37,672 nucleotides of DNA from a virus. Each line of letters opens with the position of its first letter. Within the stretch, counting starts at the first letter, position 1. This document shows positions 1-37,672 of this stretch, in pieces. The translations under genes and the position numbers were made by a program. The notes beneath the pieces were generated by a model. It did no database searches, had not been told where the DNA came from, and was given only the letters and a program-made list of their open reading frames with translations. The DNA is taken from positions 1 through 37,672 of the IMG/VR virus record IMGVR_UViG_3300038441_000938. One strand, written 5' to 3'.

Positions 1-305
1 CAGCTCGGCGGCTGCCCGAACAGGAGGTCGGCGGACGTGGTGGCGATGCCAGCGGCGGCGGGGATGTGCAGGCGCTTTTGGTCTTGGGTCAGCGGTTTCC
101 CAAACCACATGCGGCTGAGTGCGCCGACCACGCCTCCACGCCACTGACTCGGGCGTGATGCCGGGGCTTGCGAATGCTGATGGGCGTAAATCTCTTCGAG
201 AGCGTCGACGTCTCCGCTGTACCAACTGTTGAAGATGTGGTAAGCGTCAGCAGCGACATCCCAAGGGGCGCCGGGGAATTTTCCTGAAAACTCAGGCATC
301 GGCAT
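1..305 (-). CDS. Phage portal protein, N-terminal part (cut by the left window edge)
   Basis: About 101 residues are present, starting MPMPEFSGKFPG and reading through a Trp/Gly-rich stretch and LFGQPP at the edge. The order is typical of actinophage portal N-termini: a WFGKP-type segment, then a region where inserted helices end in an LFG/EPP motif. Portal proteins form the dodecameric ring at the capsid vertex through which terminase pumps DNA. ATG at 305 has AGGGGG about 8 nt upstream; a second in-frame ATG at 299 is possible. The position directly downstream of terminase fits. The C-terminal part lies outside the window. Confidence 0.82.
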   Translation of the reverse strand, partial: MPMPEFSGKFPGAPWDVAADAYHIFNSWYSGDVDALEEIYAHQHSQAPASRPSQWRGGVVGALSRMWFGKPLTQDQKRLHIPAAAGIATTSADLLFGQPPS

Positions 306-356
306 GGAGCAGCCCCCTGTGAGCTTGTGCGACAACGCACAAGGGGCGTTATCGAG

Positions 357-1556
357 TTAAAGGAATGCCAGGTCCGACCAGCCGAGTGGGGAGTGTTCAC
401 CCACGAGGTAGGTCAGGATCCCGGAGCGGGAGTATCGTCCGGTCAGGTCGCGCAGCCATTTACTGCCGCCGTCCAGGCTCGGCGCTTGGAAGACTGTGCA
501 GGAACCCATGTCCCAGCAGGCGAAGTGGTGGCGGTGTGCGGTCTGCCAGATGCGGGCGGTGTGTGCGTGGTGGTCGCCGCGGACTTGGCCGTTGAGCCAT
601 TTTTCGAACCCTGTCGCGTCACGGCCGGGAACCTTGTGCCCATGATTGAACGCCATCGGCACACCGGAAACGGTGGTGTAGACGTTCATTTCGTCGTGCG
701 GGATGGTCCAGGTGACGTGATCGAACTCGGTTCGTGCGGCAAGGATCCGCTTCAGTGTCTCGGCGAGGAATCCGCCGGCGTTGTCCGAATCGGATGTCTT
801 GTTGTCGCGCCCGTTCTGGCGGCCCAACTGGCCGTGATTACAGAGCACGGACACGAATTGGGCGCGTTTGAACTGCGGGAACAGTTCGCGTGCGTAAAGC
901 TCCCACATGTCGAGTACGAAGTTCATTTGCCCGCGCGTGTTCAGTTCGACCGTGAAAAGTTGCGAAGAATATGACCCGTCGCAGCCTTCCATCGGGTCGC
1001 CGTTGTTGACGAGCACGATTTCGGAGACGTTGTAGGTTTCGCGTTGGCGTTCCAGCCAGAGATGCACGTTGGTGAGGCCGTCGAGGAGCCGCTGTTGCGT
1101 GGCCGCTACCCCTCCGCCCTCACTCTTTCCGCCTTGCACGTCCGCGAGATTGATGACCGCGGCAACTTCGGGCTTCCAGTTCGAAGAAGCGCCGGGAGCG
1201 ACCGGTAGCGTCCATTCGCGCACGAGGCGTTGCCGTTCGGCGATCTCGTCATCGGGGATCCGCTGCTTCGGCTTGCGTTTGAAGCGGGCACTGTAGGCGT
1301 ACAGCTGGATGACATCGCGGGTTCCGTCATCGAGGCCGCGCGACTGCTGCCATGTGGAGCAGCGCACGGTCTCGTCGACAACCTCGAACTGCTCGGCGTC
1401 GAGGCGGAACAGCGCGAATACGCGTGACCAGTCGCTGTCGATCGGTTCGTCGACGACGACGTTGTTGACGGTAGCGCCATCGCTGGTGACATCGATTGAG
1501 CCCTTGTTGACGGGCTCAGAGACGGTCAACGCGTCGACATCGTCGGCGAGGCTCAC
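357..1556 (-). CDS. Metallophosphoesterase-like protein (399 aa) between terminase and portal
   Basis: It carries a spaced set of motifs resembling the calcineurin-like phosphoesterase fold: LADVQ near residue 138 (D-x-Q in place of D-x-H), NNGDPMEG (GD-x-x-E), LCNHG (GNH-like), FNHGH and GDHHAHTAR (GHxH-like). These would be metal ligands for phosphodiester or phosphomonoester cleavage. The motifs differ from consensus, so activity is uncertain. The GTG start at 1556 overlaps the upstream stop as GTGA, so translation is probably coupled. Its place in the packaging block suggests a DNA-processing or head-assembly role, which is inference. Confidence 0.7.
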   Translation of the reverse strand: MSLADDVDALTVSEPVNKGSIDVTSDGATVNNVVVDEPIDSDWSRVFALFRLDAEQFEVVDETVRCSTWQQSRGLDDGTRDVIQLYAYSARFKRKPKQRIPDDEIAERQRLVREWTLPVAPGASSNWKPEVAAVINLADVQGGKSEGGGVAATQQRLLDGLTNVHLWLERQRETYNVSEIVLVNNGDPMEGCDGSYSSQLFTVELNTRGQMNFVLDMWELYARELFPQFKRAQFVSVLCNHGQLGRQNGRDNKTSDSDNAGGFLAETLKRILAARTEFDHVTWTIPHDEMNVYTTVSGVPMAFNHGHKVPGRDATGFEKWLNGQVRGDHHAHTARIWQTAHRHHFACWDMGSCTVFQAPSLDGGSKWLRDLTGRYSRSGILTYLVGEHSPLGWSDLAFL

Positions 1557-1807
1557 GCCGCAACCTCCATGTTGATGTAGCAGGAGCAGCGTCGGCGGCA
1601 GTGTGCCCGGAATCGGGTTTCTGCCGCGGTGCAGCCGTTGTTGATGGCGATGCGATGCAAATCCGATACCGGTCCGCCACGGCTCAACGCTCGCTTGAAT
1701 GCTTCACGGTCGCGTGTGTCGAGATCGTTCACCCATTGCCCGGTTTTGCAGTATTTGACCGGTGCGGGTTGTTGTTCATACGCTTCGACATCGTCCGCGA
1801 AAGACAT
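1553..1807 (-). CDS. Small Cys-rich phage protein (84 aa), unknown
   Basis: Begins MSFADDVEAYEQQPAP and has a basic helical middle. The C-terminus is Cys/Arg-rich (CRRRCSCYIN), with further Cys residues near the N-terminus and middle, which could form a zinc site or nucleic-acid contact. ATG at 1807 has AGGAG about 7 nt upstream. It lies between large terminase and the phosphoesterase-like gene and overlaps the latter as GTGA. I do not recognise the family. Confidence 0.72.
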   Translation of the reverse strand: MSFADDVEAYEQQPAPVKYCKTGQWVNDLDTRDREAFKRALSRGGPVSDLHRIAINNGCTAAETRFRAHCRRRCSCYINMEVAA

Positions 1808-1831
1808 TCGAATCTCCTGACATTCGACCGT

Positions 1832-3544
1832 TTACTTCAAGTCTATTTGCTTTGTAAAGCCAGGATCTTCGTCCGCCGTTTCGGGTCGGAATTGGGTTGC
1901 GAGTTTGATACGACGCCGCCATTTGCGTTCAGTCGATGCGATGGAGTAGCGCAACGAGTCGCAGTTGTGGACGAGTACGCCGTTCGCGTAATACTCAGGC
2001 TGTTCGAATACTGTCAGGTTGTAGACGGGTTCGAGACCTTTGACCCAATCGACACTGACGACGGCGCTCGTACCAGTCGCCTGCTGAATGACGTCGCCGG
2101 GGTGGAGTTCCTCGATCGGCGTGAAGCCTTCGCCGTCGACGAACACCGGATGATTCGCAGTCCCAAGCAATGTGGTGCCGTCGGCCAGGAGCAGCGCACG
2201 TGGAGCGTGAACCCCTGTGCATCCAGCGTCGAGGACTGGTCGATACCCGAACCGGGTCAACACCAGCGTTCCGGGTTCGATCGTTTCGATTGGCTGCGGC
2301 CCGTCGACGGTTTCGACCAGCGTGCCGGCCACAAAACAGCCGTGGTCATTCACCTTGACCGGCGCATCCTTGCCTTCTTCTGTCGCTTTCGTATCCCACA
2401 CATATCCGGGGATTTCTTTCAACAGTTCAGGGCATCGGTCGCTGATCTTCAGTTTTTCGATAGAGAACAGTGCGGAGGTGGTTCGAATCCCGTACAGCAC
2501 TTCGTTGTAGGCGGGTACCGTGCGTTGCCCGTCCTGCTTCAACTGGACTCGGAAGTCCGCGGCGGCAGGGTCAACAATAACGGGGCAGGTGATGCGTGGC
2601 GGGCTGTCCGGGTCTTCGCGCGGATGATGGGCGGTAGCCATCCAGCCCCGTAAGCCTTGCGAGAGTTGGACGTTGGTTTTGCGGGCCTCTTTGTTCGAGG
2701 GCGCATACCGCCATTCGTCGACCGCATACAGCACGTTGTCGACACCTAAACCGAGCATGATCGCATGGGTGGGGTTGGTGGTGCCGTGGTCGACGGCGAT
2801 CCCGATATAGCATTGCAGGTCGGGCAGTTCGCCCCATGGCACCACGTGGCGGTCGGGGTCGAAGCAGTCGTAGACGGCGCCGTCGGCGGCGACCCACAAT
2901 CCGTTGATGTTGCGCAGGTAGAACAGTCCGGAGAATTCGGCTTTGATCGCGGCGACATAGTCGGGGTCGAGTGACGGGTTGTCGTCGAGCATGAACGACC
3001 AGGCCCGCAAGTCCAGTTCGTGCTGTCGGTCGATGTAGTTGACCTTCAGGAAGTGGGCTGGATTGTCGGGGTTGGTGGTTGCCAGGCAGCGTGCGCCGGG
3101 GACGGAGAGGCGCGCGAGGAGCTGGGTCCAGAAGTTTTCTGGGAGCAGTGTGGCTTCGTCCACCAGCGCGAGGCAGGCGGTCATGCCGCGGAGTTTGCCT
3201 TCTGCGCGGACGTCGTTGGCGCCGATCAGGTGGATGGTGCGGCCGAGGATGATCGCGGTGGAGGATCCGCGTGTGTGGTGGACTTCGTTCGACCATATGC
3301 CGAATACGGCTTGGTCTTGCATGGGCTCGATGATGTTGCGTTCGATCGTCTGCAAGGTTCGGCCGACGATGATGATGAGCCCGGATTCGGGGGCGCGTAG
3401 TACCGCGTCGTAGAAGGCGAGGATGCTGGCGATGGTTTTGCCTGATCGCACCGCGCCGGAGAGTATGGAGACTCGTGCGCGGCGGGCTTCGACGATGGAA
3501 GCGATTTGTTTGCGGGACAGGGGAAGTGTGTCCAGCAGGCTCAC
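1832..3544 (-). CDS. terL: Terminase large subunit with an in-frame intein
   Basis: This is the ATP-driven DNA packaging motor and nuclease. The ATPase half shows a Walker A-like GAVRSGKT (residues 30-37), a Walker B LALVDE (125-130) and a TTNPDN motif near 158. The nuclease half shows IAVDHG (D252), VIVDPAAADF (D325) and CDSLRY (D529), three acidic positions expected for the RNase H-like fold. A 125-residue mini-intein (residues 403-527) interrupts the third nuclease motif. The spliced protein would be 445 aa, normal for actinophage TerL. The GTG start at 3544 overlaps the small-subunit stop as GTGA. Confidence 0.93.
   Translation of the reverse strand: MSLLDTLPLSRKQIASIVEARRARVSILSGAVRSGKTIASILAFYDAVLRAPESGLIIIVGRTLQTIERNIIEPMQDQAVFGIWSNEVHHTRGSSTAIILGRTIHLIGANDVRAEGKLRGMTACLALVDEATLLPENFWTQLLARLSVPGARCLATTNPDNPAHFLKVNYIDRQHELDLRAWSFMLDDNPSLDPDYVAAIKAEFSGLFYLRNINGLWVAADGAVYDCFDPDRHVVPWGELPDLQCYIGIAVDHGTTNPTHAIMLGLGVDNVLYAVDEWRYAPSNKEARKTNVQLSQGLRGWMATAHHPREDPDSPPRITCPVIVDPAAADFRVQLKQDGQRTVPAYNEVLYGIRTTSALFSIEKLKISDRCPELLKEIPGYVWDTKATEEGKDAPVKVNDHGCFVAGTLVETVDGPQPIETIEPGTLVLTRFGYRPVLDAGCTGVHAPRALLLADGTTLLGTANHPVFVDGEGFTPIEELHPGDVIQQATGTSAVVSVDWVKGLEPVYNLTVFEQPEYYANGVLVHNCDSLRYSIASTERKWRRRIKLATQFRPETADEDPGFTKQIDLK
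1964..2338 (-). other. Mini-intein in TerL (125 aa)
   Basis: The intein begins Cys (CFVAGTLVET, block A), has block B GTANHPVFV, then VYNLTVFE and YYANGVLVHN (blocks F/G), and is followed by Cys+1 of the host protein. N-terminal Cys, block B N-x-x-H-type motif, terminal His-Asn and Cys+1 are the residues of a standard class 1 intein. No LAGLIDADG or HNH motif is present, so it is a splicing-only mini-intein. It sits one residue before the presumed nuclease Asp, so unspliced TerL should lack nuclease activity. Confidence 0.92.
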
Positions 3545-4050
3545 TGTTCGTCGTCCGCAGACTCGGGCGCCTCCGTAGCCGCTGTGATGCCGTCGGCTTC
3601 GTACACCTTTTCGAGGGCGTCGAAGAAGCGGCCGACCATCGAGGAGGTTTCAGTGTTGAGGTTGCCTCGGGCGTCGGCGACGGCTTTCATTTCGGCGGTC
3701 TTGTAGCTGCCGGTGAGTTTCGCGCGCTGGTCCATGATCGCGAGTGCGCGGTCGATCTTCCAGGTTTGGCCGTTGCGGTCGTCTTCGCCTGGGTTGACGA
3801 TGTCTTCCCAGATGGCTGCCCACATCGCGTCCAGGCGGGCCAGCTCGACTTCGAGGAATTCGGTGGCGTTTTCGCGGGTGATGTCGGCGATGGCGGTGCT
3901 GATGTAGCGGGAGACCGCGGACTTGTCCCAGCCTGTTTCTTCGCAGATTTCTTTCTGCGTGAGGCCGGCGAGTCTGCGTTCGAGGCAGTAGTTGCGTTTT
4001 TCTTGGGTCGCTACCAGTTTTTCGACGGGGATTGTCTTTTTGCGTGCCAT
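3541..4050 (-). CDS. Terminase small subunit (169 aa)
   Basis: N-terminal helix-turn-helix around residues 30-54 (LTQKEICEETGWDKSAVSRY) is followed by a long helical middle and an acidic C-terminus, the usual build of DNA-recognising small terminase subunits. It lies immediately upstream of terL with a GTGA overlap. ATG at 4050 has GGAGG about 7 nt upstream. A TAAACT box on the minus strand at 4154-4159 could be its promoter -10. Confidence 0.85.
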   Translation of the reverse strand: MARKKTIPVEKLVATQEKRNYCLERRLAGLTQKEICEETGWDKSAVSRYISTAIADITRENATEFLEVELARLDAMWAAIWEDIVNPGEDDRNGQTWKIDRALAIMDQRAKLTGSYKTAEMKAVADARGNLNTETSSMVGRFFDALEKVYEADGITAATEAPESADDEQ

Positions 4051-4170
4051 TGGGCGTCCTCCGTGGGACGTGTCGGCGCCTGGCCGTGCACGTTCGGGGG
4101 GGTGGGGGCGGTCGCCTCCTGGGCGGACCGCGTGAGCGCCGATCGGCGTGTCGAGTTTATGTCACAGACT

Positions 4171-4199
4171 GTATGTCGTGACGTAACTGGGTGTACGCT
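4171..4199 (+). promoter_or_regulatory. Promoter for the rightward HTH gene, leaderless type
   Basis: A weak -35 (GTATGT, 4171-4176), 17-bp spacer and -10 TACGCT (4194-4199) lie 6 nt before the ATG at 4206, so the mRNA would be leaderless. The spacer ends AACTGGGTG directly before the -10. The same arrangement recurs at 25.16 and 25.57 kb. Confidence 0.55.
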
Positions 4200-4205
4200 G
4201 TGATC

Positions 4206-4433
4206 ATGGATGCTCGGGACGAGTTGTTACGTCATCTGCGGTGGTTCGCGAAGATGGATGCCGAGGTGCAGGATGGGCGCGGGTCGGAGATCGCGCGACT
4301 ACGCGAGGTGATCGATCCGGAGACGGGGCAGCCGTTTACGTGGCAGGTGTTGGCTGATGCTGCGGGTTTATCTCGGCAGGGGGCGAATCAAGCGGTGAAG
4401 CGATTCGCTGACGTGCTTACGGACGCCCGGTAG
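4206..4433 (+). CDS. Small helix-turn-helix DNA-binding protein (75 aa)
   Basis: Residues 44-68 (QVLADAAGLSRQGANQAVKR) form an HTH of the kind found in small phage regulators. It is one of few rightward genes on this side and sits divergent to the terminase operon, so it may control terminase or early promoters (inference). An in-frame GTG at 4191 would overlap the -10 box, so ATG 4206 is preferred. Its 3' end overlaps the oppositely oriented next gene by 66 bp. Confidence 0.7.
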   Translation: MDARDELLRHLRWFAKMDAEVQDGRGSEIARLREVIDPETGQPFTWQVLADAAGLSRQGANQAVKRFADVLTDAR

Positions 4434-4649
4434 GTGGGCGTAGGGATCGATTCGGCGCGGAATCAGTCCCAAAAGGTGGAGGGCGGTCACGATGATGGCC
4501 GCCCGTACCGCTATCGGATGCCGTTTGATGCCTCGTTCACAGGCTGCGGTGAGCAGTTGCTCGGGCGGCGTGATGAGTTCGTAGGTGGCGATGGCGGCGG
4601 CGAGGAGTCGCCAGGCGTTGCCGCCGTTCGCCCAGGTGGCGCGGGCCAT
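4368..4649 (-). CDS. Small helical phage protein (93 aa), DUF7427-like
   Basis: Begins MARATWANGGNAWRLLAAA, followed by hydrophobic helices and AAIIVTALHLLGLIPRRIDPY. This resembles a small actinophage family I know as DUF7427 (residue pattern AW...E...TRAAI..TALHL.NLLP..lDP), probably membrane-associated. ATG at 4649 overlaps the upstream stop as ATGA. Family assignment is from memory. Confidence 0.65.
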   Translation of the reverse strand: MARATWANGGNAWRLLAAAIATYELITPPEQLLTAACERGIKRHPIAVRAAIIVTALHLLGLIPRRIDPYAHLPGVRKHVSESLHRLIRPLPR

Positions 4650-4816
4650 CAGTTCTCGTCCTCGTCCTCCGTGACCATCATCATGGTCTGGAACATGGGG
4701 ATCTGAGAGATGGCGCTCAGGCAGGCTGAAACAATGTCGATGGATGAAACCTGTTCGACGGCAGGGGTTTCGATGTCGATTTCGAACAGCCCCAGCAACT
4801 TCAGATGGAATTTCAT
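4649..4816 (-). CDS. Small protein with acidic tail (55 aa), unknown
   Basis: MKFHLKLLGLFEIDIETPAV, then a helical stretch ending in EDEDEN. ATG at 4816 has GGAGG 4 nt upstream, and the stop overlaps the next ATG as ATGA. No recognised domain. Confidence 0.65.
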   Translation of the reverse strand: MKFHLKLLGLFEIDIETPAVEQVSSIDIVSACLSAISQIPMFQTMMMVTEDEDEN

Positions 4817-4835
4817 GGGGCCTCCGATGTTGGGG

Positions 4836-5090
4836 TTATTCGTCGACCGCTGTGCGCAGTGAAGCCGCTAGTGCTTCGATCCGAGTCAGCCGGAATCCGG
4901 TCCAATGTTCTTCGCCTGCAACGACTACGGGCGCGGCTGTGTAGCCGAGCCCTCGGATGTAGTCGAGGGCGGCAGGATCCTGCGTGACGTCGATGTGGGC
5001 GTGTTCGATGCCGAGTTGCGTCAGCTTCCGGGCTGTTGCCTTGCAGGGCTGACATCCGGGGCTGGAATAGAGGGTGACGTCAGGCGGCAT
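4836..5090 (-). CDS. nrdH: NrdH-like glutaredoxin (84 aa)
   Basis: Small thioredoxin-fold redoxin with catalytic CQPC (Cys13/Cys16) after a beta strand (VTLYSSPG), a cis-Pro region (TAAPVVV) and WTGFR near residue 63, matching the WSGFRPD signature of NrdH. NrdH reduces class Ib ribonucleotide reductase, supplying deoxynucleotides for phage replication. No nrdE/F is in the window, so it may serve the host enzyme or one encoded elsewhere. ATG at 5090 lies inside the end of the upstream gene (11-bp overlap). Confidence 0.88.
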   Translation of the reverse strand: MPPDVTLYSSPGCQPCKATARKLTQLGIEHAHIDVTQDPAALDYIRGLGYTAAPVVVAGEEHWTGFRLTRIEALAASLRTAVDE

Positions 5091-5352
5091 TCACGGCCGC
5101 CTTCGTTTGCGCCAGGTCCGATTGCGCGGCTTCGAGGATCTTCGACGCGACCAGTTCGCGGGCAGTGAACCAGGTTACGGAGTCGAATCCCCTGAGTCGG
5201 TCGGTGTAGTCCTCGCGACTCATGACCAAGACTTCCGTGACCGGGAGATCGGTCAATTCGGCCATCGCCCGGACGTCGATCTGCGCCCAGAAGCCCCAAT
5301 CGCGGGGAAGATACTCCAGCCAACCAAGCGAGCCGTTGTCGGTCATTTTCAT
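5080..5352 (-). CDS. Hypothetical protein (90 aa)
   Basis: MKMTDNGSLGWLEYLPRDWG, with an acidic first half and an Ala/Gln-rich helical end. It starts at ATG 5352, overlapping the stop of the secreted hydrolase gene, and overlaps nrdH. No recognised domain. Confidence 0.7.
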   Translation of the reverse strand: MKMTDNGSLGWLEYLPRDWGFWAQIDVRAMAELTDLPVTEVLVMSREDYTDRLRGFDSVTWFTARELVASKILEAAQSDLAQTKAAVNAA

Positions 5353-6269
5353 CCAATCGATGGAAGCGCGGGGATGGCAGGCAGCGGCGGCGGAACGAAT
5401 CCCGTCACCTCGGGCGGCAGGAACGCTTCAACCTCGTCCGGGATCCACGTGGACAGCGGTGTCGGCACATACGGTCCGGGGTCGAGCATTTCGAGCGAGG
5501 GCAGCGGTCCGGGCTCCCATGTGGGCAGCGGCGCGGTCGGCGCGTTCGGAATCCCGGTCGGTGTCGATTCGGGCAGCCACGGCAAAGGTGCGGGACGGTC
5601 GATAAGGTGATCACCAGGCGGCAGCCCATCGGCTTCGTCGGGCGCGTAGTAATGCCAGCCCATCGCATAGCCCGCCCATCCCTGAACGAACTTGGCAGGA
5701 TCGGCCCATGGCGCGGGGCTGTCGCAGATCGCATCGAACTCGTGGCACACGGTCGTCACACGCGGGTCAGGGTCGCGTGGACCGGGCGAGGAGATGCCCG
5801 GAACGATGCCCGGAAGTGCCGAGTAGATGCCGCCAGGAGTCCGCGGATCCCCGTACGTCACTACCCGGTCGGCGTCTGCCTCGTCAGCGAATTCGGCGCC
5901 CAGGCTGTGACCGATGACGGTGACGTGACCGTTCGGGCAGTCTTGGCGGTATTCGGCGATACGGGCTTGCAGTCGCGCGCGGCCATCGGTGACGGATTCG
6001 TCCTTCGTGTACGGACCGGTAGGCCATACGCTGGATTTGTAGTCGAGTGCTTCGACCCGATTCCCCTGTTGGGCTTCGTATTCGAGCATGTCGCCGACGA
6101 TGGTTGCGCGCCCGAAGTTGGTGTTGGCGCGTTCGCCGTTGCCGCCGACACCGATCACCAACGGGCGACAGTCGGGGCCGTCAGCGACAGCGTGCCCGGA
6201 AGCGAAGACGAGTGGGCCGAGCGCGATCACGCAAACGAGTGCGGTTCGTGCGCAGGAGTTGATGGACAT
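5349..6269 (-). CDS. Secreted PE-PPE/cutinase-like serine hydrolase (306 aa)
   Basis: A signal peptide (residues 1-29, AVA cleavage) precedes an alpha/beta hydrolase. The nucleophile elbow is GHSLGA (Ser122), then VTYGDPRTPGG, CHEFDAICD (acid candidate Asp179 or 183) and GWHYY or PPGDH (His206 or 221). The GDPRTPGGI/PG pattern resembles PE-PPE C-terminal esterase domains of mycolic-acid bacteria. The last 80 residues are Pro-rich. It could be a lysis-type (LysB-like) or cell-envelope esterase. ATG at 6269 has GGAGG 6 nt upstream. Upstream, 6270-6532 holds no gene I can support. Confidence 0.72.
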   Translation of the reverse strand: MSINSCARTALVCVIALGPLVFASGHAVADGPDCRPLVIGVGGNGERANTNFGRATIVGDMLEYEAQQGNRVEALDYKSSVWPTGPYTKDESVTDGRARLQARIAEYRQDCPNGHVTVIGHSLGAEFADEADADRVVTYGDPRTPGGIYSALPGIVPGISSPGPRDPDPRVTTVCHEFDAICDSPAPWADPAKFVQGWAGYAMGWHYYAPDEADGLPPGDHLIDRPAPLPWLPESTPTGIPNAPTAPLPTWEPGPLPSLEMLDPGPYVPTPLSTWIPDEVEAFLPPEVTGFVPPPLPAIPALPSIG

Positions 6270-6532
6270 GACGCCTCCTGGCGTTATGAAGTTGTGGGAA
6301 GCTGTGGCCCGCGCGGCTCCCGTGGTAGCGATACCGACCGCGCGGGCCTGGCCGCGGCGCTCATGGCTGCCAGCGGCCCCGCCACGAGACCCCTGCTGCC
6401 TGTGGGGCGGCCCCGACCGAATGGGGCACGAGGGTGTGGCGGAAAAGTTCGGTGGGGGTTCTCTGGGCAGGCACCGACTACCTCAATTTGCGATACCTCG
6501 CGTTGGAGGTCGCGCCGCGCATGTATGGGCGG

Positions 6533-6949
6533 CTAGCTTGTTGCGTTGTAGTCTTCGAGCGCCCGGTCGACCTCGATGAAGAACCAGTCGAGCGGATGGG
6601 TTGGCGGGGACGGTTCGACAACCCGGAAGTTGACGAGGGGACCGCCTTCACCGTTGGGCCAGAAGATTTCGCGTGACTGGTCCAGCAGGATCGTGCCGCC
6701 CGTGAACGTCGCAGACCCGCCCGTGACGCGCACATAGGTGGTGTCGTCGTCGAGGGTGAGGAACCGGTCGCCGATCGCGGGATGGTTGAAGTATGTGGTG
6801 AGTGTTTCGGTGTCCACGGTGTATTGGCCCGCGAGATAGGGTTTGCTGCCCGCGTAGTAGGTGTCGACGCCGCCGACGACCTCTTCGGGGAGCGTGAACA
6901 TGTACTCGAAGCCGTTAACGAAGTCGGTGGCGTACATTTTCAGGCTCAA
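6533..6949 (-). CDS. Hypothetical phage protein (138 aa), TTG start
   Basis: MSLKMYATDFVNGFEYMFTLPEEV is followed by a beta-rich, Thr/Gly-rich body. TTG at 6949 has AGGAG 7 nt upstream, right after the previous stop. The beta-rich composition suggests a structural or decoration protein, which is inference only. Confidence 0.68.
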   Translation of the reverse strand: MSLKMYATDFVNGFEYMFTLPEEVVGGVDTYYAGSKPYLAGQYTVDTETLTTYFNHPAIGDRFLTLDDDTTYVRVTGGSATFTGGTILLDQSREIFWPNGEGGPLVNFRVVEPSPPTHPLDWFFIEVDRALEDYNATS

Positions 6950-6957
6950 CGGGGCTC

Positions 6958-7179
6958 CTAATGGAATGGGGGCGGTGTGTCGGCGGCTGCGAGGTGGACT
7001 GTCGCGCCGTTCGCGTTGGGGATGCGGCCGACCTCACGGAAGCGTCGACCCTCGATGAACCAGTCGGCACCGGGAATCGTTGGGTGGAAGTGCGGCGCGG
7101 AGTACGCGCAGGGAGTGCAGAAGTCGGGCGGCCCGTCCGGTTGTTCGGGGAGCGGGCCGCCGTCAGCGAGATCAGCCAC
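6958..7179 (-). CDS. Hypothetical protein (73 aa)
   Basis: MADLADGGPLPEQPDGPPDFCTPCAY has a CTPC motif followed by HFH, a possible metal site, and ends in TPPPFH. GTG start at 7179. No family recognised. Confidence 0.6.
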   Translation of the reverse strand: MADLADGGPLPEQPDGPPDFCTPCAYSAPHFHPTIPGADWFIEGRRFREVGRIPNANGATVHLAAADTPPPFH

Positions 7180-7181
7180 GG

Positions 7182-7370
7182 TTATGTCGCGGCCTGCCAG
7201 GCGTAACCACCCGAGGTCTTGGTGAGGACGTGGCCCGTGGTGCCGCCTGCGGGAACAGTGCGCAGGGCAGTGTTGAGGGCGGTTGTCATCGCGGCGGCGA
7301 GTTCTTCGACGGTGACTTCACCAGCCTCGCCAGCGATGGTGAAAACGTACGAGTTTGCGGCGTCGGCCAT
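7182..7370 (-). CDS. Tail-fibre-like C-terminal peptide (62 aa)
   Basis: A helical start is followed by PAGGTTGHVLTKTSGGYAWQ. The GxVLTKTSxxxxW pattern is a common end motif of phage tail-fibre and collagen-like repeat proteins. Here it is a free 62-residue protein, possibly a small structural subunit or a leftover module. ATG at 7370. Confidence 0.65.
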   Translation of the reverse strand: MADAANSYVFTIAGEAGEVTVEELAAAMTTALNTALRTVPAGGTTGHVLTKTSGGYAWQAAT

Positions 7371-7382
7371 GAGGTGCTTCTT

Positions 7383-7532
7383 TCATTCGGGCAGTGTGGG
7401 TGGGTTTCTCGCGATGGCCGCGAAGAGTGCTGTGAAGAATGCGAGTTTCGGGCCGTCGACGGGATGCACGGCGGTGAATTCGCGGAGCATGTGCGCGGCG
7501 GTCTCGGCCTGCTCGTCGGTCAGGTCAGCCAT
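7383..7532 (-). CDS. Hypothetical helical protein (49 aa)
   Basis: MADLTDEQAETAAHMLREFT and a short second helix. It opens at ATG 7532 inside the end of the upstream gene (13-bp overlap). Confidence 0.6.
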   Translation of the reverse strand: MADLTDEQAETAAHMLREFTAVHPVDGPKLAFFTALFAAIARNPPTLPE

Positions 7533-7660
7533 TCGGCTTCACCGGGCAGGTAGTGGCGGCAACCGCAGTCGGGGCCGCCTTTCGGGCAGGCGCGTTGCTC
7601 AACGTCGGGCGGATCCTCGTATTCGGCACGCCAGTCGTACGGCACTCGCGCCACGGTCAC
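7520..7660 (-). CDS. Small Cys/His protein (46 aa), GTG start
   Basis: VTVARVPYDWRAEYEDPP, then C-x7-C-x-C-x-H (CPKGGPDCGCRH), a plausible zinc site. The start at GTG 7660 is chosen because it overlaps the upstream stop as GTGA and has GGGAG-like bases before it; a longer reading would mirror the upstream gene. Confidence 0.6.
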   Translation of the reverse strand: MTVARVPYDWRAEYEDPPDVEQRACPKGGPDCGCRHYLPGEAEWLT

Positions 7661-7824
7661 TCCCAAACGTCGAGGTATGTGAGTCGTGCTGTCGGGACCG
7701 TGATCAGCCAGTCGCGTGATGTGCGCACCTCGGCGTACGGGAACGGCCACATCCAGCAGCGTTCGACCGTCACCGGGTCGGGCTCGTTCGGTGCCCAGGC
7801 GAGAGTTCCGGGGAGCGGGTTCAA
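7657..7824 (-). CDS. Hypothetical protein (55 aa), TTG start
   Basis: MNPLPGTLAWAPNEPDPVTV with a Trp-rich middle (RCWMWPFPY). TTG at 7824 overlaps the upstream stop as TTGA, the best available start in a packed operon. Confidence 0.55.
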   Translation of the reverse strand: MNPLPGTLAWAPNEPDPVTVERCWMWPFPYAEVRTSRDWLITVPTARLTYLDVWE

Positions 7825-7991
7825 TCGACCACGGGCGAGTAGTGCACGTGCGCTTCGTGTGCGGCTGCGACGTCGGCATACATCGGGCGCAACGTCGCAT
7901 CGATGGCGGAGGCGAACGAGGGCACATGAAGTGCGTCCGCGAGCTGGTCGGCAGTGTTGCGGACGATGCCGCCGATCTCGTTCTCGCTCAT
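7821..7991 (-). CDS. Hypothetical helical protein (56 aa)
   Basis: MSENEIGGIVRNTADQLADA continues as amphipathic helix and ends YSPVVD. ATG 7991 overlaps the upstream stop as ATGA. Confidence 0.62.
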   Translation of the reverse strand: MSENEIGGIVRNTADQLADALHVPSFASAIDATLRPMYADVAAAHEAHVHYSPVVD

Positions 7992-8296
7992 GCGGTCTCC
8001 TCGGCGCGCTCGTAGGTGGCCTCAAAGATGTCATTGCGGCACGGGTAAAATTCGCCCTTGACGCCACGAATGATCCAGTCGCCCACGTTGGCCGTCATCG
8101 TGCCTTCGAGGGTTTCGATCTCGATCCAGTTCGGGCAGTCACCGTCGAACATCTCGCGTCGGATCGGGTCGGAGTAGACGTGGCGCGCGTGACCACCGTT
8201 CGCCCTGATCCACTCGGTGACCTGATCGCCGTTGAGGCTCGACAGGTGCTCGGCCTCGATCACGACGGGCCTCTTGCGGTAGCGCAGCGCGCTCAT
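7988..8296 (-). CDS. Conserved phage protein of the YRKxPVVIEA type (102 aa)
   Basis: MSALRYRKRPVVIEAEHLSS, a central GDWIIRGVKGEFYPC and FEATYE close to the end match a small family frequent in phages, whose members begin YRKKPVVIEA and end FYPCKPDIFxxTYE. Function unknown. ATG at 8296 has AGGAG 7 nt upstream. It is the last confident gene before the RNA-rich region. Confidence 0.78.
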   Translation of the reverse strand: MSALRYRKRPVVIEAEHLSSLNGDQVTEWIRANGGHARHVYSDPIRREMFDGDCPNWIEIETLEGTMTANVGDWIIRGVKGEFYPCRNDIFEATYERAEETA

Positions 8297-8723
8297 GAGA
8301 ACTCCTGGCAGAGTGGGAATGAGAACCGCCCGCCCCTCCCTGATGCGGGAGTGGACGAGCGGCCATGTAGAGGACCGGCCCTGGACTGCCGAAGCGAGCG
8401 GAACCGGTCGTGAAACCCCGAAGGGTTAAGCCCGCCGCCAGAGGCAGAGGGTGGTATGCCTGCGCGACGGGCAGAGGCTTACGGCAGATACCTGCCGCGA
8501 AGTGCGCGTGCCCGCCAGGGGGTGGATCAGGAGATTCGCGACTCTCCAAGGTTCCCAACCTCGCGCAATGCGGCCCTGGATTCAGTTCCGCCCGTGGTTG
8601 CGCTATCCAACTCGTGAAGTCGAAGCCGTTTTGCTGACGAAGCTCGGCCAACTCCGGGCACTGTGCATTTCTGCTGGCGGTGATCAAATCCGCCTTTGTA
8701 CGGATCGTTGCCCTATCCGCTCG
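8297..8723 (-). ncRNA. Gene-free structured stretch downstream of the tRNA (candidate RNA)
   Basis: No convincing gene is seen. Perfect hairpins are frequent: AACCC-TTCG-GGGTT (cUUCGg on the minus strand, 8418-8431), CGGCAG-GTAT-CTGCCG near 8481-8496 nested inside CGGGCA/TGCCCG, AGGTT-GGG-AACCT near 8548, GGCGG/CCGCC near 8682 and GACCGG/CCGGTC near 8373-8408. This suggests a structured transcript, perhaps continuous with 8800-9110. Strand is assumed from the tRNAs. Confidence 0.4.
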
Positions 8724-8799
8724 TTGCAGTGGTCGGATTCGAACCGACGACCTGCGGATTATGAGCCCGCTGCGCTAGACCGAGCTGCGCCACACTGCG
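8724..8799 (-). tRNA. tRNA-Met(CAT), initiator-like
   Basis: Complete cloverleaf of 76 nt. Acceptor CGCAGTG pairs with CACTGC, leaving position 1 C opposite 72 A, the mismatch typical of bacterial initiator tRNA. The D-stem is GCGC/GCGC, the anticodon arm is GCGGG-CTCATAA-TCCGC, the variable loop is AGGTC and the T-arm is GTCGG-TTCGAAT-CCGAC. A73 is followed by CGA, so CCA is not encoded. The anticodon stem is not the full GGG/CCC of initiators (31-39 is G-U) and 11-24 is C-G, so it mixes initiator and elongator traits. Confidence 0.9.
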
Positions 8800-9110
8800 A
8801 TGGAGCCGTTTGATAGCGGAGATGGCTCAACTCCGTCAGGCGCTATCGCGAAATCGCACCCTTCCCCATGTCGAGGGTCAGCCGCCAGTTTTTTTCGGGA
8901 GACACCGGAAACTCCCGCTTGTGAGGCAGGCACCGAACGGCGAACTCCGTTCGGCCACCTGCCCTGTAGTCGCCCCGCAAACGGGACTGGTGAGCTTTGA
9001 CCTCACTGCTCAGCGATCTTGTCGCTGCAACACTTTCGCGCCCCAGCGGCCTCGCCATCCGACGACTTTCCGTTGAGGCACTTCCAACCCCTCCGCGAAG
9101 AGGCGGCAAG
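8800..9110 (-). ncRNA. Hairpin-dense gene-free stretch upstream of the tRNA (candidate structured RNA)
   Basis: Features on the minus strand: a 39-nt hairpin near 8919-8957 (GGCAGG/CCTGCC outside CCGAACGG/CCGTTCGG), CGGGAG/CTCCCG next to it followed by seven A, CAGCGA-CAAGA-TCGCTG near 9012-9028, CCCG-TTTG-CGGG near 8974, and GATAGCG/CGCTATC near 8813-8848. Open frames here (for example 8843-9109) have no recognisable protein character. The concentration of perfect stems next to tRNAs recalls large ornate phage RNAs; the exact ends and strand are unknown. Confidence 0.4.
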
Positions 9111-9305
9111 TTAGACGGTGGGGAGAGTTACTAGCTCTCCGTTCGGGGCATGAATCGTAAGTATGATTAGGCCCGAAGCTACGACCCGGCCGCTAGGCAT
9201 CGGTTTCCGCCCGCTAAGGCTTCCCCTCAGGCACTCGCCCGTCAGGATCCCGTAAGTCGCACACATTGCGTCCCGATTCGCGCAAGACGCACACTCTGTC
9301 ACCAC
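9111..9305 (-). CDS. Possible small Cys-rich protein (64 aa)
   Basis: Reading from GTG 9305 gives MVTECASCANRDAMCATYG, with CxxC-x7-C-x9-C spacing that could bind zinc, and a hydrophobic beta-like end. There is no clear ribosome site and the DNA overlaps strong hairpins (GGAGAG/CTCTCC at 9122-9140, TGCGTC/GACGCA near 9266-9290). It may equally be part of the structured RNA region. Confidence 0.3.
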   Translation of the reverse strand: MVTECASCANRDAMCATYGILTGECLRGSLSGRKPMPSGRVVASGLIILTIHAPNGELVTLPTV

Positions 9306-9309
9306 CAGC

Positions 9310-9332
9310 GCAACTAGCTAGGCTGCGCTTTG
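9310..9332 (-). other. Hairpin immediately after the tRNA-like gene
   Basis: AGCGCA and TGCGCT arms enclose a loop containing CTAGCTAG, starting directly after the discriminator base of the tRNA-like gene 9333-9403. It may be a processing signal or terminator without a U-tract. Confidence 0.4.
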
Positions 9333-9403
9333 CTCCCTGTCCACGAATCGAACGTGGGTACAGCCCTTTACGGGGGTTGCTCTAGCCACTGAGCCAACAG
9401 GGA
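9333..9403 (-). tRNA. tRNA-like gene, probable Tyr(GTA) reading, irregular anticodon loop
   Basis: Perfect 7-bp acceptor (TCCCTGT/ACAGGGA) with G73, D-stem GCTC/GAGC, T-arm CCACG-TTCGATT-CGTGG. The anticodon arm is one nucleotide short. The best fold AACCC-CCGTAAA-GGGCT leaves one A-C mismatch and places C at position 33, normally an invariant U, with GTA at 34-36. U1-A72 with G73 is unlike normal tRNA-Tyr. No CCA is encoded. Either a divergent or degenerating tRNA, or one altered in its loop. Confidence 0.65.
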
Positions 9404-9460
9404 TACCTTTTCATATGTCCTCAGGGGGAGGTGTTAACCCAACGAGTCCCGAGGCCCGCG

Positions 9461-9516
9461 CTCCAATGGACGGACTCGAACCGTTCTGCGCACCGACTGC
9501 GCCAAAGGAGGTTGGA
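9461..9516 (-). tRNA. Truncated tRNA-like element without an anticodon arm
   Basis: Its 3' half is a clear tRNA end: T-arm AACGG-TTCGAGT-CCGTC (4 of 5 pairs) and acceptor CATTGGA plus G73. The 5' TCCAA pairs with TTGGA. Between them is one hairpin only, GCGC-AGTCGGT-GCGC, whose loop (AG-GG-type) looks like a D-arm. No anticodon arm exists, giving 56 nt. It may be a deletion relic, a processed non-decoding RNA, or a tRNA 3' end kept as an attachment-site core. Confidence 0.5.
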
Positions 9517-9550
9517 TGGGCGCTTGCTACCACACTGCGTACCCGTCCCG

Positions 9551-9616
9551 CTCCCCTGCCGGAACTCGAATCCGGGCCTCCGCCGTCGCGGCGCTCTGCC
9601 GCCGAGCTTCAGGGGA
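9551..9616 (-). tRNA. tRNA-like gene with a 4-bp, 4-nt anticodon hairpin
   Basis: Perfect acceptor (TCCCCTG/CAGGGGA, G73), D-stem GCTC/GAGC and perfect T-arm CCGGA-TTCGAGT-TCCGG give a convincing tRNA body. The acceptor resembles tRNA-Asn (U1-A72, G73). The anticodon arm is only CCGC-GACG-GCGG, 12 nt against the usual 17, so no 7-nt loop and no usable anticodon is present. Total 66 nt. Confidence 0.6.
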
Positions 9617-9636
9617 ACTACTTCATTTCTTCAGGC

Positions 9637-9683
9637 GCCGTAGAGGGCAGCCCACCCGTGAGGATGGCGGAAGGCTCTACGGC
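9637..9683. other. Two-tier hairpin (47 nt)
   Basis: Outer arms GCCGTAGAG and CTCTACGGC pair perfectly over 9 bp, and inner arms CCACCC and GGATGG pair over 6 bp (one G-U). On the + strand the apical loop is GTGA, a GNRA tetraloop; on the minus strand it is TCAC. It is not a tRNA. It could be the end of a structured RNA or a terminator of the tRNA cluster. Confidence 0.5.
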
Positions 9684-9787
9684 TACAGCTAGACATCACA
9701 TTCCCGGGCGCGATGTCCGCGAGGCTGAAAGTTGGTCGATCTTCGGACACAACTAGCGCACCCCCATCAGACCATGGCAGTTCTCGA

Positions 9788-9832
9788 TTGTCTAGCACTC
9801 TCTAGCGCTATCTAGTCTATTTCCAATATAAT
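9788..9832 (+). promoter_or_regulatory. Promoter and TCTAG direct-repeat operator of the XRE regulator
   Basis: A consensus TATAAT (-10) lies at 9827-9832. TCTAG is repeated at 9791, 9801 and 9811, exactly 10 bp apart and on one DNA face, and overlaps TAGCGCTA, an 8-bp palindrome (9803-9810). TTGTCT occurs at 9788. No good -35 matches the TATAAT, so regulation through the repeats, perhaps by the downstream protein itself, is likely (inference). Confidence 0.55.
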
Positions 9833-9908
9833 TGCCATTCCGACCTGCTGGAATTTTGCAATTGTGAAATGGGTCACTCATCTGAAAATCGGAAGCCAGA
9901 ATGACTCC

Positions 9909-10175
9909 ATGACCGAAGACGCTGACACCGCTGCCTATCGGGAAGCCCTCGCGGGCGAACTCCGTGCAGCCCGCGCCCGCAAGGACATCACGCAAGCCGA
10001 TCTCGCTCGCCGAACTGGCTACGTCCCTAATACGATTAGCCGCCTCGAACAGGGCCTCAGATCCCCGACCGTCCACCAACTGCGCCGCATCGCCAAAGCT
10101 CTCGACGCTGATGCGGGCAAGATGGCGGACGCTGCCTATGATGCCGTTCACGCAGACCAGTCAGGCTCCGGGTAG
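9909..10175 (+). CDS. XRE-family HTH regulator (88 aa)
   Basis: Residues 15-68 form a Cro/CI-type HTH: ELRAARARKDITQADLARRTG, then YVPNTISRLEQGLRSPTVHQLRRIAKAL, with the sequence-reading helix NTISRLEQG. Small XRE proteins act as phage repressors, Cro-like factors or excise controllers. It is rightward while both flanks are leftward, and its promoter region holds repeated TCTAG sites. ATG 9909 is chosen because the longer in-frame reading overlaps the leader. Its 3' end overlaps the next leftward gene by 28 bp. Confidence 0.82.
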   Translation: MTEDADTAAYREALAGELRAARARKDITQADLARRTGYVPNTISRLEQGLRSPTVHQLRRIAKALDADAGKMADAAYDAVHADQSGSG

Positions 10176-10462
10176 TCCTCGATGCCCGCGTTCGGATCCT
10201 CCAGCGGCACGTAAGGCTCGGCCAATGCGAGCGTCACGCCCGAGAGCCGACAGAACTCTTCCAGCTCGATAAACCCGTTGCGAGGATCACCGAACTTGAA
10301 TTCGATGACCAGCTTCGCGAACCCGCCAAGTCGAGGCACCTGCAATACTCGGCCCGTCCCGCGTCGATACTTCAACCGGTAGTAGTTGCCGTCCTCGTCC
10401 CATCCGTTCCATGCGGCGGGGCACAAGTAGGACGTGTGCTCGACCTTGGCGAGAGTGCTCAC
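10148..10462 (-). CDS. Hypothetical protein (104 aa)
   Basis: MSTLAKVEHTSYLCPAAWNG with a Trp/Tyr-rich N-terminal half and an acidic end (EDYPEPDWSA). Last gene of the four-gene leftward operon, convergent with the XRE regulator. Confidence 0.65.
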   Translation of the reverse strand: MSTLAKVEHTSYLCPAAWNGWDEDGNYYRLKYRRGTGRVLQVPRLGGFAKLVIEFKFGDPRNGFIELEEFCRLSGVTLALAEPYVPLEDPNAGIEDYPEPDWSA

Positions 10463-10743
10463 GCCGCCACTCTCCTCGTTTTCGGGTCCAGCCTGGTTTT
10501 CTGCTTCTCTCGCACTCGGCCAACACCTTTCGGCCCGTAGAACAGTTCTTTCGGCACTTCACCGCAGGCGACTTCGGGTGCCATGTGGCCGATGTGGAAT
10601 CCGCCCGCGGTCAGGCAGACGTAGACGTGCATGCGTTCACCGGGGTATTTGTTGCGTAGGACTTTGCGGGCGTCTTTGCGGGACAGGTAGTTCCGTTTCC
10701 CGCACGCGCAAACACCTGCACCGACCCACTGTGTGCGGTTCAT
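10459..10743 (-). CDS. Zinc-ribbon-like phage protein (94 aa)
   Basis: CACGKRNYLSRKDARKVLRN, a later YVC, FHIGHM and a Cys near residue 60 give a CxC...C-H-x2-H arrangement found in small actinophage proteins that probably bind metal. The C-terminus is basic. ATG 10743 follows GGAGG and overlaps the mazG-like stop. Confidence 0.68.
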   Translation of the reverse strand: MNRTQWVGAGVCACGKRNYLSRKDARKVLRNKYPGERMHVYVCLTAGGFHIGHMAPEVACGEVPKELFYGPKGVGRVREKQKTRLDPKTRRVAA

Positions 10744-11342
10744 GCCGCCTCCGGTGGTGCGAGGATGCTGGCGATGTCGGGCGGCGAGAAGTTCGGGCCT
10801 TTGGTGATTTTCCCATCGGCGCGGCGAACGACTTTGCCGTCCACGAACTTGCTGAAGTTCGACTCGACCACGGTGGCCCAGATCCGATCCAACGGCAGTT
10901 GCAGCAACACCACCAACGACAGCAGTTGATACATGCCGCGATGCCCGAGCATGTCGACGCCTTCGAGACTGCCCGCGCGGATAGCCGTCTTCAGTTCGCG
11001 GTCGACGGTTTCCAGTTCTTCGATGACGGTTTCGATGCCCGCGGGTGGCAGGTTCTCCCACGTGGGTTTACCGGGTGCGGGCACGAGGAGGTCGATGTGG
11101 TCCCGTGCGAGTCCGAGACGCAACAGGAGCCCCGCGCGCACCCAAAGCGAGTCGGCGATACCGTCAGCAACGCCGATCATGTCGTGTTCACGCAATGCGG
11201 TCGCGAGTTCTTCGCGTTCCTCCACGATCAGGCGTAGGGCGAGGTTGATGTCGGCGGGTGCGACCCAACCGGGCTCGGTGCGTTGCGTGACGTCGGCGGC
11301 AGACTGCCAGGCGCGGACCGACTTCCAAATGTCCAGTGTCAT
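10740..11342 (-). CDS. MazG-like nucleotide pyrophosphohydrolase (200 aa)
   Basis: The all-alpha NTP pyrophosphatase signature is visible: VEEREEL (E-E-x-x-E) around residue 41, then DGIADSLWV (D-x-x-x-D) about 20 residues later, the Mg-binding helices of MazG/HisE-like enzymes. The C-terminal NFSKFVDGKVVRRADGK and KGPNFSPPDIASIL match phosphoribosyl-ATP pyrophosphohydrolase-like phage proteins. Likely role: hydrolysing NTPs, dNTPs or alarmones during infection. ATG 11342, one base after the upstream stop. Confidence 0.85.
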   Translation of the reverse strand: MTLDIWKSVRAWQSAADVTQRTEPGWVAPADINLALRLIVEEREELATALREHDMIGVADGIADSLWVRAGLLLRLGLARDHIDLLVPAPGKPTWENLPPAGIETVIEELETVDRELKTAIRAGSLEGVDMLGHRGMYQLLSLVVLLQLPLDRIWATVVESNFSKFVDGKVVRRADGKITKGPNFSPPDIASILAPPEAA

Positions 11343-11343
11343 T

Positions 11344-11949
11344 TCAGCTCCAGAGGTGTCTCATGATGCCCACGAAGTCGTGGCGGGCCTGGTCGTTGCG
11401 CTCGTACCAGGCGTCTTCTCGCGCCTGCTGAGCTTCGCCGATCGCGTCCTCCTGCTCGGTGGACGGGCGGATTCGGTAGCCCGCGTCGGGGTTGCCTGGC
11501 TCTATCGGGATGAACAGCGGGACACCCGACTCCTCGCTGGCCGCGTCGATGGCCTTCAGCGTGTCCAACTCTTCGCGGGTGAACTGGGGGCGCGGTTCGG
11601 TCAGTCGCTTGATGAGGTCTTCGTACAGCGCGCGGCGTTCGACGTTCTCGGAGTTGTCGACTACCGAGTAGTCCAAGTGATATCGCAGTGATGCGGCGGC
11701 GAATCTGTTGAAGCTGGAGTCGTATTCGTCGAGCATCCAGTCGACGGAGGGCTTGTGCTCGAAGCCGACCAGCTTCCAGTAGGGCAGGCCGCGCCCGTTG
11801 AGGGTGAGCGTCCAACGCCCGAGCGGCATCCACCAGACGTGTTCACGGCAGCGGCCACGGTCATGCCCCCAACGCGGGCCACTGTCGGGGTAGTGGGTTT
11901 GCACGTCAACCGACCAGCCGAGGCCCGGGATGTAGAGGGATTTGAACAT
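11344..11949 (-). CDS. Hypothetical protein, first gene of the mazG operon (201 aa)
   Basis: MFKSLYIPGLGWSVDVQTHY is followed by Trp-rich WGHDRGRCREHVWWMPLGRW and a long helical, acidic C-terminal half. No known domain recognised. ATG 11949 lies 6 nt after a TAAACT box, so the transcript may be leaderless. Confidence 0.72.
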   Translation of the reverse strand: MFKSLYIPGLGWSVDVQTHYPDSGPRWGHDRGRCREHVWWMPLGRWTLTLNGRGLPYWKLVGFEHKPSVDWMLDEYDSSFNRFAAASLRYHLDYSVVDNSENVERRALYEDLIKRLTEPRPQFTREELDTLKAIDAASEESGVPLFIPIEPGNPDAGYRIRPSTEQEDAIGEAQQAREDAWYERNDQARHDFVGIMRHLWS

Positions 11950-11991
11950 GAATCCAGTTTACACACTGAACTCAAGTCTGGTTTACAGACT
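11950..11991 (-). promoter_or_regulatory. Promoter/operator of the mazG operon with an inverted repeat
   Basis: On the minus strand TCAGTGTG runs straight into a TAAACT -10 (11956-11961), 6 nt before the ATG. Upstream, AAGTCTG-GTTTA-CAGACTT is a perfect 7-bp inverted repeat (11973-11991) that overlaps the stop of the metallophosphoesterase gene. It could be an operator and/or the terminator of that gene. TACACACTGA (+ strand) also occurs at the 21.1-kb promoter. Confidence 0.55.
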
Positions 11992-12756
11992 TACCACGTC
12001 CACGATGGCGACGTTCTGACCCATCGCCCGCCCGTCCATGTCGAGGACATCCACGCGGGTCTTGTAGTCGACGCCGACAAGTTCCGTAGTGAGGCGCGTG
12101 TGGTAGTGGCCGGCGAACAGTCGCCGAGGCTGCACAACGTCGACGACGCTGCGCAGCACCCGCCGATTCCGTTCCGCGGCCTCTAGTTCGCGTTCAGGGA
12201 AGCCCAGCGGGTTGCCTTCGATGGACGGGATGCGCACACCATCGGGGACATCGTGCGTCACCATCACGTCTGCACGGCCACCCTCGCACGCCCGCAACGC
12301 ATCCCCCGCGCCGATCGTTTCCCCAGGCCACCATTCGACATGCGGGGTACGCCAAGGACGGTCGACGGAGTGGGCGCCACCCAATGCCAGGAACGAGACG
12401 CCGCACCAAGTCCAGCGGAATCCGCGCGGGAGGTAGTAGATGTTCGGGCGCAGTTGGACGGGCTGGTAGTCGTGTTCGATGGCGAGTTCTTGCAGGTAGT
12501 CGTTTCGGTCATGGTTGCCGTCGACCCAGCCGAACAGCAGCCCCGCTTCCTCTAGAGCCTCGTTCACTTTGTCGAGGACGTTCGGGGAGCCGTCGAAGTT
12601 CTCGCGCATGTCGTAGAAGGTGTCGCCCACGTGCAGGATGGCTTGTGCACCCTGCTGTTTTGCGTAGCGGATGGCTTTCCGGGCGTGCTCGACGTTGGCA
12701 TGCCAATCGCCTGCGATCGCGATCCGTTGCGGCTGCCAGTCCTCGAACGCGGTCAC
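11983..12756 (-). CDS. Calcineurin-like metallophosphoesterase (257 aa)
   Basis: All five family motifs are intact: GDWHAN (D17, H19), HVGDTFYD, DGNHDRND (near 81-83), VTHDVP and GHYHTR near the C-terminus. They place two metal ions for phosphoester hydrolysis; targets could be nucleotides, DNA ends or modified phosphates. It is the last gene of the long operon that starts at 21025. Contrast the motif-poor relative at 357-1556. Confidence 0.88.
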   Translation of the reverse strand: MTAFEDWQPQRIAIAGDWHANVEHARKAIRYAKQQGAQAILHVGDTFYDMRENFDGSPNVLDKVNEALEEAGLLFGWVDGNHDRNDYLQELAIEHDYQPVQLRPNIYYLPRGFRWTWCGVSFLALGGAHSVDRPWRTPHVEWWPGETIGAGDALRACEGGRADVMVTHDVPDGVRIPSIEGNPLGFPERELEAAERNRRVLRSVVDVVQPRRLFAGHYHTRLTTELVGVDYKTRVDVLDMDGRAMGQNVAIVDVVSL

Positions 12757-12977
12757 TCGTCCCCCTCCAGAAGTCCCGCGTAGTGATCCCGTTCGTCGTA
12801 GTACGCTCCGAGCACATACCAGGCGATCTTGTGTTTGACGGTCGGGTAGTCGTCGGTTTGCGCCCAGTCGCGCAGGTCTTCGAATGTGCAGTTGAGGCGT
12901 GTGAGCGCGTTGCGGATGGCGTGCGCGGTGTCGAGATCGGTGACGATGAGCACTTCGGATTCGTCGGCGTCACTCAT
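12753..12977 (-). CDS. Hypothetical protein (74 aa)
   Basis: MSDADESEVLIVTDLDTAHA and DYPTVKHKIAWYVLGAYY give an alpha/beta-like small protein. ATG 12977 overlaps the upstream stop by 8 bp (ATGAGTGA). Confidence 0.68.
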   Translation of the reverse strand: MSDADESEVLIVTDLDTAHAIRNALTRLNCTFEDLRDWAQTDDYPTVKHKIAWYVLGAYYDERDHYAGLLEGDE

Positions 12978-13368
12978 CGTCGTCTCCTGGTTCCTGGTCG
13001 ATCGTGTGCGCGCGGATGTAGTAGGCGTCTACGAAGCGGCAGTCATCCACGATGCGGGCGACCAGGTGTGCATATAGACCCCACTCATTCGGCTGCCAGT
13101 CCAACTCGCGCCCCAGGAAAGCATCCATGTGCGCTTGGGCCTTCGCGACGCTGGTGAAGACGCCTTCGAGGTGCGTGGATTCTTCGCCGTCGCCCTGCGA
13201 TTCGAGTACGTACACCACGGGTTGCGCAAGGGCGAGGAGCGCGAGCACGTCTTCCCCAAAGTCGGCGATGTGCGGCAGCCCAGGCCGGGGCTCGTTGTTG
13301 GTGACCGCAATGCCGTATTTGCCTGCCAGGTCGAATATCGCGTGCCAGAAATCTTCGGTCGCTTTCAT
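12970..13368 (-). CDS. Hypothetical protein (132 aa)
   Basis: MKATEDFWHAIFDLAGKYGI, a hydrophobic LALLALAQPVVYVLE strand and an acidic DDDE end. ATG 13368 with GGAGG 6 nt upstream is preferred over a longer reading that mirrors the upstream gene. Confidence 0.68.
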   Translation of the reverse strand: MKATEDFWHAIFDLAGKYGIAVTNNEPRPGLPHIADFGEDVLALLALAQPVVYVLESQGDGEESTHLEGVFTSVAKAQAHMDAFLGRELDWQPNEWGLYAHLVARIVDDCRFVDAYYIRAHTIDQEPGDDDE

Positions 13369-14012
13369 GCTGCCTCCTGAATCATGCCGTCTGGTGTCGC
13401 CGCCCCGATGAGCGCCGCCAATGCCATGTACTGTTCGGGCGCCCACGTCTCCCCGCACGCCGCGCAACTCGCGCCGATCGTGGACAGTTGCAGCGTGTAC
13501 CGCCGCGTCTGCTCCCCCGCACTGTCGGCGGTGACATACGTTTCACCGCACACCGGGCAGGCCGCTTTCAACTCTTTGACGGCGGGCGCGTACCCGAGTA
13601 GCCCGTGTATGGTGCCGACCCAACCATGGATGGTGGCGGTCATGCGTTGTACTGCGGCAACGTCGTCGGGGCACCACCGGTAGTCGACCAACGCGTGCAG
13701 TCGTGTCACTGTGACGGACAGGTCGGCTTGCGTGGGTCGGGGCCGCCACCATGACGCAACAGTCCGGTCGATTTGGTGCAGCAGACTGGATGCGTCGATC
13801 CATACGGGCGGCTTACTTTTGTAAGACACGCCTGTGCTGTGGTCGCTCCGTTGCCCGTGATGGCGTGCCTCAACCAGTTCGGAATACAGGCTGTCGAGGT
13901 AGACGGTGGACGTTTCATCACCGCGCGTCACCAGTTCAGCACGGCGACCGATCAAAGCGTGCACGGCGTCATCGAATCCGCGGTGAGCACCAGCGATCAA
14001 CTCGTCACTCAC
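13365..14012 (-). CDS. Zinc-ribbon phage protein, DUF7341-like (215 aa)
   Basis: The middle reads KSKPPVWIDASSLLHQIDRTV and the C-terminal part carries a four-Cys ribbon, CPVCGET and CAACGET, about 37 residues apart. The WIDASxLLxQID segment recalls the actinophage family DUF7341 (from memory). GTG 14012 is chosen because it overlaps the small upstream gene as GTGAGTGA and has GAGGAG upstream; ATG 14045 would give 11 more residues. Confidence 0.68.
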   Translation of the reverse strand: MSDELIAGAHRGFDDAVHALIGRRAELVTRGDETSTVYLDSLYSELVEARHHGQRSDHSTGVSYKSKPPVWIDASSLLHQIDRTVASWWRPRPTQADLSVTVTRLHALVDYRWCPDDVAAVQRMTATIHGWVGTIHGLLGYAPAVKELKAACPVCGETYVTADSAGEQTRRYTLQLSTIGASCAACGETWAPEQYMALAALIGAATPDGMIQEAA

Positions 14013-14130
14013 GGGGTGGCGACTCCTCTGGATCGTCTTCGGCATTGAGGTACGCCAGCATTAATGTGAAATCTTCCAGGCTGAACCCTGGATCTTCCGC
14101 CGCTATATGGAAGTCGAAGGGCTCACTCAT
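14005..14130 (-). CDS. Small acidic protein (41 aa)
   Basis: MSEPFDFHIAAEDPGFSLED, then NAEDDPEESPPRE. ATG 14130 overlaps the upstream stop by 8 bp and its stop overlaps the next start, as expected in a coupled operon. Confidence 0.6.
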   Translation of the reverse strand: MSEPFDFHIAAEDPGFSLEDFTLMLAYLNAEDDPEESPPRE

Positions 14131-14479
14131 TGACGTCCGCCTCGATCGGATCAGGCGAGCGGAATCCGCTGTCCGCGCGCTGCTTCAACACCCACGCCTC
14201 TGCCGCTGCCTGCGCGTCGCGCGCCTGGTCTTCGGCGGCCCATTTCTTGGCGCGTTCCGTGAACACTTCGAGGGCGGGCGCGAGAGTCCAGTCGATCTGC
14301 CCGGAGGTGAAGTCTTCTGGGAGGAGGTAGCCCGTCACGTCTATGTTGCGGCGTCCGTCGGGGTGGTAGATGGTGAATTTGAACAGTCCGTTGCCGAGCG
14401 CGCGCGCATTGGGGAGATCGCGGAGGACGCTTTCGCGGGCCGCTTCGGCGAGTTCTTCGATCGGGTAGGGCTCAGTCAT
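14123..14479 (-). CDS. Hypothetical protein (118 aa)
   Basis: MTEPYPIEELAEAARESVLR, a beta hairpin (FKFTIYHPDGRRNIDVTGY) and a long Ala/Glu/Lys helix. ATG 14479 overlaps the previous stop by 8 bp. Not recognised. Confidence 0.68.
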   Translation of the reverse strand: MTEPYPIEELAEAARESVLRDLPNARALGNGLFKFTIYHPDGRRNIDVTGYLLPEDFTSGQIDWTLAPALEVFTERAKKWAAEDQARDAQAAAEAWVLKQRADSGFRSPDPIEADVNE

Positions 14480-14678
14480 TGCCGTCTCCGTTGTTGGGGC
14501 AGCCGTCGGCGTGCCAGTAGGTTTCGTAGGGGCCGTTCATGCCGAACTCGCGGAGTACACGCGTGGCTTCGGCCACGAAATCTGGGCTACGGCGGACGAG
14601 TTCAGCCGCGCAATCACATTCGACGGGGCGTGCCGTCTTCGTGCGCCGTTCGCGGTTCCTGCGCCACGGCCTCAGCAC
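14472..14678 (-). CDS. Basic-start small protein with Cys pairs (68 aa)
   Basis: After a strongly basic start (RPWRRNRERRTK) there is ECDCAAELVRRSPDFV and GCPNNG, a possible metal site with HADGC. GTG 14678 with GGGAGG upstream is favoured; ATG 14702 is an alternative with a larger overlap. Confidence 0.6.
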   Translation of the reverse strand: MLRPWRRNRERRTKTARPVECDCAAELVRRSPDFVAEATRVLREFGMNGPYETYWHADGCPNNGDGND

Positions 14679-15019
14679 TCGCACGCCTCCCCGCCCGGAC
14701 ATTCCGTCGCCCGCCGAATATGCGCCCGCTCGACCGCTGCACGGAGTTCAGGCGATGGCACAGCAGGGTTCTCCCGCATTCGCGCGACCGTTCCGGGCGG
14801 GACCGTGGTTACCGTCGACTGACGCTTCACCGATCGCTCCGCATGTTCATCGAGCATTTCCCTGAACAGTCGGCCGTACGTCTTGAGGGCCGTCTGCGCG
14901 TTCGAGGAATCGGTTTTCGACTTGCGACGGATGCGGCGTGAGGTCGCAATGCTCGGTGCTGCTGCGACAGCGGCCACGACAAGAGCGCAGAGGATGACGA
15001 GGATCAGGTCGCCGCTCAT
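14672..15019 (-). CDS. Membrane-anchored protein (115 aa)
   Basis: An N-terminal membrane segment (LILVILCALVVAAVAAAPSI) is followed by a basic stretch RRIRRKSK, so the body is probably cytoplasmic. The C-terminus is Cys-containing (CPGGEACEC). ATG 15019. Confidence 0.68.
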   Translation of the reverse strand: MSGDLILVILCALVVAAVAAAPSIATSRRIRRKSKTDSSNAQTALKTYGRLFREMLDEHAERSVKRQSTVTTVPPGTVARMRENPAVPSPELRAAVERAHIRRATECPGGEACEC

Positions 15020-15345
15020 CGCATCGGATGCGTCATCGCGCGAACCTGTGCGGCCTTCTCGATGGCTGCCGCGAACTCGGCTTCCGTGCCGTGACGCTCT
15101 ATGTTGTAGACGACTGTCGACACGGGCTGAGATGAGTCATCCACCTTCGCGCGCCCGTCGCCTATCGCCGTGGCGACAAGTCCGACACCGATGCTGACTA
15201 GGCAGGCGATGCCGAGACCGAACAGCGTCCACGCGAACCAAGTCGGCACGGTCGGGTCACTGGGCCACAATGTGACGCCGAGCATGAACCAGGCCAGGAA
15301 GGCGAGGGCCGATCCGGCCGCGACTGTTGTGCAGGTCTTCGTCAT
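15016..15345 (-). CDS. Two-helix membrane protein (109 aa)
   Basis: Two membrane segments (about residues 9-28 and 40-62) precede a soluble tail of about 45 residues. ATG 15345 with GGGAG upstream is preferred over TTG 15357. It follows another membrane protein gene, so the products may work together at the envelope (inference). Confidence 0.68.
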   Translation of the reverse strand: MTKTCTTVAAGSALAFLAWFMLGVTLWPSDPTVPTWFAWTLFGLGIACLVSIGVGLVATAIGDGRAKVDDSSQPVSTVVYNIERHGTEAEFAAAIEKAAQVRAMTHPMR

Positions 15346-15509
15346 TCGCTCTCCCAATGCGCTTGAATGTTCGGCACGGTCAACACTCGGTGCATGATCG
15401 TGTGGGCTTTGCGTACCGCCACCATTTCCCGGTCCGTCAACGGCCTGCCTTCATACACGAGGCATTGATGCGATACACAGTAGAAGCGGATATCTGCCCG
15501 GTTACTCAT
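15342..15509 (-). CDS. Hypothetical protein (55 aa)
   Basis: MSNRADIRFYCVSHQCLVYE, then EGRPLTDREMVAVRKAHTIM. A CVSHQC motif could bind metal. ATG 15509. Confidence 0.62.
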   Translation of the reverse strand: MSNRADIRFYCVSHQCLVYEGRPLTDREMVAVRKAHTIMHRVLTVPNIQAHWESE

Positions 15510-15633
15510 CGCCTGCACCACTGTCGTTGATCCCGGCCGAGACAGCCACCACGCGAGCGAGCAAATACTTGCCGCCGACAGCCCACGCAGTAATGGCGGC
15601 AACCAGCGCGGCACTAATTGCAATCGTTCTCAT
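15502..15633 (-). CDS. Small single-helix membrane protein (43 aa)
   Basis: MRTIAISAALVAAITAWAVG gives one membrane segment followed by a short acidic end. ATG 15633 has GGAGG upstream. Confidence 0.58.
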   Translation of the reverse strand: MRTIAISAALVAAITAWAVGGKYLLARVVAVSAGINDSGAGDE

Positions 15634-15694
15634 CGGGTTCGACCTCCTCGTCGTCGGAGATCGAACGCACCTCTTCGGGATCATCTGATTCCAT
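15614..15694 (-). CDS. Very small acidic peptide (26 aa)
   Basis: MESDDPEEVRSISDDEEVEP and DENDCN; more than a third of residues are Asp or Glu. ATG 15694 has AAAGGAG at good spacing. It follows the repeated 15-bp motif. Confidence 0.5.
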   Translation of the reverse strand: MESDDPEEVRSISDDEEVEPDENDCN

Positions 15695-15738
15695 TCGCCG
15701 ACTCCTTTATTCGTTCTTGAATTAAGAATATCGGCGGA

Positions 15739-15756
15739 GTCAACCTCGGAATTTCG
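15739..15756 (-). promoter_or_regulatory. Repeated post-stop motif, copy 1
   Basis: GTCAACCTCGGAATTTCG on the + strand (minus strand: CGAAATTCCGAGGTTGAC) directly follows the nucleotidyltransferase stop and lies 44 nt before the next ATG. The same motif occurs at 35547 and 36080. Confidence 0.6.
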
Positions 15757-17580
15757 CTACCTGAACTCGGACATGAGGCCCGTGTTTTCCCACCACGCCA
15801 GATAGAACGTCGTCAACCAGCGGTCGATAGCGTCATAATCGGGCCGCTCGGGCAGGTCCGCGGTCTTCGCCAACACATTCAACTGGTCGAGCAGATCATC
15901 GGCGCGCGCCAACGCCTCCTCTTTCGTGTGCTCGCCGCGCCGCAATTCCCGCAACCATGTCCGATCAGGCTCGGGAATGGGCAGGGTGATGCGCCCGGTT
16001 GTGAGCACTTCGACGCCTTGCAAGCCGAGCCGAACCATGTGATAAGCGAATTTGGTGTTTCCGTGCATCGCAACATGCCCATTGCGGCGGGTTACCAGGG
16101 TCTCATTCGGCACGGTGAAGCAAACAATGGATCGGTTTTCGATATCGACACTCTTTACATCCCGGCCGCGAAACGGCGCGAACGGCGTATCGCCAGCATC
16201 GTGAATGAGCACCTGATACATGCCCGTGTTCCCATCGTGCACGTACGGCCCGCGAACGTTCGCGCGACGCCCACGCATGACAGCGATCGCCTGCACCTGC
16301 CCGGCCAACTCCCACGAAGTGGTGTAGTAGACCCAGCCTCCCGTTCGATGCGGAGTGCCATCGCCACTGAGCAGCGCATCCAACAGGACGTCTATCTGGC
16401 GAGCCGAGAGGTTGAGCGCCCAATCTGGAAGCCGCCGAGTCTCGCTGCGATCTCCACACGACTTCACGATCTCATCGACGGTCGCACGATGCGAGAACGT
16501 CCAAATCGTGCCTGGGCGCCGAGTCTCGTCACGCGCCTTGAATCGGTAGGTCCGGAACGCGTACTCCGTTGCAGCGAGAACCATCGTCTCGTGCAGGCGT
16601 CCACCGTCCACCTGGCATATCTGCAAGTTGGCGACAGTGCCGTCCTTACGCCGCTTCCCGAAAGACCCCTCGGACACGAACGCGCCAATCAACGCCAAGT
16701 GCGCATCCGAGACAGGGATCTCCTCATCCCGAGGCGTGGCAACAACCTGCTGATACCAGTCAAGTCGGGTCACATCCGAAGCGGGACGGAATCCCCAAGC
16801 GGCGGTCGCAGGGTTGTAGGCCCGCGGGTTCACGCCGCATGAACCGCGCCGCATCTTCGACACTCGCATACGATGATTCGGCGTCACCGCCCACTCGCTG
16901 TAGCGCGTCTTGCAGGTGAGGATCGGCCCCGAGTAAGGCTTTGACACGCGCTCGATGAAACGCTGAAACTCGACTTGGCCTGTGTCCTGGTTGATTGTGG
17001 CGAGTTCGTCGCCGTCGTCAATCTGGTCGTAGAGGAGCCACCCGCGACGGGTCAGAAACTCGGTGTCATCGAGGTAGCAATCAAACCCATGTTGCTCGAC
17101 CAATTCGGGCCGATTCGTGTGCTTCTTCGACTTCAACCCCAACATCTGATCCCGCTGCGACACCAGATAGCCCGCGAACCTGTCCGCTACTTGGCGCGAC
17201 AGGAACCGTTCGGGATGGGCTTGCAGATCGGCGCCGAACGCGTCGCAAATCACCAGCTCGTCCGCTGGAATGAACATGAGCAGCAGGATTGTCGGGTTAC
17301 CCTGCGCGGCGAGGCGAGCCCATTTCCGCAGGCTGTAGATGTTGAGGTCGAGATCGCCTGCGCCAGAACGGACACCTTCGGGTTGGGTGCGGAAAATGTA
17401 CTGCTCGAACTGGGCGTTGCCGATGACGTAGGCGGGCGGTTCCAGACAGACGCCCATTTCGTCGCGATCATCATCGCCCGTGGTGACGCCGTGCAGGCCC
17501 GAGCCGACTTGGCCGAGGAGGATGGTGTTGTCCTTGGCGATCCGCTCGAATTCCGCGGTGCTGTGCGGGTTCACGCTCAT
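15757..17580 (-). CDS. Nucleotidyltransferase (COG3541-like) interrupted by a LAGLIDADG intein
   Basis: The N-extein has the polymerase-beta-type motif GSGLHGVTTGDDDRDEMG (Gly-Ser, then D38-x-D40). The C-extein continues TKFAYHMVRLGLQGVEVLTT and GRITLP, matching predicted nucleotidyltransferases of large phages. Removing residues 168-508 leaves 266 aa, the normal size, with the joint GFD|TKFAYH. The reaction, transfer of a nucleotide to an unknown acceptor, is not established for this family. GTG or ATG choice: ATG 17580. Confidence 0.85.
   Translation of the reverse strand: MSVNPHSTAEFERIAKDNTILLGQVGSGLHGVTTGDDDRDEMGVCLEPPAYVIGNAQFEQYIFRTQPEGVRSGAGDLDLNIYSLRKWARLAAQGNPTILLLMFIPADELVICDAFGADLQAHPERFLSRQVADRFAGYLVSQRDQMLGLKSKKHTNRPELVEQHGFDCYLDDTEFLTRRGWLLYDQIDDGDELATINQDTGQVEFQRFIERVSKPYSGPILTCKTRYSEWAVTPNHRMRVSKMRRGSCGVNPRAYNPATAAWGFRPASDVTRLDWYQQVVATPRDEEIPVSDAHLALIGAFVSEGSFGKRRKDGTVANLQICQVDGGRLHETMVLAATEYAFRTYRFKARDETRRPGTIWTFSHRATVDEIVKSCGDRSETRRLPDWALNLSARQIDVLLDALLSGDGTPHRTGGWVYYTTSWELAGQVQAIAVMRGRRANVRGPYVHDGNTGMYQVLIHDAGDTPFAPFRGRDVKSVDIENRSIVCFTVPNETLVTRRNGHVAMHGNTKFAYHMVRLGLQGVEVLTTGRITLPIPEPDRTWLRELRRGEHTKEEALARADDLLDQLNVLAKTADLPERPDYDAIDRWLTTFYLAWWENTGLMSEFR
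16057..17079 (-). other. Intein with LAGLIDADG homing endonuclease (341 aa)
   Basis: It begins CYLDDTEFLTRRGW (Cys1), block B is SEWAVTPNHRM, and the end is VCFTVPNETLVTR then AMHGN, followed by Thr+1. Two LAGLIDADG-type helices are seen: ALIGAFVSEGS and IDVLLDALLSGDG, each with an acidic residue for metal binding. The penultimate residue is Gly (HGN) rather than His. A Trp in block B and a Cys in block F also occur in class 3 inteins, but Cys1 points to class 1. The endonuclease would cleave intein-less alleles. Confidence 0.9.
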
Positions 17581-17975
17581 ACCGTCTTCTCCCCGTCGAG
17601 CAGTGTCAGCACTTCCCGCAATGCCCGCGAATACCCGGCCGTGTCAGGGTTTTTGAACTCGCCCGTCTTCACATCCACGGTTGCGGGGTTCCTGCACAGG
17701 TCGAGGCGGGATTCGATCTCGGTACGAAGAGCGATCTGCGCGGCCTTGTCCCGGAACTGTTTCGCCGCGATCCGGGCGTAGTCGTCATCGACGGACGCTT
17801 TCCACTGCTCATGCAGATGCGCCACACGGTCGAGTTCGTCACGGGCAGCAACGAGCGCGTCATAGAGCGTGATGAACTCGCTGGCACCGACGACCATGGT
17901 TTCGCGGTCGAGGTTGTCGACGGCACGGGCACGCTCGGATGCCAAATCGTCGATCAGAGTGTCGATCTCGGTCAT
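17577..17975 (-). CDS. Helical hypothetical protein (132 aa)
   Basis: MTEIDTLIDDLASERARAVD and continued amphipathic helix to residue 95 suggest coiled-coil, then VDVKTGEFKNPDT. ATG 17975 with AGGAGG 7 nt upstream is preferred over a longer reading. Confidence 0.68.
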   Translation of the reverse strand: MTEIDTLIDDLASERARAVDNLDRETMVVGASEFITLYDALVAARDELDRVAHLHEQWKASVDDDYARIAAKQFRDKAAQIALRTEIESRLDLCRNPATVDVKTGEFKNPDTAGYSRALREVLTLLDGEKTV

Positions 17976-18013
17976 TCGTTGCCTCCTGGATTGTTTCGGG
18001 TCATTGCCTGCAT
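17972..18013 (-). CDS. Possible coupling micro-ORF (13 aa)
   Basis: MQAMTRNNPGGNE opens at ATG 18013 overlapping the upstream stop and closes at a stop overlapping the next ATG (17975). The downstream ribosome site lies inside it. It may only pass ribosomes from one gene to the next. Confidence 0.35.
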   Translation of the reverse strand: MQAMTRNNPGGNE

Positions 18014-18348
18014 CACCACGGGATTTGGTAGCGGTTGCGCAGGTCTTGCAACTCCTCGCGGGCTTCGTCACGCTCGACGGTCAGGCGCCGCACCTTCTCG
18101 CCCAGGTCTGCGACGCACTCCCACACGGCAGCCCAGTCGCCGTCACCGTCCTCGCCGATCACGTCATGCAGGCCCGTCGCATCGAGGGCGGCGTCCTGAA
18201 GTCGGCGCACGATGTCACCGAGAGCCTTACCGCCACGCTGCAACCGATCCGCCTCGTCCGCGATCCGTTCAAGTTCGACCAACTGCCCAGGGCGATCGCT
18301 GATCGCGGCTTGCGCACGGATCTGATCCGCCAGTGTCTGCTCGGTCAT
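18013..18348 (-). CDS. Coiled-coil hypothetical protein (111 aa)
   Basis: Helical N-terminal region and a C-terminal coiled coil (RRLTVERDEAREELQDLRNR). No known domain recognised. ATG 18348. Confidence 0.68.
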   Translation of the reverse strand: MTEQTLADQIRAQAAISDRPGQLVELERIADEADRLQRGGKALGDIVRRLQDAALDATGLHDVIGEDGDGDWAAVWECVADLGEKVRRLTVERDEAREELQDLRNRYQIPW

Positions 18349-18755
18349 TCGTCGTCTCCCGTGTAGTCGTTGAGGTTGATTCCGATTGCGGCACAGTAGG
18401 CTTCGCGCAAGGCGTGGCCTGGCGATCCGTAGTTTTCGTGCGCTGCTCCCCGGTTGGTGCCGCCGCGCGGGTCGAACAGGTCAGGATCGGCGGCCTTGAT
18501 CGCGGCCAGAGTGGCGCGCAGTTCGTCCACCTCGTCACCGAGCCGCTTGACCAACTCCCCCGAGTTGGCTTCGTCGATGTACCGCTTGTCCTCGGCCAAC
18601 GTGATCTCAGCGTTGGCTTTCCATGCGCGCAGTTCGATCAGTTCGCGAGCGGCTTGGATCGCGACCCCCTCGGCTGCATGGTCAGCCCTGTCCGTCGACT
18701 GGTCTGCCCAGTCGCGCAGCTCAGCATCGGTCAGTCGGTCATCGGGGCTACTCAT
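18345..18755 (-). CDS. Hypothetical protein (136 aa)
   Basis: MSSPDDRLTDAELRDWADQS, a coiled-coil middle (EVDELRATLAAIKAADPD) and the end AYCAAIGINLNDYTGDDE. ATG 18755 lies 8 bp inside the end of the upstream gene. Confidence 0.68.
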   Translation of the reverse strand: MSSPDDRLTDAELRDWADQSTDRADHAAEGVAIQAARELIELRAWKANAEITLAEDKRYIDEANSGELVKRLGDEVDELRATLAAIKAADPDLFDPRGGTNRGAAHENYGSPGHALREAYCAAIGINLNDYTGDDE

Positions 18756-19038
18756 CAGCCTTCTCCTCAATGTTGTTGATACGTCGCCACACTGACGCCA
18801 CCCCGCCATGCGATCGGGCCACCGTCGCCGACCAACCCACCTTCTCCACCACACGCGCGCGTTGCAGCCGTTGCAGCATCGGCCCGAACTTGCGCGGCTC
18901 AGTCATGTCCGGCCAACCCGCGGCCTTCATGCGCGCGTAAATGTCGGCGTTCGTGAACTCGGTGCCAGCAGACAGGTTGCGGATCAACTGTTCGGCGCGC
19001 TGGAGGTAACGGAACTGGGGCGGGACAGTCGCGGTCAT
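18748..19038 (-). CDS. Winged-helix-like small protein (96 aa)
   Basis: AEQLIRNLSAGTEFTNADIY, then FGPMLQRLQRARVVEKVGWS resemble a winged-helix fold in which the second helix reads DNA and the wing follows. Function unproven. ATG 19038 overlaps the upstream stop. Confidence 0.65.
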   Translation of the reverse strand: MTATVPPQFRYLQRAEQLIRNLSAGTEFTNADIYARMKAAGWPDMTEPRKFGPMLQRLQRARVVEKVGWSATVARSHGGVASVWRRINNIEEKADE

Positions 19039-19313
19039 GACTCGTCCGCCGCGCGAGGTGGAACGTCAGCCCAGGCTTCGACCTGATGCCCGTCGCCTTT
19101 TAATGCCCGCAGTCGTCCGCGCTCGCGGGACAGGAACCAGATCGCCTTCGATAGGTCTTCGATCGGGTCGCCCTTGACCTTGCCGTCCGTGCGGGTCGCG
19201 CGGGTGATGTACTGCACCGCCTGCCCGCCGCAGGATGACAGCCATTCGGTGATGTCGATGGTTTCGGCACCGTTGGGGAACTTGTAGTAATCCGGGTTGG
19301 TCGGGTCAGCCAT
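19035..19313 (-). CDS. DUF3310 family protein (92 aa)
   Basis: NPDYYKFPNGAETIDITEWL, GGQAVQYITRATRTDGK and DLSKAIWFLSRE follow the DUF3310 order (NPxHYK, IDxTE, NAVKYLxRA, DLxKAxWYLxRE), common in phages and often annotated as nucleotide kinase-like; true function unknown. ATG 19313 overlaps the upstream stop by 8 bp. Confidence 0.82.
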   Translation of the reverse strand: MADPTNPDYYKFPNGAETIDITEWLSSCGGQAVQYITRATRTDGKVKGDPIEDLSKAIWFLSRERGRLRALKGDGHQVEAWADVPPRAADES

Positions 19314-19617
19314 TGATCAAGTCCTGTTCGTCGGCGAAGTAGGCGGCGGTCGGGTCGTTCGCTTCAACGAGGACCAGGCGGCGCGCGTGCGTGATCCAGT
19401 CGGGCGAGATGAGCGCGTGACTGTCGATCGGGCTGGTGTGAAAGTTGGGGTGGATCAGCACGAACAGGCGATGCCCGTCAGTGGTGTCGAACGGCAACAC
19501 CATGGCGAGACAGTTGGTGAAGCTGCCACCGTTGCGGTATTCGCCCGTGATGTCCCAGATGGATTCGGATTCCGCGGTGAGCCACGGTTTCCGCGCGAGT
19601 GTGAGCGGATCAGTCAT
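19306..19617 (-). CDS. Hypothetical protein (103 aa)
   Basis: MTDPLTLARKPWLTAESESI with beta-rich HRLFVLIHPNFHTS. ATG 19617 overlaps the RusA stop. Not recognised. Confidence 0.68.
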   Translation of the reverse strand: MTDPLTLARKPWLTAESESIWDITGEYRNGGSFTNCLAMVLPFDTTDGHRLFVLIHPNFHTSPIDSHALISPDWITHARRLVLVEANDPTAAYFADEQDLING

Positions 19618-20009
19618 GCCGCTGCCTCCAAGGCTTCTGGTTCGTCGTCGGTTTCGAGGGTGATGGTGATGCGTGCGGGATGGGATGCGAGCCGCACCGA
19701 ATAGGTCTCGGACAGGACGTATCTCGCGTCGTCTTTGGTCAAAACGCCGAGATCAACGAGTTCGTCGATGACGGCTTTCCCGAATGCTGAGATCGAGCCA
19801 GCGTCGCGGATCCGCTTGTCCGGGGCATGCCATGTGACCGTCACGTGACAGCGTTCGATACGGGGCAGATCACCACCACCCACCAAACGCACCCACTGCC
19901 CGACCTCCTTGCGCGCCTCACGCACCCGCGTCCAATGCGCGCCACGCTGCTGATTCGACGTCAACGGCGGACGCAAGATCGGAATGTCGAGGGTGTAGGT
20001 CGCGGTCAC
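19614..20009 (-). CDS. rusA: RusA-like Holliday junction resolvase (131 aa)
   Basis: The expected order is present: LTSNQQRGAHW near residue 16, a beta-rich middle ending VTVTWHAPDKRIRDAGS (D69), then KAVIDELVDLGVLTKDDARY (D82, D93/D94), which supply the catalytic acids. RusA enzymes cut four-way junctions during recombination or packaging. GTG 20009 overlaps the upstream stop as GTGA and is favoured over ATG 20039. Confidence 0.88.
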   Translation of the reverse strand: MTATYTLDIPILRPPLTSNQQRGAHWTRVREARKEVGQWVRLVGGGDLPRIERCHVTVTWHAPDKRIRDAGSISAFGKAVIDELVDLGVLTKDDARYVLSETYSVRLASHPARITITLETDDEPEALEAAA

Positions 20010-20266
20010 AGTGGCATCACCTGTTCCGCTTCCGCCCATGTGGCAAAGAACTTGCCGCAGTGACGACAGGTGAACCCACCGTGGCGGGCGAACTCCGTCT
20101 GGTCAAAGCGCACACAGTCGAGGCAAGCGAATTTCGCAAGGCAGCCGTGGATGTCGACCAGGAAGTTGGCGGGTGGCGGATTCTGTTTGTGGGCACGGGA
20201 TTCGCACGGCCGCGTCCAGTCGAACTGCTCGATCGACTCGACCCGCTCGCCTGTTTGCGCGCTCAT
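20006..20266 (-). CDS. Zinc-finger-like protein (86 aa)
   Basis: CLAKFACLDC, then FTCRHCGKFF give two Cys pairs (C-x6-C-x2-C...C-x2-C) typical of a treble-clef or ribbon zinc site. ATG 20266 overlaps the upstream stop. Confidence 0.7.
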   Translation of the reverse strand: MSAQTGERVESIEQFDWTRPCESRAHKQNPPPANFLVDIHGCLAKFACLDCVRFDQTEFARHGGFTCRHCGKFFATWAEAEQVMPL

Positions 20267-20580
20267 GCCGCCCGCCTTTCCGGTGCCGCCTGTTTCGTCG
20301 TGTGCCAATGCCGCCCGGACGGGCACAGGTAGACCCGTGCGGGTCGTGCACCTGGTTTGGGGCGGCGAAGGAAGCTGTAGATGGCGTTGCGGGCGTGTTC
20401 CTCGCACGGATACTGTTTCTTCTCCGGTGTCGGGCATTCCCGACCTGCATCGATGATGTGGCTGTACAGCGCCACTTGTGCCGTGTTCCGGTCCGGTCCT
20501 GACTTCTGCACCCCGCACACACAGATCGCCGTATAGGTGCTCCCGGTTTTGCGGTATTCGCGTTGCCGATGCTCGCTCAC
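20263..20580 (-). CDS. Cys/His-rich phage protein (105 aa)
   Basis: CVCGVQ, a later CPT and PCEEHARNAIYSFLRR, then VYLCPSGRHWHTT. The CPxGxxWHxT end is common in small actinophage zinc proteins. The GTG start at 20580 overlaps the WhiB stop. Confidence 0.7.
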   Translation of the reverse strand: MSEHRQREYRKTGSTYTAICVCGVQKSGPDRNTAQVALYSHIIDAGRECPTPEKKQYPCEEHARNAIYSFLRRPKPGARPARVYLCPSGRHWHTTKQAAPERRAA

Positions 20581-20921
20581 GCCGCCTCCAACTCGTCACG
20601 CGAGTAGGTGGGCAGCGGCGGCATGTCAACGTTGTCGAGTTTCGGCAGCTTCTCCGAATACACTTTGCCCGCCCAGATTTGAGACGGTCGATGCCCGTCG
20701 ATACGCTCGAACGTCGCATGCAACTCCTCGCACGCCTTCAACGCAGGACACGACTTGCACACCCGCACCGACGACGCCCGCCGAATCGCCTGCTGACGTT
20801 CCGACTCCCCCGGAATCACATAATCCCAACGCGACGCACCCCGATTTTCGACCATCCACTGCTGGTGGCCTTCACTCACGCACGGGGCGCCTTTGAACGG
20901 GTCGTCTTTCAGGGCCTTCAC
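20577..20921 (-). CDS. WhiB-like transcription factor (114 aa)
   Basis: Four Cys at 14, 55, 58 and 64 (C...CKSCPALKAC) would hold the 4Fe-4S cluster of WhiB proteins, and QIWAGKV near residue 83 matches the G(I/V)WGG-type turn. Phage WhiB proteins bind host sigma factors and can alter cell division or block superinfection. Second gene of the 21025 operon, hence early expression is likely. GTG start at 20921, overlapping the upstream stop. Confidence 0.88.
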   Translation of the reverse strand: MKALKDDPFKGAPCVSEGHQQWMVENRGASRWDYVIPGESERQQAIRRASSVRVCKSCPALKACEELHATFERIDGHRPSQIWAGKVYSEKLPKLDNVDMPPLPTYSRDELEAA

Positions 20922-21025
20922 TTGCGCACCACCGCAATACCGATGGCGAGGATGATGCCGGCGAGCAGGAGTATCGGCACGGCGAGGAGGGCGATCGGGG
21001 TGAGGAGTATGGCTCTGGTGTTCAC
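20918..21025 (-). CDS. Small membrane peptide (35 aa)
   Basis: MNTRAILLTPIALLAVPILL continues hydrophobic to a VVRK end: a single membrane helix. GTG 21025 has GGAGG 6 nt upstream. First gene of the long operon. Confidence 0.58.
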   Translation of the reverse strand: MNTRAILLTPIALLAVPILLLAGIILAIGIAVVRK

Positions 21026-21083
21026 GTCGTCCTCCGGGGGTGAGTGTGGCGGGTGTCGTCGTTGAGTCTGTGGTGTGTACTTA

Positions 21084-21113
21084 AGTTTAGCGTACACACT
21101 GAGTTGCAGACAA
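21084..21113 (-). promoter_or_regulatory. Promoter of the whiB operon
   Basis: Minus strand TTGTCT (-35, 21108-21113), an 18-bp spacer containing AACTCAGTGTGTACG, then TAAACT (-10, 21084-21089). The -35 equals those at 25.09 and 25.15 kb. TACGCT overlapping the -10 is a second candidate. Confidence 0.62.
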
Positions 21114-21175
21114 CGTGCGACACCCGCCGAAAACGGTTGAGGGAGTTTGCTACTTGAGTCCGAGCGAGGACGCCG

Positions 21176-21394
21176 TCAGGCCGCGTTCCTCAGCTTGTTG
21201 TTGTGTCGGCGCTCGACGGGCGGCTGATGGTCGTCCATCGCGGCCCGGATCTGCATGCTTCCGTGCAGCACGCCCAGGTATTCGCGCAACACCTTCTCGA
21301 ACTCGGGACTGTTCTTCGCGGTCCAGTCGAGGCGTTCGGCGAGGTCTTCCAGAGTCTCGTAACGTCGAGAGGAGTAGCCGCCGACGCTGCTCAT
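21176..21394 (-). CDS. Hypothetical protein (72 aa)
   Basis: MSSVGGYSSRRYETLEDLAE, an Arg/Glu helical body and a basic end (VERRHNNKLRNAA). ATG 21394 overlaps the upstream stop. Last gene of the operon starting at 25022. Confidence 0.65.
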   Translation of the reverse strand: MSSVGGYSSRRYETLEDLAERLDWTAKNSPEFEKVLREYLGVLHGSMQIRAAMDDHQPPVERRHNNKLRNAA

Positions 21395-21750
21395 GCCATC
21401 TCCGCGGCGAGCTGGTCGAGGACGATCGTTTCGTGCGCGGCCAGAATGTCGCCCAACCAGTCGACGGCCAACCGGTTGTCGCACGCGAACAGTCCGCGGG
21501 CTTGCGTGATGTCCATGCCGAGCAGGACGGCGGCAACGTCTTCGGTGTCGGCGGGTTCCCCGGTACGCATGTTGGTGACTTCGGAGCCGTCGACATGTTT
21601 GCGGCTGTCGCGGATCAACGCCCAATCAGTCCCGGATAGGCGGATGGTGTGGCCTGCGACGCATTGCGCCCACGTGCCCTGGTCATGGTCGTCGGGGTGA
21701 GCGAGCAGGTGTTCGTAGACGGTGCGGATTAGGCGGAAGTTGTAGTCCAT
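21391..21750 (-). CDS. Hypothetical protein (119 aa)
   Basis: MDYNFRLIRTVYEHLLAHPD, a central WAQCVAGHTIRLSG beta region and a helical acidic end. ATG 21750 overlaps the upstream stop as TGATG. Family not recognised. Confidence 0.68.
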   Translation of the reverse strand: MDYNFRLIRTVYEHLLAHPDDHDQGTWAQCVAGHTIRLSGTDWALIRDSRKHVDGSEVTNMRTGEPADTEDVAAVLLGMDITQARGLFACDNRLAVDWLGDILAAHETIVLDQLAAEMA

Positions 21751-22016
21751 CAGGACTCCTTGATTCGGAGGATTCGAGCCAGCCAGGTCGGGACGGCGAT
21801 CACGTCCATGCATTCACGGCAGCGGCGGGGCAGAAGGATGTCGATACGCTTCCATTTGCGCCAAAGCCATCGCAGCCCATCGCGGTACAGAAGTTCCGTG
21901 AGCCCTTCCATGTCCCCGAACAGCCATTTGCGGACGGGCCTGTACCGCCACGGCATGACGCAATGACATTTCGGGCAGCGATGCTGCTTGTCGGTGTTCT
22001 CGTGCAGCCAGCGCAT
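21750..22016 (-). CDS. Zinc-ribbon, Trp/Arg-rich protein (88 aa)
   Basis: CPKCHC near residue 14 and CREC near residue 66 form two Cys pairs about 50 residues apart, separated by a basic, Trp-rich helix (RWLWRKWKR). The upstream stop and this start overlap as TGATG; ATG 22019 is equally possible. Confidence 0.66.
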   Translation of the reverse strand: MRWLHENTDKQHRCPKCHCVMPWRYRPVRKWLFGDMEGLTELLYRDGLRWLWRKWKRIDILLPRRCRECMDVIAVPTWLARILRIKES

Positions 22017-22324
22017 CATTCGCTCCATTCGGCATCGAGGTCGATGCGGAGGCTTTCGGGGTTGAAGTAGTTGACTTGCCGCGACAGGGTTGCCGCGCGT
22101 TCCGGGCCGAGTTCTTCGATGCGGCACAGGAGGGCGTAGAGCCGTTCAGCGGTGTCGCGGCTGTCGAGCTGGTCGGCGAAATCACGCAGCGCGTTCGACA
22201 TCACCTGGTAGCGGTCGGAATCGTGCTTCAGGGTCGTGATCAGGCGGTCTGTGGTTCCGCTGAATTCGACAGCCAGACCATGCGCGGCGGCGAGGGCGAT
22301 CTGCGTACCGAGGTCGTCGGTCAT
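22016..22324 (-). CDS. Helical hypothetical protein (102 aa)
   Basis: MTDDLGTQIALAAAHGLAVE and mainly helical thereafter. ATG 22324 overlaps the upstream stop. Confidence 0.66.
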   Translation of the reverse strand: MTDDLGTQIALAAAHGLAVEFSGTTDRLITTLKHDSDRYQVMSNALRDFADQLDSRDTAERLYALLCRIEELGPERAATLSRQVNYFNPESLRIDLDAEWSE

Positions 22325-22521
22325 CGCGTCTGCGCTTTCACGAGTTCGGCGATGGCGAGGAATTCGGCAATGGGGATTCGAGCGCCCTGCGTCGAACGGT
22401 TGGCCCAGTAAGTAAGTTCGACGTATTCGGTGTCGAATGTGATGTCGATGTCGCCGCGATCCCAGCTGGTGGTGTCGTCTGTGTTGGCGACTTTGCCGGG
22501 GACTTTCAATGTCAGTTCCAT
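22321..22521 (-). CDS. Beta-rich hypothetical protein (66 aa)
   Basis: MELTLKVPGKVANTDDTTSW, then DIDITFDTEYVELTYW. ATG 22521 has AAGGA 6 nt upstream. Confidence 0.64.
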   Translation of the reverse strand: MELTLKVPGKVANTDDTTSWDRGDIDITFDTEYVELTYWANRSTQGARIPIAEFLAIAELVKAQTR

Positions 22522-22545
22522 TGGGTTCCTTGTCTGTTGGTAGGG

Positions 22546-22580
22546 GCGGCGCCCGAAAGGTTGGTCATCTCGGGCGCCGC
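22546..22580 (-). terminator. Strong hairpin, probable terminator or attenuator
   Basis: GCGGCGCCCGA and TCGGGCGCCGC pair over 11 bp around a 13-nt loop, within the 123-bp gap after the 28-aa zinc peptide gene. There is no U-tract, which is common in actinobacterial terminators. As the operon continues, it may attenuate downstream genes. Confidence 0.6.
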
Positions 22581-22644
22581 GCTCCTCCTGCTACTCGGCC
22601 AGCCAGCGCGCGAATCCTGGGGCTGCGGCCAGAGTGGGCAGGCT

Positions 22645-22731
22645 TTAGGGGGATTCGTCTCGGCAGTGTTCGCAGGTGGGCTCGTCCGAGCCGATGACGT
22701 GCTTGCACCATGCGCAATAGAGGCCGTTCAC
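22645..22731 (-). CDS. Zinc-ribbon micro-protein (28 aa)
   Basis: MNGLYCAWCKHVIGSDEPTC continues EHCRDESP: CxxC-x10-CxxC, a complete minimal ribbon. GTG 22731 overlaps the upstream stop as GTGA. Confidence 0.6.
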   Translation of the reverse strand: MNGLYCAWCKHVIGSDEPTCEHCRDESP

Positions 22732-23489
22732 GACAGAACCTCCACGAAACCTTTGGGGCACAAATCGTTGAGCGTGTCCGTCGAGTAGTGGTACCCCTCG
22801 GTCATCGGGCTCGGGTTGTCGGTGCGTGCACCGCCCCTGCCGCGAGTGAGCACCGCGCCCGAAATGGAGTCGACGCCTCGAAACTGCGCACCGAAGGGGA
22901 TCTCCTCGGCCGTCGCCCACGTGCGCGGTCCGGGCTCGGCAGGCTCGGGCAGGATCTCCACGAACCCTGTCCCGGTCGGACTCCATACGCCATTGAGGTA
23001 GGCGTCCCGGTCCTGCTCGGGCGGGAGATGCATCGAGAGGCCGTCGACACGCCCCCAGACGCCATCACTGTTGCGGATAAAGGGCGGCGCGGACGAAGGC
23101 CAGCCGACCGCCTGCACTGGCACACCAACGGGCACATCCTCGGCGCGATCGAACCAGCGCGGCACGCTCACCTCAGCGACTTCCGCCTCCACGATCGGGG
23201 CATCCTCGGCGACGGTCTGTACATCCATCGTGTGCACGGTGCGGATGTCGATTCGGACGACAGCAGCATGCTCCTCGAACAGGGCTCGCATGCCGTGAAA
23301 GTTGACTTCGGTACCGATGCGTTCGAAGCACTTCCGGGCATCGCCTGCCTCGTCCCAAACGTACGGGCGGTTACCGTCGGGCAGCGCGTGCAGGTAGGCG
23401 TCGTGTCGATCGCCCACGAAGTCATCCGCCAGTTCGCCATTGGGCAGACGGATCGCATAACGAGTGGATTCGGTGACATGCTCGCTCAT
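22728..23489 (-). CDS. Phage protein with an internal duplication (253 aa)
   Basis: An N-terminal part of about 105 residues is followed by two related units, about 109-181 and 186-253. Each opens with Trp/Phe, AE(D/E)(V/I)P.G and Val or Ile strands, and ends GFVEIL or GFVEVL. Such repeats occur in unknown actinophage proteins. ATG 23489 overlaps the upstream stop. Confidence 0.7.
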   Translation of the reverse strand: MSEHVTESTRYAIRLPNGELADDFVGDRHDAYLHALPDGNRPYVWDEAGDARKCFERIGTEVNFHGMRALFEEHAAVVRIDIRTVHTMDVQTVAEDAPIVEAEVAEVSVPRWFDRAEDVPVGVPVQAVGWPSSAPPFIRNSDGVWGRVDGLSMHLPPEQDRDAYLNGVWSPTGTGFVEILPEPAEPGPRTWATAEEIPFGAQFRGVDSISGAVLTRGRGGARTDNPSPMTEGYHYSTDTLNDLCPKGFVEVLS

Positions 23490-23671
23490 CGCCCGGTCTC
23501 CATCTTGTAGGTGTCGACGGCTGCCGCGAGTTGCTGCCCGCGCGGGTTCAACTCCCAGGTGAGATCAGCGGCGAGGTCAGACAGGCGAGCAAGCAACCGT
23601 TGCTCCGCGGACTCGCCCGAATAGGCGGTGAGACGGGACAGGATGGCGCGGATCGGATTCGGGATCTGCAT
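23486..23671 (-). CDS. Hypothetical helical protein (61 aa)
   Basis: MQIPNPIRAILSRLTAYSGE, then amphipathic helices. ATG 23671 overlaps the upstream stop as TGATG; a longer reading mirrors the upstream gene. Confidence 0.62.
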   Translation of the reverse strand: MQIPNPIRAILSRLTAYSGESAEQRLLARLSDLAADLTWELNPRGQQLAAAVDTYKMETGR

Positions 23672-24000
23672 CACTTCTTCTCCGCTTCGTAGATGGTCAG
23701 TCCGACAACGGCCTTGGCGTCGGGCGATCCTGCGTCGATGCGGCACACGTATCGGATCTCGGGCTCATCGATCGTCACGTGGTAGCCGTCGTGCCAACGG
23801 GACACGAACACGCTCGACATGCCCTGGCGATCCGACGCGACGGTGTGGCGCGGGTTGATCCACATCCGGTTTTCGCTGTCCACGATCAACGCCCACGGAA
23901 CCACCCATCCTGAAGCGCCGATACCGAGATCGGCGACCGTGAACGGGCGATACTCGCTGGGAAGGGTCGCGTTCGGCGCGACCTTTTCGAGGCTCGTCAT
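23671..24000 (-). CDS. Beta-rich hypothetical protein (109 aa)
   Basis: MTSLEKVAPNATLPSEYRPF with many strands (WALIVDSENRMWIN, VVGLTIYEA). ATG 24000. Not recognised. Confidence 0.66.
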   Translation of the reverse strand: MTSLEKVAPNATLPSEYRPFTVADLGIGASGWVVPWALIVDSENRMWINPRHTVASDRQGMSSVFVSRWHDGYHVTIDEPEIRYVCRIDAGSPDAKAVVGLTIYEAEKK

Positions 24001-24233
24001 TTCGTCTCCTGGATTGTGAGGAATTGGTTGCAGCGGTCCCGAAGTTCGGCCACTGCTTGCGTATTCAGGTCTGCGCGGATGCCGCGACAGGGCGTGTTGT
24101 CGAGCGCAATCCGCAACTGCATGAGGTGCGCGCCGTCAGCTACCGCCGTGTCGACGACGTAGCCTTCGTGGTCCCGGATCGGGCCGTCACCGAGATGGGT
24201 GACAGCCCGTCCGTCGTCCGTGCGCCCGATCAC
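23997..24233 (-). CDS. Hypothetical protein (78 aa), GTG start
   Basis: MIGRTDDGRAVTHLGDGPIR, with strands and a helical end. GTG 24233 overlaps the upstream stop as GTGA and is therefore preferred. Confidence 0.63.
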   Translation of the reverse strand: MIGRTDDGRAVTHLGDGPIRDHEGYVVDTAVADGAHLMQLRIALDNTPCRGIRADLNTQAVAELRDRCNQFLTIQETK

Positions 24234-24589
24234 GCAGCAACCTGGGCGGGCATCGCATACGCCAGCCACCAGTAGTTGACGGTGACCTCTATCGCCCCGT
24301 CGTGATCGCCTGCCACGTCCACGATTCGGGCGAGAGCAGCCGCCATGTGGGTCGCCGAATAGGCTTCCTCGTGCAGGATGTGGCCCGGTCGGAAGCCGTG
24401 TTCGGTGAGTTCTTCCGGGTCGGCGGGTTCCTGCCAGTTGACGAGGATCGCGGCGGGGAGGCTGTCGTCGGTGAAGCAGGGGACGTCTTTGAAGTCGTCG
24501 CCGTCCCAGTCGATGTCGACGAGGACGCGGAAGGTGTCGGCGGGGAGCTGGAGCAGCTGACGGACGTCGAGTTCGGTGAATTCGCGCAT
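24230..24589 (-). CDS. Hypothetical protein (119 aa)
   Basis: MREFTELDVRQLLQLPADTF, an acidic middle (DIDWDGDDFKD) and VTVNYWWLAYAMPAQ. ATG 24589 has AAAGG about 10 nt upstream. Confidence 0.66.
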   Translation of the reverse strand: MREFTELDVRQLLQLPADTFRVLVDIDWDGDDFKDVPCFTDDSLPAAILVNWQEPADPEELTEHGFRPGHILHEEAYSATHMAAALARIVDVAGDHDGAIEVTVNYWWLAYAMPAQVAA

Positions 24590-24600
24590 GATGTGGCCTT

Positions 24601-24897
24601 TCAGGCGGCGAGCGGGTTGATGGCGTCGATCAGGGACGCGGGGACGGTGACGGTGATGTCGTCGGTGTTGCCCAGCCATGTGAGTTCGTCGATGTGCTCG
24701 ATGGCGCAGTGCAGGCAGTAGGTGCCGTCTTCGCGGACCACGCCGATGCCGACGGGGATCACGGTTTCGATGTGGACCACGCCGAGGGCGGTGCATTCGT
24801 CGCATTCGCCCGCGAAGTAGGCGTCACTGCCGACGCGTCCAGTTACGCGGATGTCGTTGGTGTCGAGGAGGTTCTGTACCTGCCGTGTGATGTTCAC
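24601..24897 (-). CDS. Zinc-ribbon-like protein (98 aa)
   Basis: CDECTALG near residue 32 and CLHC near residue 61 form two Cys pairs about 28 apart. GTG 24897 overlaps the upstream stop as GTGA. Confidence 0.67.
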   Translation of the reverse strand: MNITRQVQNLLDTNDIRVTGRVGSDAYFAGECDECTALGVVHIETVIPVGIGVVREDGTYCLHCAIEHIDELTWLGNTDDITVTVPASLIDAINPLAA

Positions 24898-25022
24898 GCG
24901 ATGTCCTCCAGTCGCACTCGGACAGCGATTTCGCCGCTGTAGCCGCAGATGCCGCAGCCTTGGCCGCCGCATTCACGGTGGTAGGCGTCGATCCGCTCGT
25001 AGAAATCCTCGTCGTCTCGCAC
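24894..25022 (-). CDS. Cys-rich small protein (42 aa)
   Basis: MRDDEDFYERIDAYHRECGG, then CGICGY: three close Cys plus His. GTG 25022 has GGAGG 5 nt upstream. First gene of the 25022-21176 operon. Confidence 0.62.
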   Translation of the reverse strand: MRDDEDFYERIDAYHRECGGQGCGICGYSGEIAVRVRLEDIA

Positions 25023-25068
25023 GTGTCCTCCAGGGGTCGATTTCCGGTGCCAGCCGGTTTGTGTTCAC

Positions 25069-25098
25069 AGCCTAAACTGAAGTGTGCGATGTAGACAA
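25069..25098 (-). promoter_or_regulatory. Leftward promoter of the 25022 operon
   Basis: Minus strand TTGTCT (25093-25098), 18-bp spacer, TAGGCT (25069-25074). The spacer carries ACACTTCAGTTTA, the operator-like sequence also seen reversed at the other early promoters. Confidence 0.58.
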
Positions 25099-25148
25099 TA
25101 CTCGATCAGTCACGGATTCGTAACCGATCCGGTTCATGGCCTGCACTC

Positions 25149-25177
25149 TTGTCTAGCGTGTCAACTGAGCGTACATT
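25149..25177 (+). promoter_or_regulatory. Rightward promoter of the 25249 gene
   Basis: TTGTCT (25149-25154), a 17-bp spacer ending AACTGAGCG, then TACATT (25172-25177). It is divergent to the promoter at 25069-25098. Confidence 0.62.
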
Positions 25178-25210
25178 CGAGCGGTCCCGACGCCGACCCG
25201 AGGAGCCCCC

Positions 25211-25252
25211 GTGAACCCCGACCGATCCCCCAGCTCGACCGGGCCGACATGA
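25211..25252 (+). CDS. Possible leader peptide (13 aa)
   Basis: GTG 25211 follows AGGAG and reads MNPDRSPSSTGPT, stopping at a TGA that overlaps the ATG of the next gene (ATGA). That gene has no ribosome site of its own, so it may be translated by coupling from this leader. Confidence 0.45.
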   Translation: MNPDRSPSSTGPT

Positions 25253-25527
25253 GCGACGGTAAGCCCGCGGATCGCCGGCTCACGTTCACTCAGACCGCCT
25301 TCACCATGCAGTACATGAACGAGTTGGCGGCACAAACAGGCTTGTCGAAGGCGGATTTGTACAACCAGAGCGCCAAAGTGCTCGCCATGCTCATCAACGC
25401 GCATCGCAAGGGTGTCGAGTTCGTGCAGCGTGACGTGAGGTCGGGGCGAACCCTGCATGATCCGGCGTTGCCGATCCTGTTGGGCGACATTCTGACGGCG
25501 TTGGGGCGGCCCGATGACGAGGGGTGA
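25249..25527 (+). CDS. Ribbon-helix-helix-like protein (92 aa)
   Basis: MSDGKPADRRLTFTQTAFTM, then helices ELAAQTGLSKADLYNQSAKV and INAHRKGVEF resemble CopG/Arc-type ribbon-helix-helix proteins of actinobacteria (strand, helix, TG.SK turn, helix). It would bind operator DNA as a dimer. First gene behind the divergent promoter, so an early regulator is plausible. Confidence 0.65.
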   Translation: MSDGKPADRRLTFTQTAFTMQYMNELAAQTGLSKADLYNQSAKVLAMLINAHRKGVEFVQRDVRSGRTLHDPALPILLGDILTALGRPDDEG

Positions 25528-25558
25528 GCAGGTCCGCCATAGTTTATGACCTAGCATA

Positions 25559-25587
25559 TTGTGCAGTTCGTAAACTGAGTGTACAGT
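25559..25587 (+). promoter_or_regulatory. Rightward promoter of the 25621 gene
   Basis: TTGTGC (25559-25564), a 17-bp spacer ending AACTGAGTG, then TACAGT (25582-25587). The spacer matches that of the 25149 promoter. Confidence 0.62.
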
Positions 25588-25620
25588 CGAAGACATCAGC
25601 CGCTACCGAAGGAGCCCCCG

Positions 25621-25986
25621 ATGATCCGCAGCACCTACCGCGCCAGCACCGCCACCCGCCGCGCCAACGCCAAGGCCCTGCGTCGACGCATCCAACACGC
25701 CCTCGTCGCAGCCACCACCCGCTTCCTCGGCACCGGAACCCTCGTCACCATCACCACCGCACTCGGCCAGCTCGGCGCCGACGAAGACCTGCTGCGCCGC
25801 TACGCCTCCCACGCTGGCAAGAAGGTCAAGGCCGCATTCATCGCCCTCACCGGTGCCGCCCCCGTACAGGTGTGGACCGCACGCAACGGCCACCCGACCC
25901 GCGTGTTCGCCTACTCCCCCGCCGATCCCGCCCTCAAGGCCGGGTTCGCTGCCTACAACCGCACCGCCCACCTCGTCGGCGCCTGA
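25621..25986 (+). CDS. Basic hypothetical protein (121 aa)
   Basis: MIRSTYRASTATRRANAKAL and a strongly basic N-terminal helix, then helical and beta parts. Net positive charge suggests DNA or RNA binding (inference). ATG 25621 has GGAG 7 nt upstream. Confidence 0.68.
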   Translation: MIRSTYRASTATRRANAKALRRRIQHALVAATTRFLGTGTLVTITTALGQLGADEDLLRRYASHAGKKVKAAFIALTGAAPVQVWTARNGHPTRVFAYSPADPALKAGFAAYNRTAHLVGA

Positions 25987-26020
25987 CCTTCCCCTGCATC
26001 TCTAAACCCAAGGAGTCCCG

Positions 26021-26323
26021 ATGATCGCCACCGCCGACACCACCGAGCGCGTCATCGAGACCCGCTACTCCTACTTCAACGACCGCTGCATCCACATCAT
26101 GCGGTGGGATTTCGACGGCGAAACCTACTACTACGCGGTCGATTCAGACCTGACGTCGATCGGCCCCACCCGTCTCTGCAAGGCGATGGCCCTGCTCGAC
26201 GGGCGTCGCGTCCTCGGCCGTTTCCGCCCCACCTGCGCGTGCCGAAGCGACGACGACGAATGCCACAGTGTGGCCGTGCGGCGTTGGCGACGCTTCCGGG
26301 CTGCACACCCGATCCGTCCCTGA
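26021..26323 (+). CDS. Hypothetical protein (100 aa)
   Basis: MIATADTTERVIETRYSYFN, beta-rich FDGETYYYAVDSDLT and a Cys pair CAC plus C within CRSDDDEC. ATG 26021 has AAGGAG upstream. The structured element starts 3 bases after its stop. Confidence 0.66.
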   Translation: MIATADTTERVIETRYSYFNDRCIHIMRWDFDGETYYYAVDSDLTSIGPTRLCKAMALLDGRRVLGRFRPTCACRSDDDECHSVAVRRWRRFRAAHPIRP

Positions 26324-26326
26324 CTC

Positions 26327-26396
26327 GTGGTGGCTGGCGCCCTGCCCAACGGCGTGCAGAGGGGCCGACGATGTCCCCGTGTGCGACAGCCACCAC
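26327..26396 (+). ncRNA. Candidate three-way-junction RNA or leader
   Basis: GTGGTGGCTG (26327-26336) pairs perfectly over 10 bp with CAGCCACCAC (26387-26396). Inside, GCGCC/GGCGT and GGGG/CCCC give two further stems. The 70-nt fold lies in the only large gap of the rightward operon, 32 nt before the ATG at 26429, so it may be a regulatory leader, processing site or partial terminator. Confidence 0.5.
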
Positions 26397-26428
26397 CCCC
26401 AACCCATCCATCCGAAGGAGTAAGCATC

Positions 26429-26845
26429 ATGACCGAATCGACCGGCCTCGAATGGCTCACCGAGGGGGCGCAGGTTGCTCACGTGTCGGGCGAGAGCGGG
26501 CGTGAATCCGTTTATCCCGCGACTGTGACCCGCATCGGTAAACGCGATGTCACGGTCACCGTGAATGACCGTGTCGAGAAGTTCAATGTCAGTCGCACCT
26601 GGACGCATGGTGAGGCGGTTTGGCTGCATCGGCGGCCTAGTGCTGGCTCGTGGGCGCGTGGTGTCGAGTTGGCCCCGTGGGATGACCCGCAGGTGGTGGA
26701 GTATCGCAGAACGCAGACCGTTCGGCGGGCGGTGTTCGCAGTGCGGGATGCGGGTGACAAGTTCGCGGCCCGTAGCGGCGTTGATACTGCGCGCGAGCTT
26801 CGTTCCGCAGTCAATGCGTTCTTGAAGCTCGCCGAGGATGCCTGA
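26429..26845 (+). CDS. Hypothetical protein (138 aa)
   Basis: MTESTGLEWLTEGAQVAHVS, a beta-barrel-like part (YPATVTRIGKRDVTVTVNDR, similar in style to small SH3/KOW-type nucleic-acid folds), then a helical end. ATG 26429 has AAGGAG 9 nt upstream. Confidence 0.68.
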   Translation: MTESTGLEWLTEGAQVAHVSGESGRESVYPATVTRIGKRDVTVTVNDRVEKFNVSRTWTHGEAVWLHRRPSAGSWARGVELAPWDDPQVVEYRRTQTVRRAVFAVRDAGDKFAARSGVDTARELRSAVNAFLKLAEDA

Positions 26846-27150
26846 TGGCACGCCTGCAACCTCCGATCAACCCGAACGGCTGCCATTGGTGCGGCGAGGA
26901 TCGCGAGAGGCATGTGCAGTTGTGGCATCCCGAGGTGGGATGGCATCAGTGGGTGGAGCCGACGGATGAGCAGCGCAAGGAGCGACTGTTGCAGCGTCGG
27001 GATGCGACCGGTGCCGAACGCCCCGATTTGTCCGCGTGGCGTCGTCGGCAGGCTCAACGGGAGTCGAATGCTGCACAGCCGATCCCGTCGGGGATGGAAT
27101 ACAAGCGGAAGCCGAAGAATGAGCGAGAGCAGGAAAAGCGAGATGGATGA
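26845..27150 (+). CDS. Zinc-finger-like basic protein (101 aa)
   Basis: N-terminal CHWCGEDRERHVQLWHPEVG (CxxC...H...H) followed by a highly basic, helical tail. Likely metal and nucleic-acid binding (inference). ATG 26845 overlaps the upstream stop as TGATG. Confidence 0.66.
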   Translation: MARLQPPINPNGCHWCGEDRERHVQLWHPEVGWHQWVEPTDEQRKERLLQRRDATGAERPDLSAWRRRQAQRESNAAQPIPSGMEYKRKPKNEREQEKRDG

Positions 27151-27493
27151 AGGCATTCGGGAAGCGCTCGCGAAGGTGTTGGCTGCGTCGCGTCGTGGCG
27201 TGACCGCGCGGGTGAACGACAACGACCGACGGCAAGCCGACGCGGTGATGAACGTTTTCCTGGTCGCGCCGCGAGGGCGGCACGCGATCGTGGAGTTGCC
27301 CACGGCGGCTACAGACGACTTTGGCGACCCGAGGTGGCCCGTGAGCGAGGTGGACAAGTTCGCGACAGTGAAACTGGACGAGCATGGACGAGTCGCATCA
27401 TTGGGTGTCGGCAATCCCGCGAGTCCGAAGCTCGCGTTGCGGCAGGCTGCGGCGATGATCGCGGCAGCTCGACATGTGCAGTCCGCGGATTGA
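27143..27493 (+). CDS. Hypothetical protein (116 aa)
   Basis: MDEGIREALAKVLAASRRGV, a beta region (VAPRGRHAIVELPTA) and a helical end. ATG 27143 overlaps the upstream gene by 8 bp. Last gene of the rightward operon. Confidence 0.66.
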   Translation: MDEGIREALAKVLAASRRGVTARVNDNDRRQADAVMNVFLVAPRGRHAIVELPTAATDDFGDPRWPVSEVDKFATVKLDEHGRVASLGVGNPASPKLALRQAAAMIAAARHVQSAD

Positions 27494-27503
27494 TCGACCT
27501 ACA

Positions 27504-27540
27504 ACAGTGCCCCGAACCGTGCGATGGTTCGGGGCACTGT
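27504..27540 (+). terminator. Strong terminator of the rightward operon
   Basis: ACAGTGCCCCGAAC and GTTCGGGGCACTGT pair perfectly over 14 bp around a 9-nt loop, followed by CGCGTTTGG. It lies 10 nt after the last stop. The U-tract is poor, as usual in actinobacteria. Confidence 0.82.
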
Positions 27541-27623
27541 CGCGTTTGGGGTAACCGTCGCCGATCGCTCATTGACCAACTGACTGTAGCCGCCTTGTCA
27601 CCCCTCGATGTCAGGATGGTCGG

Positions 27624-27899
27624 ATGCGGCAGCATTACGTGGTCCAGGGCAGGCGAGTCGAGGATCCCCGGCAGCTCGTGCGCCTGGGCGAGGGGAACTG
27701 GGTCGAGCCGAAACCTGTCCGCTGCCCTGATGGTCATATCCTGGCGAATCGTCAGGTGACAGCTGGTTGGGTGCCGTGTGTCGCGCCTGGTCGCATCGGT
27801 CATCGAACGCATCAGTGTGATTGCGGGAAGGTCGTGTACACGCCGCCGTTGGATGAGCATTGCCATTGTGAGAAGTCGCGCCCGGTCTCGATCTCATGA
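27624..27899 (+). CDS. Cys-rich hypothetical protein (91 aa)
   Basis: MRQHYVVQGRRVEDPRQLVR, then RCPDGHILANRQ, CDCGKVVY and HCHC give repeated Cys/His pairs (CxxxH, CxCG, HCHC), likely zinc sites. A TTGACC (27572-27577) upstream is a possible -35. Confidence 0.62.
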   Translation: MRQHYVVQGRRVEDPRQLVRLGEGNWVEPKPVRCPDGHILANRQVTAGWVPCVAPGRIGHRTHQCDCGKVVYTPPLDEHCHCEKSRPVSIS

Positions 27900-27986
27900 T
27901 GCATCATCCGGTTTCCCCGAATTTGCTGCGCGTACGTCGTCGAGTTGCGACAGTGGAGGCAGGAACGAACCGATGAGGGTGGCGCG

Positions 27987-28496
27987 ATGCTCGAATACAC
28001 TCCTGCCAGTAATCCGCGGCAACAAGCCTGGACGAGTTTCGTGTCCCTCACCGCGCACCTCGGGTATGCGGTCGACGCGGGTCTACGGCACGAATGCTCC
28101 CTGACACACATCGAATTCAGGATCTTGGACGAGTTGGCGGATCAGCCACGACATCGGCTCACCATGTCCGCGCTGGCAGCAGGTGTCGATTCGTCACGGT
28201 CGCGACTATCCCACCGTGTTGACGGTTTGGAGCGGCGCGGTTTGGTGCGTCGGATAGCGGGCCGTTGGGATGGGCGCACGAAAGAGGCCGTGTTGACTCC
28301 GACCGGCTGCGACGTTTATGAGGCCGCGGTCCCTGTGTATGACGAGATCGTGCGCGCCCTGGTGTTGGATGGCCTGGCGGATGATGATGTCGCGGAGTGG
28401 TTGCGGTTGACGCGCCGGCTACTTGCTCGTGTGGTGGAGTTGGAGGGTTGGTCGTCGCGGGAGGCGTTTCAGACGAGTCGTAGGATCGGTTGGTGA
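27987..28496 (+). CDS. MarR-family transcription regulator (169 aa)
   Basis: The winged-helix core runs from HIEFRILDELADQP through LTMSALAAGVDSSRSRLSHR, VDGLERRGLVRR and the wing RWDGRTKEAVLTPTG, flanked by dimerising helices, as in MarR. Such factors are repressors sensing small molecules, and in phage they can act as morons that change host genes. ATG 27987 has GAGGG upstream. Rightward, isolated behind the terminator. Confidence 0.85.
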   Translation: MLEYTPASNPRQQAWTSFVSLTAHLGYAVDAGLRHECSLTHIEFRILDELADQPRHRLTMSALAAGVDSSRSRLSHRVDGLERRGLVRRIAGRWDGRTKEAVLTPTGCDVYEAAVPVYDEIVRALVLDGLADDDVAEWLRLTRRLLARVVELEGWSSREAFQTSRRIGW

Positions 28497-28621
28497 GCGA
28501 ACCGAAGCTATGCAGCCTGTGCGGTGAACGGCCCGTGCGCGAGGCGGACAAGATGATGTGCGCGCCTTGTTTCGAGCGGGTGGATGGCAACTATCAGCGG
28601 GCGAAGCGGCCGTCCGAGTAG
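28493..28621 (+). CDS. Zinc-finger micro-protein (42 aa)
   Basis: CSLCGERPVREADKMMCAPC gives CxxC-x13-CxxC, a zinc ribbon. GTG 28493 overlaps the marR stop as GTGA, so the two are coexpressed. Its stop abuts the convergent gene at 28622. Confidence 0.66.
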   Translation: MSEPKLCSLCGERPVREADKMMCAPCFERVDGNYQRAKRPSE

Positions 28622-29008
28622 TCAGCCTTCCACTTCCCACACGATGATCCCTGCGGCCTTCGCGCGCCGGATACAGTCTCGGGTGCCGATGGAAGCCCCG
28701 AGCGGGAACGCAACCAGCAAATCGGCGCCCAGGTCGACCATGGCTTGATTGCGGATCGGGCCGGCGCCTTTCCCGTGCTTGTTCCAGTCGGCGGGATGGA
28801 CTTCGACCGGCAGGTTGCCTCCGGTCCAGACGCGTCCGGCGATGGTGTCGAGTCCGCGGGCTGCACCGTGCACGAGCGTGATGGGTCCGGGCTGGAGGTA
28901 TGCCCAGGCGTGCCGGAGGGCGTTGCGGACACGGTCGACGTCGGTCCAGTCACGCGAACCCGAGACGAGGATGCGGCGCATGGGCAGGATATCGGCGGGC
29001 TGCGACAT
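28622..29008 (-). CDS. DUF2493 / YspA-like SLOG protein (128 aa)
   Basis: RILVSGSRDWTDVDRVRNAL, then ITLVHGAARGLDTIAGR, PADWNKHGKGAGPIRNQAMV and LLVAFPLGASIGT follow the DUF2493 pattern. The SLOG superfamily binds nucleotide-derived ligands and is linked to signalling and defence. The exact function is unknown. ATG 29008 has GGAG 7 nt upstream. Last gene of the rightmost leftward operon. Confidence 0.83.
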   Translation of the reverse strand: MSQPADILPMRRILVSGSRDWTDVDRVRNALRHAWAYLQPGPITLVHGAARGLDTIAGRVWTGGNLPVEVHPADWNKHGKGAGPIRNQAMVDLGADLLVAFPLGASIGTRDCIRRAKAAGIIVWEVEG

Positions 29009-29027
29009 GTTCACTCCTGGCGGGTAT

Positions 29028-29201
29028 TCACGGCTCACGGATCTCGATCGGGAATTCGCGCCGTGGCCTCCATGGCGCGTCGCAACGCCTGCATCGCTGC
29101 TCGAACCAGCCTGCCTCGCGCTCGTGGGCGTAGAGGCCGGGCGGGTAGATGTGCATGATGGACCGCCATTGATGCCAGCCGATCAGGCATCGCAGCCTCA
29201 C
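29028..29201 (-). CDS. Small Cys-pair protein (57 aa), DUF1660-like
   Basis: MRLRCLIGWHQWRSIMHIYP, then CRRCDAPW. The pattern C-x-x-G-H/x-W ... CxRC matches small phage proteins such as DUF1660. GTG 29201 overlaps the upstream stop. Confidence 0.63.
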   Translation of the reverse strand: MRLRCLIGWHQWRSIMHIYPPGLYAHEREAGWFEQRCRRCDAPWRPRREFPIEIREP

Positions 29202-29542
29202 GCCGCTTCATCCTGCTCGTCTGGCCGTAGCTGATGCGTGAACGTCTCATCCCCGCGCGTCACGGTCAACACGTAACCATCGTCCGCGGGTTCGAGGTCC
29301 AGACGATCGCCAGGCTGAAGGTGCCGACCCGTGAGCGTGTAGGTGCGTCCGTCGAGCCCGTAGAGCTGGAACCGCACGCTGTCGAAGGTGATGTGCGGGT
29401 TGGTCCATTTGATCTCGCTCGGCAGGCTGCCTGTCGCGACGGTCGTGTTCGTGCACCAACTGTTGACGGTGACGGTGGGTGCGTCGAAGGTGTCGTGCCA
29501 GTCGCTGCCGAGCGGGCGGCGCATCAGTGGGAAGTCGCTCAC
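29198..29542 (-). CDS. Beta-rich hypothetical protein (114 aa)
   Basis: MSDFPLMRRPLGSDWHDTFD, followed by many strands (VTVNSWCTNTTVATG, HITFDSVRFQLYGLDGRTYT). GTG 29542 has GGAGG upstream and overlaps the upstream stop; ATG further in is possible. Confidence 0.66.
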   Translation of the reverse strand: MSDFPLMRRPLGSDWHDTFDAPTVTVNSWCTNTTVATGSLPSEIKWTNPHITFDSVRFQLYGLDGRTYTLTGRHLQPGDRLDLEPADDGYVLTVTRGDETFTHQLRPDEQDEAA

Positions 29543-29700
29543 GCCGCCTCCGTGTTGCCAACGGTGACCTGCCAGTCCGGGCGTGCTTCGTGGTCCCACG
29601 CCAACTCCAACGCCTGCACGTGATCCCGGTATTCAGGCGTGTCGGGGATCATGCCGCAGTCGTCGGGGCCGAAACGCGGGCCGATCACGTATTCATCCAT
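29539..29700 (-). CDS. Hypothetical protein (53 aa)
   Basis: MDEYVIGPRFGPDDCGMIPD, then HVQALELAWDHEARPDWQ. ATG 29700. Confidence 0.62.
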   Translation of the reverse strand: MDEYVIGPRFGPDDCGMIPDTPEYRDHVQALELAWDHEARPDWQVTVGNTEAA

Positions 29701-29706
29701 GTCGTC

Positions 29707-30213
29707 TCACTTCTCCTCGGGCAATGGTTCGCCACGGCTGTTCATGTCCGCGATCACGTTTTGCACCAGCTGATGTATGCCTTGGAGTGCGTCGAAATAC
29801 CCTGGCGCGAGGTAGGACAGTGACGGGAAGGCGGGGCAGGTGCCGACGTGTTCGCTGTCCTCTTCGGACCAGGTGACGTGGACTGTGTAGTAGCGCGGTT
29901 CGGGGTCGTCGGTGTAGATGCTTTCGAGGGCTTGCACGGTCGGGCACGGGTATGGGACAGGGTCGTAGCTGTATGCGTAGTCGTAGTGGCGGCAGGTGTC
30001 GCAGTAGCCGTTCTTTTCGCGATGCTCGTCCAGCACCTTGCGCAACGCTGCGAAGATCTTCAGCGCGCGCGACGGCTCGATGTTCCGATCGTGCGCGCAT
30101 CGCTCGCTCTCGCAGGCTTCGGGTTCGTCGCCGTGCGCATGTTCGACACCCTGCGCCTTCTTGGCGATGGCCTCATCCCGGTCGAGCCCTGCTTGCAGCT
30201 TGGTTTGCCTCAT
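29707..30213 (-). CDS. Fusion protein ending in a HicB-like domain (168 aa)
   Basis: The C-terminal 65 residues (YYTVHVTWSEEDSEHVGTCP, then FPSLSYLAPGYFDALQGI) match the HicB antitoxin partial RNase H-like fold. The N-terminal 100 residues are helical with a CDTCRHYDY motif. HicB normally pairs with a HicA toxin, but no HicA is next to it and no C-terminal DNA-binding domain follows. ATG 30213 overlaps the upstream gene. Confidence 0.68.
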   Translation of the reverse strand: MRQTKLQAGLDRDEAIAKKAQGVEHAHGDEPEACESERCAHDRNIEPSRALKIFAALRKVLDEHREKNGYCDTCRHYDYAYSYDPVPYPCPTVQALESIYTDDPEPRYYTVHVTWSEEDSEHVGTCPAFPSLSYLAPGYFDALQGIHQLVQNVIADMNSRGEPLPEEK

Positions 30214-30509
30214 GCCGCTTCCTTGCCTGCTGTCGGTCGATACATTTCGATGTGCGTGATCGGCGCGAACACAGTGACTGATTTCGGCCAGTCCCATTCG
30301 ATGTCGTTCATCAACTGCTGTACGTCGACGTCGAATCCCTCGCATTCGACCTCGTAGCATTTGGCGTTCACGCCGAACTCCTGCGGATGCCAGACCAGTC
30401 CAGGCCGTTCCGTATCGGCCGCCTGAAATACGCGATAGAGGGCGGCATAGAACTGCTCGATGCCGCGGTCGTCACGGCGCGCGTACAGGGTGAAGGTTGT
30501 CCTGCTCAC
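30210..30509 (-). CDS. Hypothetical protein (99 aa)
   Basis: MSRTTFTLYARRDDRGIEQF, then beta/alpha segments. GTG 30509 overlaps the upstream stop. Confidence 0.65.
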   Translation of the reverse strand: MSRTTFTLYARRDDRGIEQFYAALYRVFQAADTERPGLVWHPQEFGVNAKCYEVECEGFDVDVQQLMNDIEWDWPKSVTVFAPITHIEMYRPTAGKEAA

Positions 30510-30826
30510 GCCGCCACCTCACTGCCGCCGTAATGCGCCCGCATCGACCGCACGTCGTCCGCTGTCACGTCCATGCCGGCCAGTCGCAGCATCGCTCGGT
30601 CCTGCTCAACACTCGGTTTCGGCAACGGGTTCTCCCTGATGAACTGCGCGGCCTGCTCGTCACCATCGGCAGCCATCGCGAGTAGATCCCCGTACATGAG
30701 GATCATGGTTTTGATCATCGTGTTGAAGTCGGGCGGCGCGAACATGGCCTGCAGGAATCCGTCACCGACACAGCCGTCGAGCAGGTCGTTGTGAGATGGT
30801 CGACCACACCAGCAGGTGGCGGTCAT
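30506..30826 (-). CDS. Hypothetical protein with N-terminal Cys motif (106 aa)
   Basis: MTATCWCGRPSHNDLLDGC gives CWC...C...H close together, then helices. ATG 30826 overlaps the upstream stop and is preferred over longer readings. Confidence 0.65.
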   Translation of the reverse strand: MTATCWCGRPSHNDLLDGCVGDGFLQAMFAPPDFNTMIKTMILMYGDLLAMAADGDEQAAQFIRENPLPKPSVEQDRAMLRLAGMDVTADDVRSMRAHYGGSEVAA

Positions 30827-31047
30827 GCCGCGATCTCCCCGTGTTCCCGCAGCCACTCCCGAATGACAGGGAACGCGACCTCGATGCACGTCATCGTGTC
30901 CCCGTGATCGAGGTACATGTTCATCGTGTGCGGTTCGATCAGGTCTGCAATCGCGGACTTGAGATCGTCCGGCATCGGCTCGTCCAGTGCGCGCTGGAGA
31001 CTGGCCTCGCGTGCGGATTCCTGCTCGTCTTCGTCGTCGTAGCTCAT
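30823..31047 (-). CDS. Acidic hypothetical protein (74 aa)
   Basis: MSYDDEDEQESAREASLQRA, mostly helical and acidic. ATG 31047 overlaps the upstream stop. Confidence 0.64.
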   Translation of the reverse strand: MSYDDEDEQESAREASLQRALDEPMPDDLKSAIADLIEPHTMNMYLDHGDTMTCIEVAFPVIREWLREHGEIAA

Positions 31048-31226
31048 GCCGCCTCCTTCTCGTCGTCGCGTGGTTCGCAGGTGCAGGACCAGTCCACGTA
31101 GAGCGGGTGTCCGCCTTCGCCTTGGCAGCATTCGCAGTCGATCCAGTTCCCGTCGACTACTTCGCCTTCGTCGCCTTGACAGTCCCAGCACATGACCCAC
31201 TTGACCGGAACGGCGCCCGCGCTCAT
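31044..31226 (-). CDS. DnaJ-type zinc-finger-like protein (60 aa)
   Basis: CWDCQGDEG and CECCQGEGG resemble the CxxCxGxG repeats of the DnaJ zinc finger, and CTCEP follows. It might bind a protein substrate or be a general metal site. ATG 31226. Confidence 0.68.
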   Translation of the reverse strand: MSAGAVPVKWVMCWDCQGDEGEVVDGNWIDCECCQGEGGHPLYVDWSCTCEPRDDEKEAA

Positions 31227-31738
31227 GCCGCCTCGGCTTTCGGGTCGATGGAATAGGTGTCGATCCATGCGACAGCGGCAGGCGACAAGGCTTCTCGCGC
31301 GCGCGTGTATCGAGGCGATTTGGCGGCAACCTTGGCGAGTTCCGGTGCCTCGTCTGGCAGGTCATCCACCCAATCGCGGTCTTCGCCCTCGGCCGGATCG
31401 AGCTTCGTTTCGGCAGCTTCGGCGATCTCGATGAACTCCCTGAAACGGTCGACAACCAACTTGCTCCGCAACTCCAACAGCTGCTGCAACGACCATGCAC
31501 CATCACTGGTCAGCTTCTCCAGCGCATCCACGCGCACACGGAGTTCGGTCGCTTCGATGGGTGATCCGTCGAGGCATCCCGGGTTGAGTACACGATCGGT
31601 GAGGAATACGGCGAGGTAGCGCCCGTTGTCGCGCAGTTCGTTGTATTTCCGGTCGCGGCCTTCGACGGCGTTGCGCCACAGGTCGCGTTGCGCTTCCATT
31701 TCGCGGATCCGCTTCCGCAGCTTCTTCTTCGATGCCAT
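31223..31738 (-). CDS. Coiled-coil hypothetical protein (171 aa)
   Basis: A basic N-terminus (MASKKKLRKRIREMEAQRDL) is followed by a long coiled coil and an acidic middle (LDPAEGEDRDWVDDLPDEAP). ATG 31738, stop overlapping the next start. Confidence 0.68.
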   Translation of the reverse strand: MASKKKLRKRIREMEAQRDLWRNAVEGRDRKYNELRDNGRYLAVFLTDRVLNPGCLDGSPIEATELRVRVDALEKLTSDGAWSLQQLLELRSKLVVDRFREFIEIAEAAETKLDPAEGEDRDWVDDLPDEAPELAKVAAKSPRYTRAREALSPAAVAWIDTYSIDPKAEAA

Positions 31739-31739
31739 G

Positions 31740-31943
31740 TCAGTCCCCTATTTCGGTGATGCCGTAGTAGTCGAGGTGGTCGTGCAGGTTCGCGAACAGG
31801 GCGACGGGTATCCGTAACGCGTCCGGTCCTGGCCCGAACTGCCATCCGCGCGGCGGGATCGGCGCAAGCCCGTGTTCCACGAGGACTTCGTACAGGTCGC
31901 GGTCGGTCGCCCAGGCTTCCGCGATCAACTCAGGCAGGGTCAT
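31740..31943 (-). CDS. Hypothetical protein (67 aa)
   Basis: MTLPELIAEAWATDRDLYEV with short helices, ending YYGITEIGD. ATG 31943 lies inside the end of the upstream gene (14-bp overlap). Confidence 0.62.
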   Translation of the reverse strand: MTLPELIAEAWATDRDLYEVLVEHGLAPIPPRGWQFGPGPDALRIPVALFANLHDHLDYYGITEIGD

Positions 31944-32163
31944 CGACGTTCCGCAGCATCCGTACGCGCATCTTGTCGAGCCAGTACTGGCCGTCTTCAC
32001 TCGTCTTGGTGAGCCCGGAAACGTGGATGTCTGCACTGTCGTCCAAGCCTTCGCAAGCGGCGACGATGGCGCGCAGGTCACCGAGGTTCATGCCTATGCC
32101 AGCGACATCGAAATACTTCGTGCTGACGCGGGTTTCGTACTCTTCGATCTTCTTCAGGCTCAT
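31930..32163 (-). CDS. Hypothetical protein (77 aa)
   Basis: MSLKKIEEYETRVSTKYFDV, helical start then a mixed body (GLTKTSEDGQYWLDKMRVRM). ATG 32163 overlaps the upstream stop. Confidence 0.63.
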   Translation of the reverse strand: MSLKKIEEYETRVSTKYFDVAGIGMNLGDLRAIVAACEGLDDSADIHVSGLTKTSEDGQYWLDKMRVRMLRNVDDPA

Positions 32164-32465
32164 GCGGCAACCCTCGGCTTCGGCTCGGCGACATGCACGG
32201 CGACGACGGGTGTGATGGACTGGAATCCGAGGTCGTCGTTGCGGGCCAGTCGCTGCCCTGTCTCGATGACCAGGTGCCAGCCGTCTTCTTGCCGAACAAC
32301 TCCCGCGTCGAACTGGGTGTCGAGTGGCGCATCGGATGCGAGCCACACGTTCATGTCGGCGTCGATGTAGATGTGTTCGATACCGATGGATCCGCTTTCA
32401 CCTATCGCCATGTCGCCGACGAGGAGGTGGACGTGTTTGCGGTCGATCTTGACGGGCTCGGTCAT
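32160..32465 (-). CDS. Beta-rich hypothetical protein (101 aa)
   Basis: MTEPVKIDRKHVHLLVGDMA, many strands, ends EPKPRVAA. ATG 32465. Confidence 0.66.
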   Translation of the reverse strand: MTEPVKIDRKHVHLLVGDMAIGESGSIGIEHIYIDADMNVWLASDAPLDTQFDAGVVRQEDGWHLVIETGQRLARNDDLGFQSITPVVAVHVAEPKPRVAA

Positions 32466-32674
32466 TTCAGTAGCTCCTGGATGTCGATTTCGGTGGGATC
32501 GAGGGCGGCCCACGCGCTGTTGCCGATGTCGCGGACGCGCATGGCCTGAAGTTTGCGGCTCCTGTTTCCTCGCAGCCATTCCACGAGTTCGCGTTTCACC
32601 GTGAACCCGGCAACGAGACGGTTGCCGCACATGTCGAGTTCGTGAACGAGGTAGATGTATTCGGAACGGGCCAT
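32462..32674 (-). CDS. Hypothetical protein (70 aa)
   Basis: MARSEYIYLVHELDMCGNRL, then ELVEWLRGNRSRKLQAMRVR, an alpha/beta small protein. ATG 32674 overlaps the upstream stop as TGATG. Confidence 0.65.
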   Translation of the reverse strand: MARSEYIYLVHELDMCGNRLVAGFTVKRELVEWLRGNRSRKLQAMRVRDIGNSAWAALDPTEIDIQELLK

Positions 32675-33111
32675 CAGGACGGCTCCTCAACGTTCGGTTT
32701 ATTGCCGTTCTCCGCACCGCACGGAATCGGGCCATTTCCTGAACGTTCGCCGATACTTTCGGCATACTTGCGCCGTTCCGCGACCTGCTCGGCCGTGAGT
32801 TTCACGCGGGTGACGCGCATGGATCCTGTTGTCAACGCTGAACCGGTCTCGGGCTCGATCCAGCCGGTGACGTAGCGGGTTCGGCGTGCCATGCCCCGCC
32901 CGATGTAGCGGCCTTCCTGCGCGACGACCAGATATCCGGCAGCAGCGAGAGCGTCGGCATGGATTTCGGCATGGTCGAGGAAGTCGCGCCGCATCGCCTC
33001 CTCGCAATCAGCCCAGATATATCCCTCGATGCCACGCCCTGCCGCCCATATCGTGAACAGGCTTTCGGCGAGGACTTCGACCACGTCGGCGCGGATGTCA
33101 TCGGCGTTCAC
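32674..33111 (-). CDS. Hypothetical protein of the MNAxxIR type, copy 1 (145 aa)
   Basis: MNADDIRADVVEVLAESLFT and helical body, then RYIGRGMARRTRYVTGWIEP. Its N-terminal helix resembles that of the next gene upstream, so the two may be diverged duplicates. GTG 33111 overlaps the upstream stop as GTGA. Confidence 0.67.
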   Translation of the reverse strand: MNADDIRADVVEVLAESLFTIWAAGRGIEGYIWADCEEAMRRDFLDHAEIHADALAAAGYLVVAQEGRYIGRGMARRTRYVTGWIEPETGSALTTGSMRVTRVKLTAEQVAERRKYAESIGERSGNGPIPCGAENGNKPNVEEPS

Positions 33112-33554
33112 TTCGTCTGCCGTTCGTCGCGAATGGCCTGCAACCACTCCGCATTAAGCGGCGTCTGCTCGAATCGAACTTCGCCGAGCATGAAAATGTC
33201 AGGATTCCGACCCGACTCGATCCGATCGACTTCCCAATTGACCATCAGGTCGCCAGCAGTGTCGTAGTCGACGAACACGGTGGCTTCCTCGTCCCACGGC
33301 CCGCTGAACGGCCACCGTTCGTCGCCGTCCTTGCGTTTGGACAGCACCACGTAGGCGTCAGGCTCGGTGCGGAGTAGCTCCCCGAGTGCATCGACCAGAG
33401 GCGCGGCGTCGCCCCGATAGCGCTCATGCACCCGAGGAACGTCGTCCCATTCCCGCGCAGGCATGGCAGGCGTGCCGTATTCGGTCTCGTCGATGGTGAA
33501 CTGGGCGCGCGCAAGACGCTCGATAGCCTTGCGACGTATCTCCTCGGCGTTCAT
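33108..33554 (-). CDS. Hypothetical protein of the MNAxxIR type, copy 2 (148 aa)
   Basis: MNAEEIRRKAIERLARAQFT, then an Asp/Glu-rich middle and beta strands (ATVFVDYDTAGDLMVNWEV). ATG 33554. Confidence 0.68.
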   Translation of the reverse strand: MNAEEIRRKAIERLARAQFTIDETEYGTPAMPAREWDDVPRVHERYRGDAAPLVDALGELLRTEPDAYVVLSKRKDGDERWPFSGPWDEEATVFVDYDTAGDLMVNWEVDRIESGRNPDIFMLGEVRFEQTPLNAEWLQAIRDERQTK

Positions 33555-34030
33555 GCCGCTTCTCCTTGCGCGTGCGGTTCGATGTAATGCGGCGGGGTTT
33601 CGGTGTCGCCCGCCCGCCACTGACGGACGGTGGTCAACGTCGGTGGTTCACCTATCTCTGCGAGCACGTCTCCGAGCCCCGCGAACAGCAGGTCGACAAT
33701 CTCGCGCGGCATCGCCTGAATCAACCGCAGCGCTTCCATATTCGCCGCGCTATCCCAACCGTCGACAGCATCAGGCGCGTGTTCGGGCGCCGCATACTCC
33801 CCCTCGAACATGCTGCCTGGACAGAGCACGGTGGAGGTGTCGGTGTTGTAGCGGTAGTCGTCGTCGACGTGTCCGCGGGCACGCATCTGCCGCATGCGGG
33901 CAGTGATCGCGAGGCCATGCCAGGGTTCGGAACAGAAACGGTTCGGGCACATTTCACGACCAGGCCCGCACTCGCCACGTTTCAACGCTGCCTCGATCAA
34001 CGCGTCGATGTCGTCCACAGTCTCACTCAT
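33551..34030 (-). CDS. Hypothetical protein with a Cys/His motif (159 aa)
   Basis: MSETVDDIDALIEAALKRGE, then CGPGREMCPNRFCSEPWHGL, a cluster frequent in actinophage proteins that probably binds metal, and LCPGS later. ATG 34030 is chosen; longer readings mirror the upstream gene. Confidence 0.68.
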   Translation of the reverse strand: MSETVDDIDALIEAALKRGECGPGREMCPNRFCSEPWHGLAITARMRQMRARGHVDDDYRYNTDTSTVLCPGSMFEGEYAAPEHAPDAVDGWDSAANMEALRLIQAMPREIVDLLFAGLGDVLAEIGEPPTLTTVRQWRAGDTETPPHYIEPHAQGEAA

Positions 34031-34172
34031 TGTCGCCTCCCGTATTCGGCCATTCCCCTGTCTCGACCCACTGTCCGAGTGCTTGTGCGGCATCAGCGCG
34101 TGTGGTCGGGTCGGGGTTGTCGAGGTCGCGGATCCACTGCTTGCGTCGAGTGCGCGCGGGGTCGTCGGTCAT
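34023..34172 (-). CDS. Small hypothetical protein (49 aa)
   Basis: MTDDPARTRRKQWIRDLDNP, a basic then helical short protein (DAAQALGQWVETGEWP). ATG 34172 overlaps the upstream stop. Confidence 0.6.
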   Translation of the reverse strand: MTDDPARTRRKQWIRDLDNPDPTTRADAAQALGQWVETGEWPNTGGDNE

Positions 34173-34288
34173 GCGTGCACCGCCTGGACGATTACGACGA
34201 TCAGCCACCACAGACCGCCGAATACAGCGAGTGAGCCGAAGATGACCAGCAGTGCGGCAATGAAGTCACCGCCGAAGTTGTCGTTCAT
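34169..34288 (-). CDS. Single-helix membrane peptide (39 aa)
   Basis: MNDNFGGDFIAALLVIFGSL then FGGLWWLIVVIVQAVHA: one long or two short membrane segments. ATG 34288. Confidence 0.58.
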   Translation of the reverse strand: MNDNFGGDFIAALLVIFGSLAVFGGLWWLIVVIVQAVHA

Positions 34289-34295
34289 GCGCGCC

Positions 34296-34505
34296 TCACT
34301 CCTTGCCGATTTCGATCGAGACCCCGAGCGCGTGGAGGCCGAACAGGATGACGAACACGAGCCCTGCTGCGATAGCGACGATTCGGGCCAGGCGTGCGAC
34401 GTGGATGAGAGCTTCGCCGCCTGTGTCCAGGAACAGGCCCGCAAACACCATTGATGCGACGTAAACGACGACTGCCGCCAGCGCGATCCAGAACGCGAGG
34501 ATCAT
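34296..34505 (-). CDS. Two-helix membrane protein (69 aa)
   Basis: Membrane segments about residues 2-26 and 40-60. It sits beside another membrane peptide gene, suggesting a small envelope module; holin is possible but unproven, as no endolysin is adjacent. ATG 34505. Confidence 0.62.
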   Translation of the reverse strand: MILAFWIALAAVVVYVASMVFAGLFLDTGGEALIHVARLARIVAIAAGLVFVILFGLHALGVSIEIGKE

Positions 34506-34657
34506 TCGTCCTCCACCGCCCCCGCTACCGGCTTCCTGCGTGCCGCGTCCCAGCCTGCGAGGAACACGGCCCGATCGTGGACTACATCCGCGGACCCGTT
34601 ACGCAGCCGCCATGTATTCCATGCCATCTCGGCTTGCAGTTGATCAGGGCTGGTCAT
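34502..34657 (-). CDS. Hypothetical protein (51 aa)
   Basis: MTSPDQLQAEMAWNTWRLRN, then VFLAGWDAARRKP. ATG 34657; overlaps both neighbours by 4 bp. Confidence 0.6.
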   Translation of the reverse strand: MTSPDQLQAEMAWNTWRLRNGSADVVHDRAVFLAGWDAARRKPVAGAVEDE

Positions 34658-35025
34658 GCCGCGATCACCTCGGCTGACAGGTCGCCGTCGCCGTCCAGAT
34701 CGGCCGCTTCGTCGGTGCTGGTGTCGACGCGAACCTTCAACTGCACCGCATAGGGCGCGAGCTTCGACACGGTGACGTATGGCGGTTCAACGAGCAGCCA
34801 GGGGACTTCATGGCCGTCGATGACCGTGATGTCGTTCGCGCCGATGGTGACGTTGTCCGCCAGCACGGCGAACGTCAGAGTCCTGGGCGCGCCGGCGAAG
34901 GGGCTCGGATAGAAGTAGACGCCCCACCCGTCTGTGGTGACCTTCCATGGCAACGGTTCGCCGTCGATGATGATGGTGTTGTCGGGCGCGAATTCGACTG
35001 TGCGCGCTGGCTTCAACTCATTCAT
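34654..35025 (-). CDS. Beta-rich hypothetical protein (123 aa)
   Basis: MNELKPARTVEFAPDNTIII with repeated strands (DITVIDGHEVPWLLV mirrors NTIIIDGEPLPWKVT, an internal repeat), ends acidic. ATG 35025 has GGAG 7 nt upstream; ATG 35031 is possible. Confidence 0.66.
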   Translation of the reverse strand: MNELKPARTVEFAPDNTIIIDGEPLPWKVTTDGWGVYFYPSPFAGAPRTLTFAVLADNVTIGANDITVIDGHEVPWLLVEPPYVTVSKLAPYAVQLKVRVDTSTDEAADLDGDGDLSAEVIAA

Positions 35026-35221
35026 TGCCATGCTCCTGGAAGTAGGTGTTGACGATGCCGCGCAGGAGGTCAGCGTCTCGGGGTTTGAGAGTGCCGAGCA
35101 TCCAAGCCACTGGCGCACCTTCGAGGCGCGCGCGGATGATGTCGGTGCCGCGATCGACCTGCCATGCGAGTGCGTGCGGGAAGCGGGTAATGATCCACGC
35201 GGACACTTCCTCGTCGCCCAT
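35018..35221 (-). CDS. Hypothetical protein (67 aa)
   Basis: MGDEEVSAWIITRFPHALAW, mixed alpha/beta. ATG 35221 overlaps the upstream stop as TGATG; GTG 35224 is possible. Confidence 0.63.
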   Translation of the reverse strand: MGDEEVSAWIITRFPHALAWQVDRGTDIIRARLEGAPVAWMLGTLKPRDADLLRGIVNTYFQEHGNE

Positions 35222-35526
35222 CACACGGGCGTTCCGAGCGCTCGGATTGCGTCGGCAATCAGTTTGTCGCCGAGGACGTCATCCCAATCTTCGAGGAATC
35301 CGTCACCATCGAATACGACGTTGATCGCACCTCCACGGCCGAGCGCTTCATACAGTTCACAGTCCCAACTGCTGTTGCCGAATGGCCGTTTGCCGTTGAA
35401 TCCTTCACCGTGCGCCCAGACGAGGGTGAGCAGCTTCACGAGATAGTCGCGAATGGTCGCCGCATCAGCGTCATTGGATTGCATCGGCAGTGCGAGGATT
35501 TCGGTCGGACTCAATTCTTTCGGCAT
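35221..35526 (-). CDS. Hypothetical protein (101 aa)
   Basis: MPKELSPTEILALPMQSNDA, helices, then VVFDGDGFLEDWDDVLGDKL, an acidic region. ATG 35526 lies 20 nt after copy 2 of the repeated motif. Confidence 0.66.
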   Translation of the reverse strand: MPKELSPTEILALPMQSNDADAATIRDYLVKLLTLVWAHGEGFNGKRPFGNSSWDCELYEALGRGGAINVVFDGDGFLEDWDDVLGDKLIADAIRALGTPV

Positions 35527-35546
35527 GCTTCAATTCTCCCAACCCC

Positions 35547-35564
35547 GTCAACCTCAGAATTTCG
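35547..35564 (-). promoter_or_regulatory. Repeated post-stop motif, copy 2
   Basis: GTCAACCTCAGAATTTCG (+ strand) differs at one base from copy 1. It lies 6 bp from the upstream stop and 20 nt before the next ATG. Confidence 0.6.
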
Positions 35565-35570
35565 GCGAAT

Positions 35571-36059
35571 TCACTCCCGATACCGATGCCCGCCCACACC
35601 GAGCCGATCCATCATCAAGTCATGCCATTCACCGGTATCGCTATATCCAGTGGCTTCGACATCGGCGACGGCGGTAGTGAAAGCGCCCACGATACGACCC
35701 GTGAACGCCTCATCATTCCGCTTACACTCCAGGTCGCGGGCCGCTTTCGCCTCCTCGCGTTCACGGATACGGCGGGGTTCGTCCAGCCATGCGCGATAGC
35801 CGTCGACAGCCTCGCCATAGCCGGTCGAGATGCGACGCTTCTCCTCGCCACATTCGATGACCCACCACACTTCGGAGTCCGCGCAGCAATCGCAAGACGA
35901 ATACTCCCATTCGACCTCGCAGGAAAGGTCGACCCGCGAATGTCGACCCACTCCGAACCGTGCACGGACTTCATCAGCTAATTCGCCGATAGCTTCCGCG
36001 CGCGGTTCATCTTCTTCAGCCGAGTATTCAACCCATTCGGCGATAGTCGATACCTTCAT
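35571..36059 (-). CDS. Hypothetical protein (162 aa)
   Basis: MKVSTIAEWVEYSAEEDEPR, a mid-region CDCCADSEVWWVIECG (Cys cluster), a helical, charged C-terminus. ATG 36059 lies 20 nt after copy 3 of the repeated motif. Confidence 0.67.
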   Translation of the reverse strand: MKVSTIAEWVEYSAEEDEPRAEAIGELADEVRARFGVGRHSRVDLSCEVEWEYSSCDCCADSEVWWVIECGEEKRRISTGYGEAVDGYRAWLDEPRRIREREEAKAARDLECKRNDEAFTGRIVGAFTTAVADVEATGYSDTGEWHDLMMDRLGVGGHRYRE

Positions 36060-36079
36060 GAAACGACTATCCCCCGAAT

Positions 36080-36094
36080 GTCAACCTCGGAATT
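36080..36094 (-). promoter_or_regulatory. Repeated post-stop motif, copy 3
   Basis: GTCAACCTCGGAATT (+ strand), identical over 15 bp to copy 1. It overlaps the upstream stop by one base and lies 20 nt before the next ATG. Confidence 0.6.
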
Positions 36095-36300
36095 CACGCA
36101 TCCCGCAATTCCAGCCGAGCAACCCGCGCATTCACCGCATCCAACGCGGTCAGCATCGCTTCGAGACATACCAGCGAATCCACGCCAGCCACCCACGCCA
36201 GCGCATTCACCTCCAACCGCGCACGCTCGATACACACGCACGTACCGCAAAAACCGCCATGCAGCAGATAGACGCCGCAGGAATCGCACACGTCGTTCAC
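36094..36300 (-). CDS. Cys-rich small protein (68 aa)
   Basis: MNDVCDSCGVYLLHGGFCGT, then CVCIERA: CxxC-x9-CxxCxC forms a zinc ribbon, followed by a helical tail. GTG 36300 overlaps the upstream stop. Confidence 0.64.
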   Translation of the reverse strand: MNDVCDSCGVYLLHGGFCGTCVCIERARLEVNALAWVAGVDSLVCLEAMLTALDAVNARVARLELRDA

Positions 36301-36428
36301 GACTGCCCATCCCGCCGCGCATCCACAATCCGTGTCGCCTCCGCAGTGAACACCCACGGCTCACAACGACACGGATCACGCTGCGCCAACACCAACGCCA
36401 CCACCGCGATCTCCTCAGCCCTGCTCAC
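36297..36428 (-). CDS. Small hypothetical protein (43 aa)
   Basis: MSRAEEIAVVALVLAQRDPC, then helical end. GTG 36428 overlaps the upstream micro-ORF stop as GTGA. Confidence 0.57.
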   Translation of the reverse strand: MSRAEEIAVVALVLAQRDPCRCEPWVFTAEATRIVDARRDGQS

Positions 36429-36490
36429 GACTCCTCCGATCCGCGCATCACATCGTTGGATGCGCATAGTTGAATAGCGATGTAGGTCAC
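36425..36490 (-). CDS. Micro-ORF (21 aa)
   Basis: MTYIAIQLCASNDVMRGSEE plus S. Starts at GTG 36490 overlapping the methyltransferase stop and ends overlapping the next start. GGAG within it serves the next gene. Possibly just a coupling peptide. Confidence 0.4.
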   Translation of the reverse strand: MTYIAIQLCASNDVMRGSEES

Positions 36491-37672
36491 GCTGCGACAG
36501 CCTTCGACGCCGCAGACAACAGGAACCGGAACGCCGCCACCGCCTGGACCGGAACCACGCCGTTGCCAATGCATTTCAGCTGCTCGGCGCGCTTCAACCC
36601 GATCGCCGAAGCCGTCACCCAGCCCGCAGGCCAGAACATGAGCCATTCCGCGAATGCCGGGTTCAACTGGACGCGAACCGCCAGCGAGCCGCGCATACCG
36701 ACAGGCTTCGGATACCCGGACTGCTGACGACGCTTGACCATTCGGCGCCACGCCTCGGTAGGTACGGTAGGGGGCGGCGCTGGCCTGGACAGTCGCTCTT
36801 GGCGGTGAATAGCCGGCGCGAACCGGCCCCAGCGCCACGAATCATTCGAATCATTCGATCTCGGCAAGTAGTGATCGATCGAGATCAGGCCGGGTGTGCG
36901 CCGGGCTCGCTCGGCCGGACAGTCGCCCCGCTCGCCCTCCGACGCCGTCGGTGTCGGCAACAACTGCACGACCGCAGACGGAAGCATCAGATCCCCCTTG
37001 CTGCCGCGCTGGTTCGGGCCACCGTTCGTGCCGTCCGATGCGCGGGGAGTGGGGAGCAGCGCGCCAGCGGTGTATGCCTCCGCGACACCGGGCAACAGCA
37101 GTTCGTTCGAGCGAGCACCGGACCTGGTCCGGTGCCCGCCTGTCACATCCGCCACCTGCGGCGTCGGCAGCAACTTCGCTACGCCACCTGCCACGACGGA
37201 GGCAACTCCGCCCAGCCGTCGAACTCCCTCGGTAGCTCCCCTCGCATCAACTCCGTCGCCTGCTCCAACGAGGGTGCCGACCGGCTCCCCTTCGCCAGCG
37301 CGGCCGATCGACTCGTACGCGTCGCACTCGCCCGCGGAGTCGGCAGGGTACGCAAGGACGAAGACGCGGGCTCGCTGATGGCAGGCGCCGACATCGGAAG
37401 CTCGTACAAGCACCCAGCACGCATCGAACCCGATTGACGAAAGGTCGCCGAGTACAGCGCCGAGCGCCCGAAGAGATCCGTCTCCCCCTGCTCCCACACT
37501 CCCGCTTCCGGATTCCACCTCGCATACGGCTCCGACATCACCCCTCCTTGCTTGCGCGGACAGCAGCCCGCGAACGTTTTCGATCAACACGAACTTCGGA
37601 CGCAGCATGCGAACGGCTTCGAACATGTGCGACCACAGACCCGACCGGGTGCCTTCAGCCATGCCGCGACGT
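36487..37672 (-). CDS. Cytosine-C5 DNA methyltransferase, 5' end cut by the window
   Basis: Visible motifs: SGLW then RPKFVLIENVRGLL (ENV, motif VI, residues 28-30 from ATG 37662), QRARVF (motif VIII), and near the end CIGNGVVPVQAV (motif X). The catalytic Pro-Cys motif lies upstream of the window; the frame stays open to the edge, so ATG 37662 is probably internal. The middle contains three LLPTP repeats with GGPNQRG, common in phage enzymes. Such enzymes methylate phage DNA against host restriction. Confidence 0.88.
   Translation of the reverse strand, partial: RRGMAEGTRSGLWSHMFEAVRMLRPKFVLIENVRGLLSAQARRGDVGAVCEVESGSGSVGAGGDGSLRALGAVLGDLSSIGFDACWVLVRASDVGACHQRARVFVLAYPADSAGECDAYESIGRAGEGEPVGTLVGAGDGVDARGATEGVRRLGGVASVVAGGVAKLLPTPQVADVTGGHRTRSGARSNELLLPGVAEAYTAGALLPTPRASDGTNGGPNQRGSKGDLMLPSAVVQLLPTPTASEGERGDCPAERARRTPGLISIDHYLPRSNDSNDSWRWGRFAPAIHRQERLSRPAPPPTVPTEAWRRMVKRRQQSGYPKPVGMRGSLAVRVQLNPAFAEWLMFWPAGWVTASAIGLKRAEQLKCIGNGVVPVQAVAAFRFLLSAASKAVAA

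What the first reader, a model, noticed from the sequence alone, without database searches (positions are those of the whole stretch)
9333..9616. tRNA-like genes with shortened, abnormal or missing anticodon arms
Three neighbours keep good acceptor and T-arms (TTCGATT or TTCGAGT loops, G73) but have defects in the anticodon arm only: 9333-9403 lacks one nucleotide and has C33, 9551-9616 has a 4-bp stem with a GACG loop, and 9461-9516 has no anticodon arm. Selective loss in one arm is not what random decay predicts. Anticodon-loop changes in mycobacteriophage tRNAs are known to evade host tRNA-cleaving toxins; non-decoding tRNA-like decoys, substrates for other enzymes, or an attachment-site relic are alternatives.
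Basis: partly seen in the sequence, partly recalled or inferred. Interest (0 to 1): 0.82.

Follow-up and report, generated by a model that had tools for sequence, protein, structure and literature searches.

The report
Phage RNA headed by tRNA-like module
In a family of viruses of Nocardia-like bacteria, a tRNA-like gene whose codon-reading arm is mostly damaged or rebuilt sits directly in front of a conserved folded RNA, which suggests that it no longer reads codons and instead helps to make or shield that RNA.

Summary
The third, 9461-9516, is within chance. The larger finding lies beside them: 9330-9117 encodes a structured RNA with no Rfam match; 21 of 40 pairs show two-sided changes (0/500 shuffles). 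I found 11 distinct copies, in Nocardia genomes, a Prescottella equi plasmid and virus contigs. In 11 of 11 a tRNA or TL ends with N73-C-A directly before the RNA. Acceptor and T stems stay paired while differing in sequence; the anticodon region runs from 17 to 42 nt in 10 parsed; 7 of 11 get no Rfam tRNA hit; P. equi has an ordinary tRNA-Lys. Best reading: TLs are non-decoding processing or capping modules of the RNA behind them, laid out like herpesvirus TMERs. Toxin evasion is not supported; plain decay fits poorly but is not excluded. Against: three aberrant TLs lie off the slot, some TLs do not fold as cloverleaves alone, and no transcript data exist.

The parts
9331..9403 (-). tRNA-like (TL) flush with the structured RNA: acceptor, D arm, anticodon-type arm without nt 26 and with C33, T arm, G73 (9333), then CA (9332-9331)
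   Evidence: ARAGORN (drawn); stem and chance tests; junction shared by 11 of 11 loci
9117..9330 (-). structured RNA core, 214 nt; three hairpin loops (helices 1, 6, 7) each carry YAGC
   Evidence: held-out match of 140.5 bits to model R1, which covers 9142-9330; covariation; last hairpin and extent; loops
9551..9616 (-). second tRNA-like (TL-A) with 12-nt mini anticodon arm CCGC-GACG-GCGG, like the TL that is flush with the core in Nocardia aurea; in the window it is not flush
9418..9455 (-). hairpin GCCTCGGGAC...CCTGAGGAC that also precedes the TL in N. aurea; similar hairpins elsewhere in related loci by eye
   Evidence: alignment; sequences
9037..9107 (-). conserved module 'C', also found without a detected tRNA in L041, L043 and L044
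   Evidence: blastn 78-93% over 28-72 nt
8924..9030 (-). conserved module 'D' before tRNA-Met, similar in L034, L040 and (shorter) L042
8723..8799 (-). ordinary tRNA-Met(CAT) at the 3' end of the RNA island
   Evidence: ARAGORN; Rfam 60.6 bits

Best explanation
The flush tRNA-like is a non-decoding 5' module of a phage structured RNA. Shown by sequence: a constant slot, N73-C-A directly before the RNA; acceptor and T stems kept while their sequences differ; an anticodon arm that differs in length and form; a conserved, covarying RNA behind it; another tRNA or tRNA-like further downstream in the loci examined (5 nt after the core in P. equi). Inferred: host RNase P and RNase Z, which read the acceptor/T-arm elbow and not the anticodon (recalled), cut the transcript so that the TL sets (or, if left on, caps) the 5' end of the RNA, and the next tRNA sets a 3' boundary. 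Freed from decoding, the anticodon arm was shortened, rebuilt or replaced. The RNA's own job is unknown; its three YAGC hairpin loops look like repeated binding sites, so a sponge or scaffold is my guess. TL-A in the window would be a displaced or duplicated copy of the type still flush in N. aurea.
For: 11 of 11 distinct core copies have a tRNA/TL ending N-C-A directly before AAGC (10) or AGGC (1); acceptors 7/7 in 10 and 6/7 in 1, T-stems 5/5 in 11. In the 10 parsed, acceptor pairs differ at 6 of 7 positions and one of 70 cells is unpaired; anticodon regions are 17, 20, 21, 21, 23, 24, 24, 26, 39, 42 nt. L034, L035, L037 and L092 have almost the same acceptor and T-stem but regions of 39, 42, 20 and 26 nt. 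Rfam tRNA model: 4 of 11 flush genes reach gathering, 7 of 11 are not listed at E<=5; 31 other tRNA hits in the same loci all score 39 bits or more, and 7 further genes match the tRNA-Sec model below its cut-off. The core is a real RNA: 95.7% of 439 cells paired, 21 of 40 pairs changed on both sides, 0/500 shuffles, slid controls at most 6; six held-out copies score 90-185 bits. Of 150 Nocardia genomes 7 score 135 bits or more (5 of them in the model), the next 23.8. No flush gene encodes CCA, which suits RNase Z (recalled). Window and N. aurea cores are 91% identical yet have unrelated flush TLs: the slot was refilled.
Against: No transcript, cleavage or charging data. P. equi has a normal tRNA-Lys and L036, L038, L039 near-normal genes in the slot, so decoding may persist in some. 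Aberrant genes are not confined to the slot: three uncalled ones lie off it (TL-A, one upstream in L039, one downstream of the core in L088). Folded alone, L036, L039 and L092 do not give a plain cloverleaf as minimum-energy structure, and none of 12 sequences beats its shuffles by more than z -2.41. In dense arrays (L037, L038) adjacency to a tRNA says less. No sigma-70-like promoter or terminator near the island. Relaxed constraint alone also predicts variable anticodon arms.
Confidence: 0.53

Rival explanations
1. The TLs are decoys or uncleavable mimics aimed at host tRNA-targeting defences: they keep the elbow and acceptor and vary the anticodon arm under an arms race; the island is a set of RNA mimics.
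For: Anticodon arms differ most, even among similar TLs; 4 of 9 aberrant or near-normal arms fold better than shuffles at p<0.05 (combined p 3e-4). Related loci hold RNAs resembling defence-linked RNAs: abiF RNA at gathering score in L028 (37.7 bits against 37); below cut-off, abiF in L023 and L024 and DUF3800-IV in L020. The window encodes an RlaP-type nucleotidyltransferase. Phage tRNAs counter tRNA-cutting defences (PMC10264068, passages; PMC11555353, start of abstract in listing). Aberrant TLs off the slot fit this better than the cis model.
Against: Does not explain the exact junction with one RNA in 11 of 11 loci. No anticodon-nuclease target is recognisable in 17-nt or 42-nt regions. 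No defence partner was identified; PADLOC gave nothing for the three neighbours tested.
Confidence: 0.19
2. Degenerate relics: captured tRNA genes that lost decoding function and drift, with stems kept because the loss is recent.
For: Gradient from intact (P. equi) through near-normal (L036, L038, L039) to aberrant; TL-A has AA at positions 8-9 and lies off the slot; 9461-9516 is decayed or chance; weak single-sequence folds.
Against: Acceptor and T stems intact, with differing but paired sequences, in all 11 flush copies, while one arm changes; slot filled in 11 of 11 although cores are as little as 58% identical.
Confidence: 0.17
3. Decoding tRNAs with unusual loops that resist host anticodon nucleases, as proposed for mycobacteriophage tRNAs.
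For: C33 in the window's GTA gene; TTCAAAC loops with U33 in L038 and L039; tRNA-Lys in P. equi.
Against: U33 in 39 of 39 other ARAGORN tRNAs of these loci but in 5 of 9 called flush genes, 2 of 11 not called (the control set is itself chosen by ARAGORN); 4- to 6-nt loops (L033, L092, L037) and long rebuilt arms (L034, L035) are not ordinary reading heads; the 'Tyr' lacks the length of the other Tyr genes.
Confidence: 0.06
4. Attachment-site relics of integration next to tRNA 3' ends.
For: The junction lies at a tRNA 3' end, a common integration site (recalled).
Against: The conserved part is the downstream RNA with covarying helices, and the tRNA ends differ between loci; several carriers are contigs of 85-94 kb. 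I did not search for integrases or repeats.
Confidence: 0.03

Closest known systems
GOLLD and ROOL RNAs of phages and prophages
   Same: Large structured RNAs of unknown function in phages near tRNA islands; a pseudo-tRNA is predicted inside GOLLD of M. aubagnense and tRNAs are sometimes in its linker (PMC6582537, PMC12286853: passages).
   Different: No GOLLD or ROOL row among Rfam matches at E<=5 in 11 loci; core 212-218 nt, not over 400-800; here a tRNA or TL is flush at the 5' end in every copy.
TMERs of murine gammaherpesvirus 68
   Same: Viral RNA made of a 5' tRNA-like element followed by hairpins, processed by tRNase Z (PMC4838037, passages).
   Different: Eukaryotic virus, Pol III, microRNA hairpins; no homology claimed; processing here is inferred only.
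MALAT1-mascRNA and plant tRNA-snoRNA dicistrons (recalled, no call)
   Same: tRNA-like structure used as RNase P/RNase Z processing signal for a neighbouring noncoding RNA; mascRNA has a poor anticodon arm.
   Different: Eukaryotic; in MALAT1 the tRNA-like lies 3' of the RNA.
Anticodon-nuclease-resistant mycobacteriophage tRNAs (PMC10264068, passages)
   Same: Actinobacterial phage tRNAs with unusual anticodon loops.
   Different: Those are loop mutations in decoding tRNAs; most flush genes here lack an ordinary anticodon loop.
tmRNA
   Same: tRNA-like domain joined to a longer structured RNA.
   Different: No tmRNA among ARAGORN calls; no G3-U70: pair 3 is C-G or T-A in 10 of 10 parsed.

Membership tests
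GOLLD/ROOL RNA | match to the Rfam covariance model | tested here: not met
   No GOLLD or ROOL row at E<=5 in 11 loci or at E<=10 in window 8401-10200
GOLLD/ROOL RNA | phage-encoded, near tRNA genes | tested here: met
   Terminase and repressor-like protein in the window; tRNA-Met beside the RNA
GOLLD/ROOL RNA | length over 400-800 nt | tested here: not met
   Core 212-218 nt in 9 measured loci; in P. equi a tRNA starts 5 nt after it. In the other 8 measured, 131-377 nt more precede the next tRNA, so a longer RNA is not excluded there
GOLLD/ROOL RNA | oligomeric RNA cage | not testable with these tools
   needs cryo-EM
Functional elongator tRNA | 7-nt anticodon loop with U33 and a full stem | tested here: not met
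   Window: C33, no nt 26, A-C mismatch in the stem; TL-A: 4-bp stem, 4-nt loop. Met by P. equi tRNA-Lys
Functional elongator tRNA | Rfam tRNA gathering score | tested here: not met
   Window gene not listed; 4 of 11 flush genes reach it
Functional elongator tRNA | aminoacylation and use on ribosomes | not testable with these tools
   experiment
Viral tRNA-like + ncRNA fusion (TMER-like layout) | tRNA-like directly 5' of a structured RNA | tested here: met
   11 of 11 loci, one of them an ordinary tRNA
Viral tRNA-like + ncRNA fusion (TMER-like layout) | cleavage by RNase Z / tRNase Z | not testable with these tools
   experiment
Anticodon-nuclease-resistant phage tRNA | decoding tRNA with substitutions at the nuclease site | tested here: inconclusive
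   Most flush arms differ in length and form, not by substitution, but C33 in the window gene alone could be read so; nuclease sites were not compared
tmRNA | G3-U70 and a tmRNA call with tag frame | tested here: not met

The most novel reading that the evidence does not exclude
The island is an RNA-mimic counter-defence locus: the tRNA-like head baits or blocks tRNA-targeting effectors through an anticodon arm that is deliberately unreadable and fast-changing, the core behind it with three YAGC loops titrates a second host factor, and neighbouring modules copy RNA partners of defence systems (abiF RNA, DUF3800-linked RNA) that host toxins would normally need.
Probability: 0.1. Interest if true: 0.88.

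Novelty: new variant of a known kind. Interest (0 to 1): 0.62.

Why it matters
It offers a structured RNA family in actinobacterial phages that Rfam 15 does not match, with a fixed tRNA or tRNA-like at its 5' end, and turns 'odd phage tRNAs' into a testable model: some annotated phage tRNA genes may be RNA-processing or capping modules that no longer decode. That bears on how phage tRNA arrays are read (codon supply, nuclease evasion) and on why GOLLD and ROOL RNAs sit beside tRNAs. ARAGORN labels such flush genes Tyr, Ala, Ser, Leu or Ile, so annotation is affected at once.

Tried and rejected
Chance: rejected for 9333-9403 and 9551-9616, not rejected for 9461-9516. Known RNA family: GOLLD, ROOL and tmRNA considered; no support. 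Phage records of INPHARED: no match to the core by blastn (window stretch, where only the tRNA-Met part matched; L088 and L037 cores); the first 25 kb of the window had no megablast match. Genome pattern scan with an 18-letter pattern: 9 loci; only L008 (N. aurea) has the neighbouring helices on inspection, the other 8 do not and have no ARAGORN tRNA. Four scans of virus contigs gave two new copies, L088 and L092. A family-wide search of 401 genomes with R1 and one with the P. equi core by BLAST gave no strong copy beyond two known ones; both scored only a few candidates per genome and may miss some. Helix 4 of my structure is doubtful: 85.5% of cells and no two-sided change, while RNAalifold on the independent MAFFT alignment prefers a long-range pairing there; helix 9 is at 81.8% with no two-sided change. 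RNAalifold's 5' part of that alignment disagrees with my helices 1 and 2; I put this down to MAFFT shifting helix 2 by one column. Alignment A5 is fitted to the model and leans towards my structure. R1 hits of 24 bits and less were not followed or counted. Copies dropped as exact duplicates of a counted core: L001, L002, L018 (window); L008, L019, L051, L094 (L033); L003, L015, L017, L020, L031, L046 (L034); L021, L050, L095 (L035); L022, L045, L091 (L036); L023, L047 (L037); L024, L048, L089 (L038); L025, L049, L090 (L039); L005, L016, L093 (L004). L038 and L039 are 93% alike and not fully independent. Five of the 12 genomes hold only other modules (L040-L044) and no core. Module C as a DUF3800-linked RNA rests on one locus with a Pfam match below cut-off (16 bits against 21, E 0.021). 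PADLOC gave nothing for three neighbours; promoter/terminator scan empty.

Full report
Setting. The window is a 37.7-kb virus record, identical over 13.6 kb to an 85-kb IMG/VR contig. It encodes a phage terminase large subunit with a Hint (intein-type) domain, a repressor-like HTH protein, an exonuclease-like protein and an RlaP-type nucleotidyltransferase. DNA similarity in the same order extends over much of N. farcinica L003 and N. aurea L008, and at three places in a 92-kb P. equi plasmid annotated with a phage terminase.

Observation. On the minus strand ARAGORN calls tRNA-Met 8723-8799 and 'tRNA-Tyr' 9332-9403. A scan for a 5-bp T-arm with TTCRANY loop, a 7-bp acceptor and a D stem finds only 9334-9403 and 9552-9616; 40 random windows gave none. 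The third element has no good acceptor, does not fold as a cloverleaf, and its T-arm/D-hairpin pattern is expected 0.35 times per window. Two of three are sound.

The neighbour. The stretch between 'Tyr' and Met is similar in N. farcinica and P. equi. A motif scan of genomes gave N. aurea; a BLAST search of 150 Nocardia genomes gave 12 with a hit to some part, 7 of them with the core; virus-contig scans added L088 and L092. Their hosts are not stated by any search. Of the 11 distinct cores, 7 occur in virus contigs of IMG/VR (window, and by exact match or directly L004, L036, L038, L039, L088, L092). Record lengths are 85-94 kb for L035, L037, L038, L092, L004 and for the window's twin and that of L036; L033 and L034 lie in larger records. 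A covariance model of 191 positions, R1, built from 5 copies, recognises 6 held-out copies at 90 to 185 bits. Of 150 Nocardia genomes 7 score at least 135 bits (5 supplied the model) and the next 23.8. On the 11 copies, 58 to 93% identical, 95.7% of 439 cells form standard pairs, 21 of 40 pairs change on both sides, none of 500 shuffles reaches this, and sliding the partner gives at most 6 such pairs. The alignment was fitted to the model, which favours the structure. Three hairpin loops (helices 1, 6, 7) carry YAGC in 11 of 11 copies each.

The slot. In each of the 11 copies the bases before the RNA are a T-arm with 5/5 pairs, a 3' acceptor strand and N-C-A; the matching 5' acceptor strand lies upstream with 7/7 pairs in 10 and 6/7 in one. 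In the 10 copies parsed further, pair 3 is C-G or T-A, pair 5 C-G, T-A or T-G, pair 7 T-A, G-C, C-G or A-T with one C-A mismatch; D-stems have 4 pairs in 7, 3 in one and 2 in two; anticodon regions are 17 to 42 nt. L034 and L035 have one long arm; N. aurea has the same 12-nt mini-arm as TL-A of the window; L037 has 4 bp with a 6-nt loop; L092 6 bp with a 5-nt loop; L038 and L039 have, by eye, a C-A or A-C mismatch closing a TTCAAAC loop; P. equi has a normal tRNA-Lys. In L034, L035, L037 and L092 acceptor and T-stem are nearly the same and the anticodon region is not. Rfam's tRNA model reaches its cut-off in 4 of 11 flush genes and lists nothing for the other 7 at E<=5, against 31 other tRNA hits of 39 bits or more; 7 more genes are listed only under the tRNA-Sec model, below its cut-off. 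U33 is present in 39 of 39 other ARAGORN tRNAs and in 5 of 9 called flush genes, one of the five in an implausible 90-nt 'Ala'; 2 of 11 are not called (Fisher p 2.9e-5 for 5 of 11). That control is chosen by ARAGORN and so is biased towards normal tRNAs.

Against. A scan for tRNA-likes that ARAGORN missed found five: two flush genes (L033, L088) and three off the slot (TL-A, one upstream in L039, one downstream of the core in L088), so aberrant genes are not confined to the slot. Folded alone, L036, L039 and L092 do not give a plain cloverleaf, and no z is below -2.41 among 12 sequences. P. equi and, less clearly, L036, L038 and L039 keep near-normal genes. Nothing here shows transcription, and no promoter or terminator pattern was found. 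In the densest arrays adjacency means less; but in the window, L033, L034, L035 and L036 ARAGORN finds only one other tRNA in the 12-38 kb read.

Mechanism. The preserved parts are those that RNase P and RNase Z read (recalled); the changed part is the one needed to decode. The constant junction, the absence of an encoded CCA, and a tRNA further on (5 nt after the core in P. equi, 131 to 377 nt in eight others, in some filled with further conserved modules) fit tRNA punctuation. Whether the TL is cut off or stays on as a cap is open. Nine anticodon arms together fold better than shuffles (combined p 3e-4; individual p from 0 of 300 to 0.38, four below 0.05), so the arm may still be used structurally.

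Comparison. Closest in kind are GOLLD and ROOL, but the Rfam models do not match and the core is shorter. Closest in layout are the TMERs of MHV68. The toxin-evasion paper concerns loop mutations. Seven library searches listed no paper that I could recognise as describing this RNA; the library lacks most subscription journals, I read passages of four papers only, and the GOLLD survey of Morgado et al. 2020 was seen only as a reference.

Verdict. A phage RNA family unmatched in Rfam with a 5' tRNA or tRNA-like, a new variant of the known theme of phage RNAs beside tRNAs. Interest 0.62; higher if the mimic reading were shown.

Noticed in passing
L028 1355-1391 (-): abiF RNA (RF03085) at gathering score (37.7 bits, cut-off 37) 8 nt after tRNA-Met in a related Nocardia locus that also holds module D; below-cut-off abiF matches in L023 1-41 and L024 1206-1242. 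Whether L028 is a phage was not tested.
   Followed up: partly
L020 1359-1416 (+): Below-cut-off DUF3800-IV RNA match (48.5 bits, cut-off 60.7, E 4e-5) shortly upstream of the tRNA-like in N. farcinica.
   Followed up: partly
window 9037-9107 (-); L041 6596-6667 (-): Module C of the island recurs in other Nocardia loci without tRNAs; in L041 it lies beside a gene with a below-cut-off DUF3800 match.
   Followed up: partly
window 15757-17580 (-): RlaP-type nucleotidyltransferase (RNA-repair-linked family) of 607 aa, apparently interrupted by an insertion (two Pfam stretches; a thymidylate-synthase phage profile matches 164-241).
   Followed up: no
window 1832-3544 (-): Terminase large subunit with a Hint (intein-type) domain match at residues 403-443.
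   Followed up: no
L088 3130-3206 (-): tRNA-like shortly downstream of the core, not called by ARAGORN but 41 bits in Rfam, with a rebuilt arm around GCAA.
   Followed up: partly
L038 and L039, just upstream of the flush gene: By eye, a second tRNA-like in tandem with an odd anticodon loop and an acceptor that pairs only with a bulge; the scan framed the L039 one differently (6/7).
   Followed up: no
A5 columns 9-18, 125-130, 147-152: YAGC in all three hairpin loops of all 11 RNA copies (33 of 33), like repeated binding sites.
   Followed up: partly
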